Source: Nostoc sp. HK-01 (lineage in GTDB: Bacteria > Cyanobacteriota > Cyanobacteriia > Cyanobacteriales > Nostocaceae). Taken from it: a stretch of DNA of 64,000 nt. The DNA lies in contig AP018318.1 in NCBI GenBank assembly GCA_003990705.1, positions 2,607,501 through 2,671,500 on the forward strand, given 5' to 3'. Shown here one piece after another: positions 1 to 64,000 of the stretch (positions are counted from its first letter, which is position 1; each line of letters begins with the position of its first letter). Position numbers and translations under genes: made by a program. The notes beneath the pieces were generated by a model, which saw only the letters and a program-made list of their open reading frames with translations, searched no databases and was not told where the DNA came from.

Positions 1-364
1 TTTTGCTGGACAATTAAATCAGGTATTTATGAATATTTTAACGAATGCGATTGATGCTATAAATGATTTTAATAGCAGGTTTAAATTTGCAAAAATTAAG
101 TTAAATCTAAATAAAGTTACTATTAAAAATTTTATAGAAAACTGCCAGCTAAAAATCTCAATTGCCGACCATGATAAAGGAATGAGCGAAGAAACTAAAC
201 ACAAAATTTTTGACCATTTATTTACCACGAAATATGTAGGAAATGGTACAGGCTTAGGAATAGCGATCGCCCGACAAATTGTTGAATAAATCCACGCCGA
301 AAAATTGAGTTGTAACTCGACTTTGGGTGTGGGAACAGAATTTGTGATTAAAATACCATTATAA
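1..364 (+). pseudogene. Histidine kinase C-terminal fragment (HATPase_c), interrupted by a stop
   Basis: The window opens inside the ATPase domain of a sensor histidine kinase. The N-box (GQLNQVFMNILTNAIDAI) is followed by a G1-like stretch IADHDKGM, an F-box region (FDHLFTTKYVG) and the G2 box GTGLGIAIARQIVE. Reading stops at TAA 287-289, but the same frame continues to TAA 362-364 with the family's normal ending (GTEFVIKIPL). Aligned with the next gene, the stop replaces the Glu of the IVEKHGG segment with no length change, so one substitution explains it. The G1 box is also altered (DHDKG instead of DNGNG). The rest of the gene lies upstream of the window. Seen: the stop and the homologous continuation. 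Inferred: a decaying paralogue of the two downstream kinases. A functional protein shortened by 25 residues is possible but less likely. Confidence 0.75.
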
Positions 365-437
365 ATTTTTGCTCATATTTATAAAAAATTTAATAAACTG
401 GGAAAACTAAAACTGTCAATCATCAGGATTTAGCCGT

Positions 438-3400
438 ATGGTTAGCACAATACTCAGTATTCCTGGATATCACATCACTCAAGAACTCTACAACGGTTCT
501 AGAACCCAGGTTTACCGAGGGTATCGACAAACTGACTCATTACCTGTAGTGATTAAACTGCTGAAAAATCCTTACCCCAGTTTTAGTGAACTGGTACAAT
601 TTCGCAACCAATATACCATTGCCAAAAATCTCAACTCTCCTTTAATTCTCCAAACTTATAGCTTGGAACCTTACCAAAATAGCTATGTGTTAGTGATGGA
701 AGACTTTGGAGGGATTTCTCTTAAGGAATGGGGAATAGAGAATTGGAAGTCGGGAATGGGGGAAACCTTACAATCTCTACAGGAATTTTTAGAAATAGCG
801 ATCGCTTTATGCAACGCTTTAGAAATACTTTACCGCAATGCCTGCGACGGTCTACACCTAAGCATTATTCATAAAGATATTAAACCCAGCAATATTTTAA
901 TTAACCCCGAAACCAAACAAGTTAAATTAATTGACTTTAGTATTGCATCTTTACTACCACGAGAAACCCAAACCCTAGTTAATCCCAATGTTTTAGAAGG
1001 GACATTGGCTTATATTTCTCCAGAACAAACCGGGAGAATGAATCGGGGGATTGACTATCGGACTGACTTTTATTCTTTAGGGGTGACTTTTTATGAGTTA
1101 CTCACAGGGGAATTACCCTTTAAATCAAATGATGCGATGGAGTTGGTACATTGTCATATTGCGAAAACACCTGCGGTATTGGGGAACAGAGAAGAAATTC
1201 CCCAGGTAATTTCTGATATCGTGATGAAATTGATGGCGAAAAATGCCGAAGACAGATATCAGAGTGCATTGGGATTGAAATATGATTTAGGAAAATGTTT
1301 GGTTCAACTCCAAGAAAATGGCAAAATTGAGAGTTTCCCCATTGCCCAGAGAGATGTGTGCGATCGCTTCATCATTCCTGATAAACTGTATGGACGAGAA
1401 GCCGAAGTAGAAAAACTACTACAAGCATTTGAGCGTGTTAGCATTGGCGCATCTGAAATAATATTAGTTGCTGGCTTTTCGGGGATTGGGAAAACAGCAG
1501 TTGTCAACGAAGTACATAAACCGATTGTTAGACAACATGGTTATTTTATTAAAGGCAAATTTGATCAGTTCAATCGAAATATTCCTTTTAGTGCATTTGT
1601 GCAAGCATTCCGAGATTTAATTGGTCAATTGTTAAGCGAAAGTGAGGCGCAAATCCAGCAATGGAAAAACAAGATATTAGATGCTGTTGGCGAAAATGGA
1701 CAGGTAATTATTGATGTAATTCCCGAATTAGAACGGATTATTGGTAAGCAACAAACCATACCAGAATTATCAGGAACAACAGGCGAAAATAGATTTTATT
1801 TAATATTTCAAAAATTTACTAAAGTCTTTACTAGTGCAGCACATCCTTTAGTAATATTTCTAGATGATTTGCAATGGGCAGACTCAGCTTCATTAAAGTT
1901 AATGCAACTATTAATGACTGATACATCGCATCTTTTGTTAATTGGAGCTTATCGTGATCACGAAGTCACTCCCATACATCCATTAATGTTAATTTTGGGT
2001 GAAATTGCTAAAAAACAAACAACAATTAATACTATTAATTTATCACCACTAAGTCAAGAACAAGTTAATCTATTAGTTGCGGAAACACTTAGATGCCCAG
2101 AAAAGTTAGCTGGGAATCTTTCACAACTTGTATCTCAAAAAACTCAAGGTAATCCATTTTTTACCACTCAGTTTCTCAAAGCATTGCATCAAGATAAATT
2201 AATTAAATTTAACTTTGATTTAGGCTGCTGGGAATGCGACATTACACAAGTAAGTCAGCAAGCAGTGACAAATGATGTTGTGAATTTTATGGCATTTCAA
2301 TTACAAAGGCTGCCTTTAGCAACTCAAAATGTATTACAGTTAGCAGCTTATATTGGTAATCAATTTGATTTGGCAACTTTAGCAATTGTTGCAGAAACAT
2401 CAGAAATTGAGGCTGCGGCTGATTTATGGAGAGCCTTGCAGTCAGGGTTAATTTTACCAATTAATAACATTTATAAGTTTTATCAAAGAGATATTCATGA
2501 TGAAGCAGTTCGAGAAGATGTCAATCATCAACCATTAGTCCAATACAGATTTTTACACGATCGCATCCAACAAGCGGCTTATTCATTAATTCCCGCAGCA
2601 CTAAAACAAAAGACTCACTACCGCATCGGACAACTACTCTTACAAAAAATCTCTCCCGCCGCCAGAGAAGAACGCATTTTTGAACTGGTTAATCAATTAA
2701 ATCACGGCACCAGTTTGATTACTCAAGCAACAGAACGAGAGGAACTTGCACAACTGAACCTGACAGCTTGTCGTAAAGCGAAAGCAGCCACCGCTTATTC
2801 AGCAGCGCGGGAATATGCCACAGTGGGATTGTTACTATTGGGAGAAAAAGCTTGGCAACAACAGTATGAAATCACCATCGCCTTGCATGAATTAGCCGCA
2901 GAATTGGCAATGCTGTGCGGTGATTTTGCGGTGATGGAACAACTGATTAATCTTGTCATCGAGCAAGCACAATCCTTACCTGAACAGGTGAATGTTTACC
3001 GGATTAAAATTCAATCTCTAGTTTCCCAGAATAAATTTAGCGAAGCCATTGCGATCGCCCAAACAATTTTGCAACAGCTTGGTGTTACCTTTCCTGCAAA
3101 ACCCACACCAGCAGATATTCAACAAGAAATTCAGGCGATCGGGGAACTGATAGGCGACAGAAACATTGCAGATTTAGTTCATCTCAGCCTGATGACGGAC
3201 ACCACAAAAATAGCAATTTTGCAAATTGCTGGCAGCATCATGTCTGTAGCTTACCTTTCTGGCTCTCCCTTGTTTCCCTTACTAATTTCTTTATCAGTCA
3301 GAACATCCATTCAGTATGGCAACACGCCAGCTACAGGCTATATCTATTGCTCCTATAGTGTGCTGCTATGTAATTTTTTGCAAGATGTGGATACAGCAAC

Positions 3401-5867
3401 AGAGTTTGGTCAATTAGCACTCCAAGTTGTCGCAAAACTAGATGCTAAGGCGGCTAAACCGCAAGTATGTCTCCTCCTGGGACTATACATTCGCCAACGC
3501 AAATCTCACATCAAAGAAACCCTCCCACTCTTGCAAGAAGGCTATAGCATTGGGCTAGAAGTCGGCGATATAGAGTTTGCTGGACACAACGCCCACAATT
3601 TTTGCTTTTATGCTTTTTGTTGCGGTCAGTCTCTAATGACATTAGAACAAGAGACTCGCGCTTACTGCAACGGGTTAATGCAGCTTAACCAATTAACCAC
3701 AGCCAATTATTGCCGCATATATTGGCAAGCTGTGTTAAATCTGCTGAATTTGACAGAGAAACCTACCATTTTATCTGGGGAAGCCTTACAAGAAAATGAA
3801 TTTGTTTCCCTACTGCAATCTGCCAATGATGGGTATGGGTTGTACATTTTCTCTTTGTATAAGCTGATGCTTTGTTTCTTGTTTGCAGAACTAGAAGCAG
3901 CCGAAAATTATGCAATTCAAGTCAGGCGCTATTTTATGGCTGGTGCAGGATTAGTCAGTGAACCTGCTTTTTATTTCTATGATTCTCTCCTGGCTTTGGC
4001 AAAGTTGCATCAACACCCAGATGAGACATCAGAAGTTTTACAGCGTGTAGCTGAAAACCAAAGCAAACTTCAGCATTGGGCGCACTATGCCCCAATGAAT
4101 CACCAGCATAAAATTGATTTGGTGGAAGCAGAAAAATATCGGGTTTTAGGCAAATTCTATGAAGCAGGAGATTTTTATGATCGCGCCATCTCTGGAGCCA
4201 AAAAAAACGCATACATCCAAGAAGAAGCTTTAGCTAACGAACTTGCAGCTAAGTTTTACCTCAACTGGGGCAAAGAGAAAATTGCCGCAGGTTATATGCA
4301 GGAAGCCTACTACTGTTATGCTCATTGGGGAGCAAAAGCGAAAGTTAATCACCTAGAAAAAACCTATCCTCAATTACTCCAACCAATACTGCAACAACAA
4401 CGCATCAATCTTAATCCCTTAGAAACTATAGCTTTTCGTGGGACTGTTTCATCGACTCACACGTCTACTAGCGACAGCACTAATTATTCAGAGATTCTCG
4501 ATTTTACCTCTTTTCTCAAAGCGGCTCAAGCAATTTCTAGTTCTTTAAAATTAGACGAACTCATTGCTAATCTAATCCAGATTCTTATCGAAAACTCTGG
4601 GGCAAAAAAAGCTATATTGCTGCTGTCTCAAAATCAGACTTGGCAAGTTCAAGCAATTGGTTTAATGGAGCAGGGAAAATTACACACTATTCTGGAACCG
4701 CAATTAATCGATACTTGCCCAGATATCCCCAAAAAAATGATCAATTATGTCATAAATACCCAAGAAACACTGGTTATAGACAATTGCCAAACAGATATAC
4801 CAGGGGTAATTGGGGAATATATGCTGCAACATCAACCCCCAAGTGTACTTTGCACACCAATAGTGAATCAAGGATATTTGGTAGGTATACTCTACCTAGA
4901 AAATAAGTTAACTTCCGGGGTATTTACTCGCGATCGCCTCAATATAATTCATCTTTTGTCTTCTCAAGCCGCCATCTCCTTAGAAAATGCTCGACTTTAC
5001 CAACAAGCCGGACAAGCATTACAAGACTTACAACAAGCCCAATTACAAATTGTCCAAAGTGAGAAAATGTCTGCATTGGGTAATTTAGTTGCTGGAGTTG
5101 CCCATGAAATGAATAATCCCTTGGGCTTTATTTCTGCTAGTCTCAAACAGGCTAAACCGACGCTGGCTGATATTGTTGAACACTTAAAACTCTATCAAGA
5201 AACTTTACCCTTCCCCAGTGATGAAATTCTCCATCATGCTGAAGAAATTGATTTAGATTATAGCTTAGAAGATTTACCCAAAGTCATTGATGCAATGATG
5301 ATAGCGTGCGATCGCCTGAAAAATATTAGCACCAGTCTCCGTACTTTTTCCCGTGCTGATAAAGATTATAAAGTACCATTCAAAATCCACGAAGGCATCG
5401 ACAGCACAATTTTAATTCTCAAACATCGCCTCAAAGCCAATGAACAACGTCCGGCGATTGAAGTGATTACTGATTATGATAACCTACCGCAGCTTGAGTG
5501 TTTTCCTGGACAACTAAATCAAGTCTTTATGAATATTCTAGCTAATGCTATTGACGCTTTAGAAGAATCTAATAACCAACGCAGTTATGCCGAAATTCAA
5601 GCTAATATTAATCAGATAATCATTAAAACCTCATTAGAAAATCAACATATAAAAATATCAATTGCCGATAATGGTAATGGGATGCAGGAAGATGTAAAAA
5701 AACAGATATTTAACCATTTATTTACAACTAAAGCGGTGGGGAAAGGTACAGGATTAGGATTAGCGATCGCCAGACAAATTATCGTTGAAAAACACGGCGG
5801 TTCCATCCAATGCAAATCCTCTCCGGGAGAAGGTACAGAATTTGTCATCTTAATTCCCCTGCGATAA
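438..5867 (+). CDS. Ser/Thr protein kinase - AAA ATPase - GAF - histidine kinase hybrid (HstK-like)
   Basis: A 1,809-aa cytoplasmic signalling protein. Residues about 8-275 form a eukaryotic-type kinase: Lys40 in VVIKLL, catalytic HKDIKPSN with Asp147, DFS at 166-168 in place of DFG, then GTLAYISPEQTGRMN. Residues about 315-620 are an AAA/STAND-type ATPase with Walker A GFSGIGKT near 346 and Walker B VIFLDDLQWAD near 472. A long alpha-helical, TPR-like region covers about 750-1330, a GAF domain about 1355-1520, and HisKA has phospho-acceptor His1556 in VAGVAHEMNNPLG. The HATPase domain ends the protein (NILANAIDAL, DNGNGM, GTGLGLAIARQI). This order is that of the cyanobacterial HstK-like dual-specificity kinases. 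No membrane segment or receiver domain is present, so its phosphotransfer partner is elsewhere. ATG at 438 follows an AGGA-like site. The next kinase starts 18 bp after the stop, suggesting an operon. Confidence 0.93.
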   Translation: MVSTILSIPGYHITQELYNGSRTQVYRGYRQTDSLPVVIKLLKNPYPSFSELVQFRNQYTIAKNLNSPLILQTYSLEPYQNSYVLVMEDFGGISLKEWGIENWKSGMGETLQSLQEFLEIAIALCNALEILYRNACDGLHLSIIHKDIKPSNILINPETKQVKLIDFSIASLLPRETQTLVNPNVLEGTLAYISPEQTGRMNRGIDYRTDFYSLGVTFYELLTGELPFKSNDAMELVHCHIAKTPAVLGNREEIPQVISDIVMKLMAKNAEDRYQSALGLKYDLGKCLVQLQENGKIESFPIAQRDVCDRFIIPDKLYGREAEVEKLLQAFERVSIGASEIILVAGFSGIGKTAVVNEVHKPIVRQHGYFIKGKFDQFNRNIPFSAFVQAFRDLIGQLLSESEAQIQQWKNKILDAVGENGQVIIDVIPELERIIGKQQTIPELSGTTGENRFYLIFQKFTKVFTSAAHPLVIFLDDLQWADSASLKLMQLLMTDTSHLLLIGAYRDHEVTPIHPLMLILGEIAKKQTTINTINLSPLSQEQVNLLVAETLRCPEKLAGNLSQLVSQKTQGNPFFTTQFLKALHQDKLIKFNFDLGCWECDITQVSQQAVTNDVVNFMAFQLQRLPLATQNVLQLAAYIGNQFDLATLAIVAETSEIEAAADLWRALQSGLILPINNIYKFYQRDIHDEAVREDVNHQPLVQYRFLHDRIQQAAYSLIPAALKQKTHYRIGQLLLQKISPAAREERIFELVNQLNHGTSLITQATEREELAQLNLTACRKAKAATAYSAAREYATVGLLLLGEKAWQQQYEITIALHELAAELAMLCGDFAVMEQLINLVIEQAQSLPEQVNVYRIKIQSLVSQNKFSEAIAIAQTILQQLGVTFPAKPTPADIQQEIQAIGELIGDRNIADLVHLSLMTDTTKIAILQIAGSIMSVAYLSGSPLFPLLISLSVRTSIQYGNTPATGYIYCSYSVLLCNFLQDVDTATEFGQLALQVVAKLDAKAAKPQVCLLLGLYIRQRKSHIKETLPLLQEGYSIGLEVGDIEFAGHNAHNFCFYAFCCGQSLMTLEQETRAYCNGLMQLNQLTTANYCRIYWQAVLNLLNLTEKPTILSGEALQENEFVSLLQSANDGYGLYIFSLYKLMLCFLFAELEAAENYAIQVRRYFMAGAGLVSEPAFYFYDSLLALAKLHQHPDETSEVLQRVAENQSKLQHWAHYAPMNHQHKIDLVEAEKYRVLGKFYEAGDFYDRAISGAKKNAYIQEEALANELAAKFYLNWGKEKIAAGYMQEAYYCYAHWGAKAKVNHLEKTYPQLLQPILQQQRINLNPLETIAFRGTVSSTHTSTSDSTNYSEILDFTSFLKAAQAISSSLKLDELIANLIQILIENSGAKKAILLLSQNQTWQVQAIGLMEQGKLHTILEPQLIDTCPDIPKKMINYVINTQETLVIDNCQTDIPGVIGEYMLQHQPPSVLCTPIVNQGYLVGILYLENKLTSGVFTRDRLNIIHLLSSQAAISLENARLYQQAGQALQDLQQAQLQIVQSEKMSALGNLVAGVAHEMNNPLGFISASLKQAKPTLADIVEHLKLYQETLPFPSDEILHHAEEIDLDYSLEDLPKVIDAMMIACDRLKNISTSLRTFSRADKDYKVPFKIHEGIDSTILILKHRLKANEQRPAIEVITDYDNLPQLECFPGQLNQVFMNILANAIDALEESNNQRSYAEIQANINQIIIKTSLENQHIKISIADNGNGMQEDVKKQIFNHLFTTKAVGKGTGLGLAIARQIIVEKHGGSIQCKSSPGEGTEFVILIPLR

Positions 5868-5885
5868 TCAATAAGAGGAAAATTT

Positions 5886-8015
5886 ATGAATAATGCAGTG
5901 CTTGAACAAGAAATTGCTTTGCTGCGTCAACAAAATGCTGAGTTGCAGCAACAGTTAGCACAATCTACAAGTGAATATAGCAAACGAATCATTCAATTAG
6001 AACAGGAATTGCAAGCAACTCAACAACTCTTACAAAGTAATTACCAAACAGAACTCGCCCTCAAAACTTCTGAAGCAGAATTACTCACATTGTTTAATGC
6101 AATCCAAGATGTAATTATCGTTGTTGATTCCGAGGGAAGATATCTAAAAATTGCTCCTAGTTGTGCGCCTTCACTATACAAACCGCCTACAGAACTTATA
6201 GGTAAAACCACCCATGAAGTTTTACCCACCGACCTTGCTGACTATTTTGTGGAATGTATTCAAAAGGTACTTAAAACTCAGAAAACTGCCAAAATCGAAT
6301 ATAGCTTGCCCATTGGCGATCAAGAGATTTGGTTTGAGGGTAATGTTTCTGTCATGGATGAGAACAAGGTAGTTTGGGTAGCGAGAGATATTAGCGATCG
6401 CAAACAGGTAGAAGCAGCTTTACGTCAACAAGAAGTTCAGTATCGTAGTATTTTTGAGACTGTTAGTGATGGCATCAGTGTTGTGGATCTAAATACTGGT
6501 AAGATTGTTGCTGCCAATCCGGCTTTTTGTCAGATGCACGGCTACTCTCAAGCAGAATTATTTCAATTAAGTCCTCCAGATTTTGTCCATCCAGATTCTT
6601 TGCATAAATTTGGAGAATTTATTAATTCCATCAAGATGGGGGATGAATTTCACACTCAAGGTGTAGACATTCGCAAAGATGGTACTTGCTTTGATATCGA
6701 AGTCACAGGCAAACTCTTAAACTACAATGGCAAACCCTATGCACTTTCGGTAGTGCGCGATATTAGCCAGCGTAAACAAGTAGAACAAGAACAACGCAGA
6801 TTACTAGCGATTCTCGAAGCAACCACAGATATTATTGGTATAGCTGATGTGAATGGAAATAATCGCTATCTTAACCAAGCAGGTCAGAAGATTTTAGGCA
6901 TTTCTCCCTCAGAAACCGATAAGTTTCATATCAGCGAGCTTGTAGAACCCTCAATGTTAGAAACATTGCAGACACAGAGCCTACCTACTTTACTTGAGAA
7001 GGGTGTCTGGTCTGGAGAATCTAGATTACGCAGTCGTAGTGGAGAAGAATTTCCAGTTTCTCAGGTGATGATTGCCCATAAAAATGAACAGGGAGAAATA
7101 GAATTTTTATCAATGATCGCTCGTGATATCCGCGATCGCCAACAAATCGAAGCTCAACTTCGACAACAAGCAAAAGATTTAGCCCAAACTCTAGAAGAAC
7201 TGCAACGTACCCAAGCACAAATGATTCAAGCTGAAAAAATGTCAAGTTTAGGTCAACTAGTTGCAGGAGTTGCTCATGAAATCAACAACCCTGTCAATTT
7301 TATTCATGGTAATCTCACTCATCTGGAAGAACATACCCAAGATTTATTGCAGGTAATTAACTTATGTCAACCTATGAACCTGCCAGAATTTCAAAATTTG
7401 TCGGAGGAAATTGACTTAGATTACATTCAGCAAGATTTACCTAAAATCTTGCATTCTATGAAAATAGGGACTCAACGCATCCGCCAAATTGTGTTATCAC
7501 TGCGTACCTTCTCACGTATGGATGAAGCTGAATTTAAAGAAGTAGATATTCACGAAGGTATAGATAGTACTTTAATGATTTTGCAACATCGTCTCAAACA
7601 AAAGCCCGAATTTCCCGAAATCCAAGTTATTAGAGACTATGCTTCTTTACCTTTGGTAGAATGCTACGCCGGACAACTCAATCAGGTATTGATGAATATT
7701 CTCACCAATGCAATTGATGCTTTAGAAATGGGAATGGGGAAAGATGAACTACCAACAATTACAATTCATACTTCCGTAATTAATTCTGGTTGGGTAAAAA
7801 TTGCGATCGCTGACAACGGGATGGGAATGTCAGAACAAATTAAAACACAAATTTTCAATCCCTTCTTTACCACCAAGCCTGTTGGTAAGGGAACAGGTAT
7901 GGGAATGTCCATTAGTTATCAAATCATTACTGAAAAACATGGTGGCAAGTTGGAGTGTTACTCCCAACCAGGAAAGGGAACGGAGTTTGTCATTACAATT
8001 CCCATTCGGCAGTGA
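5886..8015 (+). CDS. PAS-domain sensor histidine kinase
   Basis: A 709-aa soluble sensor kinase. Residues 1-65 are Gln/Leu-rich coiled coil (LRQQNAELQQQLAQ). Three PAS domains follow (about 65-175, 185-300 and 305-425), each ending in the PAC-type ARDISDRKQVE / VRDISQRKQVE / ARDIRDRQQIE signature. A second coiled coil leads to HisKA with His464 in VAGVAHEINNPVNF and a C-terminal HATPase domain with N-box NILTNAIDAL, G1 DNGMGM and G2 GTGMGMS. AAGAGG lies about 8 nt before the ATG. It starts 18 bp after the HstK-like gene, and its kinase core closely resembles that gene's tail and the broken fragment at the window start, so the three kinase cores probably arose by duplication. There is no receiver domain or transmembrane helix. 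Ligand unknown. Confidence 0.93.
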   Translation: MNNAVLEQEIALLRQQNAELQQQLAQSTSEYSKRIIQLEQELQATQQLLQSNYQTELALKTSEAELLTLFNAIQDVIIVVDSEGRYLKIAPSCAPSLYKPPTELIGKTTHEVLPTDLADYFVECIQKVLKTQKTAKIEYSLPIGDQEIWFEGNVSVMDENKVVWVARDISDRKQVEAALRQQEVQYRSIFETVSDGISVVDLNTGKIVAANPAFCQMHGYSQAELFQLSPPDFVHPDSLHKFGEFINSIKMGDEFHTQGVDIRKDGTCFDIEVTGKLLNYNGKPYALSVVRDISQRKQVEQEQRRLLAILEATTDIIGIADVNGNNRYLNQAGQKILGISPSETDKFHISELVEPSMLETLQTQSLPTLLEKGVWSGESRLRSRSGEEFPVSQVMIAHKNEQGEIEFLSMIARDIRDRQQIEAQLRQQAKDLAQTLEELQRTQAQMIQAEKMSSLGQLVAGVAHEINNPVNFIHGNLTHLEEHTQDLLQVINLCQPMNLPEFQNLSEEIDLDYIQQDLPKILHSMKIGTQRIRQIVLSLRTFSRMDEAEFKEVDIHEGIDSTLMILQHRLKQKPEFPEIQVIRDYASLPLVECYAGQLNQVLMNILTNAIDALEMGMGKDELPTITIHTSVINSGWVKIAIADNGMGMSEQIKTQIFNPFFTTKPVGKGTGMGMSISYQIITEKHGGKLECYSQPGKGTEFVITIPIRQ

Positions 8016-8221
8016 TTAGTCTTTCAGCGGATAACAAACAACGACTAAATTAATTTTTTGTATCAAAAATAACTATATTATTTGGCGATTTGTGGACACA
8101 TCAATTTAAAAATCAATCGAATTGCTATTTATGAGCTAAAGTCTCCCGCCTTTGTAGCAAACTGGTTATAATTATTTTCCGTCTCTCTCAAAACTTAACA
8201 TTATATCTTCACAGTATTTAT

Positions 8222-8380
8222 ATGGGGCGCTATCGTTCTAAATCTGACCTGCCCACAAAAATCTGCCCGGTATGTCAACGTCCCTTCGCTTGGCGAAAGA
8301 AGTGGCAAGATTGCTGGGATGAGGTGAAATACTGCTCAGAACGTTGCCGCCGTCGCCGTTCTGACGCGAAAACAGACTAA
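8222..8380 (+). CDS. DUF2256 zinc-finger-like mini-protein
   Basis: A 52-residue open frame, MGRYRSKSDL..., with two CxxC-type pairs: ICPVCQR at 14-20 and the YCSERC segment at about 37-42, flanked by the conserved FAWRKKW element and an Arg-rich tail. This matches the DUF2256 family of very short bacterial proteins, presumed to bind zinc; their function is unknown. ATG at 8222 is the only good start. No strong ribosome site is visible. It stands alone between the kinase operon and the isoaspartyl peptidase gene. A heptamer repeat array begins 10 bp after its stop. The family assignment is by motif recognition. Confidence 0.8.
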   Translation: MGRYRSKSDLPTKICPVCQRPFAWRKKWQDCWDEVKYCSERCRRRRSDAKTD

Positions 8381-8390
8381 GGGGTGAAAT

Positions 8391-8418
8391 ATGAAGTATG
8401 AACTATGAAGTATGAAGT
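8391..8418. repeat. Heptanucleotide tandem repeat (ATGAAGT x4)
   Basis: Four contiguous 7-bp units, ATGAAGT, ATGAACT, ATGAAGT, ATGAAGT, start 10 bp after the stop of the DUF2256 gene. They are of the short tandemly repeated repetitive (STRR) class known from heterocystous cyanobacteria. Seen directly; function unknown. Confidence 0.85.
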
Positions 8419-8464
8419 GTAAAATCAACTTGAATTCAGACGCAAATAGCGCAAACAATTATAG

Positions 8465-9424
8465 ATGCAGGTAAAGGTGCAACCCAAATTAATTATTCAT
8501 GGAGGAGCAGGTAGTTCTCTCCACGGCAAAGGAGGATTAGAGGCAGTACGCCGATCGCTCCATGCAGTTATCGAAGAAGTTTATGCTTTGTTATTATCAG
8601 GGGCAAACGCTTCCGCAGCAGTGCTGCGGGGTTGCCAACTGTTGGAAGATGACCCCAGATTTAATGCTGGTACTGGTTCGGTACTGCAATCTGATGGTCA
8701 AATTCGTATGAGTGCGGCCTTAATGGATGGCATCTCAGGACGTTTTAGTGGTGTGATTAATGTCTCGCGGGTAAAAAATCCGATTGAATTAGCATATTTC
8801 TTACAAAATTCCCCTGACCGCGTATTATCAGATTACGGTTCAGCTGAATTAGCGCGAGAGTTACAAGTACCCAGCTACAATGCTTTAACTGATTTGCGAT
8901 TACAAGAGTGGATTCAGGAACGTCAAGATAATTTTAAAAGCACAATGGCTGGCGTAGTAGCCGAGCCAGAATTATTAGAAACCACCAGCAATGCTGGACG
9001 TGGCACGATTGGCGTAGTAGCTTTAGATGCTCATGGTGGCATCGCCGCAGGTACATCCACTGGCGGTAAAGGCTTTGAGAGGATTGGTCGGGTAAGTGAT
9101 TCGGCAATGCCAGCTGGTAATTACGCCACTAGTTATGCGGCTGTTAGCTGTACTGGAATTGGTGAAGATATTATCGATGAGTGTTTAGCACCAAGGATTG
9201 TCGTGCGGGTTACTGATGGGATGACTCTCAAAGATGCTATACAACGCTCGTTTACTGAAGCCCACGAACATCAAAGAGATTTAGGCGCGATCGCCCTAGA
9301 TGCCAGTGGGGCGATCGCTTGGGGTAAAACTAGCCAAGTCTTACTCGCCGCCTATCACGACGGTGAAAAAGTTGGCGACACTTTAGAAATGGCTGTTGGT
9401 ACGCAGGTCGGCTGTATATCCTAG
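8465..9424 (+). CDS. Isoaspartyl peptidase / plant-type L-asparaginase
   Basis: A 319-aa Ntn-hydrolase of the plant-type asparaginase family, which cleaves beta-aspartyl dipeptides and L-asparagine. It opens with the family start KLIIHGGAGSS-like segment (here LIIHGGAGSS). The autoproteolysis site is NAGRG|TIGVVALD with nucleophile Thr181, followed by the GTSTGGK loop and a C-terminal Gly-rich segment. Length and autocleavage position are normal, so alpha (1-180) and beta (181-319) subunits are expected. In Nostoc an enzyme of this family (All3922) hydrolyses the beta-aspartyl-arginine released from cyanophycin; the same role here is an inference. ATG at 8465 has a poor Shine-Dalgarno match. 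The stop TAG overlaps the first unit of a heptamer array, and glmU converges from the other side. Confidence 0.92.
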   Translation: MQVKVQPKLIIHGGAGSSLHGKGGLEAVRRSLHAVIEEVYALLLSGANASAAVLRGCQLLEDDPRFNAGTGSVLQSDGQIRMSAALMDGISGRFSGVINVSRVKNPIELAYFLQNSPDRVLSDYGSAELARELQVPSYNALTDLRLQEWIQERQDNFKSTMAGVVAEPELLETTSNAGRGTIGVVALDAHGGIAAGTSTGGKGFERIGRVSDSAMPAGNYATSYAAVSCTGIGEDIIDECLAPRIVVRVTDGMTLKDAIQRSFTEAHEHQRDLGAIALDASGAIAWGKTSQVLLAAYHDGEKVGDTLEMAVGTQVGCIS

Positions 9425-9450
9425 TGCTGAGTGCTGAGTGTAAAGTGCTG
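9423..9450. repeat. Heptanucleotide tandem repeat (AGTGCTG x4)
   Basis: Units AGTGCTG, AGTGCTG, AGTGTAA, AGTGCTG begin inside the TAG stop codon of the isoaspartyl peptidase gene. Together with the complementary array at 9507-9527 they form a long inverted repeat between two convergent genes, which could act as a bidirectional RNA hairpin. The terminator role is an inference. Confidence 0.85.
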
Positions 9451-9506
9451 AGTATCAATCCGTTTGCTGAATGTCTAAACATATCTGAACTACATCTGTA
9501 AAACTT

Positions 9507-9527
9507 ACTCAGCACTCAGCACTCAGC
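9507..9527. repeat. Heptanucleotide tandem repeat (ACTCAGC x3), overlaps glmU stop
   Basis: Three perfect ACTCAGC units, the reverse complement of the array at 9423-9450. The stop codon of glmU (9516-9518, minus strand) and its last few codons lie within this array, so the repeat has been read into the protein's C-terminus. Confidence 0.85.
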
Positions 9528-10874
9528 ACTTTTCCTCCGCCATCCTTGCTTGACTACCTGACGACTACGGGCAATGACTAAACTATCGTTAGGCACATCT
9601 TCGGTGATTGTGGAACCTGCTGCCACATAGACATCATCACCTAAATTAACTGGTGCTACTAACACACTATTAGAACCAGTTTTGGTGCGATCGCCAATTT
9701 TAGTCCGGTGTTTTTTTACACCATCATAATTAGCTGTAATTGTGCCTGCTCCAATATTTACTTGAGTCCCCGCTGTGGCATCACCCAAATAAGATAGATG
9801 AGCTACGTTGGTTTTATCACCTAACTGAGTATTTTTTAACTCCACAAAATTTCCGATACGGCAATTCCTTCCTACTTCAGTATGACCACGTAAATGCGCG
9901 TAAGGGCCAATCCGCGTTCCGGCTTGCACAATACTATCTGTAACTACAGAATATTGCACAGCAACGTTTTCGCCCAATTGGCTATTTTCAATCAAACTTC
10001 CTGGCCCGATGCGGCTACCAGTTTTAATAATGGTATTTCCCCGCAGGTGAGTTTGCGGCTCGATAATTACATCCGGTTGTAACTCTACAGTGTCGTCAAT
10101 TGTAATGCTATGGGGATCGATGAGGGTGACACCTGCAAGCATCCATTTTTCTTTGATGCGCCTTTGCAAAATTTCGTAGGCTGTGGCTAATTGTAGGCGA
10201 TCGTTAATGCCTAAAATTTCTTGATAATCTGCTACATCCACAGCCATCACTTTTCCAACTTGGGTGACAGCATCTGTAAGGTAATATTCTTTTTGGGCAT
10301 TGTTAGCTTCTAAATGTGGTAAGACTTTGGCTAAGTCCGGCCAACGAAAGCAATAAATCCCGGCGTTAATCTGCCGATTTTCTCTTTGAGCAGGGGTACA
10401 ATCTTTATCTTCAACCATTTGTTGGACTATATTTGCACCATCGCAGAAAACTCGCCCATAGCCTTTGGGGTCAGATAACTGAGCAGTCAGAATGGTTGCA
10501 GCGTTTTGATTTTGTTGGTGAGTAAGCAATAACTGTTTCAGGGTTTCGGTGCGTAACAGTGGTACATCACCATTCAGCACTAATAAATCTCCAGTGTAGC
10601 CCTCAAGATAAGGCAGTAATTGCTGGATGGCGTGGCCTGTTCCCAGTTGCACTGTCTGTTCTACAAACTCTAAGTTGAAGCTTGATTGTATGGCTGCTTT
10701 TACTTCTTGGGCTTGATACCCGACAATCACCATTCGTCGTGAGGGTGAAAGCGGTTCTACGCTGTCTAAAACTTTTTCTACTAGCGATCGCCCACCCAAA
10801 GAATGTAAAACTTTGGGTAAGCTGGATTTCATCCTTGTGCCGCGCCCTGCCGCTAGAATTGCTACAACTACCAT
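9516..10874 (-). CDS. glmU: Bifunctional UDP-GlcNAc pyrophosphorylase / glucosamine-1-P acetyltransferase
   Basis: A 452-aa enzyme making UDP-N-acetylglucosamine for peptidoglycan and lipopolysaccharide. The N-terminal uridyltransferase has the [18 protein letters not shown] signature at residues 7-24 and [10 protein letters not shown]. The C-terminal acetyltransferase is a left-handed beta-helix of hexapeptide repeats (about 255-430), including [10 protein letters not shown] and [13 protein letters not shown]. The frame stays open upstream to 10985, but the conserved start [10 protein letters not shown] maps to ATG 10872-10874, so the longer version is rejected. The last residues (KSAEC) are encoded inside an ACTCAGC repeat, which also provides the stop. 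The HD-GYP gene lies 264 bp upstream in the same direction, separated by more heptamer arrays. Confidence in function is very high. Confidence 0.96.
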
Positions 10875-10997
10875 AATCAAAAGTATGAAGTATCTTCGCC
10901 CGTGAAGTTCCCAAAAGGTAGTATAGCAGGAGGCAGAAGACAGGAGGTGAGACCGTGTGTCTTGAGCATTGGCAGAGCCGCCCAACGAGTGACCGAA

Positions 10998-11025
10998 TTT
11001 TAGATTTTAAATTTTAAATTTTGGA
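10998..11025. repeat. Heptanucleotide tandem repeat (TTTTAAA-type x4)
   Basis: Units TTTTAGA, TTTTAAA, TTTTAAA, TTTTGGA, followed by two ATTCAAA units at 11031-11044. The array is roughly the reverse complement of the one at 11081-11112, so the glmU leader region carries an imperfect inverted repeat. Confidence 0.75.
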
Positions 11026-11080
11026 TGAAGATTCAAAATTCAAAAAAGTGACAGGTTCGCCTGACTTTAGGTATGGGGTC

Positions 11081-11112
11081 AATCTAAAATCTAAAATCTA
11101 GAATCCAAAATC
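11081..11112. repeat. Heptanucleotide tandem repeat (AATCTAA-type x4.5)
   Basis: Units AATCTAA, AATCTAA, AATCTAG, AATCCAA, AATC, lying just downstream (in its reading direction) of the HD-GYP gene and upstream of glmU. Same STRR class as the other arrays in the window. Confidence 0.8.
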
Positions 11113-11138
11113 GTGTGACTACACCCAAAGAAAAAACA

Positions 11139-12371
11139 TTACTTCAAGTTGTAAGTATGAATAAAATCAGTAAATCGCTGCATGAGTTCAGGATTTCGCC
11201 ACCCTGCTTGAGTTTCTTCCCACATCACAGATAAAGCTTCTGCTGGGCTAAAAGCTCTTTTATAAGGTCGCTCGCTAGTCAGCGCATCATAAATATCAAT
11301 TAATTGGAAAACTTGCGCTAAAAACGGAATTTCATTACTCTTCAGTCCATCAGGATAGCCTGAACCATTCCAGCGCTCGTGGTGATGGCGAATAATGGGA
11401 ATTACACCCCGCATACTACGTAAGGGCTGGCAAATTTTTTCCCCAATTAAAACATGCTGCTGCATCATCTCCCAATCTTCCAAGGTAAGTTGCTCATTTT
11501 TGAGTAGCACTGCATCTGGAATGCCAACTTTACCAATGTCGTGAAGATAACCACCCCACATCAAGTCTCGCAGTTGAGAGCGAGAAAGATTCAGGTATTC
11601 TCCAAAATTTTGTCCTAGTGTGACTAAACGTTCACAGTGATCTCCCGTATTCGGATCTCGACTTTCAATCGCTCTCGCAATGGAAAATAACACTTGTTCT
11701 GCGTGGTCTAAGTCTTCGTTTAATCGCTTTTGCCTGACTAAGGACTTCACACGCGCTGCTAGTTCCACACGATCAAAGGGTTTGGTCAGAAAATCATCGG
11801 CTCCAACTTCTATTCCGCGAATGCGCGATCGCCTATCATTTAATGCTGTAATAAAAATTACTGGAATTAACCTCGTATGTTCATCCTGCTTGAGTAAGTG
11901 ACATACCTCAAACCCATCCATACCAGGCATCATCACATCCAGCAAAATTAAATCTGGGTGTTTTTGTGTCACTAACACCACAGCAGCCGCACCACTGTCT
12001 GCTTCAATCACTTCATAACCTTCCATTGCCAACAATGCAGCAGCTGTCATCCGACTAGCAGCATGGTCGTCAACTACTAAAATTTTTGGTGCTTCAGTAT
12101 CAAAGAAGCAATTCACTTTGGAGCCTTTGACTTGTAGAGTTCTAGATAATAATGAATTGTAGCCAGAATTAATCTCTGATTTACCCCAAGAAGACCCGGC
12201 TTTTCCCTCTTCAATCATTACTTCCTGCTGGGATAAGTTTAGTGGATAGTCCTCTAAGTCCCGCCATTCTAGCTCATTATTTGCATTTCCACTATGCACT
12301 TTCTTTTTGGGATTTGACCCACTCAGACTTTGTTGATTAGAGTTTGTGGAATTAGCACTCCAGTAAATCAC
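11139..12371 (-). CDS. Response regulator with HD-GYP output domain
   Basis: A 410-aa two-component regulator. Residues 1-94 are a polar, low-complexity lead with no recognisable domain. The receiver domain (about 95-215) has the acidic pair Asp101/Asp102, phospho-acceptor Asp145 in LILLDVMMPG, Thr175 and Lys197 in FLTKPF. The HD-GYP domain (about 220-405) has His277-Asp278 in YLHDIGKVGIPD, the HHHERWNGSGYPDG motif (GYP at 338-340) and LIDIYDALTSERPYK. HD-GYP proteins usually hydrolyse cyclic di-GMP; all the metal-ligand motifs I can check are present, so an active phosphodiesterase switched by phosphorylation is likely. No dedicated kinase adjoins it. The start is taken as the ATG at 12371; a later start cannot be excluded because the N-terminal lead is not conserved-looking. 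Confidence 0.92.
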   Translation of the reverse strand: MIYWSANSTNSNQQSLSGSNPKKKVHSGNANNELEWRDLEDYPLNLSQQEVMIEEGKAGSSWGKSEINSGYNSLLSRTLQVKGSKVNCFFDTEAPKILVVDDHAASRMTAAALLAMEGYEVIEADSGAAAVVLVTQKHPDLILLDVMMPGMDGFEVCHLLKQDEHTRLIPVIFITALNDRRSRIRGIEVGADDFLTKPFDRVELAARVKSLVRQKRLNEDLDHAEQVLFSIARAIESRDPNTGDHCERLVTLGQNFGEYLNLSRSQLRDLMWGGYLHDIGKVGIPDAVLLKNEQLTLEDWEMMQQHVLIGEKICQPLRSMRGVIPIIRHHHERWNGSGYPDGLKSNEIPFLAQVFQLIDIYDALTSERPYKRAFSPAEALSVMWEETQAGWRNPELMQRFTDFIHTYNLK

Positions 12372-13630
12372 AAAGGCACCCCATTCTTTTTAAATTAACA
12401 GTGTCTGTCTGCAAAAATCAAGTTTAGCTCTGCAACCATACTCCACTTTGCATTTTTACAAGCTTGCTGTCTTATTCTTAGCCTGCTTGTTTTTATCATG
12501 CCGAGGATATTTTTCTTTATAAAAATATAATTTTACTAAGAGAAATTTGCCGCAAACATCGTAAATATCCATTCTAGTATCATAAATTCACCCAAATGTT
12601 AAATCAGGTTTTTTACGGATATTTTTAATCTTTCAGTATAGCAAGAGTGTTTTGTTCTTGTTATTTAGCTGAAAAATTATATTTTTATTTTAAGTTTTTA
12701 TATAATTTTCCAAAAAAACTGTACTTATTGCCAAACTATTTTGACAATTATCATATTTGGTAGATATTTTATTTGATGTGAACTTTCCTAGTTTATACCT
12801 CGAAAACCAGAATAATTTTAAGATCATATTTCATTGCTCACTGTAGATTTGGATATCCATTAACTTACCATTTAGCGTTTAAATAGCTTAAGTTTTTATG
12901 AATCACTAGATGGAATTGAAACGTTTATATACATATTTTTAATTGTTACTTTGCCCATTGGGTATGATTTGAATTCTCAATATATTAGGACTTAAGCACT
13001 GTATATTAGGACTCATGCACTGTACAAAATGGCTATTTTGTGCATAACGAAAATCTGTCATTTCAGATTATTGCCTAAAAGTGCTGGATCAATTGCGATC
13101 GCTGACTAATGGAGATAAAAAGAAATCTCAATACCAAAAAATCTATCCGCATATTTCATTGCTGCTATCTGTACTTTCTTCCTATTAATGTCTGATGTGA
13201 ATTAAACATACCCAAGCTATAACAAGGGTTTTAGGCTGTGGTTTAGTCAATATGTTTAACAATTTTGACGTATTTACACCTTTCCCAACTCTCAATCACA
13301 TCAGCCTTTGAAAAAAAAGATTAAACATTAAGTCTATATTTATAGCAGAATTACCCAGTCTAAATTCCACTATGGGTAAGTTTTATAGCGCATATCTACA
13401 GGTTGATATCATGTCAGATTAATCAGTTATGGTTCGGGGTATGTGTAAAGAAACAGCACAATTTTCTCTTCTGATCCTTCTGTGTTCTTCATCAGCAGTC
13501 TTTCACCGAAAACGATATTATTCCTAGTTGGAAATCTAGTCTATGTGTTCCAGGAAATGATGGGAAATATTTGCTTCAATTACAAGAGAAAATCTAGTGG
13601 TGTTTTCGCTGTATTTTGCCAACACAATTG
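12372..13630. other. Gene-poor 1.26-kb AT-rich intergenic region
   Basis: No convincing coding frame was found on either strand. The proximal part is presumably the promoter/leader of the HD-GYP gene, which reads away to the left. The only structure seen is a 21-bp tandem repeat and a stem-loop at 12981-13044, listed separately. The methyltransferase gene ends at its right edge. Confidence 0.6.
12981..13044. repeat. 21-bp direct repeat plus stem-loop, possible mobile-element relic
   Basis: Two adjacent 21-bp units (12981-13001 and 13002-13022) differ at two positions; each contains TTAGGACT and ends GCACTG. They run straight into a stem-loop, TGTACAAAAT / ATTTTGTGCA around GGCT (13021-13044). 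TAGGACTTA-like ends resemble termini of small transposable elements in Nostoc-type genomes. No transposase or complete inverted repeat is visible, so this identification is tentative. Confidence 0.45.
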
Positions 13631-14587
13631 TCAAACCAAGTCAGAATTAACTTCAATAGAGTCATCTGTTTTGTTTTGCAGTAACCAACGTTTTCGCCAA
13701 CGGGAAGTAGGTTCTAATAAACAAGCTTGTTGTTCTTGTTGTCGTCGCATTATGATCACATCAGGCGGATCATTTAATTGTGGATCGCGGTAAGGAATTG
13801 CAGCACGAGTTAACAAATGTTCTTGTTCTTCTAGAGAGAGGTGAGGAAGTGGTAAGTCACTGAAACACTCTGTGCTTGGAGAATAAACTGCAACTGTACC
13901 AGGCGATCGCCTTCCAACTGGCGGGGTAGAACCTATCTTTAATCCAGCCAATATCAGTGCTGTACGTACAGAGGCGGCACAAGAATAAGTTGCCAGTCGG
14001 CCTTGTTTACGTAAACAAACTGAGACTTGTTGAAGAAATTCCACAGTCCATAAGTGAGGACACTGAGGGGGTGAAAAGGGATCTAGAAAAATCGCATCTG
14101 CACTAAAACCAGATTGATTTACCTCTTGAATCGAGACTCTAGCATCACCAATGAGTAACTTTGCTTGCAGGCGTTCGGTTTTTGCTTGCTGTTCAAAAGC
14201 GAGTTGAGTCAAAATTGGCGTGTATTCGTAATTCCATTGATCAAATAAATGATTAGCGATCGCAGCTTGCGGTACAGTCGGATTCAGTTCTAAACCAATT
14301 AACTCCACATCACAATTAGGGTTTACTGCCCAGATTGTCTGTAAAGCTGCTGCTGTGTTGTATCCTAGACCATAACAAATATCTAATAGCCGCACAACTG
14401 GTTTAAGCGCCGCTTGAGCTAGTTGAGTCGGTTCAACAAACTTAAAATAACTTTCTTGTTTTGCACCAAAATGACTATGAAATGATTCATTAAACTCTTG
14501 AGAGAAAAAGGTAAAAGAACCATCTGCGGTTGTTTGTGGTCGAAAGTGATCAAATTCTGGCATTAGACTTGGTTCACTGAGGTTCAT
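13631..14587 (-). CDS. MnmC-like SAM-dependent tRNA methyltransferase domain protein
   Basis: A 318-aa Rossmann-fold methyltransferase. The SAM-binding motif is LLDICYGLGYNTA, followed by the acidic IGLELNP and DARVSI segments. The FLDPFSPPQCPHLWT motif matches the WFLDGFAP...LW signature of the MnmC methyltransferase half. MnmC completes mnm5(s2)U at tRNA wobble position 34; this protein lacks the FAD oxidase half, as do many cyanobacterial and plant homologues. The frame could start at TTG 14593, but the ATG two codons in (14585-14587) is preferred. The C-terminus is charged and probably disordered. It is divergent from the sulfurtransferase gene by 116 bp, notable because sulfur transfer and mnm5s2U modification are linked pathways, but a functional connection is inference. 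Confidence 0.82.
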   Translation of the reverse strand: MNLSEPSLMPEFDHFRPQTTADGSFTFFSQEFNESFHSHFGAKQESYFKFVEPTQLAQAALKPVVRLLDICYGLGYNTAAALQTIWAVNPNCDVELIGLELNPTVPQAAIANHLFDQWNYEYTPILTQLAFEQQAKTERLQAKLLIGDARVSIQEVNQSGFSADAIFLDPFSPPQCPHLWTVEFLQQVSVCLRKQGRLATYSCAASVRTALILAGLKIGSTPPVGRRSPGTVAVYSPSTECFSDLPLPHLSLEEQEHLLTRAAIPYRDPQLNDPPDVIIMRRQQEQQACLLEPTSRWRKRWLLQNKTDDSIEVNSDLV

Positions 14588-14703
14588 GGTCAATATTTTA
14601 AAAAAGCTTGACTAGTTATCACTGACTAAGAGTCCAGTATTATTAGGAAATTGATTAGTCAAATATTATTCTGATTCTTTAATTATTTTGAATTTTTATA
14701 TCT

Positions 14704-15543
14704 ATGGTTAACACTCAACTTTTTGTTTCACCAGCATGGCTTGTCGATCACCTCAACGATTCCCAGGTTGTGATTGTAGATTGTCGTTTTTCTTTGGCTG
14801 ATCCACAATTGGGGCAAACACAATATCAAATAAGCCACATTCCAGGGTCATATTATCTGGATTTAAATCAGGATCTTTCTAGTCCTGTGGGTAAGCATGG
14901 CGGTAGACATCCTTTACCTGATGCTAACAATCTAGCTAAGAAGTTATCAGCAATGGGGGTCAATTCCCAAAAAACTTTGGTTGTAGCTTATGATGATTCC
15001 CGCTTGGCTTTTGCATCTCGTTTATGGTGGTTACTCCGCTATCTGGGACATGAACAAGTAGTAGTTATGGATGGTGGCTATACTGCATGGCAACAAGCTG
15101 GATACCCAGTTACAGATATTATCCCAAAACCCCAGTCAGGTAATTTTATTCCTCAAATTCAACCCGAATTGGTAGTAGATATAGAAGTTGTTAAAAGTCG
15201 CAAAGATTTACCAGAGGTAGTTTTAGTAGATTCAAGAGAAGGCGATCGCTACCGTGGTGAAAGAGAACCAATTGATAAAATTGCTGGCCATATTCCCGGT
15301 GCAGTTAACTATCCTTGGCAAGAAGTTACAGATTCGTCAGGTTCTCTACTTGCCCAACTACAGCAACGTCAAAGGTGGGAAAAAATTGAACCAGCCCAAG
15401 AAGTTTTAGTCTATTGTGGTTCTGGTGTAACTGCTTGTGTCAATTTACTTTCTTTAGAATTAGCTGGCATTCATACAGGTAAGCTTTATGCAGGTAGTTG
15501 GAGTGATTGGATTAGTTATGGGTCAATGGTCAATGATCAATAG
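14704..15543 (+). CDS. Thiosulfate / 3-mercaptopyruvate sulfurtransferase (double rhodanese)
   Basis: A 279-aa protein with two rhodanese domains: an inactive N-terminal one (about 5-125, with IVDCRFSLADP and HIPGSYYLDL) and a catalytic C-terminal one (about 150-275, with LVDSRE and HIPGAVNYPW). The active loop is CGSGVTAC with Cys238. CGSGVT is the loop typical of 3-mercaptopyruvate sulfurtransferase, whereas true rhodaneses usually have CRKGVT, so SseA-like activity is more likely. ATG at 14704. The final residues SMVNDQ and the TAG stop are encoded by a GTCAATG heptamer array, indicating the original C-terminus was replaced or extended by repeat DNA. Confidence 0.9.
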   Translation: MVNTQLFVSPAWLVDHLNDSQVVIVDCRFSLADPQLGQTQYQISHIPGSYYLDLNQDLSSPVGKHGGRHPLPDANNLAKKLSAMGVNSQKTLVVAYDDSRLAFASRLWWLLRYLGHEQVVVMDGGYTAWQQAGYPVTDIIPKPQSGNFIPQIQPELVVDIEVVKSRKDLPEVVLVDSREGDRYRGEREPIDKIAGHIPGAVNYPWQEVTDSSGSLLAQLQQRQRWEKIEPAQEVLVYCGSGVTACVNLLSLELAGIHTGKLYAGSWSDWISYGSMVNDQ

Positions 15544-15549
15544 TCAAAA
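15522..15549. repeat. Heptanucleotide tandem repeat (GTCAATG x4) supplying a stop codon
   Basis: Units GTCAATG, GTCAATG, ATCAATA, GTCAAAA. The sulfurtransferase gene reads into the array and stops at the TAG formed at the junction of the third and fourth units (15541-15543). Confidence 0.85.
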
Positions 15550-15581
15550 AAGTTAATTGTACTATAGACTTTGGACTAATT

Positions 15582-16973
15582 TTAAAATTCACCAATTTTC
15601 AAATTATAATAAACGCTCAAGAACCAGCTATCAAAATTAATATTTCTATCCGTAGAATCCCCAAAGCTAAAGCCACTCTGTAAATTAAAACTACTAGAGT
15701 CAGAGACTCGGTAAATAACATGGCCAAATAGACGGTGATACTGGTCGTCTCGTTGTCTTTGCGTAAAATCAGAAAGATTTAATTGATAGTTAATCCCAAT
15801 TTGTAATGGTTCTTGTAAGTAATAATTTAAAGAAACCCAAAAAGAATTAATTAGCCGACTGCGGTTATTTGGTTCAGAAAAATTGGCACTAAATTCGTAG
15901 AAGCTATCTAGAAATAATCTAGAATTAAGCGGGTCTCGTCTTCCCACCGATAGCCGCACTGCATTTTCGTCTAAAAAGCGATCGCCTGCTTGAAAGCGAC
16001 CAACACTATTAGCATAGAAAAACTGTTGATTATTAAAATCTAGTTCTGCATACATACGTGGCGAAAGTTGTTGATAAATCCCTACGTTAAAACTTATTTG
16101 GTTATAGTTAAATCTTGATTGCTCCATATAGCGAATCAAATTACCATTAATTGAACCATTAACATAAGTTTTAGAACCTATAGGAAAGTATGCAGAAGCA
16201 AGACTAAGACCATAAAAAATTAAGCCATCTTCTCTGGGAAAAAACTCAGAAGCAAAAATGTTATTTGTATGAAAGTAGCCCAAATTAGCCTGTAAGAAAC
16301 CTATCGGTTTAAACTTAGATACTGGCAATGGTGGTTTTTTTTGTGGTAAAGGTCGTGGTCTCACCCTTAACTCAAGTTCCTGAACACCATTAGCCTCAGA
16401 TGTTGGCTTTTTTTGGGGTAAAGGTCTTTGTCTGACTCTTAGTTCTAATTCCCGCAGAATATTGGTTTCAGAGTTTGGCTTTTTTCTTTGTTGCAATATC
16501 TGTCTGAGCCTCTCTAACTTCTCATTTCTATCCACTGAGGGTTTATCCAACAGTTCTTCTATAATCATGGGTGAAGGCTGAGGAAAATCTCTTGGCTGTA
16601 CTTCTAGTTGTGGTGGATTATTTAAGAGTTGAGGATTGCTAGGAGAATTTGGCGGTTGGGGATTAGGCTCAGTATTAGGTTTTGTTTCAGGAGTGGTTTG
16701 GGCTATGATTATGTTTGACTCTGCTAAATTAAAATTAAATGGCTGAGGCAGCAGTAAATCAAAATTACTGACCTGAAACTGGCTCTTTTGGTCAAACTTA
16801 TAACTTTCCAGGTTATATGCAAAATATTCTAGGTTTTCCTCATTTTGCTCACTAGATTCATTTAAGTTAGCAGCCCACGCTAAATCTACGCCAATGCAAC
16901 ATTTATTTGCACCAATCAAAGCTAATAAAGTTGCAAATAAAAATTTTGTCCAGCCTGTGGGTTGCATCAACAT
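15582..16973 (-). CDS. Exported barrel-like protein with proline-rich linker, unknown function
   Basis: About 463 aa from the ATG at 16973 (the frame is open to 17027, and the next ATG at 16967 is also possible). The N-terminus has a Sec signal: a short polar start, then FLFATLLALIGA, with cleavage probably near AWA-AN. Next comes a Gln/Pro/Asn-rich linker with 24-residue tandem units containing ELELRVRQRPLPQ / ELELRVRPRPLPQ. The last 240 residues show alternating polar/aromatic strands (GINYQLNLSDF, SSFNLQSGFSFG, SWFLSVYYNLKIGEF) ending near Phe, as in outer-membrane beta-barrels. I do not recognise a named family. It is divergent from a FecR-domain exported protein by about 260 bp, so the two may work together at the cell envelope. 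Confidence 0.72.
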   Translation of the reverse strand: MLMQPTGWTKFLFATLLALIGANKCCIGVDLAWAANLNESSEQNEENLEYFAYNLESYKFDQKSQFQVSNFDLLLPQPFNFNLAESNIIIAQTTPETKPNTEPNPQPPNSPSNPQLLNNPPQLEVQPRDFPQPSPMIIEELLDKPSVDRNEKLERLRQILQQRKKPNSETNILRELELRVRQRPLPQKKPTSEANGVQELELRVRPRPLPQKKPPLPVSKFKPIGFLQANLGYFHTNNIFASEFFPREDGLIFYGLSLASAYFPIGSKTYVNGSINGNLIRYMEQSRFNYNQISFNVGIYQQLSPRMYAELDFNNQQFFYANSVGRFQAGDRFLDENAVRLSVGRRDPLNSRLFLDSFYEFSANFSEPNNRSRLINSFWVSLNYYLQEPLQIGINYQLNLSDFTQRQRDDQYHRLFGHVIYRVSDSSSFNLQSGFSFGDSTDRNINFDSWFLSVYYNLKIGEF

Positions 16974-17234
16974 TGACGTTTTATCAACAAAAAAATATAA
17001 CCATTCAGCCCAATCATTAAAAAACAAAGATGTTAACTTTTTGAAATTAATTATTTGATTTTAATATTTTTTGATAATTTTGATTACATTGATTTATACC
17101 AGAATTTCGCTAAAATTTTCAATAAATCCACCGAAAATTTAGTTAGAAAACTAAAAAACTGATAAGTAAACCTAATATTTCAGAATGTATCTTCACTTGG
17201 TGTGGTCTTAGTTAAACTATCCAGCGTTCAAGCT

Positions 17235-18605
17235 ATGTCTTGGAAATTTATTCCTTTGTTGATGATCGGTGTATGGGGAGTGATAACAATGCCTTCACCA
17301 AAGGCGATCGCAGTCACTCCTTTGACTCGTGCAGAAATTCAAAATCTGCAAAATCTTGTGCAATTGCTTCCTCGGAATAACAAAAAGCGACCAGCACGCA
17401 AATTAGATCCGATAATTCCTGGTGATGGGTTGTCTACTGGCAGATCATCTTTGGCCGATTTGCGTTTTAACGATGGTTCTTTAGCACGGGTTGGAGAACG
17501 AGCAATATTTCAATTCCTACCCAAGACTCGGAATTTTCATCTGTCAAATGGGACAGTACTTTTATTGATTCCACCAGGTAAAGGACAGACACGTATACAA
17601 ACACCGAGTGCAGCTGCGGCGATTCGTGGTTCAGCATTATTTGTCCGTTATGACAAGCAAACAGACACCACAATTGTTGGGGCGCTGACAAATAGCGGCA
17701 TTGAGGTTTTGAATCAGGAAGCTTCCCAAAATCAGGTTTTACAAGCTGGACAACTGATGGTCATCGTCAAAGGTGAATTTCAGGGCTTATATGATTTTGA
17801 TCTCAAAACTTTTTATGAAACGAGTGATTTAGTCCAGGGATTAGATTTAACCAAGCAAAATAATACATCTAATCCAGATCCGGCGATCGCCAGCGTTCAA
17901 TCTGAAATTATTGCAGCTTTAGCAGCACAAACACCCGTAGTCGGTCAAGGAGTCATAGAAAACCCATCTTTTATGGAGTTATCTATTAATTCTTCTAACT
18001 CAGCTGACCAAGGTGGGGTGTTAGACAATTCTCCAGTAGATTCTTTCTTACAAACAGGAGAAGTAATCTCAGATACTACTCGTAACTCTATTAATAATGA
18101 TAACCAAAACACTAACCCCATCAACATAAATCAGCCAATTAATGGTAGTAATCCTGCCAATTCAGGCGGGAATTCGGGTGGTAACGGCAACCCTGGCGGG
18201 AATCCAGGTGGTAACGGCAACCCTGGTGGCAATGGCAACCCTGGCGGGAATCCAGGTGGTAACGGCAACCCTGGTGATAATCACGGCGGGAATCCAGGCG
18301 GCAACGGTAACCCTGGGGACAATCACGGCGGGAATCCAGGCGGCAACGGCAACCCTGGGGACAATCACGGCGGTAATCCAGGTGGTAACGGCAACCCTGG
18401 TGATAATCACGGCGGTAATCCAGGTGGTAACGGCAACCCTGGGGACAATCACGGCGGTAATCCAGGTGGGAATCCGGGTGGCAATGGCAACCCTGGTGAC
18501 AATCCAGGCGGGAATCCGGGTGACAATGGCAACCCTGGTGACAATCACAGCGGTGGTGGTAATTCTGGTGGGAAACCTTTAGAAGGGGACTACCCTGCTC
18601 CTTAA
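17235..18605 (+). CDS. FecR-domain exported protein with Gly/Asn/Pro repeat tail
   Basis: About 456 aa from ATG 17235; a GTG 11 codons earlier also stays open, but the ATG leads directly into a Sec signal (FIPLLMIGVWGVIT, cleavage near AIA-VT). Residues about 55-185 form a FecR-type domain (ADLRFNDGSLARVGERAIF, HLSNGTVLLLIPP, IQTPSAAAAIRGSALFV). The middle is Asn/Ser-rich. Residues about 315-450 are a collagen-like but Asn-rich array, including four copies of the 14-residue unit HGGNPGGNGNPGDN encoded by near-identical 42-bp DNA repeats. FecR domains in cyanobacteria occur in many exported proteins with no anti-sigma role. The protein is probably surface-exposed or periplasmic. A 13-bp terminator hairpin follows at 18629-18668. 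Confidence 0.82.
   Translation: MSWKFIPLLMIGVWGVITMPSPKAIAVTPLTRAEIQNLQNLVQLLPRNNKKRPARKLDPIIPGDGLSTGRSSLADLRFNDGSLARVGERAIFQFLPKTRNFHLSNGTVLLLIPPGKGQTRIQTPSAAAAIRGSALFVRYDKQTDTTIVGALTNSGIEVLNQEASQNQVLQAGQLMVIVKGEFQGLYDFDLKTFYETSDLVQGLDLTKQNNTSNPDPAIASVQSEIIAALAAQTPVVGQGVIENPSFMELSINSSNSADQGGVLDNSPVDSFLQTGEVISDTTRNSINNDNQNTNPININQPINGSNPANSGGNSGGNGNPGGNPGGNGNPGGNGNPGGNPGGNGNPGDNHGGNPGGNGNPGDNHGGNPGGNGNPGDNHGGNPGGNGNPGDNHGGNPGGNGNPGDNHGGNPGGNPGGNGNPGDNPGGNPGDNGNPGDNHSGGGNSGGKPLEGDYPAP
18171..18550. repeat. Tandem 42-bp coding repeats (Gly-Asn-Pro array)
   Basis: Within the FecR-domain gene, GGCGGGAATCCAGG-type and GGCAACGGCAACCCTGG-type segments alternate. Four consecutive 42-bp units near 18285-18455 are almost identical, flanked by shorter variants. 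Because every unit is a multiple of three, copy-number change keeps the frame. The opposite strand and another forward frame also stay open here as a by-product. Confidence 0.85.
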
Positions 18606-18628
18606 ACCTCTTCAGGCGTAACAATATG

Positions 18629-18668
18629 AAGTTAAGAATTATCGACTTTCGTATCTAATTCTTAACTT
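18629..18668 (+). terminator. Stem-loop terminator after the FecR-domain gene
   Basis: A perfect 13-bp inverted repeat, AAGTTAAGAATTA (18629-18641) and TAATTCTTAACTT (18656-18668), with a 14-nt loop and followed by GAGATTTTATC. It lies 23 bp after the stop codon. The T-tract is weak, so it may act as an mRNA 3' end stabiliser. Confidence 0.6.
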
Positions 18669-18698
18669 GAGATTTTATCACCCTCAATAATTACAGCC

Positions 18699-19334
18699 TT
18701 GCAATACATTTATCTTCACGGGTTTGCTTCTAGCCCTAAATCTGCTAAAGCCCAAGCTATGGGCGATCGCTTTACTAAAATTCCGATACAACTAAACATT
18801 CCTGATCTCAATGCTGGTGATTTTTCTGGGTTGACAATCACGCGCCAACTAAATCAAATAGCAGCAGCATTTCCTCATGATTCTGAACCCGTTACATTAA
18901 TAGGCTCTAGCTTAGGTGGTTTGGTATCTGCTCATTTGGCGCAGCAATATCAACAAGTGGAACGCTTAATTTTGTTAGCACCAGCTTTTGGGTTTTTATC
19001 TCATTGGTTGCCTAAGCTAGGAGATGAAGAGATGAAGCGCTGGCAACAAGAAAAATATCTCATGGTTTACCACTATGGGGAAGGGCGATCGCTCCCTCTA
19101 AGTTACGATTTCATCACAGATGCAGAGCAATACCAAGAGGATATATTGCAACGTCCGGTGCCAACGCTAATTTTACATGGCAGGCAAGATGAGGTCATTC
19201 CAATTACCGCTAGTCACCAATTTGCACGCTCTCGTCCTTGGGTAGAGTTAGTAGAACTCGATAGCGATCATGCTTTAGGCAATGTCACAGGAGAAATTTG
19301 GCAAGCAATTCACCTCTTCTGTCAGTTACCGTAA
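18699..19334 (+). CDS. YqiA-like alpha/beta-hydrolase (esterase)
   Basis: A 211-aa alpha/beta-hydrolase of the YqiA/UPF0227-like esterase group. The YLHGFASSPKSAKAQ start, nucleophile Ser in LIGSSLGGLVSAHLA, LILHGRQDEVIP with the acidic triad residue, and DSDHALGN with the catalytic His are all present. No signal peptide, so cytoplasmic; substrate unknown. The conserved N-terminus begins directly at TTG 18699 (LQYIYLHGF), with no ATG or GTG in frame before it, so TTG initiation is the best call. hisC follows 80 bp downstream in the same direction. Confidence 0.85.
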   Translation: MQYIYLHGFASSPKSAKAQAMGDRFTKIPIQLNIPDLNAGDFSGLTITRQLNQIAAAFPHDSEPVTLIGSSLGGLVSAHLAQQYQQVERLILLAPAFGFLSHWLPKLGDEEMKRWQQEKYLMVYHYGEGRSLPLSYDFITDAEQYQEDILQRPVPTLILHGRQDEVIPITASHQFARSRPWVELVELDSDHALGNVTGEIWQAIHLFCQLP

Positions 19335-19414
19335 AGCGGTAAAATATGAGACCAACCTACAAGCAATTTTCTCAGTTATTTGTTTTATTGACCAATGACT
19401 ATTAACTAAAAATT

Positions 19415-20581
19415 ATGCTTCCTTTTATTCGGTCAGATTTAGCCCAATTTACGGCTTACAAACCTCACCCTAGCAGCAATACAGCAGAACCAGTCACCAC
19501 AAAGTTTGATCGGCTGGATACAAATGAAAGTCCTGAAGATTTACCACCTGAACTAAAAGAAAAATTAGCCTGGACATATCAGCAAGTTATAGAAACAAAT
19601 CGCTATCCTGATGGCGGACATGAGCTACTGAAAGATGCGATCGCTGAGTATGTAAATGAATCGGCTAATCTTTCTTCAGCCTTGTTTACTGCTACTAATA
19701 TTTCTGTTGGTAATGGTTCCGATGAACTAATTCGCTCTTTATTAATTGCTACTTGTCTGGGAGGAGAAGGTTCAATTCTAGTAGCTAATCCCACTTTTTC
19801 GATGTATGGGATTTTAGCTCAAACCTTGGGTATTGGAGTGGTGACAGTTGGCAGAAATCAAACCAATTTTGAAATAGACATAAAAGCTGCACAAACAGCC
19901 ATCACCCAAACTCAAAATCCACCGATTCGAGTAGTTTTTGTTGTACATCCGAATTCTCCCACTGCTAATCTACTGACTGCGGCAGAATTAGCATGGCTCA
20001 GAAGTTTACCAGAAGAAATTTTAGTAGTAATTGATGAAGCTTACTTTGAATTTAGCCAAAATACTTTAGTGGGTGAATTGGTACAGCGACCCAATTGGAT
20101 CATTTTACGAACTTTTTCTAAGGCTTTCCGTTTAGCAGCATTGCGTGTGGGTTATTGTATTGCCCATCCAGAAGCGATCGCCATTTTAGAGAAAGTCCGC
20201 TTGCCTTACAATCTTCCTAGCTTTTCACTGGCAGCAGCATTAGTGGCTTTACAAAATCGTCAACTTTTGCTTAGTTCAATTCTACAAACACAGAATGAAC
20301 GCGACAAACTTATAGCAACCTTGGCGCAACATCCAGCCTTACAAGTAGCCGAAAGTGCCGCTAACTTTGTTTATCTACGTCTCCAGTCAAATAATTCTGA
20401 TTCACAGAATACTACTTTACAAAGTCTTCATCAACAACTCAGAAGTGCTGGAACTCTTGTCAGACTACTGAATGAAGGATTACGAATCACTATTGGGACT
20501 CCAGAAGAAAATTCCCGTACCTTGGAAAGACTACAAGCAGCTATGGCAAATTTTGAATACTTAGTATCTAGCAGTTTATGA
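19415..20581 (+). CDS. hisC: Histidinol-phosphate aminotransferase (fold-type I PLP enzyme)
   Basis: A 388-aa PLP-dependent aminotransferase of histidine biosynthesis, converting imidazole acetol-phosphate and glutamate to histidinol-phosphate. Family landmarks are LDTNESP near 30, [39 protein letters not shown], and the PLP-lysine motif [16 protein letters not shown] with Lys236. The length is slightly above the usual 350-370. It is not next to other his genes, which is normal in cyanobacteria. A second aminotransferase substrate (aromatic amino acids) is possible, since cyanobacteria often hold two HisC paralogues. It converges with the unknown gene at 20585-21139, with three bases between the stops. 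Confidence 0.9.
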
Positions 20582-20584
20582 TAA

Positions 20585-21139
20585 CTAGTAATTAAATCTA
20601 CCATCAATTTCACTGCCCAAACGACGTACTATCCCTACAGTTTGGGGAAAAACACCCACTAAAAGTGCAAAGGCTTCATCAGGTAAATCAGCCACCATTT
20701 CTGATGGAAAATATTGGTCAAACTGATCTAAAATCTTCTGCACTCGCTGTTGCGGAACCGGATTTTCGGTAATTTGCTTAATCAACCGAATCCATTGTCG
20801 TCGAATCAAGTAGGCTTTCTGGCGTTCCTCATAAGATTCTGGACTTAATAAAGATAAATTGCCGATACGCAGAACCATCTGGCAATCACTGTCGTAATCT
20901 CCACCAACCGCTGCTCCCGGCCCAGCAAATTCTGCATGGTAGCGTTTAAAAAGTATTAACCCATTCCGCTTCCGACTATTGACAATAAAAACCTTTCCAC
21001 TATGCAGAAGTGTCAAGATATCCGAGCCGTATGATTGCTCAGTTCCATCTGGCATAACAAGATGGTCAAGAAAACTGGTGTCGGGGTAATAAGTTGATAC
21101 CATAGCGGTTTGATAGCGCATGTGCTTTTCGCTATCCAT
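20585..21139 (-). CDS. Conserved-looking hypothetical protein
   Basis: A 184-aa protein I do not recognise. It is well-behaved coding sequence with a balanced composition, no signal peptide and no membrane helix. The first half is beta-rich (MVSTYYPDTSFLDHLV, GKVFIVNSRKRNGLILFKRY) and the second half alpha-helical with basic patches (YLIRRQWIRLIKQI). The ATG at 21139 is used; a second Met at codon 7 is an alternative. It faces hisC tail to tail with a 3-nt gap. Nothing in the context reveals a role. Confidence 0.75.
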   Translation of the reverse strand: MDSEKHMRYQTAMVSTYYPDTSFLDHLVMPDGTEQSYGSDILTLLHSGKVFIVNSRKRNGLILFKRYHAEFAGPGAAVGGDYDSDCQMVLRIGNLSLLSPESYEERQKAYLIRRQWIRLIKQITENPVPQQRVQKILDQFDQYFPSEMVADLPDEAFALLVGVFPQTVGIVRRLGSEIDGRFNY

Positions 21140-21849
21140 GTTTTTTATAACTTTTGAATAATTTGGTAGTGGGATGCACGTTAAGCAGTAACTTGGTGTT
21201 AAATCAAATTAGTTTTTTGCTTATCTTACTATCAAGAACTTTTTGTTCAATTTAATAATAGAGATGGATGAGATGTCACTCATTAATTATGTAATCATAT
21301 TTTATGAGATATGGCTGAATTTGTCTTTAAACTAAACTATAAAAAAATTAAAGTTTCTATAAAGATGAATAAATTAAATACAAAGTTATTATGAGGGAAT
21401 TTTTATTTAGGGTAATTTTACTGATGGCTTCATCATAGTAGATATTATATATTGAGGAGTTTTGATTATTTTATTATTAAATAAAGTATAAGTAATTATT
21501 TTATATTAAGTCTAGAATTCCAATACAAGTCTGTGCATTATTGACCAATAATTTTACGCTTTACTTTCTCTTTCCTTTCTCTACACCTAGTTTACAAATC
21601 CACTTGGATTATTACATTAAATATATTGTATGGCTATTTATGTAAAAATCCCTTGAACTAGAGTTGAAAAATCAGTCTAATTTGGCTCAATTTGTTTTGA
21701 GGCGATTTGGACAATAAAAAACTAACTTAGACTTAAAATATGGCCCAAATATCCTAAGTGTTTTATCCTAGGAATACTAGAATTTAGTTACATAAATTTG
21801 AATGAAAACTGCCTTCAGCATATTTACATCCCATCCCACAATATAAAAT
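21140..21849. other. AT-rich intergenic region, nothing identified
   Basis: About 710 bp between the hypothetical gene's start and the acetyltransferase gene's end. No coding frame, tRNA, tandem repeat or strong hairpin was seen. The left part should contain the promoter of the hypothetical gene. Confidence 0.5.
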
Positions 21850-22467
21850 TTAGTCAGAAGAATCGAAATTTAAGTGTTTGTGTAAGAAGATTTGACGAGA
21901 ACGTTGGAGAAAGAATAAATTCCAATTAGATTCTACTTTATACATTTTGTAACCTAATTTGAAATACAACTGTCGCGCTTGATGGTTATCTTCTAAAACA
22001 TGGAGATATAAATCTTTAAAACCCCATTCTTGGCAAAGTGTTTCGCAACTCAGTAGTAACTTTGAAGCCACACCATTTCGACGATATTTTTGGTCAACAG
22101 CTAAATTAGATAGATAAAGGAAACTTTTGCCATTTTGTTTCCATGATTCATGGAAACGCAAGCCCAGTTCTACAGTTCCCACTAAATTATTAGCGCCAGT
22201 AATAGTAGTGTCAACAGCAACTAAACAAATATGGTGGGGTGCTGGTGATGATAAACGATTTCTGAAATCTTCGTAAATACCCAGACGTAACAATGGAAAA
22301 GCCCATCCCCAGAAACCAGTTTGAGAGTGAAAGCTTTCGGCAATAATCTGGGAAATAGCAGTCAAATCGGTAGGTGTAGCCGCACGAATTTGGAATTGTT
22401 GAGAAGCTTGATGCGCGGCTGATGTCAGTGGTTGTTCGTGAGATGAGTCAAAAAACCAGGATGTCAA
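21850..22467 (-). CDS. GNAT-family N-acetyltransferase
   Basis: A 205-aa protein with one acetyltransferase domain (about 26-175). Motif A is LSNLAVDQKYRRNGVASKLL, containing the R/Q-x-x-G-x-A acetyl-CoA loop (RRNGVA), and motif B is YLHVLEDNHQARQLYFKLGY. These are typical of RimI-like GNATs, but the substrate cannot be predicted. The only plausible start is TTG 22465-22467, with an in-frame stop shortly upstream and no other Met before residue 175. No partner gene is adjacent. Confidence 0.85.
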   Translation of the reverse strand: MTSWFFDSSHEQPLTSAAHQASQQFQIRAATPTDLTAISQIIAESFHSQTGFWGWAFPLLRLGIYEDFRNRLSSPAPHHICLVAVDTTITGANNLVGTVELGLRFHESWKQNGKSFLYLSNLAVDQKYRRNGVASKLLLSCETLCQEWGFKDLYLHVLEDNHQARQLYFKLGYKMYKVESNWNLFFLQRSRQIFLHKHLNFDSSD

Positions 22468-23053
22468 GGTTAGTTTATTATTAATTACATTTTACAAAAA
22501 TTTTCTCAAATATTCTAAAACACCGTTTGCTACTGTAAATACAATTGTTTTTTGTAGTTTAATGCCAATAAGTTATTTGGGTGTTCTAGGTTCTTCTGTA
22601 AGTTAATAACACACTCAGCATCCTTTTGGTGAATTCACAACATTAATTGTCACAACCAATAACATAATCTCAGCAATTATGATCTATCGCTGCTAAATGC
22701 TCAAGATTGGCTGTGGAGAATACTATCTGAATCTTGATTGAATTAGGTCTTTGACTGCTTCTAGGGGAAATTTAGTCCTGATCGCTGGCTGATGTCGCTG
22801 CTTAGTTATATAAATAAGTAAAGTTACAATAATCTACTTACCGTATTTATACTGAAAAAATCAGGCAAAATATTTTTGATATATATATTGTACTTATTTG
22901 GCGATCGCTTAGATAAACTAAGTACATGCTGTAATAGTTAAAGCAGCATTAATCTGTGACAGCCCCATGCCACTTGTCTAACTGCTGGTTATGATTGCTA
23001 AATTAGAATAAATAGTTAGTCTAATAGTATACTTTGCCTTTAATACTCATAGT

Positions 23054-23069
23054 TGTGACCTAGCTCACT
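23054..23069. promoter_or_regulatory. Possible cAMP-receptor-protein binding site
   Basis: TGTGACCTAGCTCACT matches the CRP/SYCRP1-type consensus TGTGA-N6-TCACA at 9 of 10 fixed positions. It lies about 400 bp upstream of the adenylate cyclase gene cyaC. A match of this quality is expected about 0.25 times in 64 kb by chance, so location is the main support. Confidence 0.4.
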
Positions 23070-23139
23070 CTTCCATGACCAACATAAATAAAATTTACCT
23101 GCAAATGTTATTACAACTGCAACAAAGGGCAAACTTAAT

Positions 23140-23313
23140 ATGCAGCTTCAGTTAGCTTTTCCGCCAGACCTGAATGCTGTGTGTATTCATCAAAAGTCTT
23201 CACGGGAGGTGAAACAACACTTGAAAAGCAAGCATCTACTCTTTAGTACCAAAATTGACCATTCCACTAAATCCGCTGTATCAGAGCAAGTGGCAAACAT
23301 TACCAGCTATTGA
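23140..23313 (+). CDS. Possible 57-aa small protein upstream of cyaC
   Basis: An ATG-initiated frame encoding a basic, soluble 57-residue peptide that begins MQLQLAFPPDLN and ends VANITSY. It sits between the CRP-like site and cyaC. No ribosome site or recognisable family supports it, and an open frame of this length can arise by chance. Listed because it could be a leader peptide. Confidence 0.2.
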   Translation: MQLQLAFPPDLNAVCIHQKSSREVKQHLKSKHLLFSTKIDHSTKSAVSEQVANITSY

Positions 23314-23467
23314 GGCTAATTACTGTGAGTAGATACTCTTACACCCAGCATTTGTATAGCCATACAACCCAATTGGGCAAAATGCTCTGCTCTTACCTGA
23401 TTCAGAAAAATTACCTCCTGAGCAGATTATTCTTTATTCAACTGCTGTTGCAGCAGGAAAGCGGTGC

Positions 23468-26400
23468 ATGAAATCTCAAGTAAACAGTAAGCCGAAAATT
23501 TTGGTTGTTGATGACGAACCAGACAACCTAGATTTGCTTTACCGTACTTTCTATCGTGATTATAAGGTGTTGCGGGCAACCTCTGGCCCTGCGGCATTAG
23601 ATCTGTTGGCAGAAGAAGGAGAGGTCGCAGTGATCATCTCTGATCAGCGAATGCCAATTATGAGTGGTACGGAATTTTTGAGCCTGACAGCAACTCAATA
23701 TCCAGATATTATTCGGATTATTTTGACTGGCTACACTGATGTTGAAGACTTAGTGGAAGCAATCAACGCTGGTAAGGTATTTAAATATGTCACCAAACCG
23801 TGGGAAGCGGAAGAACTCAAAGCTGTGGTACGCCAAGCCTTGGATACCCACAATGTTCTGAAAGCTCGTACCCGTGAACTAACTCGTACCCTCCGACAAG
23901 AATCACTGCTGAATACTGTTACCAACACAATTCGCAGTGCTTTAGACTATCGGCAAATTTTGCAAGCAATTGTCGATACAGTTGGTCACATGTTAGAGGT
24001 AGATGTTTGCCTCTTACGTCCTTTTCAAGATGAACAATTAGTAGACGAAGGGTTTATTTACCAAAAACCGCCCCAAGCTGAAACAGAGCAAGTCTCAGGG
24101 ATCTCAGGAGAAGATGTGTCAACCGCATCTTTCTTACCTTCGGCTGCTTTGTTAGCCCAAACTGTTTGGGAAACTCGTGAAGTTCAGGTAATTTACGATG
24201 TTGCTACCGATGAGCGAATTCAAGGAGAAAATTCCGAACTACAACAAAGAGGAACAGCTTTTGCTACTGCTAATATTTACTCCAGCTTAGTTGTACCGCT
24301 AATTTGTCAACAAGAATTGTTAGCCGTTTTAGCACTACATCAGTGCCACCAATCTCGTCTCTGGGGAACTGAAGAAATTCAGCTAGTGACAATGGTGGCA
24401 GATCAGGCCGCTTTAGCTTTATCTCAAGCTTATGCTTATGAACAAGTACGTGCTTTAGCGAAGCGAGAAGCGTTAATTAATACAATTACAACAGCAATTC
24501 GCTCTAGCTTAGACCCACAAGATATTTTTGCTGCTATTACCCACAAATTAGGCCAAGCATTACAAGTTGACGGCTGTGCGCTGTCTTTATGGACAGAAGA
24601 AGAAGAATCTGTCCAGTGTGTTGGTTTATATGATAGTTTTCAACATTCTGACCATTCGCTCAAGCCAAGCCAAAATTTTAATTTAAATACTAATCTTGAC
24701 TTAATATCTCAAAATTTCCCTTACTCGACGCAAGCTCCTATTAAAGATAACCCTCTATTACAAGAAATTTTGCGGACACAGGAGCCGATAGTAATTTCTG
24801 ATATGAGTGTCTGTCCCTTAGAACTGAAGGGATTTGATTTGCCTTTGAAAAAGCCAGCCCGATCGCTCATGGTTGTGCCTTTATTAGCTGATGGCAAATG
24901 TATTGGGAGTATTACCTTACGGGAAGGGCGAAAAGTCCGTGGATGGGTATCATCTGATATTGAACTCGCCAAAGCAGTGGCCGCACAAGCCGCGATCGCT
25001 GTCCAGCAGTCACGTCTCTATCAAAAAACCCGTGAACAAGCAGAGCGTTTATTGGAACTAGATAAACAAAAAACTGAATTTTTCCAAAATATTTCTCATG
25101 AATTCCGCACCCCAATTACCTTGATTCAAGGGCCATTAGAATCTGCGGTAGCTGCTGGGGAAGGTCTATCTCATGCTCAAAGTGCGATCGCGTTGCGTAA
25201 CTCTCGCCGTCTGCTGCGATTAGTCAACCAATTACTCGACTTACAACGCCTAGATGCTGGCCGAATGCAGCCGAGCTTTCGTCCCTGTGATTTAGTGGAA
25301 TTTGTCAGCCAAATTGTTGAGTCATTTCGTCCCTACTGTGAGAAAAAACAACTGCATCTAGCAACTGATTTTACTGCATGTCCCAAGGTTTACTTAGATA
25401 TGGAAAAATTTGACAAAGTGGTTTACAACCTCTTATCAAATGCCATGAAGTTTACACCTGAAGATGGCACAATTAGCGTTACACTACAAAATCAAGACGA
25501 ATACTGCATCCTCCAAGTAAAAGATACAGGAATTGGCATTATTCAAGAACAAATTCCCATGTTATTTGAGCGATTCCGCCAAGCTGAAGGCTCGGAAAAC
25601 CGTTCCTATGAAGGTAGCGGACTGGGTTTGGCTTTAGTCAAAGAATTAGTAGAACTGCATGGCGGTAAAATCACTGTAGACTCAGTTTATGGTGAAGGAA
25701 CGACTTTCACATTATGGCTGCTCACTGGCTATGATCACTTACCAATCAACCAAGTATTAGAAACACCTGCTGAATTAAATACTAGCCGTGCCACTGTTGA
25801 ATTAGCTGATTTAGAACTCATCGAAGCCACTACTGAAAAGTTAGAACATATCTCCCCTAATCACAATTCAGCACTCAACAACACCAGGTCGCTCATTTCG
25901 GCAGAGCCATCAACGCCGCAAACTTCTAAACACTCTATCTTAGTTGTAGACGACAACCCAGATTTACGAACTTACGTATCCGATATCATCCGCCGCAATG
26001 GCTATCAAGTCCACACGGCTCGTAATGGTTATGAAGGGTTTGGTGTAGTTCAAGAAATTTTACCCAGCTTGATTGTTACAGATTTGATGATGCCTTTGGT
26101 AACTGGGCTGGAAATGATTCGGATGATTCGCTCTGATGAGAAATTAAAAGGAATTCCAATCATTTTGCTTACAGCCAAAGTTGATGAAGAAACCCGTATT
26201 GAAAGCACAGAACATGGTGCAGATGCCTATTTAGCCAAACCATTTAATGACAGAGAACTTTTAGCAGAGGTCAGGAATCTCTTAGCCTTGAAGGAAAATG
26301 AACGACGAGTTGTAGAATTAAATACTTATCTAACAGAATCAGTTCTCAAGCGTTTTTTACCAACTGTGTTAGTGCAGAAAGCCGCAGCAGGGGATTTAAC

Positions 26401-27010
26401 TTTAGATTTACGTCCAGAACCACGGTTGATTACAGTTTTGTTTAGTGACATTGTAGGGTTTACTCAATTAGCCAATACTCTTAGATCTCGACGGGTGGCA
26501 GAATTGCTAAATGAGTATTTAGAATGTATGACCAAAGTTGTGTTTGATAACGGCGGTACTGTAGATAAATTTATGGGAGATGCGATTTTGGCTTTATATG
26601 GAGCGCCAGAAGAACTGACTCCTAATGAACAGGTACGTCGAGCTATTAATACAGCTAGAGCAATGCACCGCGCACTCTCGCAGTTAAACCAGCGCTGGCG
26701 AGAGCAAGGTGTATTTGAAAGTGATGGACGTTCTAGTGTACAGTTTCGCTGTGGTATTCACCAAGGTACAGCGGTTGTGGGTATGTTTGGTAGTGCAGAA
26801 CGCGCCGACTATACGGCTATTGGGCCAAGTGTGAATATTGCTGCTCGATTGCAAGCTGCTGCTGTTCCCGGTACGATTTTAGTTTCGGCTGCTGTGGCAG
26901 ATTATTTGCAGGATGAAGAAATTACCAAAGGTAGTCCACTGAAACTTAAAGGAGTTGATGAAACTGTCCTGACTTTTGCTGTTTCGCCAGATCTAGTAGT
27001 TAATCGCTAA
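23468..27010 (+). CDS. cyaC: CyaC-type adenylate cyclase: REC-GAF-GAF-histidine kinase-REC-cyclase
   Basis: A 1,180-aa multidomain cAMP-producing enzyme. Receiver 1 (about 10-125) has Asp59. Two GAF domains follow (about 150-320 and 335-515). HisKA has His544 in NISHEFRTPITLIQ, and the HATPase domain ends near 750. Receiver 2 (about 825-945) has Asp872. The class III cyclase domain (about 985-1170) has metal ligands Asp994 (LFSDIVGFT) and Asp1038 (KFMGDA). Base-selecting residues are Lys1034 and Thr1116 (DYTAIGPSVN); in Spirulina CyaC the equivalent pair is Lys1057/Thr1139, with the same spacing of 82, supporting ATP rather than GTP as substrate. In the known CyaC, autophosphorylation of the kinase and transfer to receiver domains activates the cyclase. 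ATG 23468. A 9-bp hairpin and the TonB-like gene follow within 60 bp. Confidence 0.94.
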   Translation: MKSQVNSKPKILVVDDEPDNLDLLYRTFYRDYKVLRATSGPAALDLLAEEGEVAVIISDQRMPIMSGTEFLSLTATQYPDIIRIILTGYTDVEDLVEAINAGKVFKYVTKPWEAEELKAVVRQALDTHNVLKARTRELTRTLRQESLLNTVTNTIRSALDYRQILQAIVDTVGHMLEVDVCLLRPFQDEQLVDEGFIYQKPPQAETEQVSGISGEDVSTASFLPSAALLAQTVWETREVQVIYDVATDERIQGENSELQQRGTAFATANIYSSLVVPLICQQELLAVLALHQCHQSRLWGTEEIQLVTMVADQAALALSQAYAYEQVRALAKREALINTITTAIRSSLDPQDIFAAITHKLGQALQVDGCALSLWTEEEESVQCVGLYDSFQHSDHSLKPSQNFNLNTNLDLISQNFPYSTQAPIKDNPLLQEILRTQEPIVISDMSVCPLELKGFDLPLKKPARSLMVVPLLADGKCIGSITLREGRKVRGWVSSDIELAKAVAAQAAIAVQQSRLYQKTREQAERLLELDKQKTEFFQNISHEFRTPITLIQGPLESAVAAGEGLSHAQSAIALRNSRRLLRLVNQLLDLQRLDAGRMQPSFRPCDLVEFVSQIVESFRPYCEKKQLHLATDFTACPKVYLDMEKFDKVVYNLLSNAMKFTPEDGTISVTLQNQDEYCILQVKDTGIGIIQEQIPMLFERFRQAEGSENRSYEGSGLGLALVKELVELHGGKITVDSVYGEGTTFTLWLLTGYDHLPINQVLETPAELNTSRATVELADLELIEATTEKLEHISPNHNSALNNTRSLISAEPSTPQTSKHSILVVDDNPDLRTYVSDIIRRNGYQVHTARNGYEGFGVVQEILPSLIVTDLMMPLVTGLEMIRMIRSDEKLKGIPIILLTAKVDEETRIESTEHGADAYLAKPFNDRELLAEVRNLLALKENERRVVELNTYLTESVLKRFLPTVLVQKAAAGDLTLDLRPEPRLITVLFSDIVGFTQLANTLRSRRVAELLNEYLECMTKVVFDNGGTVDKFMGDAILALYGAPEELTPNEQVRRAINTARAMHRALSQLNQRWREQGVFESDGRSSVQFRCGIHQGTAVVGMFGSAERADYTAIGPSVNIAARLQAAAVPGTILVSAAVADYLQDEEITKGSPLKLKGVDETVLTFAVSPDLVVNR

Positions 27011-27020
27011 GATCCAAACG

Positions 27021-27046
27021 GAGTCTTTAAGCTTTGCTAAAGACTC
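27021..27046 (+). terminator. Stem-loop between cyaC and the TonB-like gene
   Basis: GAGTCTTTA (27021-27029) pairs perfectly with TAAAGACTC (27038-27046) around an 8-nt loop. It begins 11 bp after the cyaC stop. There is no clear T-run, so it may be an attenuator or 3' stabiliser. Confidence 0.45.
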
Positions 27047-27070
27047 TGAATTATATTTGGCTTCGGTGAT

Positions 27071-28243
27071 ATGACAACGCCTGTTGCAGACAAAACTCCT
27101 GTTCCACCCAAGATTTGGAGACGACATAACGATCCTCCAAGTTTGTGGATTTTTGTCACTATTAGTTCAGTTTCCCTGCATTTGTTGATTTTCTGGCTGA
27201 TGCGCTCTTCTAATGTGTTTGGATTATGGTTTCCACAGCAAAGTCAAGCTATTGTTCCCATCGAGTTGGTAGAAATTTCTCCCACAGCAAAATCAAAATT
27301 ACCGACAACAACAGTCTCACCCAAACCAAATATCTCATCCCAGCAGAATGTAGCCAGAACTTTGCCAGAAACAGCCAAAAATATAGCTAGAAATCAGGAT
27401 TCTGAAACCAGCATTCTGAATCGGAAGGAAGTTGTTTCTCCAAAAAACCCCAAACCATCAGTCAAAAAATCTGTTTCACAACCCAAACCCAAAGCACAAA
27501 CGACACCAAAACCCAGTTTTACACCTGACTTGACTAAATCTACGCCAATTCCCAAAGCTACACCGACAATTCCTATTGCTAATCTTCCTTGGAATCGCCG
27601 ACAAAGAATTATCCTCGGAAAAGGAAAACCATTACCAAGCGGCATTCCTTCAGAACAACCAACAAATTCGACCACAGGAACAGAGAATAATCCCCGCACC
27701 CCAATAGGAAGTCCTTCTCCAGGTTCCACCGATAATACTTCTAACACGCCTCTTCAAAGAAATCCTACTACTTCTCCAAGTCCTACTAATAAAACTTCAC
27801 CCATTCCCACAAGAAATACTCCTCAAACTCCTACAGACAAAAATCCCACCACTTCTGAACAAGCTGGCTCGACAATCACAATAGTGCCTTTCGCTGATCA
27901 GGAAATGCGTCAACTAAGCAAAGATTTACCTGATGTTCTGGCTAAATACCAGGGAAGTGGTACGAAAACATTAGCAGCGAATTCCCTCGATGGCGAAAAT
28001 GGACTTGCACCTGCACAACTTATAGCCAGCTTCGTAATTGATAAAAATGGTAACTTTCAACAGGCTGTAGTCATAGAAATACAACCTTCCAACCTTCAAA
28101 GCGAAAAAAATCTATACCAACAAGCAATCAACGAACTTTTTAGGAACGAGAAGTTTACCCCAGCCTACAATCAAGATGGCAGTAAACCAGATTTGAGTAA
28201 TCTCTTTGTCAAAATTACAATTCAACCTGTCAATTCTAATTAG
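27071..28243 (+). CDS. TonB-like energy transducer / proline-rich envelope protein
   Basis: A 390-aa protein with a cytoplasmic lead, a single membrane anchor at about 27-45 (LWIFVTISSVSLHLLIFWLM), and a long Pro/Thr/Ser/Asn-rich periplasmic stalk (about 70-270). The folded C-terminal domain (about 275-385) includes LIASFVIDKNGNFQQAVV and INELFRNEKFTPAYNQDG. The layout, including the VELVEI-like segment after the anchor, is that of TonB proteins, and the end resembles a TonB_C fold. ExbB/ExbD genes are not adjacent. Identification rests on architecture more than on sharp motifs; it could also be a TolA-like or other stalked envelope protein. ATG 27071 lies 60 bp after cyaC, so co-transcription is possible. 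Confidence 0.68.
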   Translation: MTTPVADKTPVPPKIWRRHNDPPSLWIFVTISSVSLHLLIFWLMRSSNVFGLWFPQQSQAIVPIELVEISPTAKSKLPTTTVSPKPNISSQQNVARTLPETAKNIARNQDSETSILNRKEVVSPKNPKPSVKKSVSQPKPKAQTTPKPSFTPDLTKSTPIPKATPTIPIANLPWNRRQRIILGKGKPLPSGIPSEQPTNSTTGTENNPRTPIGSPSPGSTDNTSNTPLQRNPTTSPSPTNKTSPIPTRNTPQTPTDKNPTTSEQAGSTITIVPFADQEMRQLSKDLPDVLAKYQGSGTKTLAANSLDGENGLAPAQLIASFVIDKNGNFQQAVVIEIQPSNLQSEKNLYQQAINELFRNEKFTPAYNQDGSKPDLSNLFVKITIQPVNSN

Positions 28244-28293
28244 ATGTTTGAATTTTCTGCAAAATAGTGTTATTATGTTTAAGTTGGAAATTT

Positions 28294-28364
28294 GCGGGCG
28301 TAGTTTAGTGGTAAAACTATAGCCTTCCAAGCTATTAATGCGGGTTCGATTCCCGCCGCCCGCT
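28294..28364 (+). tRNA. tRNA-Gly (anticodon UCC)
   Basis: A 71-nt cloverleaf: acceptor GCGGGCG / CGCCCGC with discriminator T. The anticodon stem ATAGC/GCTAT carries loop CTTCCAA, giving anticodon UCC. The T-arm is GCGGG-TTCGATT-CCCGC. The 3' CCA is not encoded. Confidence 0.96.
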
Positions 28365-28504
28365 TAAAGAGTATTTAAAGCTTTAATATTTTAATGAAAC
28401 CCAAGGTGATTTTAGAGCTTCACCACAGTAATTACAACTAATCCCATTTCACGAACATCCTCCTATGCTTGTGTAAATTTTGCGATCAAGCCTATATGCA
28501 GTAA

Positions 28505-28993
28505 TCAATGGGAGAGTGCGATCGCCAGTAATACAGATGCTGCAAATGCTGCTACGGCTCGAATATGATTCCAGAACGTCCAATCCCTTAAGTAACTAGC
28601 CCATAGCTCCAAACCGTTAGTACTATCAGGTTTAACCAATGCTAGTGCTTCGTTTAGCGGAACATTAAAGACAATTGTCACGCCTAATGTACCGAAGAGA
28701 TAGAGTAAACTGCCAACAAGCAAATAGATAGCACTCGTTCGCTGCCACCTAAACAACAAGGAAACTAAAATAAAAATGCAACCTGCTCCTGTTCCTAAAA
28801 ATACTGTCATAAACAATGGATTAATTACCGTAATATTGATTGCCTGCATAGCGGTAATACCCTGTGTCGGTTGAAGTCGGGCAAGAGCGCTCATCACGAA
28901 GGTCGAAAAAGCAAAGAAAACTCCTGCGATCAACCCGCAACCAAGTACAGCAAACAACTTCAATAAGAAAAACGAGTGGTCAACAGTTGCCAT
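28505..28993 (-). CDS. DUF1772 (anthrone-oxygenase-like) membrane protein
   Basis: A 162-aa integral membrane protein with four hydrophobic segments: about 10-32 (LLKLFAVLGCGLIAGVFFAF), 55-80, 88-110 and 140-160. The NVPLNEAL motif followed by WASYLRDWTFWNHIR is the conserved core of DUF1772, a family including fungal anthrone oxygenase-like proteins and many bacterial proteins of unknown function. The ATG at 28993 follows an AGGTAGC-like purine stretch. No partner gene is adjacent; a transposase relic lies just upstream. Confidence 0.85.
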   Translation of the reverse strand: MATVDHSFFLLKLFAVLGCGLIAGVFFAFSTFVMSALARLQPTQGITAMQAINITVINPLFMTVFLGTGAGCIFILVSLLFRWQRTSAIYLLVGSLLYLFGTLGVTIVFNVPLNEALALVKPDSTNGLELWASYLRDWTFWNHIRAVAAFAASVLLAIALSH

Positions 28994-29089
28994 AAAGCTA
29001 CCTGTAAATTGTTTAACAACATTACTTTGTAGTGAATTGTGTGAGCAATTTAAACTACTGTATGAAAGAATTTCAATATTGTCCGTTTA

Positions 29090-29224
29090 TGCCCATTGTG
29101 CCATGTTGGGCAATTAACCACGTTGCAATTCATCCCGCCTATCTAAAAATGGGCATCGTCACGTAAGCAGCGTTATATCTGCAAAGATTGTGGTAAACAG
29201 TTTTTGGAAAGGTTGAATTCGTAA
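29090..29224 (+). pseudogene. Remnant of transposase N-terminus (zinc-ribbon, IS1/InsA-like)
   Basis: A frame starting CPLCHVGQLTTLQF and continuing, after one in-frame TAA at 29144-29146, with RKQRYICKDCGKQFLE. The CxxC ... RYxCxxCGxxF pattern is the N-terminal zinc ribbon of IS1-type (InsA-like) transposases common in cyanobacteria. No start codon, no downstream DDE domain and no terminal repeats remain, so it is a short fossil. The rest of 28994-29362 shows nothing else recognisable. Confidence 0.7.
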
Positions 29225-29362
29225 TGTTTTTCAACGCGGAGTATCGCTGAGGTAAACGCAAAATTACGCAGAGTTTTTATTTAAATTCTAAGGAGGCGGA
29301 ATTTCCAAATCTTTACAAATTTTGACAGAAAAAATATCAATTCAACCAAAAAAACTTATTTT

Positions 29363-32300
29363 CTAAACTGTTACTCCTTCTAATTGTTCATCAGTCAATT
29401 CATATAACTGACGCAATTTATCTAACTTATCTTGATCCGCCTCCCAGAAACCGCGCCCAGAAGCTTCTAACATTCTGCTAATAATATTGCGGAAAGCTTC
29501 AGGGTTGGCTTTGCGTAATTTATCTGCCATTTCTGGGTCTAAAGCGTAGGTATCAGCAGCTTGGTCATAAACCCAATCATCTTGAAAATCAGCAGTACCA
29601 CCCCAACCAATTAAGGCTGTCATGCGTTGAGAAATTTCATAAGCACCGCCAGAACCTTGATTTGCCATTGCTTGCGCCCATTTGGGATTTAGCAATTTCG
29701 TGCGATATTCCATCCGCAGCAAATCTTCTAGGTTGCGGGGGGTGGTGTCTTTCGAGAAACTTTCGACAAAGCTGGTAGTGACTTTTTTACCGCGTTGTTT
29801 TTCGGCTGCTTTTTTTAAACCGCCAGTGTTGGCGTAATATTCTTGAATATCGGTCAAACCATATTCTACCGAATCAATTTCTTGGACAATGCGATCGCTC
29901 GTTTTCAACAACTGATTCAACACCTCTGGTCTAGCTTGGCCTTTATCTTGTCTCCCATAGCTAAACACATTGCGGCTTTGCCAAGTATTACCTAACTCAT
30001 CACCAGATTCCCAGTTCCCATCCACCACCTGATCATTTACCAAAGAACCAAAATCACCCGCAGGATTAGAAAATAACCTCGCTGATACATTTTCTACACC
30101 TTGCGCCTTTAAAGCCAAAGCGTGTTTCCGAATAAAATTCTGTTGTTCTGGTTCATCCGCCTCAGCCGCACGTAAAAATAAATCATCTAATAATTCGATG
30201 ATATTCACAAAACTATCTCGAAAAATTCCCGACAAATTACCCAACACATCAATACGCGGATGTCCCACCTCAGCCAAGGGTTTTAATTCATAACGGACAA
30301 TTCGGCCAGTCCCTTCCTTCACAGGTTCCGCACCAACTAATTCCAGCAGAATTCCTAACGACTCACCCTTAGTTTTAATCGCATCTAAACCCCACAACAA
30401 CACCGCCACCGTCTCAGGATATTTCCCATGTTCTTGTAAATGCTGGGCGATAATTTTCTGGGCAATTTCCCTACCTCTTTCATACGCAGCAGGTGAAGGC
30501 ATTCGATAAGGATCTAACGCATGAATATTTCTCCCCGTAGGTAAAACCCCAGCACCATCACGTAACAAATCACCACCAGGCGCAGGCGGAATATACTCCC
30601 CATTTAGACCCCGCAACAAATTTGTTAACTCATCCGTAGTTTGCATCAATAAATCTCTAATTTCTTTCTCTTCGCCCTGTCTTTGTGATTCACCAAAATA
30701 AGCCTCCAAATACGCCGCCATCTCCTCCTCATTTGGCGCGTCACCCAAAGTATGCAACCCAGAAGAAAACAGACGATTCTCCAAAACTTGCAAATATTCG
30801 TACAACTTCACCAGATAATCATCAAAAGCATGACCACTAAACATTCTGATATTTTCTGGTGTAAAAGGAATGCCCAACTTTTTCGCATCCTCAAACGGAC
30901 AATCAACATCTAAACCCGTATCGACAATCTTTTTACAAATCGCTTCCTTTAGCACATAATTCTTTTTCGGGTCTTCTCGATACTCGGCAATTAAATCGCG
31001 CAACGCCACCAATTCCTTATACAAACCTGCACGACCATAAGGTGGTACATTGTGCGAAATTAACACCCCATAACCGCGACGCTTTGCCAAAATTGACTCC
31101 GAAGGATTATTCGCCGCATATATATATATATTAGGCAAATCACCTAACAAAATATCCGACCAAGAATAACCCGTATTTCCTAAAGGCGAACCAGGCAACC
31201 ATTCCACTGTACCGTGCATCCCAAAGTGAACCACAGCATCAGCTTGCAATTCATTTTGTAACCATTTATAAAAAGCAGCGTATTGAGGATGCGGAGTTAA
31301 ATCGCGTTCAAACATTAACCGCATCGGGTCGCCTTGAATGCCTAACGGTGGTTGTACACCTATCCAAACATTTCCTAATTGCACACCACCAATATGCAGT
31401 TCATCACCGTAAGTTTTTATCCCACTACCTGTTAAAGATTTCCATTGTTTCTCAACGCGAGATGTGCGGAGATATCCCAACCATTTTTCTAATTTTCTGG
31501 CATTAACAGTAATAGCCGAATCTGGGAAAGGTTTATTCATTTCCCATCTTTCCATCTCTTCATCAGCTTCTTTCACCTGGCGAATTAATTCTTCCCCATC
31601 TTCTGGAATGTCGCCAACGTTATAACCTTGGTCTTTGAGTGCGTGCAGAAATTTGATGAGACTACGAGGCACATTTAACAATGCAGCTGTGCCAACAGCA
31701 CCGTAACCAGGCGGGAAACCATATAGAATAATGGCAATTTTTCGTTCTGATGCTGGTGTTTGTCGTAAAGCAACCCAGTTTTTAACTCTACCAATTAATC
31801 GTTGTACCCGTTCTGGAACGAGATAAATATTTTCGCCTACCAAACCACCCAGGGGAACAGTATCAATTGCCCCATCTAGTTCGGGTAAAGCATATAAAAC
31901 TACACTTTGTAAGCCGCCGACACCTTGACGTGTCCAAGAATGTATATCTTGAATTAATAATGGTGCAGCGACAATGTAAGGGACATTTTTAGCAGTCAGG
32001 ATGCGCTTTGCTACTTCTACTTGGCGGCCTGCTTCCATTGAACCAGCTGGGCCACCCACTAAAGGAAAGCCAATGGTGGAAACTATGGCATCAACTTTAG
32101 CTGCTTCTGGGGAAAGAGAAGGAGTTTCAATATTATTTAGTTGTCGTTGTTGCTGTTCGTAGTCAGTTGTCATCCAATCTCTTACCGCTACGTGTCCCTC
32201 TACTCCGTTGATGAATATAGGTAAGGGAATTAAGCCAGCTTCTTCAAAGCGTCGAATTAGTTGGGGAATGTATGGTTGTTTGGTGATGACGTGTTTACGG

Positions 32301-33073
32301 TAAAGGAGAATTCCGACGACGGGATTTTGAAGTTTAGATCCCCCCAACCCCCCTTGAAAAGGGGGGCTAACCTTCCCCCCTTTATAAGGGCTAGGGGGGA
32401 TCTGCTGATACCATTCCAAGTATGCTTTTGGTGTTTCAAAAAATCCTTGATAGTCGGGATGCAATAATCCCATGTTAGGGGTTTCCACTGGTGGGGGAAT
32501 GTCGCCAATTTTTAAGCTGAGGTATTTCTCAGCTAATGTCCAAAATAAAGAAGCGACGTTTTCTGATCCGCCTGCATTCCAGTAACCATAGATAATTAGC
32601 CAGTTGCGTAAGTCTTGAACTTTCTGCACTGGTACGAATTTTAAGAGTTTCGGGCCGATTTTTAAGAAGCTGATGTAACCTGCGAGTTTATCTTCTTCAC
32701 GTCCGTTGCTGAATTTGTCGAGGATGAATTTAACTGGTTTGGGCATTCCTTTGGGTTTGTCACCAATGGCAAAGTCTCCCAGCTTGGTTAAACTCATCAA
32801 TTCTAAAGCTGACTCAAACACAAGCCGGATAGGAACTTGAGTAAGGCGATCGCGCAACCACACAACTTGGTCATAATCAAATAATAAGCTGCCAAAAAAT
32901 ACGTCAGCGTCATGCAGCGCTGCTTCTACTTCCGCACGCTTACTGGTAATATCGCGATCGCTAAATACTCGAATGTCTAAATCAGGACAGCGAGATTCAG
33001 CTACAGTTGCCGCTTTTCTGTATAAGTCAGCGTTGAACGATTCAAACCCAGCAATTAAGACGATCCGTTTCAT
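29363..33073 (-). CDS. bchH: Magnesium chelatase subunit H family (BchH/ChlH paralogue)
   Basis: A 1,236-aa member of the CobN/ChlH superfamily, the porphyrin-binding large subunit that inserts Mg2+ into protoporphyrin IX with ChlI and ChlD. Recognisable conserved blocks include ILYGFPPGYGAVGTAALLNV, VHFGMHGTVEWLPG, NNPSESILAKRRGYG and GGTADFQDDWVYDQAADTY near the C-terminus. It is about 90 residues shorter than the main cyanobacterial ChlH (about 1,330) and differs at the N-terminus, so it is probably the second paralogue rather than the housekeeping copy. Residues 225-246 (PPSPYKGGKVSPPFQGGLGG region) are encoded by a 68-bp palindromic intergenic-type repeat inserted in frame. ATG 33073. 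No chlI or chlD genes lie nearby. Cobaltochelatase activity is a less likely alternative. Confidence 0.9.
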   Translation of the reverse strand: MKRIVLIAGFESFNADLYRKAATVAESRCPDLDIRVFSDRDITSKRAEVEAALHDADVFFGSLLFDYDQVVWLRDRLTQVPIRLVFESALELMSLTKLGDFAIGDKPKGMPKPVKFILDKFSNGREEDKLAGYISFLKIGPKLLKFVPVQKVQDLRNWLIIYGYWNAGGSENVASLFWTLAEKYLSLKIGDIPPPVETPNMGLLHPDYQGFFETPKAYLEWYQQIPPSPYKGGKVSPPFQGGLGGSKLQNPVVGILLYRKHVITKQPYIPQLIRRFEEAGLIPLPIFINGVEGHVAVRDWMTTDYEQQQRQLNNIETPSLSPEAAKVDAIVSTIGFPLVGGPAGSMEAGRQVEVAKRILTAKNVPYIVAAPLLIQDIHSWTRQGVGGLQSVVLYALPELDGAIDTVPLGGLVGENIYLVPERVQRLIGRVKNWVALRQTPASERKIAIILYGFPPGYGAVGTAALLNVPRSLIKFLHALKDQGYNVGDIPEDGEELIRQVKEADEEMERWEMNKPFPDSAITVNARKLEKWLGYLRTSRVEKQWKSLTGSGIKTYGDELHIGGVQLGNVWIGVQPPLGIQGDPMRLMFERDLTPHPQYAAFYKWLQNELQADAVVHFGMHGTVEWLPGSPLGNTGYSWSDILLGDLPNIYIYAANNPSESILAKRRGYGVLISHNVPPYGRAGLYKELVALRDLIAEYREDPKKNYVLKEAICKKIVDTGLDVDCPFEDAKKLGIPFTPENIRMFSGHAFDDYLVKLYEYLQVLENRLFSSGLHTLGDAPNEEEMAAYLEAYFGESQRQGEEKEIRDLLMQTTDELTNLLRGLNGEYIPPAPGGDLLRDGAGVLPTGRNIHALDPYRMPSPAAYERGREIAQKIIAQHLQEHGKYPETVAVLLWGLDAIKTKGESLGILLELVGAEPVKEGTGRIVRYELKPLAEVGHPRIDVLGNLSGIFRDSFVNIIELLDDLFLRAAEADEPEQQNFIRKHALALKAQGVENVSARLFSNPAGDFGSLVNDQVVDGNWESGDELGNTWQSRNVFSYGRQDKGQARPEVLNQLLKTSDRIVQEIDSVEYGLTDIQEYYANTGGLKKAAEKQRGKKVTTSFVESFSKDTTPRNLEDLLRMEYRTKLLNPKWAQAMANQGSGGAYEISQRMTALIGWGGTADFQDDWVYDQAADTYALDPEMADKLRKANPEAFRNIISRMLEASGRGFWEADQDKLDKLRQLYELTDEQLEGVTV
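32336..32403. repeat. Palindromic GC-rich repeat inserted in frame in bchH
   Basis: A 68-bp element bounded by perfect arms AGATCCCCCC and GGGGGGATCT, with two internal C-run/G-run hairpins (CCCCCCTT-GAA-AAGGGGGG type). It is translated as Pro/Gly/Lys-rich sequence in the chelatase. A relative with the same AGATCCCCC arms lies at 44133-44216 inside a MITE. GC content is far above the surroundings. Confidence 0.85.
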
Positions 33074-33881
33074 GCCCGTAAGCTACGCAATATTTCTTTA
33101 CTTAAATTCTAATCGTGGTTGTAGGCTGATTGTTAAATATCTACCTCTAGTTCACCACGAAGAACCGAGAATTGCATAATTTGGCATTTTGGCAGATTTC
33201 CTCAAGTCTAAGTTGGTATGGTGATATCCGCGAATGTCTTTGTGCGACAATTACCGACTTGCAGAATCCCTCGGCTAACTACCGGGGGGCTTTTTTTTGT
33301 AAAGTGCAAAATTTTTTGGCAACTGCTACTAAAAAATGTACGTATTATGGTTTTTTTCTTTTAATCTAAAACTTCAAACTGATTCAGCTTTAGATGTAAA
33401 TATAGAATTAGATGTGTATCTAACTAGGTTAATTATTTCTCAAAATTTAAGATTATTTTTATATATAAAAGGGCAGTTTACTGTTAAAATACCTCAAATA
33501 GTTCAATGTTTTTATACGAGTTGTTTAATCAGAATGAAGAGCGATCGCTTGAATATTTATTTGGGCGATCGCTTGAAAATCTAGAGGAAATTATGTTGAC
33601 TATTTATCATCAAATCATTTGATGTCACCAGTGAATGTAAAAAATGATAACTAACCATTAACGTGATTTAATCTTTTGATAACGAAGTTCACTGCTTACC
33701 AAGCAAATATATTTTTATTCTCTCGCTTCACCACTATTTGAGAAATCCAATTAAAATTTCTAGATTGTAATTAGATAATATAAATAACTTTGCCAAATCA
33801 ATTTCTTGAATAAATTAGTAAGTAGATAATTTTTGATGATTAACTAAATTTATTAACTTAATTAGCTCAATTAATTACTAT
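33074..33881. other. Intergenic region with orphan terminator; possible sRNA
   Basis: About 800 bp between the start of the chelatase gene and the end of the haemagglutinin-type gene. No credible coding frame. It contains a strong intrinsic terminator for the plus strand (33268-33298) with no gene in front of it, and two HIP1 sites near 33541-33575. Confidence 0.5.
33268..33298 (+). terminator. Orphan rho-independent terminator (candidate small RNA 3' end)
   Basis: CCCTCGG (33268-33274) pairs with CCGGGGG (33282-33288; one G-T pair) around a 7-nt loop, followed by GC and eight T residues. It has the textbook intrinsic-terminator form on the plus strand, yet the nearest upstream gene reads the other way. 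A short transcript starting in about 33100-33230 is the simplest explanation. Confidence 0.65.
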
Positions 33882-36563
33882 TTAGTGGCTATGGCAAACT
33901 GTAGAGGTAACGCCTAAATTCTCGCGAACAGAATTAGCAACCTGAGCAACAAGTGTAACTTCGCCTTTATTGTTAAAGACCCAACCAGATGCAGGAACTA
34001 GAGAGAGGCTATTAAGTGTCTTAGATGGTTTGACAGCGGGAGTTCGTGATTGATGCTGTGGCTTTGCGGCTACAGTGCGGCGTGTATCTGACCATACTGC
34101 ATCGCTATTGAGATTGTCATTGGGACTGGGAGGTAAGCCACCACGCCCAGCTACGGTGAATTGGTTGGCTACTTGTTCTGCTTGTGTACCACAACCTTGA
34201 GCGATTAGTTGGGAAACATCTACTACAGTTTGAGGTAAAGTAGTTAAACCTTGAGTTGGGTCAACATCGGGGTTGTTGATGTTCACAACTCCATTCACAC
34301 CAAAAGTTGAACTGGCAGTAATATCACTTTCGGGTGTTTCAAATTGTCGTGGTTGAATACCAAAAATACTTCTTGCAGTAATATTAACTTGACCGCCATT
34401 ACCTGTAAAAGCATTGGCTTTGATGTTGCTATCTTCTGAGGGGATAGCCACAATAAATGGAGCTTTGATATTAATGATGCCACCATTACCACCAGCAACA
34501 TTATTACCTGCTGTGGTGGAGATTAAACTCTGGCGGCGTAGAAGTAGCACCTCATTTAATGTGAGTGTGATATTACCACCATCACCAGAGGCTGTTTCAG
34601 CAATTAACTTGGCTTGATTATCTAATTGGACAATACGCGCCTTGATATCTAAATTGCCGGCTTGTCCAGAGCCTTCACTACTTACTGATAATTCTGCGCC
34701 ATCTCGTACCGACAAGCGATCGCTATTAATAATTAAATTACCAGCTTTCCCAGAAGCTTGAGCGTCGGTAAACAAAGTACTTATGACACTTTCACCACCA
34801 ATATTAGCTGCACCCACAACGTCTATCGAATCAGTAGCTTTGATATTCAAGATTCCCCCCGCCCCTTCCCCAAAAGAAGCAGAACGAATTTCTCCGCCAT
34901 TCTGCACTACCAACTGTCTCAGAGTGAAAGTAGCATTACCACCAACTTGACTAGAACCAAAATTAGCAGCCGAGATTCTGGCTCCATTTTCCACAGTCAG
35001 CAGTCCAGTTGTAATATCCAAATTGCCGACATCGCCTGTAGCGCCAGCCTCAGCACCAATAAAAATTCCACTGCGACCGAGATCGGAGGGTAAAGCGTTA
35101 GCGTCAGAAGCGGTTCCACTGACAAGAATTGTATCTGAAGCTTGAATAGTGATATTACCGCCTTTACCGCTATTGCGAACAGAGGTGGCTATCTGTGCGC
35201 CACCCGTAATAATCAACTTTTGTGTTTCAATATTTAAGTTTCCGGCATTAGTTGATTGCGCTATGGATTCTTGAGCAACTTGAGCAAAAATTCCACTAGG
35301 CTGCTGACTGTCAATGAGATTTCTGCCACGCAATTCCACAGAATTTGCAGCTTTGATGCTGATATTTCCTGCTTGACCCGACCCAAACGTGGAAGAATCT
35401 ATGGTTGCGCCATCTCTAATGAGTAGTTTTTGAGCTTCAATTGTGATTTTGCCAGCGCTACCTGTAGCAGACTCTAGAACTTGAGATGCGATACTGCTAG
35501 GAAAAAAACCATCTGGGGTTGAACCTGCCAATTCCACCAACTCTGAAGCTTTCACCTGTATATTTCCAGCATTCCCGTCACCCAAAGCAAAAGTTGCTAG
35601 AAATGCACCTTCATCAATAGTGAAATTTCTGGCATTGATTGACAAATTATCTTGTCTGCCTTCACCAAAGCTATTAATAAATACTAAAGAACTGTCAGTA
35701 AGTTTGACATTCCCACCTTGGAAATGAATGTCGCTACCATCATTACCGCTGCCATAAATAATCGCAAATTGAGAAACTTGAATATCTCGAAAATCTTGTA
35801 TACCTGAATAATCAAAGGCGTAACCTTTCGCAATTTCTGTGAGTTTGACTAAACCTGTACCAACACTACCCAGTTCAATTCTGCCTGCGGTTGTTGTCAG
35901 ATTTCCCCCTTCTATTGCTACATCACCTCCTATCAATGCCAAGGTTTTACCAATAGGAGCTTTTAAACCAATAGGGTTAGGAGGATCAGCATCAGTCATT
36001 TCTCCATTTGGGCTGGCTTGGGACTGATTAACAATACTACCGACATGAGAACCAAAGTTTAAACCTATCGGAGCGCTGACTGTTAATAATGGGTCAAGAG
36101 TATGGTTTGTAGCACTAAATTCTTTACCATCAGCAAACTTAATACTATTGGCAGTACTGGCGACAAAGGAACCACCAACATTTAAGCTGGCATTGGGGCC
36201 AAAAACCATTCCACTAGGATTAATTAAAAATAGATTAGCTGTGCCATTAGCTCTGATGATGCCATCTATATTAGAAATTGAGCCACCTGTTATCCGTGCA
36301 AAGATGTTTCTGACTGCCGAGTTATTGTTGAAAAAGGCAGTATCGCCTGTCATTGCAGCGGTATTAACAGAGAAGGAAAATTCTTGAAAGCTGTGAAATA
36401 GGTTTGTACCTCTAAGCGTGCCGCCCTCAATGATTCTGAGATTACCAGAGTTGCTGACAGTGGTATTTACAGGGAGGGTTTTATCTGGAATCATGTCTGC
36501 AACGACTGGGTTACAAGCTAACAACCACAATATTGCCGTACAATTCCATCTCCAGAATCGCAT
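33882..36563 (-). CDS. Two-partner-secretion exoprotein (filamentous haemagglutinin N-terminal domain)
   Basis: About 893 aa from ATG 36563; a GTG seven codons earlier is also in frame, but the ATG gives a clean Sec signal (WNCTAILWLLACNPVVA, cleavage near VVA-DM). The secretion domain (about 25-270) has the hallmark blocks HSFQEFSFSV, ITGGSISNIDGIIRANGTAN and LFLINPSGMVFG. The remainder is beta-helical repeats such as SGQAGNLDIKA, GGNITIQASD and NLNIETQKLIITGGA. TpsA proteins are threaded through a TpsB/Omp85-type outer-membrane transporter; none is encoded in this window. The C-terminus contains a short Cys pair region (QGCGTQAEQ and STVCHSH). Function is probably adhesion or a cell-surface role, but this is inference. 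Confidence 0.9.
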   Translation of the reverse strand: MRFWRWNCTAILWLLACNPVVADMIPDKTLPVNTTVSNSGNLRIIEGGTLRGTNLFHSFQEFSFSVNTAAMTGDTAFFNNNSAVRNIFARITGGSISNIDGIIRANGTANLFLINPSGMVFGPNASLNVGGSFVASTANSIKFADGKEFSATNHTLDPLLTVSAPIGLNFGSHVGSIVNQSQASPNGEMTDADPPNPIGLKAPIGKTLALIGGDVAIEGGNLTTTAGRIELGSVGTGLVKLTEIAKGYAFDYSGIQDFRDIQVSQFAIIYGSGNDGSDIHFQGGNVKLTDSSLVFINSFGEGRQDNLSINARNFTIDEGAFLATFALGDGNAGNIQVKASELVELAGSTPDGFFPSSIASQVLESATGSAGKITIEAQKLLIRDGATIDSSTFGSGQAGNISIKAANSVELRGRNLIDSQQPSGIFAQVAQESIAQSTNAGNLNIETQKLIITGGAQIATSVRNSGKGGNITIQASDTILVSGTASDANALPSDLGRSGIFIGAEAGATGDVGNLDITTGLLTVENGARISAANFGSSQVGGNATFTLRQLVVQNGGEIRSASFGEGAGGILNIKATDSIDVVGAANIGGESVISTLFTDAQASGKAGNLIINSDRLSVRDGAELSVSSEGSGQAGNLDIKARIVQLDNQAKLIAETASGDGGNITLTLNEVLLLRRQSLISTTAGNNVAGGNGGIINIKAPFIVAIPSEDSNIKANAFTGNGGQVNITARSIFGIQPRQFETPESDITASSTFGVNGVVNINNPDVDPTQGLTTLPQTVVDVSQLIAQGCGTQAEQVANQFTVAGRGGLPPSPNDNLNSDAVWSDTRRTVAAKPQHQSRTPAVKPSKTLNSLSLVPASGWVFNNKGEVTLVAQVANSVRENLGVTSTVCHSH

Positions 36564-36621
36564 CAGATAGTTTACCTTTACCACGGCGATTGCACCTTAA
36601 TTACATAAAAATTGAGAGACT

Positions 36622-36656
36622 CAGATCCCCGACTTCTTCAAAAAGTCGAGGATCTG
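36622..36656 (-). terminator. Stem-loop downstream of the PEP-CTERM gene
   Basis: CAGATCCcCGACTT (36622-36635) pairs with AAGTCGaGGATCTG (36643-36656), 13 pairs with one mismatch. It sits 22 bp beyond the PEP-CTERM gene's stop. The CGACTT-TTC-AAGTCG core recurs at 47665-47696 and 58438-58466. Confidence 0.65.
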
Positions 36657-36678
36657 GTTATTGATTAATAGTTAAAAG

Positions 36679-37416
36679 TTAGGACACCTTCTTCAAGCGC
36701 TTGCGGTGTTGCAGTAGCGATCGCATCCCCAAAACGCCTACACTCAGTAAACTAGCCGCAACAGTAGATGGTTCGGGAACTGGTTGACTAGTGTTTTGCC
36801 GATCAATAGCAAATGTTCCACCGCCATTAATCTGACGAGGAAATATACCAAAAATTCTATTAACTCCAGCAAAACCTGTTAAATTATTAATCAGCCTAGA
36901 ATCGTCAGACTGAATAAACCAAACTACATCAGGCTGATTACTAGCTGTTCCTGCCAAAAAGCTAATATCATACCTCAGTACGTTACCCGAAAAATTGATT
37001 TCAGTAGATTTATTGAAAAAACCCTGTAAGAAATCTAAAGTAACGTCAGATCCATCAATATTCAGATCACTGATAGTAGGATTATTCTCATCACCTTCAG
37101 TCGTCAATCTGCGAACAGTTAAATTTCCTAATGGACAAAGATCTTCACCACAAATGGCTGAATTCTTTATATCAGAATTAGCCTCTGTAATATTAAAATT
37201 TTGAACTGCTCCTGGAAAATATCCTAAATTGTCATTGCCTAAACCAGGTAAGGATTCAGTAACAGTAGTGTTTACATCAAAAGTAACGACTGGGCCGTTC
37301 ATTGAAGCACCAGAATAACGAACCCTTTGCGCTTGGGCAGTATCTGGCATTATAGTAGCTGCAAGAGTCATTAATGTCGCTGCTCCGACAACTTTCTTCA
37401 AAGCATTGTTAATCAT
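36679..37416 (-). CDS. PEP-CTERM sorting domain protein
   Basis: A 245-aa exported protein. The frame is open to 37560, but a Sec signal starts at the ATG 37414-37416 (MINNALKKVVGAATLMTL..., cleavage near AQA-QR), and the purine tract AAAGAGATGAG is spaced correctly for this ATG; the ATG four codons upstream (37428) is the alternative. The mature body has no recognised domain; one Cys pair occurs in AICGEDLCPLG. The C-terminus is a classic PEP-CTERM anchor: VPEPSTVAASLLSVGVLG followed by a basic tail RKRLKK. Such proteins are processed by an exosortase and sent to the outer surface or extracellular matrix. Located next to a TPS exoprotein gene with the same orientation, suggesting a surface-protein cluster. 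Confidence 0.88.
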   Translation of the reverse strand: MINNALKKVVGAATLMTLAATIMPDTAQAQRVRYSGASMNGPVVTFDVNTTVTESLPGLGNDNLGYFPGAVQNFNITEANSDIKNSAICGEDLCPLGNLTVRRLTTEGDENNPTISDLNIDGSDVTLDFLQGFFNKSTEINFSGNVLRYDISFLAGTASNQPDVVWFIQSDDSRLINNLTGFAGVNRIFGIFPRQINGGGTFAIDRQNTSQPVPEPSTVAASLLSVGVLGMRSLLQHRKRLKKVS

Positions 37417-37713
37417 GGAAAAACTCATCTCTTTATTTAACTTATCTTTGCAATCAATTGCAAAGATAAAACTTGAAAAACTCATAATTAAAGATGCGTA
37501 CTGAACTCTATCCAATTCAGTATTAACCCTGTTGTTGCTGCATGGAAAACAGCAGTTCATTATTGTGATTTAAGCACAAATAAGTAAATATACGATATAT
37601 ATTTTGGAATTTCTTTGTATTTACTTTATCAAATCTACATATTTTTATAAGTAGTTTAGACGTAAATATTTATCGTTATCAATCAATTAACAATTGTCTA
37701 GATGGTTATCAAT

Positions 37714-39531
37714 CTACTGATAACCTGCTGCTTGCAATAAAAATAACTTGGCGTAAATTCCCCCAGATTTCAGCAACTCTTCATGAGTACCTTGTTCTTG
37801 GACTTCCCCGTTGTCAATCACCACAATTTTGTCAGCCATTCTGACAGTAGAAAAGCGGTGAGAAATCAAAAACACCATTTGATTTTGCGTCAAGGTACGA
37901 AAATGATTAAAAATTTCAAACTCAGCTTGAGCATCAATCGCCGATGTAGGCTCATCTAAAACTAAAATATCTGCTTGAGTTCGCATAAAAGCACGAGCAA
38001 GAGCAATTTTTTGCCACTGTCCACCAGATAGTTCTTGTCCACCTTTGAACCAGCGTCCGAGTTGAGTTTGAAAACTTTGCGGTAATTTTTCAATAAAAGA
38101 ATTGGCTAATCCTTTTTGGGCTGCAATTTGCCAACGATGTTTATCTTCGAGATTTTTAACATCACCAACACCAATATTTTCACCCACTGTAAATTGATAA
38201 CGCACAAAGTTTTGAAAAATCACACCAATGCGCCGCCGTAAAATATCAACATCCCATTCTTGTAAGTCCAAACCATCTAATAAAATTCTCCCAGAATCTG
38301 GTGTGTAAAGTCGAGTAAGCAGTTTAATTAAAGTAGTTTTACCGGAACCATTTTCACCAACAATTGCTAGTTTTTCCCCTGGTTGTAAATGTAGGGAGAT
38401 ATTTTTTAAAGCTGGTTTATTACTACCTGGATAAGTAAAAGAGACATTCTCAAAGCGAATCCCATCTTGAGGAGATAAACCTTTGGTAGCGTAACCCCAA
38501 GGTTGAGTAACTTTTTCTTCTAAGAAGTCGTAGAGATTCGATAAATATAAGTTATCTTCGTACATCCCACCAATGGAAGTCAGGGCGTTAGAAAAAGTCG
38601 CCTGTCCTTGACGAAACACGGTGAGATACATAGTCATATCTCCCAACGAAATTTTTCCCGCCACTGCTTCTAAAACTATCCATGCGTAGGCAATATAAAA
38701 AGCAATGGTACTGACTAAACTCAGCAGATATCCCCACAGTCCCCGACGCAGAGTTAAGTCTTTGTCTTCGCCGAAAAGTTGATGGAAAACTTCGCGGTAA
38801 CGTGCTAAGAGCATTTCTCCTAGCTGGTAGAGTTTGATTTCTGTTGCAAAATCTTCCCGTGCTAAGAGATTTTCGATGTAGTGCTGTTGACGAGTTTCCG
38901 GCGCACGCCAACTAAATAAGCGAAAGGCTTCACCAGCAAATCTAGTTTCGGCAATGAACGCAGGCATGGCTGCTACGATTAAAACTATGACAGCCCAAAT
39001 GGAAAACTTTACTAACAAAACGCCGTAGGTAACGAGCGACAAGGCATTTTGGACTAAGCCAAATGTGCGGTTAACCAAAGAAAGGGGACGGACTGAAGCT
39101 TCGCGCCTAGCGTTGGTGAGTTTGTCGTAAAATTCTGAGTCTTCAAACTGATGCAGTTCTAAAGTCAGGGCTTTTTCTAAGATGAGAACATTTACCCGCT
39201 GACCAAGTAAAACTCGCAGTAAAGATTGACAAACAAGCAAACCGCGCTGACTACCGGCTAATAAAATAACTGCGATCGCTTCTAAGCCAACATACCATAA
39301 AGGATGATAACCACCGACTGCATTACCTTGCGCCGCCAATAACACAGCATCTACAATGAGTTTACCAATGTAGGCGATCGCCGCTGGTAAAAGTCCCGCC
39401 ACTAAAGTTAACGTCGCCAAACTCAACGTCAAACCACGGCTGGTAGTCCACACTAAATTTATCGCCCGTCCACTGTAGCGAAAGACAGACAGAGATTGTC
39501 GCAGAGTGTTTCTTACTTTTTTAGTCCCCAT
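37714..39531 (-). CDS. ABC transporter, fused permease/ATPase (exporter type)
   Basis: A 605-aa half-transporter. The N-terminal membrane domain (about 20-335) has several long hydrophobic helices (LSLATLTLVAGLLPAAIAYI, AVIVLIVAAMPAFIA). The ATPase domain (about 355-600) has Walker A GENGSGKTT near 392, Q-loop IFQNFVRYQ, signature LSGGQWQKIALARAF near 500, Walker B ILVLDEPTSAID near 522 and the H-loop LISHRFSTV. All catalytic elements are intact. The order is that of MsbA/LmrA-like exporters that work as dimers in the plasma membrane; the substrate is unknown. It is divergent from the kinase-WD40 gene, with about 110 bp between starts. Confidence 0.93.
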   Translation of the reverse strand: MGTKKVRNTLRQSLSVFRYSGRAINLVWTTSRGLTLSLATLTLVAGLLPAAIAYIGKLIVDAVLLAAQGNAVGGYHPLWYVGLEAIAVILLAGSQRGLLVCQSLLRVLLGQRVNVLILEKALTLELHQFEDSEFYDKLTNARREASVRPLSLVNRTFGLVQNALSLVTYGVLLVKFSIWAVIVLIVAAMPAFIAETRFAGEAFRLFSWRAPETRQQHYIENLLAREDFATEIKLYQLGEMLLARYREVFHQLFGEDKDLTLRRGLWGYLLSLVSTIAFYIAYAWIVLEAVAGKISLGDMTMYLTVFRQGQATFSNALTSIGGMYEDNLYLSNLYDFLEEKVTQPWGYATKGLSPQDGIRFENVSFTYPGSNKPALKNISLHLQPGEKLAIVGENGSGKTTLIKLLTRLYTPDSGRILLDGLDLQEWDVDILRRRIGVIFQNFVRYQFTVGENIGVGDVKNLEDKHRWQIAAQKGLANSFIEKLPQSFQTQLGRWFKGGQELSGGQWQKIALARAFMRTQADILVLDEPTSAIDAQAEFEIFNHFRTLTQNQMVFLISHRFSTVRMADKIVVIDNGEVQEQGTHEELLKSGGIYAKLFLLQAAGYQ

Positions 39532-39641
39532 TATTATTTTTATAGCGTAGAAACACCGAGTTGGGGTGATAAGTAAATAAAGAGAATAACTCTTAACTCA
39601 ACACAACGTATACTACGGATACATTCTGCCTGTAGCTTGAT

Positions 39642-41567
39642 ATGAGCCTGTGCATCAACCCCTTCTGCCCTAATCCAGAAAACCCGGACAATGATAATCA
39701 TCGCTTTTGTCAAAGTTGTGGTTCCCAACTACTTTTAGAAGACCGCTATCGGGTTATGCGCCTGTTAAGTGATAAAACTAGCTTTGGCAAAATCTATGAA
39801 GTCTACACTAGGAGTACGCCAAAAATTCTCAAAGTACTGAAAGAACAACTCAATAACCACGCCAAAGCAGTTGAACTCTTTCAGAAAGAGGCTAATGTTT
39901 TAAGTCAATTAAATCATTCAGGAATCCCCCAAGTTGATGGTTATTTTCAATATCAAACCAGCAATGGATTCAAGCTCCATTGTTTAGTAATGGAGAAAAT
40001 TGATGGTGTTAATTTAGAAGAATGGCTACAACAACAAAGTCACCAGCCCATTTCGGAAAAACAAGCGATCGCCTGGTTAAAACAATTAGCCGAAATCTTG
40101 AATATAGTTCATAGCCAAGGCTGGTTTCATCGTGATATTAAACCAGCCAACATCATGTTACGTAACAATGGACAATTAGTTTTAATTGATTTTGGCACTG
40201 CGAGAGATGCAACCCATACTTATTTAGCCAAATTAGGCGAAGGAAATCAAATTACAGCCGTATTTTCAGCAGGTTATACCGCAACAGAACAAGCCTGCGG
40301 TCAAGCTGTCCCACAATCAGATTTTTTCTCCCTAGGGCGCACTTTTGTTTATTTATTAACGGCACAATATCCACTACGATTTTACAATGCTCGTGATGAT
40401 GTTTTAAACTGGCGACCAGCAGCAAATGTCTCCCCAAAATTTGCTGCATTTTTAGATAATTTGATGGCAAGAAAAGCCGCAGATAGACCACAAACTCCTG
40501 AAATCCTCTTGCAACAACTGCGACAACTAGAGCAGACAACAACACTCAAAACCACCCAAATTTCTCGTAAATTTCCTAGAGTAATAACTGTAGGAACTCT
40601 CCTAGTTATGGCAGGAGTATTAAGTTATGGATTATATCAATTGCCTAGACTGACATTTATACATAACAATCAATTAGAACATCTGCAAATAGACAACACT
40701 CTAAAATCTCACTCACACTACGTTAAAACCCTGTCTATCTCTCAAAATGGTAAAACGTTAGTCAGTGGTAGTAGTGACAAAACCATCAAAATTTGGAATT
40801 TAGCAGATGGCAGTTTAATTCGGACAATATCTGGTCATAATAGTGGCGTAATTGCAGTGGCTATTAGCCCAGATAATCAGACTTTAGTGAGTAGTAGTAA
40901 TGACCAGACTATCAAAATTTGGAACTTAGAAACTGGGACATTAATTCACACTCTGAAAGGACATGAAGGTGCCGTTTGGTCAATTGCTATTAGCCCAGAT
41001 GGACAAACTTTAGTCAGTGGTAGTGGCGATAAAACCATCAAAATTTGGAATTTAAAAACAGGCCAGTTAGTTAAGAAGCTCACCAGCCATTTGAGTTCTG
41101 TAATGTCATTAGCAATTAGTCCTGATGGTCAAACATTAGTCAGCGGTAGTAATGATAAAACAATTAAAATTTGGAATTTAGCCACAGGTGAATTAATGCG
41201 GACAATCACAGGTCATGATGATGCCGTTATTTCTCTGGCTATTAATCCTGACAGTCAAACATTAGTCAGTGGTAGTAATGATAAAACAATTAAAATTTGG
41301 AATTTAGCCACAGGCGAATTAATTAAGACACTGACAGGTCACAACGCAGAGGTTTTTTCTGTAGCAATTAGTCCTGATGGCAAGACTTTAGCTAGTGGTA
41401 GCGGTGACACTACAATTAAACTATGGAATTTAAATGATGGTAGCTTAATTCAGACACTTACAGGTCACACTACTACTGTTTATTCTGTAGTTTTTAGTCC
41501 AGATTCGCAAACATTAGTCAGTGGTAGTAGTGATAGAAGTATCAAAATCTGGCGAATTCAGCAGTGA
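39642..41567 (+). CDS. Membrane Ser/Thr protein kinase with WD40 propeller
   Basis: A 641-aa transmembrane kinase. An N-terminal zinc-ribbon-like Cys4 set (Cys4, Cys9, Cys23, Cys26 in HRFCQSCGS) precedes the kinase domain (about 32-290) with KILKVLKEQ, catalytic HRDIKPANIM (Asp165), DFGTARD and GYTATEQACGQAVPQSDFFSLG. A single membrane helix lies at about 305-325 (VITVGTLLVMAGVLSYGLY). Residues about 350-641 form seven WD40 repeats (SGSSDKTIKIWNL-type), enough for one complete propeller, expected on the far side of the membrane. The catalytic residues are intact. A paralogue with a damaged active site lies at 45914-47611. Probably a sensor/scaffold kinase; substrate unknown. Confidence 0.93.
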   Translation: MSLCINPFCPNPENPDNDNHRFCQSCGSQLLLEDRYRVMRLLSDKTSFGKIYEVYTRSTPKILKVLKEQLNNHAKAVELFQKEANVLSQLNHSGIPQVDGYFQYQTSNGFKLHCLVMEKIDGVNLEEWLQQQSHQPISEKQAIAWLKQLAEILNIVHSQGWFHRDIKPANIMLRNNGQLVLIDFGTARDATHTYLAKLGEGNQITAVFSAGYTATEQACGQAVPQSDFFSLGRTFVYLLTAQYPLRFYNARDDVLNWRPAANVSPKFAAFLDNLMARKAADRPQTPEILLQQLRQLEQTTTLKTTQISRKFPRVITVGTLLVMAGVLSYGLYQLPRLTFIHNNQLEHLQIDNTLKSHSHYVKTLSISQNGKTLVSGSSDKTIKIWNLADGSLIRTISGHNSGVIAVAISPDNQTLVSSSNDQTIKIWNLETGTLIHTLKGHEGAVWSIAISPDGQTLVSGSGDKTIKIWNLKTGQLVKKLTSHLSSVMSLAISPDGQTLVSGSNDKTIKIWNLATGELMRTITGHDDAVISLAINPDSQTLVSGSNDKTIKIWNLATGELIKTLTGHNAEVFSVAISPDGKTLASGSGDTTIKLWNLNDGSLIQTLTGHTTTVYSVVFSPDSQTLVSGSSDRSIKIWRIQQ

Positions 41568-41797
41568 GATAGTAGTTACAAAACTCACAAAGAAATAATT
41601 AAGTTAAGTTGTTTTGGAGAAAATTTAGTAAATACATATCTCCACTCATACTTTAGTTAAAATATTCTATAAGGTTTTTGATTTTTGTGTTAAGGTAGAA
41701 GAGAAGAGTAAAATTAATTCATATTTTTTTTATTATTAGCAGAATTTCACCTTAAATCCAAACTAATTGTTAGTTAATTATGTGATGTCATATATTT

Positions 41798-42217
41798 ATG
41801 GAATCTAATAAGTACAAAATTGAGTACAAGTTTCATTCAATCTGTATTGAAGAGGAATCATTAAGTAGAAAAGCTTACTACTACAAAATTTCTGGCGAAT
41901 TGTGTCATAACAGTGGATTTGTCAATTCAATTTCTGAAGCCGAAAAAGAAGCTAAAGAGAAAATTGATGAAAAGTTTAATCTGATAGATCAAAAAGCTGC
42001 ATTACACAGATATTGCGTAATGCGTGATTTTGAAAGCTTTGTGGAAGTGTTAAATCAACAACAAGAAATTCCTAAAGAGATTACTTATCAAGTAGCTGCT
42101 CAATTAGCTTTAGCTTCCACTTTAAAATATTTTACAAAAGAAGCATTAAAAATTAATGTTAATAGTTCAGGAACTGTAGATGTTAGTGGAGAACTCAACA
42201 CAGATAACCTACAGTAA
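41798..42217 (+). CDS. Hypothetical protein, unrecognised
   Basis: A 139-aa protein with no signal peptide or membrane helix. The N-terminal part looks beta-rich (YKIEYKFHSICIEE, AYYYKISGEL), followed by a charged helix (SEAEKEAKEKIDEKF) and a second helical region around VEVLNQQQEIP. The end is Asn/Ser-rich (INVNSSGTVDVSGELNT). No known family is recognised. It lies 230 bp after the kinase-WD40 gene in the same direction and 95 bp before another small gene. ATG 41798 has no clear ribosome site. Confidence 0.6.
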   Translation: MESNKYKIEYKFHSICIEEESLSRKAYYYKISGELCHNSGFVNSISEAEKEAKEKIDEKFNLIDQKAALHRYCVMRDFESFVEVLNQQQEIPKEITYQVAAQLALASTLKYFTKEALKINVNSSGTVDVSGELNTDNLQ

Positions 42218-42312
42218 TTAAGTCAGTTTTTGACATAATATTCTAGCGCTTATTCAGCCTTGTCTATTTTTAGGTCAGTAATTAATTTGAGGCTTAACTA
42301 TAACCACAGCTA

Positions 42313-42495
42313 ATGAATATGGCAAAAGATAAAGAACTAGTTATAAGTCAGATTAGTCTTGAAGTCAGAGAATTGATCAAGATGTATGCTGCTGTTAACG
42401 AATGTACACAAGTTGAGATGTTAGAACGCATTGTTTTGGAGTGGAATGCACAACAAAGCCGAACCGAAAGACCTCCAGGAGATGAAGATGAGTAG
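42313..42495 (+). CDS. Small protein, possible ribbon-helix-helix type
   Basis: A 60-aa acidic protein. The stretch ELVISQISLEVRELIKMYAA followed by TQVEMLERIVLEW fits a strand-helix-helix pattern as in CopG/Arc-like DNA-binding or antitoxin proteins, but the match is loose. The start may be Met1 (42313) or Met3 (42319). No toxin gene is adjacent: the next gene is an IF-3 homologue. Confidence 0.45.
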   Translation: MNMAKDKELVISQISLEVRELIKMYAAVNECTQVEMLERIVLEWNAQQSRTERPPGDEDE

Positions 42496-42746
42496 TGTAG
42501 TTTTATTTCTATTTTATAAATAATCTCTGAGTCAGCATTAATTAAAAGTTAATCAATAGTGCTGCAATGTACATAATTTGAAAATTAAATTTAGATTTAT
42601 CTTTAGCAATACACAAAATAATAAGAATATTTTCAATTTTTAAACTTAAGTAACAAAAACTCAATATTTTCTGCCTCATGGCTGAAGAAGTATAGAGCAT
42701 ACTGTGTTACCTTAGTAATACTTGCAAGGCAAAGTGTTGAATAATT

Positions 42747-42760
42747 GAGAGGAAAAAATT
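42747..42760 (+). promoter_or_regulatory. Ribosome-binding site deciding an ATT start for IF-3
   Basis: GAGAGG at 42747-42752 is followed by five A residues and then ATT (42758-42760). It is a strong Shine-Dalgarno at ideal spacing, while the first conventional start codon is 57 bp further on with no such site. Confidence 0.7.
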
Positions 42761-43249
42761 ATCGTAGTCCAAAAGCAGCTAATTAACTCGCAAATCAAGT
42801 CACCTCAAGTCTTCTTGATTGACCATGAAAATAATAATCGTGGTTTGATAGACACCTATGAAGCTCTACAGATAGCGCAGAGCGTCGAGCTTGACTTGGT
42901 TGTAGTCTCCCAAAACGAAGACATTCCAGTAGCCAAGATTCTCAACTATGGTAAACTTCAGTATCAAAAGAAGAAACGCCAGGGTTCAAGTGCTAGACCT
43001 ACTGTAAAAGAAGTTCGCTTCCGTCCTAATGTCGGTGCGGGTGACTATAATTTGCGTATTAATCAAGCACTTCAGTGGTTGAGTAAAGGCGATTCAGTCA
43101 AATTTGCTATTCGTTTACGGGGTCGAGAAAATCAATATCGCCAGCAGGCTGGAGATATGCTAGACCGCATTGTTACTGATCTGGGTCAAGTTGGGAAAGT
43201 CCAATCCCTGGATAAACGCTCATTGATTGTGCAAATCATGCCTGCATAA
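42758..43249 (+). CDS. infC: Translation initiation factor IF-3 homologue with probable AUU start
   Basis: About 163 aa. The C-terminal domain has the IF-3 pattern (VKEVRFRPNVGAGDYNLR, GDSVKFAIRLRGRENQY). The N-terminal domain begins QLINSQIKSPQVFLID, aligning with the usual QRINEEIR...VRLID start. A TTG at 42815 would cut this conserved segment off. No ATG, GTG or TTG lies between the in-frame TGA (42746-42748) and 42815, but ATT at 42758 sits five bases after GAGAGG (42747-42752). E. coli infC also starts at AUU, which IF-3 itself discriminates against, giving autoregulation; the same is inferred here. The sequence is divergent from standard cyanobacterial IF-3, so it may be a second paralogue. 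A perfect 13-bp hairpin terminator follows. Confidence 0.82.
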   Translation: MIVVQKQLINSQIKSPQVFLIDHENNNRGLIDTYEALQIAQSVELDLVVVSQNEDIPVAKILNYGKLQYQKKKRQGSSARPTVKEVRFRPNVGAGDYNLRINQALQWLSKGDSVKFAIRLRGRENQYRQQAGDMLDRIVTDLGQVGKVQSLDKRSLIVQIMPA

Positions 43250-43256
43250 AAATATA

Positions 43257-43293
43257 AACAGCGCTCTATATACACGAAACATAGAGCGCTGTT
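43257..43293. terminator. Bidirectional stem-loop terminator between convergent genes
   Basis: A perfect 13-bp inverted repeat, AACAGCGCTCTAT (43257-43269) and ATAGAGCGCTGTT (43281-43293), lies between the IF-3 gene and the minus-strand hypothetical gene. It is followed by ATTTACTT on the plus strand. Confidence 0.75.
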
Positions 43294-43318
43294 ATTTACT
43301 TATGAATGGAAATTGCCA

Positions 43319-43675
43319 TTAGTTGGCAATAGTCATCATAATTTCTTTGATGTTATTTAAACAAAAATCAATATGAGAGCGAATAGCTCGCTCATAAACT
43401 ACGGTTTGCTGTGTGCGTACTCCTACAGCCTGATATATCAACTTAACTTCTGGGAATTCGCTCCAGTACATCAAAAATATGTCTTTAGCAGGAGTAATAA
43501 TTTCATAATTATTTTCTTGCCTTTTTTTTCTCAGTTTACAATTATTTAGTTGTAATTTTTGTCTAAATAATTTTTCAAATTCAGGAATTATATTTGCAGT
43601 AGTTTCCATACTTGATACACCTTGCAATTGCTTGTTAGGGAAAACATGATTCTGTAATGCTACTGAGTATGACAT
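43319..43675 (-). CDS. Hypothetical protein, unrecognised
   Basis: A 118-aa basic protein (95 aa if translation begins at the internal ATG 43607-43609, METTANIIPEF, which may be the true start). The core has a strand-rich segment (NYEIITPAKDIFLMYWSEFPEVKLIYQ) and a C-terminal helix (YERAIRSHIDFCLNNIKEIM). No signal peptide or known motif. It converges with the IF-3 gene across a hairpin and lies about 110 bp downstream of the PII-like gene in the same direction. Confidence 0.6.
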   Translation of the reverse strand: MSYSVALQNHVFPNKQLQGVSSMETTANIIPEFEKLFRQKLQLNNCKLRKKRQENNYEIITPAKDIFLMYWSEFPEVKLIYQAVGVRTQQTVVYERAIRSHIDFCLNNIKEIMMTIAN

Positions 43676-43782
43676 TAAGCTATCTAATATTAAAGCTAGT
43701 CATATCAAAATTGTTAATTACATAGCACTTTCAGCATTTGAATAAGACTACATATTTATCAATAATACCTGCGGAAATTTAA

Positions 43783-44088
43783 TTAATAAAAGGCTTCTAT
43801 ATTCTGGCGAAAAGCAATCAAGGCGTGCTTACCTTGCTCTTCTTTGAGTGCAGATAGAATTGCATTTGATGCTTCTAATGAGACTATTGTCTTGATTTCA
43901 ATATTAGTGTTGTAGCCTGCTAAGTCTGACAAGCGTCTTCCGTGACCACCTTCACCCTGTACTTGATTAATTGTATAGCCGCTGACGTTATGGTTTTTTA
44001 GCAACTTAACAATCCGGTCTTTGAGTACTGTTTCACCAATAATGGTGATTAAAATAGCAGGCTCAACGGGAGGGGTTGAGTTTGACAT
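43783..44088 (-). CDS. PII-like (GlnB superfamily) signalling protein
   Basis: A 101-aa protein with the ferredoxin-like PII pattern: strand AILITIIGETVLKDRIVKLL, NVSGYTINQVQGEGGHGR (T-loop base region), NIEIKTIVSL and the final strand HALIAF. It resembles divergent PII-like proteins such as SbtB or carboxysome-linked PII, not canonical GlnB: the Tyr-modification T-loop motif is absent. These small trimers usually bind adenine nucleotides and control a transporter or enzyme, but no transporter is adjacent. ATG 44088 follows CTGGAG at good spacing. A 133-bp MITE lies 28 bp before the start codon, so transcription must come from inside the element or through it. Confidence 0.72.
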   Translation of the reverse strand: MSNSTPPVEPAILITIIGETVLKDRIVKLLKNHNVSGYTINQVQGEGGHGRRLSDLAGYNTNIEIKTIVSLEASNAILSALKEEQGKHALIAFRQNIEAFY

Positions 44089-44106
44089 AGAGAACTCCAG
44101 AAATTC

Positions 44107-44259
44107 GATTTTAGGTCAATACGGTTTAGTTAAGATCCCCCCGCCTGCGGCGACCCCATTTTTAAGGGGGTAATAGAGGGTTATGAGCCGCCCTTTTTAA
44201 GGGGCTTGGGGGATCTTCAGAAGATTAAAACGTTAACTGAACCGTATTGGATTTTAGGT
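44107..44259. mobile_element. MITE with 17-bp inverted repeats and 10-bp target duplication
   Basis: Terminal inverted repeats CAATACGGTTTAGTTAA (44117-44133) and TTAACTGAACCGTATTG (44233-44249) differ at one position. Immediately outside are identical 10-bp direct repeats GATTTTAGGT (44107-44116 and 44250-44259), a target-site duplication. The 133-bp element has no coding capacity and contains a GC-rich palindrome with AGATCCCCC arms (44133-44216). A 10-bp duplication fits IS4-like transposases. The intact duplication suggests a fairly recent insertion in the leader of the PII-like gene. Confidence 0.88.
44133..44216. repeat. GC-rich palindromic repeat nested in the MITE
   Basis: Bounded by AGATCCCCC and GGGGGATCT, with internal CCCCATTTTTAAGGGGG and CCCTTTTTAAGGGG hairpins. 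It shares its arms with the repeat read in frame inside bchH at 32336-32403. Confidence 0.75.
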
Positions 44260-44376
44260 GATTTTCCAGTCCATATTTTGTATTAAAAAGGCTCAAGCAT
44301 TTCTGCCTAAGCCGGTAATAAATGCAATTAATATGCTGGATTAATGAGTTAGCTGAAATAGCTAAATCTATAAAGC

Positions 44377-44676
44377 TTAGTAGCGGTTACGTGCGCCGTA
44401 GCTTCCACGATTACCACCAAATGAACCTCTGTCTTCTTTGGGTTTAGCTTTATTCACTTTCAGGTCACGTCCCATCCATTCAGCGCCATCAAGAGCTTCA
44501 ATGGCTGCTGTTTCTTCAGCATCTGTACCCATTTCCACAAATCCAAAACCACGCATCCGACCTGTTTCACGGTCAGTAGGTAACTGAATGCGTTTTACTG
44601 AACCATATTCTGCAAAAACTGCATTTAGACTATCTTCTGTAACTTCATAAGAAAGATTGCCTACATAAACTGACAT
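44377..44676 (-). CDS. RRM-type RNA-binding protein (cyanobacterial Rbp)
   Basis: A 99-aa protein with one RNA-recognition motif: RNP2 VYVGNL at residues 3-8 and RNP1 RGFGFVEM near 43-50, plus the LKVNKAKPKED end of the domain and a short Gly/Arg/Ser tail (GSFGGNRGSYGARNRY). Cyanobacterial Rbp proteins with a Gly-rich tail are often cold-induced and help RNA metabolism or mRNA localisation. ATG 44676 follows CGGAGA at proper spacing. A 330-bp upstream region separates it from a divergent hydrolase gene and probably contains a long 5' leader. Confidence 0.93.
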   Translation of the reverse strand: MSVYVGNLSYEVTEDSLNAVFAEYGSVKRIQLPTDRETGRMRGFGFVEMGTDAEETAAIEALDGAEWMGRDLKVNKAKPKEDRGSFGGNRGSYGARNRY

Positions 44677-45009
44677 AGATTGTCTCCGAAATCATAAGTG
44701 TCTGGAGATTTAGGTTTCGGAGAAAAGTCTGTAAATACCAAAAGGAAAAAGCCTGTCAATAATAAAAACAAACGCGGTCGCCGAATTAACTCTCACTCCC
44801 TAGTATGACATAGCAAGCAATTATCAGGGGTGAGTTGTCAAAAGCGTTATATAAAGTTATGTAAGCAATTTATCACTCCGTGTGGGTGATCAAGTTTAAT
44901 GCTTGCAATGAGCTTAGTCTACGCAAGGATCAATACTTACCCTTGGTAGATAAAGGCTTTCGCAGTAATATATAAGCGCAAAGCCATCTTCTCGAAAGTT
45001 AGATTGACA
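44677..45009. other. Divergent promoter region (rbp leader and hydrolase promoter)
   Basis: 333 bp without a coding frame, between divergent genes. It includes a repeated GGAGATTTAGG / CGGAGAAAAG purine-rich stretch just upstream of rbp. No defined operator was recognised. Confidence 0.45.
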
Positions 45010-45849
45010 ATGATCCCTATACGGCAAACCTTAGTTAAATCTGATATTCAACTTTCTTATTTAGAGTGGAGTCAAGGTCAAGAGCCTTTGCTGTTATTAC
45101 ATGGGCTAGGCGACCATGCGCTGGTTTGGTCTAGCTTGGGAGCATATTTAGCAGCAGATTACCATATAGTTGCGCCAGATATGCGGGGTCATGGTGAAAG
45201 CAGCAAACCAGAGAAAGATTATAGCTTTGAAAGTGCGATCGCCGACCTCGAAACTCTCATGGATAAATTAGGATGGTCTTCCGCCCATGTTGTGAGTCAT
45301 TCCTGGACTGGGAAATTAGCTGTTATCTGGGCTAAGAAAAATCCCCAACGGGTGCGAAGTATGGTGCTGGTTGACCCGATTTTCATCTGGAAAATGCCCG
45401 AATTCTTAAAAGCGACGTTTCCTGTGTTGTACCGCTTTTTATCTTTTCTCAAAGGTATGGGGCCATTTGCTAGTTATGCAGAAGCTGAACAACTAGCCCA
45501 AAAATTAAACCAATATCAAGGCTGGAATGAACTACAACAGCAGGTATTCCAAGCAGGAATTGAACAAAAACCTGATGGTAGTTGGGGTAGTAAGTTCACC
45601 ATAGCCGCCCGTGATGGGATTTTTGAAGATGTGATGCGTGTACCTGGCTTTACCAGTCCCATTGACACACCCGCCTTGTTTGTTAAGTCTGATAAAGGTC
45701 TTAACCGCCAAGAATGGCAATTAAAACCCTACAAAACCAATCTGAAAAACTTACGTTTGTGTCAAGTTCCGGGAAACCATTGGCCTTTTCTGACTGAACC
45801 TGAGTCATTTAACCGGACTGTGGCGGCTTTCTTAGCAGAGTGTAAATGA
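45010..45849 (+). CDS. Alpha/beta-hydrolase
   Basis: A 279-aa alpha/beta-hydrolase fold protein. It has the oxyanion segment LLLLHGLGDHALVW, DMRGHGESSKP, the nucleophile elbow VVSHSWTGKLAV (Ser in S-H-S-W-T, where the first small residue is Ser rather than Gly), MVLVDPIF and the catalytic-His segment PGNHWPFLTEP. No signal peptide. The family covers esterases, haloalkane dehalogenase-like and bromoperoxidase-like enzymes, so the substrate cannot be named. A TTG at 45004 is in frame, but ATG 45010 is preferred. Its stop is directly followed by a heptamer repeat array that fills the 64-bp gap to the pseudokinase gene, so the two may be co-transcribed. Confidence 0.87.
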   Translation: MIPIRQTLVKSDIQLSYLEWSQGQEPLLLLHGLGDHALVWSSLGAYLAADYHIVAPDMRGHGESSKPEKDYSFESAIADLETLMDKLGWSSAHVVSHSWTGKLAVIWAKKNPQRVRSMVLVDPIFIWKMPEFLKATFPVLYRFLSFLKGMGPFASYAEAEQLAQKLNQYQGWNELQQQVFQAGIEQKPDGSWGSKFTIAARDGIFEDVMRVPGFTSPIDTPALFVKSDKGLNRQEWQLKPYKTNLKNLRLCQVPGNHWPFLTEPESFNRTVAAFLAECK

Positions 45850-45909
45850 GTCAATAGTCAATGGTCAATGGTCATTTGACTTTTGACTCTTGACTTTTGA
45901 CTTTTGACT
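45850..45909. repeat. Heptanucleotide tandem repeat arrays (GTCAATG x3, TTTGACT x5), inverted
   Basis: Units GTCAATA, GTCAATG, GTCAATG, then TTTGACT, TTTGACT, CTTGACT, TTTGACT, TTTGACT. The two halves are partly complementary (GTCAA / TTGAC), giving hairpin potential. The array starts at the base after a TGA stop and ends four bases before the ATG of the next gene, leaving that gene no usual ribosome site. Confidence 0.85.
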
Positions 45910-45913
45910 GACA

Positions 45914-47611
45914 ATGAGCCTTTGCATAAATCCAGTTTGTCCCAAACCGAACAATCAAGATAACGATAAACACCGCTTCTGTCAAAGTTGTGGTTCTCCA
46001 TTGGAATTACCGGGGCGTTACCGCGTCATTCGCTTGTTGAGTGACAAAACTGGCTTTGGCAAAGTCTACGAAGCATACACAAAAGATATGCCAAAAATCC
46101 TTAAGGTACTGCGAGAGGATTTGTCTGCTGATGCAGCTGCAATCAAAATTTTTCAACAAGAAGCTACTGTTCTAGGTCAATTACATCATCCGGGTATTCC
46201 CAAAGTTGATGGTTATTTTCAATATCAAACGCGCAATGGTTTGATATTACACTGCGTCGCAAAAGAAAAAATCGATGGCTTGGATTTAGAACAATGGATG
46301 AATAAACAGCAATATCGTCCAATTTCTCAAACACAAGCTATTGCCTGGTTACAACAATTAGTAGAAATTTTAAACTTGGTACATAGCAAGCAATATCTGC
46401 ATCAAAATATTCAACCATCAAATATTAAACTTCGTAATAATGGGCAATTGGTATTAGTTGATTTTGGCACATCTATAGAAGTAACCAAGCAGTACCTTAC
46501 TCAATTTAATCATAGTGGTGAAATGACATCAATTATTTCATCTGGATACAGTGCCTTGGAACAAATGAAAGGTCAAGCTGTACCACAATCAGATTTCTTT
46601 GCCTTGGGACGTACTTTTACATTTTTGTTAGCAGGAAGGCATCCTTTAGATATGTATGATGCCCGAAAAAATTTGCTGCAATGGCGCGATTTTGTGTCTC
46701 AGATCTCACCTGCACTCTTAGATTTAGTTGATTGGTTGATGGCAACGGATATAGAGAAAAGACCAAAAACTGCTCAGGAAATATTGCGGCAGTTAGGCGA
46801 AATTGAACAACAGAAAGTTAGAGAGAATATCGTTAATAATCTTCAAGAAAGACCATTTTTGCCAACTATTGCTAAAACAGAAATTAAAGAACAATTGCCT
46901 TTAATAGCATTATTAGCCGCATTAATGATGTCATTAAGCTTAGTTGGTTTCATGGCTGTGGGAATGCGATCGCCTAAATTTTCTGCCTTGATTACCCAAA
47001 GCCAAGCTCCTGATAGAAAAGGTAAAATAGACTTTTTTACATATCAAGAAGGTAGAGATAGTCAAGGTAAAACGGCAGAATTTAGTATTGCGATTTTATC
47101 AACAGAATATAAATGGCTATTAAATAGCACATTTCAAATTAAGCATAATAATCAAGTCGTGAGTCTTGATTTTTTAAAATTAAATTTAGAACAAGAGGGC
47201 ATCCAAAACATCATGGAATATCCCACAGAAATCATTTCTGTAGGTACAGCTACTTGTGAAGGCAATTTAGCAGTTGCACAACGTCGCTCTCTAGAACGTT
47301 CCAAGCAAGTACAAATGTTGGCTCAAAAATTATTTAAAAATACATCCAGCGTCAAAGGTTATCGCTTATTAAATCTGGGTCAATTTCAGCAGAATAAATG
47401 TCCATCTAATCAAGATATCACTGCGTATCAAAGAAGTATTATCATTATTGGCGTGAGGAAAAAATCAAAAGGGGTTATTTTAGATGAAGCGCTGCGAGAT
47501 AGGTTCATCAATCAACCATTTGCAGATTTTAAATTAGATGATTATTCCTTGGGTTCAGTTGATAAATTTGCAACCATTCCTCAACCTATTGTAATACCTG
47601 TAAAAAAATGA
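45914..47611 (+). CDS. Membrane pseudokinase, paralogue of the kinase-WD40 protein
   Basis: A 565-aa protein. The N-terminus closely resembles the protein encoded at 39642-41567: the same Cys4 set (Cys4, 9, 23, 26), KILKVLRED and kinase fold to about residue 290. The catalytic loop, however, reads HQNIQPSN: Asp165 is replaced by Asn and Lys167 by Gln, while DFG is kept (VDFGTS). It should therefore be catalytically dead or very weak. A single helix at about 325-350 (IALLAALMMSLSLVGFMAVGM) is followed by a C-terminal domain of unknown fold, with GNLAVAQRRSLERSKQVQML reminiscent of OmpA-like segments. No WD40 repeats. Probably a scaffold or regulator, perhaps of its active paralogue (inference). 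No Shine-Dalgarno: repeat DNA precedes the ATG. Confidence 0.88.
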   Translation: MSLCINPVCPKPNNQDNDKHRFCQSCGSPLELPGRYRVIRLLSDKTGFGKVYEAYTKDMPKILKVLREDLSADAAAIKIFQQEATVLGQLHHPGIPKVDGYFQYQTRNGLILHCVAKEKIDGLDLEQWMNKQQYRPISQTQAIAWLQQLVEILNLVHSKQYLHQNIQPSNIKLRNNGQLVLVDFGTSIEVTKQYLTQFNHSGEMTSIISSGYSALEQMKGQAVPQSDFFALGRTFTFLLAGRHPLDMYDARKNLLQWRDFVSQISPALLDLVDWLMATDIEKRPKTAQEILRQLGEIEQQKVRENIVNNLQERPFLPTIAKTEIKEQLPLIALLAALMMSLSLVGFMAVGMRSPKFSALITQSQAPDRKGKIDFFTYQEGRDSQGKTAEFSIAILSTEYKWLLNSTFQIKHNNQVVSLDFLKLNLEQEGIQNIMEYPTEIISVGTATCEGNLAVAQRRSLERSKQVQMLAQKLFKNTSSVKGYRLLNLGQFQQNKCPSNQDITAYQRSIIIIGVRKKSKGVILDEALRDRFINQPFADFKLDDYSLGSVDKFATIPQPIVIPVKK

Positions 47612-47649
47612 ATTGGTAAAGTTTATAGCCTATGCTTGCCAATTTTTTT
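47611..47649 (+). terminator. Rho-independent terminator of the pseudokinase gene
   Basis: AATTGGTAA (47611-47619) pairs with TTGCCAATT (47636-47644; one G-T pair), running into seven T residues. It overlaps the last base of the stop codon. Confidence 0.65.
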
Positions 47650-47664
47650 GAGTAGCAAACAACA

Positions 47665-47696
47665 ATATACACGACTTCTTAAAAAGTCGTGTATAT
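47665..47696. terminator. Stem-loop between convergent pseudokinase and GMC genes
   Basis: A perfect 13-bp inverted repeat, ATATACACGACTT and AAGTCGTGTATAT, with a 6-nt loop. It shares the CGACTT/AAGTCG core with hairpins at 36622 and 58438 and probably serves the minus-strand GMC gene. Confidence 0.7.
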
Positions 47697-47749
47697 GAGT
47701 ATTTTAGGCTAATTAATGATTATTAAAATCTTTTTATTGTGTCAGATTA

Positions 47750-49321
47750 TTATTTGTCATCCCATTCTTTGCCTTCAGGGATTTTATTCAGAAAACGATC
47801 CATTGCCCTTTCTGCTAAAGCTGCAATAGTTAATGAAGGATTAGCACAAGCAGTCGAACCAGGAATAAGCGAACCATCAACAACGAATAAGTTAGGATAG
47901 CCACGGACTTTGCCATAAGTGTTGCATACAGCACCCATGACTGCACCGCCTAGAGGATGACCTGTAGAACTAAAGTCAAGTGGTATGGCTAAACTTGTAC
48001 CATTGGCTTGATTGAGTCGTTGGTAAGTATCTAGGTTAGCTTGGAGAATTTTCTGATTATTGGCTGAGTTCTTAGGCCAAAATAAATTAGCTGACTGTGT
48101 AGCACGATTATAAGTAAGATAGCCTTCTGGTTTGGTAATGGCTAGACCCAAAGCAGCATAGACACCTTGGGGGACGATGGGGAAAGGAACTGGCTCAATA
48201 ACTAAAGGTGCTGTGGGATTGTCAAAATCTTCTATGACTGCTGTAGCTGGCCCACCTAGTGTAGAATTAGTTTGCATAGATGTCGCGATCGCACTGACTC
48301 CATCACCGTTTGTTCCCCAAAATTGTCCTACCTGATGATTGAGACGACGCAATGTGCAGTTATGCTTGGCGCGTAATAATAATTCAGTAGTTCCAATAGA
48401 ACCAGCAGCCAAAAATAAATAGCGACAAACAAAGGTTTTTTTGGCAACTACAGCGCCTTGTTCTGTAATTTGATTGCAAGTAACCCGGAAACGTCCCCCA
48501 GAATGTTCTTCTATCGCTGTCACTACGTGTAGAGGGCGGATTTCGACATTACCTGTAGCTTCTGCCATGCTGAGATAGTTCCGGTCTAAGCTATTTTTCG
48601 CCCCACTATTCAGACCGTAGTACACTTGACCTGTGATGGCAGAAGGAACTTTTTGACCTAAAATTTCTTGTTGAACGATATTCCAATCAACAGCAATGTC
48701 CAGCTTGCGGGCTTTGAATCCTGCTTTGGCTGCTTGTTCCAAAAATATGCGGCTTGCTAAGTAATATTCTGTATTCAGAATTACATCTGGGATGGGAGAT
48801 GGCTTGATGATAGAACGCACTCTTGGGTAGTAAACTTCATCAAGCTCCTCATATTTGATGCTGCGTGGAAAAACTCGGTAAAAATTTTCTTTGGTTGGTT
48901 GATAACTAATAGCGTTATAGACTAGTGAACCGCCTCCGACACCTGCACCACGATAGGCTAGAATACCATCACCAACCTTGACATCAAGCACACCAGTGTA
49001 TACATCAATTTTAGTTTGGTTGAAAATAACTGTTGTGGGACTAAGCCAAGTTGAGCGACCATCTGGGTTTTGATATGTAGAGAAAGTATTACCCGCATCG
49101 GTAATTGGCCAACGTCTTCCTCGTTCTAGAACTATGGTTTCCATACCAGCTTGACCGAGGCGCAACGCTGCAACTGCTCCGCCAAAACCACTACCGATAA
49201 CCAGTGCTTCTATATCCTCTTCCAGGCGATAGGCGTTTGCTCTAACTGTTGATAAACCTATGCTTGCAGTTGCTGCGAGGGATGCTTGCAAGAAATGACG
49301 ACGTTTTATTACTTTGGGCAT
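47750..49321 (-). CDS. GMC-family FAD oxidoreductase, Tat-exported
   Basis: A 523-aa flavoenzyme of the glucose-methanol-choline family, nearest in layout to cholesterol-oxidase-like members. The N-terminus is a twin-arginine signal (KRRHFLQASLAATASIGLS, cleavage near ANA-YR), indicating export in folded form. The FAD Rossmann motif is ALVIGSGFGGAVAALRLG, then VLERGRRWP. A GAGVGGGSLVYNA loop and C-terminal STGHPLGGAVMG plus GYPNLFVVDGSLIPGSTACANPSLTIAALAER-type segments complete the flavin site; His in GHPLGG is the likely catalytic base. Substrate unknown (sterol or alcohol). ATG 49321 follows an AGGAGAT site. Confidence 0.9.
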   Translation of the reverse strand: MPKVIKRRHFLQASLAATASIGLSTVRANAYRLEEDIEALVIGSGFGGAVAALRLGQAGMETIVLERGRRWPITDAGNTFSTYQNPDGRSTWLSPTTVIFNQTKIDVYTGVLDVKVGDGILAYRGAGVGGGSLVYNAISYQPTKENFYRVFPRSIKYEELDEVYYPRVRSIIKPSPIPDVILNTEYYLASRIFLEQAAKAGFKARKLDIAVDWNIVQQEILGQKVPSAITGQVYYGLNSGAKNSLDRNYLSMAEATGNVEIRPLHVVTAIEEHSGGRFRVTCNQITEQGAVVAKKTFVCRYLFLAAGSIGTTELLLRAKHNCTLRRLNHQVGQFWGTNGDGVSAIATSMQTNSTLGGPATAVIEDFDNPTAPLVIEPVPFPIVPQGVYAALGLAITKPEGYLTYNRATQSANLFWPKNSANNQKILQANLDTYQRLNQANGTSLAIPLDFSSTGHPLGGAVMGAVCNTYGKVRGYPNLFVVDGSLIPGSTACANPSLTIAALAERAMDRFLNKIPEGKEWDDK

Positions 49322-49703
49322 AAATAATCTCCTGTATTAGCTGCTGATAAGCTGATACATTTAGGTACAAGTTGATTTAACTAGCTGCAATTAATGTTTT
49401 TTAAGAATTACAGAAGCACCAGAAAAATAGCACCCTCTCTGTCGCGGCAACTTCTGTTACATTTTTTGCACAATCCACAAAATACCAGTATCAAAAATAT
49501 TTGCTCTGCCAAATTGCCAAAATCTTGTTTTTATGTTTATGGCTTACAGTATGAGGATTTATATCATGTTTGGTGAAAGATTCTCAGGGGAGCGTAAGTG
49601 AGCAAAAACCTTACCCCAATCTCCACAACTAAACTGCGATCGCACGCTCTGAGTATTTTAGGATAGGGACATGGCAAGAGATTAGAATTGGGTAAATTCA
49701 TCT
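49322..49703. other. Intergenic region, nothing identified
   Basis: About 380 bp between divergent GMC and DUF4336 genes. A 60-codon frame at 49394-49576 has no coding character. It presumably contains both promoters. Confidence 0.5.
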
Positions 49704-50894
49704 ATGTATCCCAGCAACAACCCAAAAGATTGGTCATGGCCGTTCTGGCCTGTTGTTCCCCTTTATCCCTACAGCAGACGGCGAACACTTTGCCAAGAAA
49801 TTGTTAAAGATACAATCTGGACATTTGAGCAGTTTCACGGCATTCTCTACACTATTGTGCCGATAAGGATGACTGTAATTAAGCTAACAGGTGGCGGTTT
49901 GCTGGTTTATGCGCCTGTTGCACCCACAATTGAATGTGTGCGTATAGTGCAGGAGTTGGTATGCAAACATGGTGAGGTGAAGTACATTATTCTCCCAACT
50001 AGTTCTGGTTTAGAACATAAGGTTTTCGTCGGCCCTTTTGCGAGATGTTTTCCCCAAGCACAGGTTTTTGTTGCACCGCATCAATGGAGTTTTCCTTTCG
50101 ACTTACCCCTGAGTTGGCTAGGTTTTCCGCAAAAACGAACTTCTGTATTACCTGAAGATGCTAGTCTTGCGCCGTTTGCGGATGATTTCGAGTATGAGGT
50201 GTTAGATATCAATTTGGGACGGGGTTCTTTTGTAGAAGTAGCATTTTTGCATAAGCGATCGCACACGCTCCTCCTAACCGATACAATCATATCTGTAGCC
50301 GAAAACCCACCAGCTATCTTTGAATTAGACCCATACCCCTTGTTATTTCACGCCAGGGAAAATGCCCTCCAACCTATTGAAGATAACGCCGCAAACCGCC
50401 TTCAAGGATGGCAGCGTATTTCCTTATTTGCGATTTATTTCCGTCCTAGTGCGCTGGAAGTAACTAAACTAGGTGAAAGTTTCCGTGATGCAGTTAAAGC
50501 CCCAGACCATTCTCGCAAAGCCTACTTTGGTTTATATCCATTTCGTTGGCAAGAAAATTGGCAGCAGTCATTTCACGCCCTAAGTGCTAATGGTCGTCCA
50601 TTTGTCGCCCCCATTTTGCAAACCCTCATTCTGCCCCAAGCACCACAACAAGTCCTCGACTGGGTAAACAAAGTTGCAACTTGGGATTTTCACCAGATTA
50701 TTTCTTGTCATTTTGATGCGCCTATAACTGTAAGTCCCCGTCAATTTCGACAAGCATTCAGTTTCTTAGAAAAGCAGCCATCAGTAAGTGCAGAAAGTCA
50801 GCCTTTGTTAGAGGAAGACTGTAAATTTATCAAAGAACTAGAAGCAAACCTACTCAAGCAGGGTATTGCTACTCCTCCCAAGGAGAAGGTGTAA
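49704..50894 (+). CDS. DUF4336 domain protein
   Basis: A 396-aa protein of the DUF4336 family, common in cyanobacteria and plants and thought to have a metallo-beta-lactamase-like fold lacking the usual metal ligands. Indicative segments are the early IWTFEQFHGILYTIVPIRMTV, LVYAPVAPTIECV, YIILPTSSGLEHKVFVGPFA and LLLTDTIISV. The start MYPSNNPKDWSWPFWPVVPL is Trp/Pro-rich. No signal peptide or membrane helix is evident. Function unknown. The ATG at 49704 is used. A 63-bp repeat array starts 40 bp after its stop. Confidence 0.82.
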   Translation: MYPSNNPKDWSWPFWPVVPLYPYSRRRTLCQEIVKDTIWTFEQFHGILYTIVPIRMTVIKLTGGGLLVYAPVAPTIECVRIVQELVCKHGEVKYIILPTSSGLEHKVFVGPFARCFPQAQVFVAPHQWSFPFDLPLSWLGFPQKRTSVLPEDASLAPFADDFEYEVLDINLGRGSFVEVAFLHKRSHTLLLTDTIISVAENPPAIFELDPYPLLFHARENALQPIEDNAANRLQGWQRISLFAIYFRPSALEVTKLGESFRDAVKAPDHSRKAYFGLYPFRWQENWQQSFHALSANGRPFVAPILQTLILPQAPQQVLDWVNKVATWDFHQIISCHFDAPITVSPRQFRQAFSFLEKQPSVSAESQPLLEEDCKFIKELEANLLKQGIATPPKEKV

Positions 50895-50934
50895 TAAGTA
50901 AGCACGCAAAATTAATTTCTGAAGTCACAGAAAT

Positions 50935-51180
50935 AGATTTTGTGTACACATTTGTTATTTTTGCATACGCGTTTGTTATATCTGGACTCGCAAAAATAGA
51001 TTTTGCGTACGCGTTTGTTATTTTTGCATACCCATTTGTTATATATGGACTCGCAGAAATAGATTTTGTGTACGCGTTTGTTATTTTTGCATACCCATTT
51101 GTTATATATGGACTCGCAAAAATAGATTTTGCGTACGCATTTGTTATATATGGACTCGCAGAAATAGATTTTGCGTACAC
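50935..51180. repeat. 63-bp tandem repeat array
   Basis: Three full 63-bp units (50935-50997, 50998-51060, 51061-51123), one 42-bp unit missing an internal 21 bp (51124-51165), and a partial unit from 51166. Each begins AGATTTTGYGTACRC and ends GGACTCGCARAAAT. Because 63 and 42 are multiples of three and no stops occur, both strands have long open frames (91 and 112 codons) that are repeat by-products. The array separates the DUF4336 gene from the accessory island. Confidence 0.9.
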
Positions 51181-51270
51181 AATTTTAGATTTTGAGCCAA
51201 AAAACAAAAATAAATGACAATTACGTTAATATGAGCTTGTATAAATAACTTTAGTTAACTGCGTATATAA

Positions 51271-51702
51271 ATGGATATCGCGCTGATCGTCAAATTTCTC
51301 GCGCCCTGTCTGCCATTTCTGCTCAATGTGGGTGGTAAAGTTGCAGAAGGCGCATCACAAAAAGTTGGTGAAGATGTTTGGAATAAAGCTAAAGCTATTT
51401 GGGGAAAGCTACAACCCAAAGTAGAAGCGAAGGAAGAAGCCAAACAAGCTGCCGATGCAGCAAAACAGAACCCCAATGATGAAGATTATCAAGCAGCCTT
51501 GCGGGTGCAATTAAAAGAAATTTTAAAGGCGGATACAGCACTGGCTGAGGAAATCGCCCAAATTTTGCAGGCAAAAAAATCTGATGATAGTTCTGTTAGC
51601 CTCAACGCTCAATCTTACGACGATAGTATACAGGTAAATACAGCAGGTAATGTTAATCAGCCAAACTATGATTTCAGCCGAAATATCAATAGCCCAAAGT
51701 AA
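51271..51702 (+). CDS. Small helical protein preceding the NB-ARC/TPR gene
   Basis: A 143-aa protein I cannot name with certainty. The N-terminus IVKFLAPCLPFLLNVGGKVA is hydrophobic, followed by VGEDVWNKAKAIWGKLQPKV and a charged coiled coil (EAKEEAKQAADAAKQ, LKEILKADTALAEEIAQIL). It resembles small cyanobacterial proteins found in front of ATPase/repeat genes. The C-terminal 40 residues are Asn/Ser-rich (SYDDSIQVNTAGNVNQPNY). Just before the TAA (51700-51702) is the heptamer CCCAAAG, read C-CCA-AAG, from which a -1 shift enters the NB-ARC/TPR frame without a stop. It may therefore be both a free protein and the N-terminal part of a fusion. ATG 51271. Confidence 0.68.
   Translation: MDIALIVKFLAPCLPFLLNVGGKVAEGASQKVGEDVWNKAKAIWGKLQPKVEAKEEAKQAADAAKQNPNDEDYQAALRVQLKEILKADTALAEEIAQILQAKKSDDSSVSLNAQSYDDSIQVNTAGNVNQPNYDFSRNINSPK
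51693..51699 (+). promoter_or_regulatory. Possible -1 ribosomal frameshift site (CCCAAAG)
   Basis: A heptamer of the X XXY YYZ form in the zero frame (C CCA AAG), immediately followed by the TAA of the small gene. The -1 frame is the NB-ARC/TPR frame, which is open from 51693. That gene has no ATG and no ribosome site at its TTG 51744. A downstream stimulatory structure was not identified. Confidence 0.35.
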
Positions 51703-51743
51703 CAACCAATATTGCTGTTTCTGGTACTGCACTGTCAGAAATA

Positions 51744-54491
51744 TTGGAGTGGATAGAACGCAGTACCGAAGCAGAATCGCCTGGGGTTCTCAAGGCTGGG
51801 AACCCTCAGAAAAGTTTGGCTTATTGGCAGGGACGTAAAACAGAATTTGCCCAAATACAGCAATGGTTAACTGATAACAATACCTTTTTAATTGGCATAG
51901 AAGGCATCGGTGGCGCAGGTAAATCGATGCTGGCGGCGAAAATTTATGAAGAAATTGCAGGTTTTCCCAAGCGATTTTGGGCTGATGTGAGTAATGGGGC
52001 AAGTTTTAGCGATTTAGCCCGTCAAGTACTCACTGAATTTGGCTTTCCGGTTCCAGAAGAAGAAGCAAGGTTAGTAGAAGCGCTGGTGAGGTGTTTACGC
52101 AGTGGTGAATTTTTACTGATTATTGACAACCTGGAGAGTTTATTACAACCTAATAGACAATGGGGAAGTCTATTCTACGGAGAATTTTTTAACGCTTGGG
52201 TGGAATTTGGCGGTAATAGTAAGGTCATAGTTACCACTAGAGAAAGACCAGAATTAAAAGGCTTTGAGTGGCTACCTTTGAAAGGTTTGCTAGTAGATGA
52301 AGGGGTAGCACTGTTAACAGCATTAGGGATTCGGGGAGATTTAGCCGAGTTTGTTGAATTAGTAGATGGACATCCCCTACTGTTGCGCTTGGTAGCAGAT
52401 TTATTAAAAGAAGAATATCCCCAAGACCCAGATTTAAGCAGATTAGCAGATTTAGGTTTAGGGAACTTACGGCGGTTGTTAACAGATCCTCAAGTGGTAG
52501 GTGTGCATCGCCGGGAAAATGTGGGGATGGTGTTGGTATTGGATGCCAGTTTTAATAGATTGAATGAGTTACAAAAAGCTTTATTACTTAATATTAGTGT
52601 TTATCGTGGGGCTGTAGATAGTGCTGCGGCTGTGGCGGTATTGGCGGGAAGTTCAGCAGCAGAGATTGAGGGAGAATTGAGGAATATTGTTAAACGTTCT
52701 TTGTTAATAGAAAAACTTAATGGTAAGCGACGGTTTGAGTTTCAGCCTGTGGTTTTAGAGTATGTGCGGTATAAAGCTGGTAATCAGACTCAGGCGCATC
52801 AGCAAGCCATAGATTATTATCGTTCAATTGCTAAACAACCGCCCTGGACAAAAAAAGATGATGTTAAAGAATATTTAGAAATCTTTTATCACTATTATCA
52901 GTTGCAAGATTATAACTCTGCCTTTGATGCGCTTTGGATTTGCGATGATTTTTTAACTTTGCGGGGTCATTATGCAGACCAAGTAGAATTATACGGGCAG
53001 TTGGTAAGTAAATGGCAAGAAATTGGCGATCGCAAAAATTGGAATTATCGGGCTTCTCTTACTTCGTTGGGCAATGCTTACCACTCCCTGGGACAGTACC
53101 AACGGGCGATAGAGTTTTACCAGCAGTCTTTAGATATCTCTCTGGAAATCGGCGATCGCAACGGAGAAAGTTATTCTTTAAACAATTTAGGCAGTGCTTA
53201 CAAACACCTGGGAGAGTACCAACGGGCAATTGACTTGCACCAGCAGTCTTTGGAAATCTTTAGGGAGATGGGTGATCGCAATGGCGAAGGTATATCCTTG
53301 GACAATTTGGGCAGTGCTTACAAACACCTGGGACAGTACCAACGGGCAATTGAGTTCCACCAGCAGTCAATGGATATCTTTAGGGAGATAGGCAATCGCA
53401 ACGGCGAAGCTAATTCCTTAATTGGTTTGGGTGATGTTTACGACTCCTTGGGACAGTACCAACAGGTGATTGAGTTCTTCCAGCAGTCAATTGATATCAA
53501 AAAGGAGATCGGCGATCGCAACGGCGAAGGTTCTTGCTTAATTGGTTTGGGCAATGCTTACCATTCTCTGGGACATTACCAACGGGCGATAGAGTTCTAC
53601 CAGCAGTCAATGGAAATCAAAAAGGAGATCGGCGATCGCAACGGCGAAGGTTCTTGCTTAATCGGTTTGGGCAATGCTTACCGTTATCTGAGACAGTATC
53701 AACGGGCGATAGAGTTCTACCAGCAGTCAATGGAAATCAAAAAGGAGATCGGCGATCGCAACGGTGAAGGTCTTTCCTTAATCGGTTTGGGCAATGCTTA
53801 CCGTTATCTGAGACAGTATCAACGGGCGATAGAGTTCTACCAGCAGTCAATGGAAATCTTTAGGGAGATCGGCCATCCCAACGGAGAAGCTGTTTCTTTG
53901 GGAAATTTAGGCAATGCTTACGACTTTCTGGGACAGTACCCACTGGCGATAGAGTTCTACCAGCAGGCTTTGAATATCAAAAAAGATATCAGCGATCGCA
54001 ACGGCGAAGGTCTTTCCTTATTCAACTTGGGCAATGCTTACCGTTCCCTGGGACAGTACCAACGGGCGATAGAGTTTTACCAGCAGTCTTTAGATATTGC
54101 TAGGGATATAGGCAATCGCAATGGCGAAGGTGCTTCCTTACTCAACTTGGGCGATGCTTACCGTTCCCTGGGACAGTACCCACAGGCGATTGAGTTCTAC
54201 CAGCAGTCTTTGGAAATATCAAGGGAGATAGGTGATATTCGAGGGGAAGCAAACACCTGGTTTAATTTAGGTTTGGCTTTAGACAACGTCAACCGGGAAT
54301 CAGACGCACTGGGTGCTTATCGCAATGCGCGTGAACTATATCAGACAATGGGACTTGATGCTTATGTGCAACGTTACAATGATGAAATTGAGCGTATTTC
54401 GCAACCAAAAGCGCCTGTAGTTTCTCGGCGTGGGTTTTGGGGGTGGTGGCGGCGGTTGTGGCGTTGGGTTCGCGGTTGGTTTCGGCGGTAA
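51744..54491 (+). CDS. NB-ARC (STAND) ATPase with TPR array and Arg/Trp-rich tail
   Basis: 915 aa counted from TTG 51744; the frame is open back to 51693. The P-loop ATPase (about 25-330) has Walker A GIEGIGGAGKS near 52-60, Walker B FLLIIDNLES near 123-132 and sensor KVIVTTRERPE, as in NB-ARC/STAND switches. A winged-helix-like region follows. Residues about 435-835 are ten 40-residue tetratricopeptide repeats (LGNAYRSLGQYQRAIEFYQQ) plus one degenerate, encoded by near-identical 120-bp units. The C-terminus is GFWGWWRRLWRWVRGWFRR, strongly cationic and aromatic, suggesting membrane binding. STAND-TPR proteins act as signal-triggered scaffolds, sometimes in defence or programmed death; the specific role is unknown. 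It may be translated by frameshift from the preceding gene. Two decayed copies of its 3' end lie downstream. Confidence 0.85.
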   Translation: MEWIERSTEAESPGVLKAGNPQKSLAYWQGRKTEFAQIQQWLTDNNTFLIGIEGIGGAGKSMLAAKIYEEIAGFPKRFWADVSNGASFSDLARQVLTEFGFPVPEEEARLVEALVRCLRSGEFLLIIDNLESLLQPNRQWGSLFYGEFFNAWVEFGGNSKVIVTTRERPELKGFEWLPLKGLLVDEGVALLTALGIRGDLAEFVELVDGHPLLLRLVADLLKEEYPQDPDLSRLADLGLGNLRRLLTDPQVVGVHRRENVGMVLVLDASFNRLNELQKALLLNISVYRGAVDSAAAVAVLAGSSAAEIEGELRNIVKRSLLIEKLNGKRRFEFQPVVLEYVRYKAGNQTQAHQQAIDYYRSIAKQPPWTKKDDVKEYLEIFYHYYQLQDYNSAFDALWICDDFLTLRGHYADQVELYGQLVSKWQEIGDRKNWNYRASLTSLGNAYHSLGQYQRAIEFYQQSLDISLEIGDRNGESYSLNNLGSAYKHLGEYQRAIDLHQQSLEIFREMGDRNGEGISLDNLGSAYKHLGQYQRAIEFHQQSMDIFREIGNRNGEANSLIGLGDVYDSLGQYQQVIEFFQQSIDIKKEIGDRNGEGSCLIGLGNAYHSLGHYQRAIEFYQQSMEIKKEIGDRNGEGSCLIGLGNAYRYLRQYQRAIEFYQQSMEIKKEIGDRNGEGLSLIGLGNAYRYLRQYQRAIEFYQQSMEIFREIGHPNGEAVSLGNLGNAYDFLGQYPLAIEFYQQALNIKKDISDRNGEGLSLFNLGNAYRSLGQYQRAIEFYQQSLDIARDIGNRNGEGASLLNLGDAYRSLGQYPQAIEFYQQSLEISREIGDIRGEANTWFNLGLALDNVNRESDALGAYRNARELYQTMGLDAYVQRYNDEIERISQPKAPVVSRRGFWGWWRRLWRWVRGWFRR
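53047..54246 (+). repeat. Ten 120-bp tandem coding repeats (TPR units)
   Basis: Within the NB-ARC/TPR gene, ten consecutive 120-bp units each encode one TPR. Most carry GGCGATCGCAACGG (a HIP1 site) and GAGTTCTACCAGCAGTC at the same place. Units six and seven (about 53641-53880) are almost identical, pointing to recent expansion. Confidence 0.88.
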
Positions 54492-54550
54492 ACAAAATCC
54501 ATTCACTTATAATTAATCTAAGCTGTTAACTCCCAACTTCTTAATCATCT

Positions 54551-54775
54551 ATGCAAAAACTAGAAATAGAACTCGATCAAGAAACATTTGCCAAAATCAA
54601 TCAATTGGCACAAACCTATAATTGCGAAATTTCTGACATAATCAAGGCAATGATTGATCAATTAACACAACCAGAAATTCTTAATAATTCATTTATCGGT
54701 AAATGGGGTGATGAAGCAGAATTAGTTGATGAAATGGTTGCAGATATTTTAAAACACAGGAATTATAGAGACTAA
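54551..54775 (+). CDS. Antitoxin of a VapBC-type module
   Basis: A 74-aa acidic protein. The start KLEIELDQETFAKINQLAQTYN followed by EISDIIKAMIDQL fits a ribbon-helix-helix-like DNA-binding N-terminus, and the acidic tail (WGDEAELVDEMVADILKHRN) would wrap the toxin. It is assigned mainly because the PIN-domain toxin gene begins 8 bp after its stop. Such antitoxins repress their own promoter. First gene of the first of two TA cassettes located behind the NB-ARC/TPR gene. Confidence 0.78.
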   Translation: MQKLEIELDQETFAKINQLAQTYNCEISDIIKAMIDQLTQPEILNNSFIGKWGDEAELVDEMVADILKHRNYRD

Positions 54776-54783
54776 AATTAGGT

Positions 54784-55203
54784 GTGAGAAAATCTTTAAT
54801 TGATACGGATATTTTATCAGAAATTCGCAAATTAAAAAATCCTAAAATAAATGCTAAAGCCATTGGTTACATAGGTATATGGCAACAGTACACAATTTCT
54901 GTGATTACTGTTTCCGAAATTATCAAGGGATGGAGGAGAATAAATCGAAATGACCGCATTCAAGAGTTTTTAACAGATTTGTCTCAACTAGAAATATTGC
55001 CGTTAGACCAAAGCTGTGCAGAACTTTCAGGTTTGATTCAAGCAGATTTAGAAACAGCAGGACAACCAATCGGACTAGCAGATGTCTTAATAGCTGCTAC
55101 AGCGATCGCAAATAATTTAGTTTTAGTCACAGGTAATATTAAACATTATCAAAAAATCCAAGCATTAGGATATCCTTTAGTAATTGATAATTGGCGAGAA
55201 TGA
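54784..55203 (+). CDS. PIN-domain toxin (VapC-like)
   Basis: A 139-aa PIN-domain ribonuclease. Acidic active-site residues are in SLIDTDILSEI (Asp7, Asp9), VITVSEIIKGW (Glu), IGLADVLIAATAIA (Asp) and VTGNIKHY (usually Asp, here Asn at the equivalent of TxD/TxN). VapC toxins cut tRNA or rRNA when released from the antitoxin. Start is GTG 54784, 8 bp after the antitoxin stop, indicating translational coupling. All usual elements are present, so it is probably active. Confidence 0.87.
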   Translation: MRKSLIDTDILSEIRKLKNPKINAKAIGYIGIWQQYTISVITVSEIIKGWRRINRNDRIQEFLTDLSQLEILPLDQSCAELSGLIQADLETAGQPIGLADVLIAATAIANNLVLVTGNIKHYQKIQALGYPLVIDNWRE

Positions 55204-55234
55204 TTTTTTTGATTGATGGTCACACATATTATCA

Positions 55235-55362
55235 TTAACCGAGAATCAAAGGCACTGGGCGATCGCAATGCTGGTGAAATATACCACAAACACCTGTAGT
55301 TTCTCGCCGTAGTTTTTGGGTTTGGTTGTGACGTTGCCTTCGCTCTTGGTTGCGGCAGTAAA
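55235..55362 (+). pseudogene. Decayed copy of the NB-ARC/TPR gene's 3' end (copy B)
   Basis: The stretch AACCGAGAATCAAAGGCACT matches AACCGGGAATCAGACGCACT near 54289. CCTGTAGTTTCTCGCCGT with the following TTGTGACGTTGCC...GGCAGTAAAATT then matches 54414-54500. About 90 bp between the two blocks are missing relative to the intact gene, and several stops or frame breaks are present. It lies directly between the two toxin-antitoxin cassettes. Confidence 0.75.
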
Positions 55363-55420
55363 ATTAAGATGTGAAAATAGTGATAAATATATAATTAGGA
55401 ATAAAAGAGTATTTGACACT

Positions 55421-55669
55421 ATGTTACAAAATACCTATCAACTACCATTGACATTTGAACAAATTCTTACTCTGGTCAAACAACTGTCTGATTCCGAAAA
55501 GCTTTTACTCAGCAAAGAACTAGAAAAGGAAACATTGAATAAGAAGTTAACTCAGTTACTAGAAATATTTCAAACTGATGAATTATCTTTAGAGGAAATT
55601 ACAGAGGAAGTAGAAAACGTGCGTTCTCAAATTTATGCCAGCAAACAAAGCAATCAAGATAATTATTGA
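55421..55669 (+). CDS. Antitoxin of the second PIN toxin module
   Basis: An 82-aa protein beginning LQNTYQLPLTFEQILTLVKQ and then LSDSEKLLLSKELEKE, followed by an acidic helix (DELSLEEITEEVENVRSQIY). The pattern is that of small DUF-type antitoxins paired with PIN toxins in cyanobacteria. The frame is open upstream to 55316, but that part derives from the decayed TPR-gene tail and is unlikely to be translated; ATG 55421 is chosen. It overlaps the toxin gene by 35 bp, a usual TA arrangement. Confidence 0.78.
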   Translation: MLQNTYQLPLTFEQILTLVKQLSDSEKLLLSKELEKETLNKKLTQLLEIFQTDELSLEEITEEVENVRSQIYASKQSNQDNY

Positions 55670-56054
55670 TACTAATCTTTGGATTAGCTTTCTGATTGGT
55701 AAGGGATTAAAAGAATTAAATAATCTTTTAATTGAAGAAACGATACAATTAGTGATTTCTGAGGAAATTTTAGAGGAAATTATCTTGGTAACTCAACAAC
55801 GTCCTAAGTTACAAAAATATTTTCCGCGCCATAAAGTTGATGAATTAATTCAAATTTTACGGGCTATTGGTTTATTTGTAATAATCACAACAGAAGTATC
55901 TATTTGTCGAGATCCCAAAGATAATTATCTCTTAGGATTAGCAAAAGATAGTGCTGCTAATTTTTTAGTCACTGGCGATCAAGATTTATTAGTAATTAAG
56001 ATATTTGAAAATACCGAAATTATTACTTACCAAGAATTTTTACTTAAATTATAA
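55635..56054 (+). CDS. PIN-domain toxin, COG1569-type
   Basis: A 139-aa PIN-fold protein of the putative toxin family related to COG1569. The N-terminal IKIIIDTNLWISFLIG holds the first active-site Asp, ISEEILEEIILV the conserved Glu region, CRDPKDNYLLGLAKDS the central Asp pair, and FLVTGDQDLLVIKIF the last Asp. All catalytic acidic residues appear intact. It overlaps the antitoxin gene by 35 bp, so translation is coupled. Predicted to be an RNase; target unknown. Confidence 0.85.
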   Translation: MPANKAIKIIIDTNLWISFLIGKGLKELNNLLIEETIQLVISEEILEEIILVTQQRPKLQKYFPRHKVDELIQILRAIGLFVIITTEVSICRDPKDNYLLGLAKDSAANFLVTGDQDLLVIKIFENTEIITYQEFLLKL

Positions 56055-56082
56055 ACTAATAGGGTTCAGTTCTATATTTGTG

Positions 56083-56136
56083 TTTTTTGGGCGTGATTGC
56101 GTTGATTGTGGCGCTAAACAAAATCTATTCACCATT
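56083..56136 (+). pseudogene. Second decayed copy of the NB-ARC/TPR gene's 3' end (copy C)
   Basis: TTTTTTGGGCGTGATTGCG and GATTGTGGCGCTAAACAAAATC followed by TATTCACC match 54433-54515 of the intact gene (GGTAAACAAAATCCATTCAC), including sequence beyond its stop codon, with about 24 bp deleted. It follows the second TA cassette just as copy B follows the first. Confidence 0.65.
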
Positions 56137-56292
56137 TTATTTTCAAGGCAGTCTATTCAAAAAAGTGGGATACTGCCTAATTTCATACTTCACACTTCAT
56201 ATTTGTAATATTCTATGAGTAGAAATCAGGAGCAAATTCCTGTTATGCAACGTCATATTCAGTAAATATCACTAAAATTTAGGTCTCCGTCG

Positions 56293-57693
56293 ATGTCCAA
56301 CAGTCTGAGGGGTAAGCTGCCACTTTTGCTGACATTTTGCTTATTTACTAGCTTGTTACCTGCATCTGTTTCTGTATTATGTCCAGCGATCGCTAATAAC
56401 AACTACCTCGCTAATCGGGATTATGGCAGAGATGGAAGTGCGGGGACAAGTGGGCGATCGGGTAGAGATGGCCGCGACGGTCAAAATCAAACCATTGTTA
56501 TCGATGGTTCATCAGCTAACCTCGACTTATCAGGTCAAAATGGCGAGGATGGGGAAGACGGTGAAAATGGTTATCGCCCTGACTGCGGTTATCAACCAGA
56601 GAAGGGAAATCGTGATATTCATGCAGCCGATGGCGGTGCGGGTGGTCATGGTGGTAAAGGTGGAAATGGGGGAAATGGCGGTTCTATCACGGCCTATTAC
56701 ACTAATTTAGCCGACTTACGCAAAATTCTCGTTCGCGCTACCCCAGGTGAAGGCGGACGCGGTGGACGCGGTGGGAATGGTGCGTCTGGGTGCAATTGTC
56801 GCAGGCGCAGTTGGGAAGTGGAAACCTGCAAAGGCACTCCCGGCAGTTCTGATTATAAATGTACCAAGAAGCGTTACAGATGCCATGATGGACGGGATGG
56901 CAGTAACGGTAGTGATGGTAGCGATGGTCGTACTGGGCGTTTAGGAGTGTTGAGTATTGTTAACAGTAAAGAACCCTTGGCTGCTGAGACTCCTAACATC
57001 AAATTATCCATTGCGGAATTAACTGGTAAACAATTCCCACTCTCGAAAAATAAATGGAATCTGCGTACAGGTGCAACTTCATTACTTGCGCCTGGTTCTA
57101 TGGTTGCTGATGAGTACCGCGAATTTGCCCAGCGTTTAGAAGAGTCTTTTCAAATTGTTTGGCAGGAAAAACAACCGAGTCAAAGTTTTGGCAATCAACC
57201 TGTAACAGTCACTTTAAATGATGGTAAGCAAGTAGAAGTGACTTTTGCTGAAGATTTGTGGGTTGATGGTAACAGTAAAAGTGAGAATAATTTGACAACC
57301 TATACCGTTAGTCACGCAATTCTCAAACAAGATGTGACTCGGTTAGCCATAGGCGAATTTGCAGGTGCAGGAGAAAACCTCAACTTAAAAATAGTCGATT
57401 TAGCAGCAAAATCTGATGTGCTTCAAACTAAATTTCGTGTGAAATTCCGGGCGCGGGATAACTTTGGCGGTTTCTCTGACTATAAAATTGTTTACTCCGG
57501 TGATGTTCCGTCTGAATTTGTTACCCGTGACTATAATCGGTTTATTCTGGCATTAGGCAAGCTAAAAATACCAGAAGATGCTCTAAGTCCTGGTACCAAT
57601 GTTGACATTGAAGTGATAACAACGCGCTCATTAGGCGAACGTTCAGCCAAGCAAACTATTAACTGGCAAAGTGCAATTCGTAAACCCAAATAA
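56293..57693 (+). CDS. Exported collagen-like Gly-rich protein
   Basis: A 466-aa exported protein. The Sec signal is at 1-35 (LPLLLTFCLFTSLLPASVSV, cleavage near AIA-NN). Residues about 43-235 are Gly/Asp/Asn/Arg-rich with runs of Gly-X-X character (GRDGSAGTSGRSGRDGRDG, GGHGGKGGNGGNGGS, GSNGSDGSDGRTG), interrupted by Cys-containing segments (CGYQPE, ASGCNCRRRSW, VETCKG, YKCTKKRYRC) that could form disulphides. The C-terminal 230 residues look like a folded beta-rich domain (VTVTLNDGKQVEVTFAEDLW). No known enzyme family is recognised. Probably an extracellular or periplasmic structural protein. ATG 56293; convergent with the permease gene, 4 bp between stops. Confidence 0.8.
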   Translation: MSNSLRGKLPLLLTFCLFTSLLPASVSVLCPAIANNNYLANRDYGRDGSAGTSGRSGRDGRDGQNQTIVIDGSSANLDLSGQNGEDGEDGENGYRPDCGYQPEKGNRDIHAADGGAGGHGGKGGNGGNGGSITAYYTNLADLRKILVRATPGEGGRGGRGGNGASGCNCRRRSWEVETCKGTPGSSDYKCTKKRYRCHDGRDGSNGSDGSDGRTGRLGVLSIVNSKEPLAAETPNIKLSIAELTGKQFPLSKNKWNLRTGATSLLAPGSMVADEYREFAQRLEESFQIVWQEKQPSQSFGNQPVTVTLNDGKQVEVTFAEDLWVDGNSKSENNLTTYTVSHAILKQDVTRLAIGEFAGAGENLNLKIVDLAAKSDVLQTKFRVKFRARDNFGGFSDYKIVYSGDVPSEFVTRDYNRFILALGKLKIPEDALSPGTNVDIEVITTRSLGERSAKQTINWQSAIRKPK

Positions 57694-57697
57694 AAAG

Positions 57698-58270
57698 TTA
57701 AGTAGATTTTTTGCTCTCAGAAATCATTTGTGCCAATAAAGACCCCATGAAATCTAAAAACTGATCTAACAAAGTGCCGATAATACCGATGTAGAGTAAA
57801 AACTGAATGATGTTATTAGTATTACCAGCTTTGTAGGCTTCCCAGAGAAGAAAGCCTAAGCCTCTAGGGCCAATTAACATTTCTATGGCAATAACTGTAA
57901 ACCACGCTACCCAAATGCCAACTTTCAGTGCATGAAATACATGAAATATTGCAGCCCGAAAGTTATTATTCTGTCTACGAAAATGTTGTAAACCTATTGC
58001 CACATTAATGATAATTGTCCAGAGAGTGGCAATAAATATCACCGTTACCGCAGCAGGTTCACTATCTTGAAATAAGATCAGAGCAATTGGGAGTAGGGCT
58101 AAAGGTGGAATGCTATTAGGTATCTGAAATATTCTTCTAAAAATCTGATACACTGTAACATTTATGCCAATGAAATATCCAATAAAACTGCCGAAAATAG
58201 CAGCCGGAATGTAACCTACGAACAGTTTTTGTAGGCTGGCTAAAAAGTCTAAAAATATAGTTTGTTCCAT
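57698..58270 (-). CDS. ABC transporter permease, NrtB/SsuC-like, short
   Basis: A 190-aa membrane protein of the binding-protein-dependent permease family. Hydrophobic helices lie at about 15-40, 60-85, 75-95, 120-140 and 160-180. IPPLALLPIALILFQ and WFTVIAIEMLIGPRGLGFLLWEA match the nitrate/sulfonate/taurine permeases (EAA-loop region). It is about 80 residues shorter than NrtB (about 275), missing the first helices. No ATPase or binding-protein gene is adjacent, so it is an orphan or shares components encoded elsewhere. It follows the NOS gene in the same direction after a 250-bp gap with a terminator. Substrate uncertain. Confidence 0.8.
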   Translation of the reverse strand: MEQTIFLDFLASLQKLFVGYIPAAIFGSFIGYFIGINVTVYQIFRRIFQIPNSIPPLALLPIALILFQDSEPAAVTVIFIATLWTIIINVAIGLQHFRRQNNNFRAAIFHVFHALKVGIWVAWFTVIAIEMLIGPRGLGFLLWEAYKAGNTNNIIQFLLYIGIIGTLLDQFLDFMGSLLAQMISESKKST

Positions 58271-58437
58271 GCCTCAGTTTTTATTTGGAACGTTTACATA
58301 TTACTGTGGCAATCAACAAAAAACAGTTAATAGATAACTCAAGGGAATATATGATAGTTTTCTGAAATTCAATTTATCAGAAAATCGAAGCTCAATCACA
58401 AAAATAAATAAAATCTCAATAATTCATGAATAACAAA

Positions 58438-58466
58438 ATACCCGACTTCTCAAAGAAGTCGGGTAT
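58438..58466 (-). terminator. Terminator of the NOS gene
   Basis: A perfect 12-bp inverted repeat, ATACCCGACTTC (58438-58449) and GAAGTCGGGTAT (58455-58466), with a 5-nt loop. Read on the minus strand it is followed by TTTTGTTATT. It belongs to the same hairpin family as 36622-36656 and 47665-47696. Confidence 0.7.
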
Positions 58467-58523
58467 CTAATATCTAGCTAATTTTTACTGATTTTCAACA
58501 GTAAATCATCATGTCATCATGTC

Positions 58524-61500
58524 TCAACTATTATAAGCAATTGATGGTGTTACTACCTCTGGAACTTGTACATGATCATCGGCTGATTGATTGACACGCT
58601 CCAGCCATCTTTGGGCTTTGGAATAGTTATCTTTCTGAACTTGTTTGATGGCTTGTTTGTAGTTGAGTGTGACTCCCCAAACATCAGATGTGAAGCGTTT
58701 TTCTTGTTTCATTTTGTCAAAGAACTGCACAGCTTCTAAGTGTGATAAACCACCTTCTGTATTGGCGATCGCTAACATAACTTGATAAACATCATCGGCC
58801 ATCTTGGCATCACCACAAACATAATAGTGGCATTGAGGATGACTCAGCTTTTGCCATATTTCTTGTGGTTGCTGCTGCATCAAATCTTGTACGTAGGTTT
58901 TGGTGTTGCCTTGGCGAGAAAATGCCACGTTTAATTCTGACAGCACGCCCTGATTGTGCCATGTCTGCAATTGCTCTTGATAGAGGAAGTCATGCTGATT
59001 GCGACAACCAAAGAATAAAGCTGCATTTGCCAAAGGTTGTCCTTGTTGCCACAGGGCTTGTCGGTATTGCAAAAAGCCAATTAACGGCGAAACCCCAGTA
59101 CCTGGCCCTACCATCAACATGATTGCTTCGGGGTCGCTAGGTGGTCTAAAGGTGGAGGTACGAACGTCAATTCGTACTTTTGTGCCTGGTTCCAGTCCAG
59201 CTAGGTAGTTGGAACACAGTCCTTGACGGACTTTGCCTGCATCAGTGGTAATTTGCAATACCCCCACTGTGATTTGAATTTCTTGGGGATGCAGCAAGGG
59301 ACAGGAGGAAATTGAGTACAGACGGGGTTTCTGTCTGGGGAGTAACTCTAGTAAGGCGGCGAGGGTAATTTTGGCGGTGGGGAATTCATCGAATAAGTCA
59401 GCCACGCTCATGTAATTGTCGGTGATATTTTTGGTGAGCGCGATGCTGTCGGGATGGTCTTCACCTTGGCGGAGAATTTCTAACCAAGTTTCTAGGCGTT
59501 GTTTTTCTGTGAAGTTTGGCGTGGCGGAGTGTAAATATGCCAATAAATCATTGAATGGTTCCCGCAAAGCTAAATCTAACTCTTCATACAGCACATGACC
59601 GACGGTTGTAGGTACGGGAATTGGGGGTTTGTCTTCGGTTTCCTGACCATCGGCGGTGACGTAACCGGCACTGAAGTAGGTGTCTTGGGTGATATTGAGG
59701 CGATCGCAAATTCGCTGCACCAGGGCTGATGAATTACAAGGATACACTGCCACATGATCGCCTGTTTCATAATTCAGGTTGGTATTGGCAATATCAAAGC
59801 TGATAAATCGGGTGGAACGGCTACCAGGAATTACTTCTTGCAGCAATTCTTGATTAGCAACTACAGGAACGGCTATACCGCGATCGCCACTGTCTACTAC
59901 ACAAGAAAGGTTGAGAACTTCGGCGGCGTTTAACATTTTCACTTGCAATTGCGGCGCATGAGCCGTAGTCGCATCGGCTGCTGTGGCATCTTCACCTAAG
60001 ACACGGCTAATTAATCTCAGCCACTGTTTAAAGGTGTCGGCTTGTCCTTTGATTTCGTCAGCTTTATGTAAGGGAACAATGCAGTTTGCCCCTGAACGAG
60101 CTAAGGCTTTATCAACCGCAATTCCCGCTGCACAGAATTGTTCATATACAGTACTGCCAAGCCCCAACACAGAATAATTTAAACTCATTAGCGAACCGGG
60201 TGGTTGCTTTTTCAACCAGTACAAGAATTTTTTGCCGTTCCCTGGCATTTCTCCATTCCCAAAGGTGGAGGTGACAATTAGCAGTAGTTTCTCTGAAGCT
60301 AACAGGTCGGCGTTATACTCATCTAGTTCCATTACCTTGGGACGATAACGATTTAATTGCCGCGCCACAGTCCGGGCAAAACCTTCGGCTGTGCCAGTTT
60401 CCGAGGCATACAAAATCAAGATCCTGTCTTGCTTGTTGTCATCTTCGGAAGCAAAAGTTGTGATTTTTTCCAGGTCAATTCCATCTTCTACTGCCCAGCG
60501 ATCGGCTGCATGATGATAGGCAGGTTCTAAATAAAAGTCGCGTGTTTGATGATGCCAAACCGGACAAGCGCTACCGCCCGCTGGTGGTACCACCCAACCC
60601 CACTCAGCCGGACACTCTCTACCTGCTTTCTTTTCGCGCAAATCGTGGGCGAGGTACTGGCGCGAGGCAGATTGATGGTCTACCATTGTTACTTTCGCTT
60701 TTTGGAAGGAGTGCAGGACGGCAACATTCAGTTCTAAGGCGACGCGATCGCGCCACAAGGTCTGCTCGGAACTGGTATCTAATTGCAGTACTTTGGCGAT
60801 TTCTTCGAGTTTGTCATAACGCCCTTCTTCCATGAAATCACGCATGATTTCTGTACCCATGTACCAGCCATTAAAGGGGACGCAAGCATAAGTAATGCCA
60901 CCAATATCCATGCGGAAATTACTGATAGCAGGAATTGCATACCAGCGCAACCCTAAAGATTTGAATTCGGCAATGGTGGGATGTTCAATGTCTATTTCTA
61001 AAATTTCGTCTTGGGGGAATTCATAGAGCTTTGGCTCCATTCCCGGCACTTCAATCACTATCGGTAAAATATCGTAGGGGGTGCGGGGTGATGGTGGTTG
61101 CCAACCTAGTTTGATTACTGCTTGAGTTAAATCTAAGTTAGCGCGATCGCCCATTACACTGCCATCTGGTTGTTCGTAAGCGGCGTAACGCAGTAATTGC
61201 GGATTCCACAGGCGAGGCCCCCAACGTTCTTTCGGTTGTTTGGGACGGAATGCGGTCATGATCACTTGAATATTGCCGCCATTCGTCCCTAAACGCAAAT
61301 GTTCCACTAATTCTTTGAACATTTCATCAGGGTCGGTCACATGACGGCAATCACGCACCACCATATTATTCCACTGAATCCGACCAATACATTTGGAAGC
61401 ATTCCGCCAAGCTAACTGTGCGCCATAGGCGAGTTCTTCGTAGGTATGACTGTAAGTACCTGTGGCTTGAACTTCTGCTTGAATTTCTGCCCAACGTAGT

Positions 61501-62969
61501 TTTTGATGTTCTGGTTCCCAACCTTGTTCAGTCGCAATCACTTCGAGAAATTGCTTGGCTTTTTTTAATAACCTTTCTTCATTCAGCTTGGGCAACTTCA
61601 TCACATTGGTGACACGATTAAATAATGTCTGCCATGCCCGCCTTAATTCTGGGGTAAAATTCGGCACATACTTTTCAAATAAGACAAACATGGTGTCAGA
61701 AATGGCAGGGTATGCACAAGATGGTACTCCTACATTGCCGTGGATTTGTCCTAATAATCTCAGTTCCAGCAACAGTTCATCAGTGGTTTCACTTTTCAAG
61801 CAACGCATGAGAAAATCCAATGATTGAAACAGGTGCAAAGACAGGTAATCGATATCCGCCCTGCCAAAAATTGGCAACACAAAGGGATACTTTTCAAACA
61901 AGGTTTGATAAAATACCATCCCCATTTCTTGCTTGTTTTGACTAAATACCTGCCAAGTGTCTGTCATCTCCTGGAGTAATTCTGGTGGTAAAGCGTCTTC
62001 ATAACAACGGACTGCTTCTACCATTGGGACAATGATGTGGGTATTGAAAAACTTGTAGAGGGCAGAGTTGACACCTTTAGCTAAATCTTGGCGATCGTAT
62101 TCTTCAATGTAAGGAATCGAAGGTAACATCCACATCCACACTTGTCGCGCTTTCACCCAGTGGTGGGGACGCATCCCAATATCCGCAAACAAAGCCCCGT
62201 AATCTTCTACTGTATCGAAGTCATCGCCTTTTTCGTAAGGCACACCTGTGAGAGGTTCAGAAATGATGTTTTGGGTGTGGGGCTGGAGTTGGTGAATACA
62301 GTAATCAAATAACTCATAAAAGTAATCTGTCATACTGTCGATCGCTTCACCAAAAATATGTTCTAGTTCTGGTTCTTCTAGCAACAGCCGTTTAAAGAAC
62401 TTTTCCATTTGTAGTTCTTTCCAAGCCCGCATTTTATTCCAGACATCTTTGACGATGACTTCTTCATTGGGCGTCAGGGGTATAGCTGCGGGAATTTCTA
62501 CTTCTTTGTCGGTTGTTGGGGTTGGTTTGAGTTGAACACGCGTATGGCTTGGCTGATTGGCTAATAAGTTGACGGTGCTGCTATGTGCTTCACCAATAGT
62601 CTGGGTTATCCGTGTTTTCAGGGTTAAGTAGGGTGCTAGACTCCAGGTGGTGATGGGAAATTCTAGTTCAATTGAGTTGTGTCCATGCAAAAAATCTTGC
62701 GCCGCAAAGGTCACTGTCCCTGCATCTTGCCAAGGTTGCGTCATATCACCTTGGCGGTAACACAGTGTAATGGTAATGGCGCAGTCTTTGTAGTTAGTTA
62801 AATTTAACAGCCAGCTGGGCTGCATCCGCGAAAACAGATCTTTGGACAAAATAGATTGTCCTTGCTCTGAAAGTATCTGTACACGACATTTATACTTAAA
62901 ATCTCCTCCAGATGGAACATCGGTGGCTGAGATTTCGGTTAAATGAATCAGTTGTTGATTGTAATCCAT
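58524..62969 (-). CDS. nos: Nitric oxide synthase with tandem globin-like domains and fused reductase
   Basis: 1,481 aa. Residues 1-165: beta-rich domain of unknown type. About 170-320: degenerate globin-like domain ([18 protein letters not shown]; His269-His270). About 325-470: second globin ([15 protein letters not shown]) with probable proximal His410 in [13 protein letters not shown]. About 475-830: NOS oxygenase with haem ligand Cys527 in [13 protein letters not shown], substrate Glu707 in GWYMGTEI and pterin-site [17 protein letters not shown]. About 840-1000: flavodoxin/FMN domain ([16 protein letters not shown]). About 1040-1460: FAD/NADPH reductase ([30 protein letters not shown]). 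All landmark residues are present, so arginine to NO conversion is likely. The known cyanobacterial NOS of Synechococcus PCC 7335 also has a globin domain. There is no calmodulin-binding linker between oxygenase and FMN domains. ATG 62969. Flanked by an orphan permease and a PhzF gene. Confidence 0.94.
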
Positions 62970-63482
62970 GTGTAAAAAATTATCGAGATGAATAGCAAGT
63001 TCAAGTTGATACCAAAATTCGCCGCAACACTAGAGTTAATCTAATTTCTGCGGGACTGAAATCTTCAAACAAGACATCAAAAGTTTGGGTAGTTAAGGTT
63101 TAAAATCCTCATTCCCTCCAAAGCGAAGCATCTTGTTGTGTAAGTCCTATTTTTGTATCGTGCTGGTTACAAAATGCTCATTCAAAAGTCGGCGAAATAC
63201 GATTGATCAAAATAGCCTAGAAGAGTTAGCCACCATGATTCATCATTGATTGGAGTTAGACCGATGATTCAGTGGCGTTGAAAATTTTTAATAATTGATT
63301 CTGATACCTGAACTATCCGTTCTGTATACGTTTTAAACGGGTATTTGCACATATATACTGACTCACAAATCCTTAAAGGGGCATTAACTAAGTTTGAGTG
63401 TTAGATGATACTTAACTTTGGATTATACAAGTTTTTTAAGTGTAAATCACTACAATGTTGCCGCTAAATTTTATTTTTTGTT
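62970..63482. other. Upstream region of the NOS gene
   Basis: About 510 bp without a coding frame between the NOS start and the end of the PhzF-family gene. It contains TGTGTAAGTCCTAT (63137-63150), similar to a sequence common at ends of small repeats in Nostoc-type genomes and related to the TTAGGACTTA unit at 12981. No NtcA box of the form GTA-N8-TAC was found by eye. It should hold the NOS promoter. Confidence 0.45.
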
Positions 63483-64000
63483 TCAACAACTAGTAAGTTC
63501 ACCTTGTAGTATGGTGACTGCTTGACCTGAGAGGAGTACGCGATCGCCGCCATCATAATATAATTTGACGACACCACCCCGACTAGATGCTTGATAAGCC
63601 AAGAAAGTATTCTTATTCAAGCGATCGCGCCAAAACGGTGCTAAACAGCAATGGGCGGCTCCTGTCACTGGATCTTCATCAATACCGAGGGCTGGTGCAA
63701 AAAAACGCGAAACAAAATCATATTCTGAGCCTGGATAAGCTTTACTAGTAACGATTACCCCATGTACAGGTAATGTTTTCAAAAGTTGAAAATTCGGCTG
63801 CATTTGCCGTACTACATCCTCAGATTCTACTTCTACGAGATAACCGAGAGAATTTTGATATACAGCTTGATAATTTACACCTAAAGCAGTACTGAGTTCC
63901 GCTGGTGCGTTCGTCGCTTGCGAGTGATTTACAGGGAAATCTAGCTCAATCCATTCATTTTGGCGCTTGGCAATCAGTAACCCACTTTTGGTATGAAATC
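63483..64000 (-). CDS. PhzF-family isomerase, partial (N-terminus beyond window)
   Basis: The C-terminal 172 or so residues of a PhzF/DapF-fold protein; the gene runs off the right edge of the window. In frame upstream of the first Met is FHTKSGLLIAKRQNEW, so the start is outside. The key segment FFAPALGIDEDPVTGAAHCCLAPFW is the DPVTG-S/A-AH signature of PhzF-like proteins, and YDGGDRVLLSGQAV is the usual end. These enzymes catalyse hydrogen shifts or isomerisations; the physiological substrate in cyanobacteria is unknown. The gene continues outside, so operon context is not visible. Confidence 0.87.
   Translation of the reverse strand, partial: FHTKSGLLIAKRQNEWIELDFPVNHSQATNAPAELSTALGVNYQAVYQNSLGYLVEVESEDVVRQMQPNFQLLKTLPVHGVIVTSKAYPGSEYDFVSRFFAPALGIDEDPVTGAAHCCLAPFWRDRLNKNTFLAYQASSRGGVVKLYYDGGDRVLLSGQAVTILQGELTSC

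Follow-up and report, generated by a model that had tools for sequence, protein, structure and literature searches.

A six-domain nitric oxide synthase of the syNOS type in Nostoc sp. HK-01 and its relatives with altered globins

The closest described system to the gene reported here is syNOS, the nitric oxide synthase (NOS) of Synechococcus sp. PCC 7335, treated in two papers (PMC12922734, PMC6104048) and solved by cryo-EM in structures published in February 2026 (PMC12922734; PDB entries 9Q05, 9Q06, 9Q0X, 9Q0Y and 9Q15). According to PMC12922734 it consists of six domains: a C2-like domain (residues 1-134), a haem-free pseudoglobin which is eight-helical by cryo-EM (179-339), a NO-dioxygenase globin (340-473), the oxygenase domain Oxy (474-852), the flavodoxin domain Fld (863-1003) and the reductase domain FNR (1017-1468). 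The published products are NO and nitrate at a ratio of about 1:3, the globin being reduced within the enzyme and oxidising NO to nitrate. The paper of 2018 (PMC6104048) had expected Ca2+ independence; the later one reports that the enzyme is activated by Ca2+, that C2 binds Ca2+ with a Kd of 1.6 uM, and that in the presence of Ca2+ C2 docks to the haem pocket of the globin (PMC12922734). A basic patch of C2, formed by K35, K37 and R81, reportedly binds first to FNR and afterwards to the haem propionates of the globin (PMC12922734). Cyanobacterial NOS were described from several orders, including Nostocales such as Fortiea contorta and Nostoc PCC 7107, and fall into two clusters, one with the oxygenase alone and one complete with globin (PMC6104048).

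Domain layout of the Nostoc gene and distribution of its relatives

We analysed a stretch of 64,000 nucleotides from Nostoc sp. HK-01, here called the window. Positions 58524-62969 of its reverse strand hold a single ORF with an ATG start, coding for 1481 amino acids. Pfam recognises NO_synthase at residues 464-825 (E 1.1e-153), Flavodoxin_1 at 852-983, FAD_binding_1 at 1033-1255, NAD_binding_1 at 1286-1394 and Globin at 353-457 (26.6 bits, cut-off 22); residues 1-352 have no Pfam match. A phmmer search against PDB sequences returned one continuous match of residues 7-1457 to syNOS 17-1466 (2236.9 bits). Both results bear out the first-pass annotation of this ORF as a NOS with its own reductase domains, and by homology the enzyme would be self-sufficient. 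The locus of syNOS itself, L139, was recognised because its ORF contains a piece of syNOS; counted from the 13th residue it has 1468 amino acids with a Cys at 539. Window NOS and syNOS are 64.8% identical over 1454 aligned positions, and the domain borders below are those of the aligned syNOS frame.

58524..62969, reverse strand: whole gene, syNOS-type nitric oxide synthase, 1481 aa (Pfam, phmmer, syNOS alignment)
62604..62969, reverse strand: C2-like N-terminal domain, residues 1-122 (syNOS alignment, 36% identity; structure of the syNOS counterpart in PMC12922734)
62472..62603, reverse strand: linker L1, residues 123-166 (syNOS alignment, 25% identity)
61989..62471, reverse strand: pseudoglobin, residues 167-327 (syNOS alignment, 71% identity; syNOS counterpart without haem, PMC12922734)
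61587..61988, reverse strand: haem globin, predicted NO dioxygenase, residues 328-461, with CD1 F368, H379 and proximal H410 (Pfam and alignment, 63%)
60453..61586, reverse strand: NOS oxygenase domain (Oxy), residues 462-839, with haem-thiolate C527, W702 and Y703 (Pfam and alignment, 79%)
60423..60452, reverse strand: linker L2, residues 840-849 (10 residues), at the position of the animal NOS calmodulin-binding segment (syNOS alignment)
60000..60422, reverse strand: FMN flavodoxin domain (Fld), residues 850-990 (Pfam and alignment, 72%)
58677..59951, reverse strand: FAD/NADPH reductase domain (FNR), residues 1007-1431 (Pfam and alignment, 61%)
58524..58676, reverse strand: C-terminal tail, residues 1432-1481, with the stop codon (syNOS alignment, 68% identity to the syNOS tail over the first 28 residues)

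The two enzymes have the six domains in the same order, the pseudoglobin, the proximal His and the missing calmodulin linker in common. They differ in the C2 domain, which is only 36% identical, in the replacement of R107 and in a tail that is about 22 residues longer in the window protein. In the alignment the haem Cys C527, the proximal His H410 and the CD1 Phe F368 are kept, as are the counterparts of syNOS W715, Y716 and I695 (W702, Y703, I682). Within C2 the basic patch is retained (K25, K27 and R72 for syNOS K35, K37 and R81), and so is the syNOS contact R57/E523/Q494 (R48/E511). The C2-Oxy pair R107/E568 is kept on the Oxy side (E556) and has N98 in place of R107; an R stands in this column in 21 of the 37 distinct rows with a letter there. 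Gene, domain order and conserved ligands are directly visible in the window. Animal NOS carry a CxxxxC zinc motif ahead of Oxy; the sole CxxxxC of the window NOS is at residue 1380, so that this motif is absent here. The absence of a calmodulin linker, noticed before from the letters alone, is confirmed: L2 has 10 residues and is too short for a calmodulin site, the mammalian segment being of about 30 residues (PMC12922734). Across all six segments compared with L037, dN/dS is 0.05-0.12, hence the gene is under purifying selection. A PF02898 profile search found one NOS in this genome.

The N-terminal part was further compared by sequence profiles. The profile of the pseudoglobin gave an hhalign probability of 2.5 against its own neighbour globin, and in the PDB it matched syNOS with 277 bits, nothing else being better than E 1.1 and the first globin outside syNOS appearing at E 1.4. 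By hhalign and PDB profile search it has no significant sequence similarity to other globins, and residues 167-327 would have the fold of the matching haem-free syNOS pseudoglobin by homology. The second globin found bacterial globins at 9e-12 (3S1I, from Methylacidiphilum infernorum, PMC6104048) and neuroglobins at 2e-9 and weaker; H379 and H410 are its only two His. In case of C2, syNOS was the only PDB match, the next having E 0.5. The first-pass reading of two tandem globin-like domains, the first one degenerate, agrees with syNOS, given 71% identity to the haem-free pseudoglobin and a proximal His in the second; by alignment the borders of the putative first globin move from 170-320 to 167-327. 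Likewise, the beta-rich domain suspected at the N-terminus corresponds by alignment to the Ca2+-binding C2-like domain. The view that syNOS has a single globin domain is out of date, its order being C2 - pseudoglobin - globin - Oxy - Fld - FNR, and the tandem is not new, as the same arrangement occurs in syNOS. The family and its structure are already in print and the window gene adds another member to them.

With window residues 1-464 as query, matches were obtained in 32 of 386 cyanobacterial genomes. Near full-length matches occur in only five, the own genome included; the other 27 match over shorter stretches, nearly all of these in the globin region. PF02898 was found in 42 of 388 genomes drawn by order and in 19 of 388 (18 over the cut-off) drawn by class, two draws which overlap; a scan of the collection gave 19 loci. 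By ORF length and position of Oxy, 51 loci were typed: 12 short Oxy-only ORFs (387-490 aa), seven ORFs of 1093-1221 aa with a C-terminal Oxy (L101, L102, L104-L107, L109, from which L101, L106 and L107 were put to Pfam), three shorter ORFs with Oxy near the end (L103, L115, L124) and 29 loci of the syNOS type, whole, partial or broken. For comparison 46 rows were aligned, and after dropping eight copies 38 distinct syNOS-type rows remained, the window included. Left out of the rows were the broken or partial syNOS-type loci L113, L137 and L138, further L103, L115 and L124, and fragment matches to PF02898. In L137 and L138, which are syNOS-type genes, the reading frame is broken within the pseudoglobin/globin region, giving two or three separate frames. 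The NOS of Chroococcus FPU101 (L051, 9965-14395, same contig as L121) has one in-frame stop between Oxy and Fld, which may be a natural split, a pseudogene or a sequencing error.

No conserved operon or functional partner was found in a comparison with 26 other loci (19 of the syNOS type), several of them with little flanking sequence. A PhzF-like gene upstream recurs in six and a permease downstream in three of the 19 syNOS-type loci. An NtcA-type site has the form GTAN8TAC. None is present within 400 bases upstream of the window gene, and one was seen upstream in two of 19 stretches (L048, L038). Over the whole window there are 15 such sites where 10.6 are expected, and nine of 100 shuffles reached as many, which is not clearly above chance; NtcA control of this gene is thus not supported by the upstream site search. 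Elsewhere in the window, a 915-aa ORF with many near-identical repeats (51744-54491), which we take by eye to be TPR-like, lies beside two presumably PIN-like ORFs (54784-55203 and 55635-56054).

Predicted mechanism and its alternatives

Reading the window enzyme by analogy with syNOS, we consider it very probable that the gene codes for a Ca2+-gated NOS coupled to a NO dioxygenase, with switch and spacer roles as in syNOS; for its activities, Ca2+ control and domain movement we infer throughout from that enzyme. The NADPH-FAD-FMN reductase module would pass electrons to the oxygenase haem, where L-arginine would be converted to citrulline and NO. The adjoining globin would oxidise part of this NO to nitrate by means of the same reductase, so the enzyme probably makes NO and burns a part of it; the earlier suggestion that the globin turns NO into nitrate agrees with the published behaviour of syNOS. 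The C2-like domain may be a Ca2+ switch standing in for calmodulin: without Ca2+ it would rest against Oxy/FNR, with Ca2+ it would shift to the globin and free the oxygenase. Where mammalian NOS has its zinc site, at the dimer interface, the pseudoglobin would serve as a structural spacer.

Several points count against this mechanism or complicate it. C2 is the least conserved domain of the window NOS, with 36% identity to syNOS, and of the published C2-Oxy contacts that of R107 with E568 is lost. The syNOS C2 is without the usual Ca2+-binding Asp residues, so that Ca2+ control is not readable from the sequence (PMC12922734). In syNOS, removal of C2 abolishes NOS activity instead of releasing it, which argues against a clean switch; the rate of globin reduction is little changed by C2 removal or by Ca2+, and the Ca2+ effect has a Km near 200 uM compared with the C2 Kd of 1.6 uM (all PMC12922734).

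An alternative would be that the globin is mainly a sensor of O2 or NO which regulates the synthase. A haem globin joined to a NOS could report gas levels, and the docking of C2 at the globin haem pocket of syNOS in the presence of Ca2+ (PMC12922734) would fit such a role. However, the syNOS globin is reduced in the enzyme and turns NO into nitrate, and the window globin retains H379, H410 and the CD1 Phe, which makes this reading unlikely. The low identity of C2 (36%) and L1 (25%) to syNOS and the loss of R107 lead to another alternative, namely that the window enzyme has through this divergence lost a part of the syNOS function, e.g. Ca2+ control. It would be in line with this that of the 122 C2 positions just 85 are present in L133 and 95 in L128 (= L049), and that L134, which lies near a contig end, is without C2. 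Yet the window enzyme keeps the basic patch K25/K27/R72 and R48, C2 has a dN/dS of 0.12 against L037, and in 35 of the 38 distinct rows C2 is covered over 115 or more of its 122 positions; we regard such a loss as quite improbable. That the domain string is an artefact of assembly or gene calling has a negligible probability: nothing was found in its favour, and it is refuted by homologues, since the same order occurs in independent genomes, named isolates included, and in the solved protein syNOS. We therefore retain the Ca2+-gated synthase with NO dioxygenase as the preferred reading. As a natural syNOS sufficiently distant from the solved one (C2 at 36%, R107 lost), the window enzyme could serve to find out on which contacts of C2 the Ca2+ gating depends.

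EF-hand and LCIB variants of the syNOS type

The interest lies mainly in the relatives. In L112, L126 and L129 the NOS ends in an LCIB/C beta-carbonic anhydrase domain (PF18599, E 1.4e-65 to 5e-67), which makes up the C-terminal ~245 residues of ORFs of 1727-1741 aa. A tblastn search with this domain over 58 loci (L034-L052, L101-L139) found it in these three only; L120, very close to L129, does not have it. In the open-licence papers searched, we found no NOS-LCIB carbonic anhydrase fusion from cyanobacteria.

A second variant concerns the globin. In L041, L042, L047, L050 and L052 the haem globin is longer by 62-63 residues, inserted after window residue 405 and just ahead of the position of the proximal His. 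The same globin break is present in L008; L125, from the contig of L008, is identical in sequence to L041. EF-hand globin NOS loci also include L119, L123, L125 and L134, some of them on the same contigs. An EF-hand pair scored above the Pfam cut-off in all four loci tested (L041, L050, L042, L052), and L134 (= L047) has the same two EF-hand loops by motif. At positions 379 and 410 all 33 distinct rows without insert have His, whereas all five with insert have Asn at the first position and Val or Asn at the second; the CD1 Phe is retained in 38 of 38. Alignment next to so long an insert is less certain than elsewhere, yet beyond it three of the EF rows have a single His, close to the C-terminal end of the globin, and the other two have none; within the insert a His occurs in two rows, and ahead of it all five have one or two, at positions other than 379. 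Of the EF rows, the four that hold C2 retain its basic patch, the first residue being K or R; the remaining row is partial. The EF-hand loops lie in the same domain to which the C2 of syNOS docks with Ca2+. Judged by analogy, these enzymes would likely release NO and have a second Ca2+ input.

We found no description of an EF-hand pair nested in a NOS globin within the open-licence papers searched, and the term EF-hand is absent from the main text of PMC12922734. The Microcoleus EF-hand NOS of PMC7400543 is of the reverse-order type and not of the EF-globin type. A search of eight genomes for a donor of the EF-hand pair gave no clear candidate, the best non-NOS matches being ORFs of 478-811 aa with 44-52% identity. 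In the window's own genome the pair has no match at threshold. That genome holds small EF-hand-pair frames (78-79 aa) at three places, two of which score alike; these are possibly CSE-like Ca2+ sensors.

G000:C1:2059776-2059976: small EF-hand-pair frame, window's genome
G000:C2:423918-424112: small EF-hand-pair frame, window's genome
G000:C3:100093-100287: small EF-hand-pair frame, window's genome

In a globin tree from which the F-helix region had been cut out, the five EF rows form one clade (100/100, in all 200 bootstrap trees), and the EF-globin looks to be of single origin. In the pseudoglobin and C2 trees the EF rows, four here because L134 is partial, were joined in none of 200 bootstrap trees. 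The Oxy-to-FNR tree as drawn splits the EF rows between its two halves, with three on one side and two, beside the EF-less L122/L131, on the other (fork 100/99); its groups table set EF against LCIB rows only, so that the '1 change' given there is no test. Between L050 and L042, the fraction of synonymous sites differing is 0.53-0.63 in C2, pseudoglobin, Oxy and Fld and 0.29-0.41 across globin and insert; between L050 and L052 it is 0.50-0.68 outside and 0.18-0.41 across globin and insert. At the protein level, L042 is 88-95% identical to L122 outside the globin and 56-62% inside, and against L119 the figures are 74-83% outside the globin, 81% up to the insert and 68% from there on. The EF-globin is found in two NOS backbones and shows the lower synonymous divergence; from these short segments we read it as apparently a recombined cassette. 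Four pairs gave a dN/dS of 0.18, 0.36, 0.37 and 0.69 for the insert and of 0.07-0.14 for Oxy; the insert looks to be kept, though less strictly than Oxy. For the segment before the insert, L042 and L052 give 1.34, a value from a short segment with few changes.

Taken together, we lean towards the view that the globin of the syNOS family is an exchangeable control cassette, which would have been changed from a NO dioxygenase into a calcium sensor in Microcoleus/Plectonema-type relatives, the Plectonema radiosum gene being one example, and moved by recombination to a second backbone. If this is true, the Microcoleus/Plectonema-type enzymes release NO unburnt to nitrate and answer to Ca2+ through EF-hands and C2, and cyanobacteria came to calcium control of NOS by several routes, of which none involves calmodulin. 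The family offers a natural experiment in which one NOS chassis is combined with a haem globin, an EF-hand globin that has lost the ligand of the haem, or an added carbonic-anhydrase domain. The NO:nitrate ratio and the Ca2+ response across these variants would show what globin and C2 are for.

Comparison with other known systems

Reverse-order NOS with EF-hands were reported for Microcoleus and Sorangium (PMC7400543) and share with the window enzyme that they are bacterial NOS with their own reductase, but domain order and reductase type are different. Among our loci, L101, L106 and L107 are such reverse-order relatives; Pfam gives an EF-hand signal, FAD/NAD reductase domains and a C-terminal Oxy, and [2Fe-2S] BFD above the cut-off in L106 and L107, with L101 just short of it (25.8 vs 26). 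They have no Pfam globin and no match to the window C2, pseudoglobin or globin.

With the animal enzymes (nNOS, eNOS, iNOS) the window NOS has the order Oxy-Fld-FNR, the haem thiolate and the substrate residues in common. It differs from them by the missing calmodulin segment, by the missing CxxxxC ahead of Oxy and by the additional C2, pseudoglobin and globin domains. In its predicted NO dioxygenase logic, a globin reduced by a flavin reductase, it resembles the flavohaemoglobin Hmp, a comparison already made for syNOS (PMC12922734). Unlike in Hmp, the reductase of the window enzyme is the diflavin NOS reductase and is located at the opposite end of the chain from the globin.
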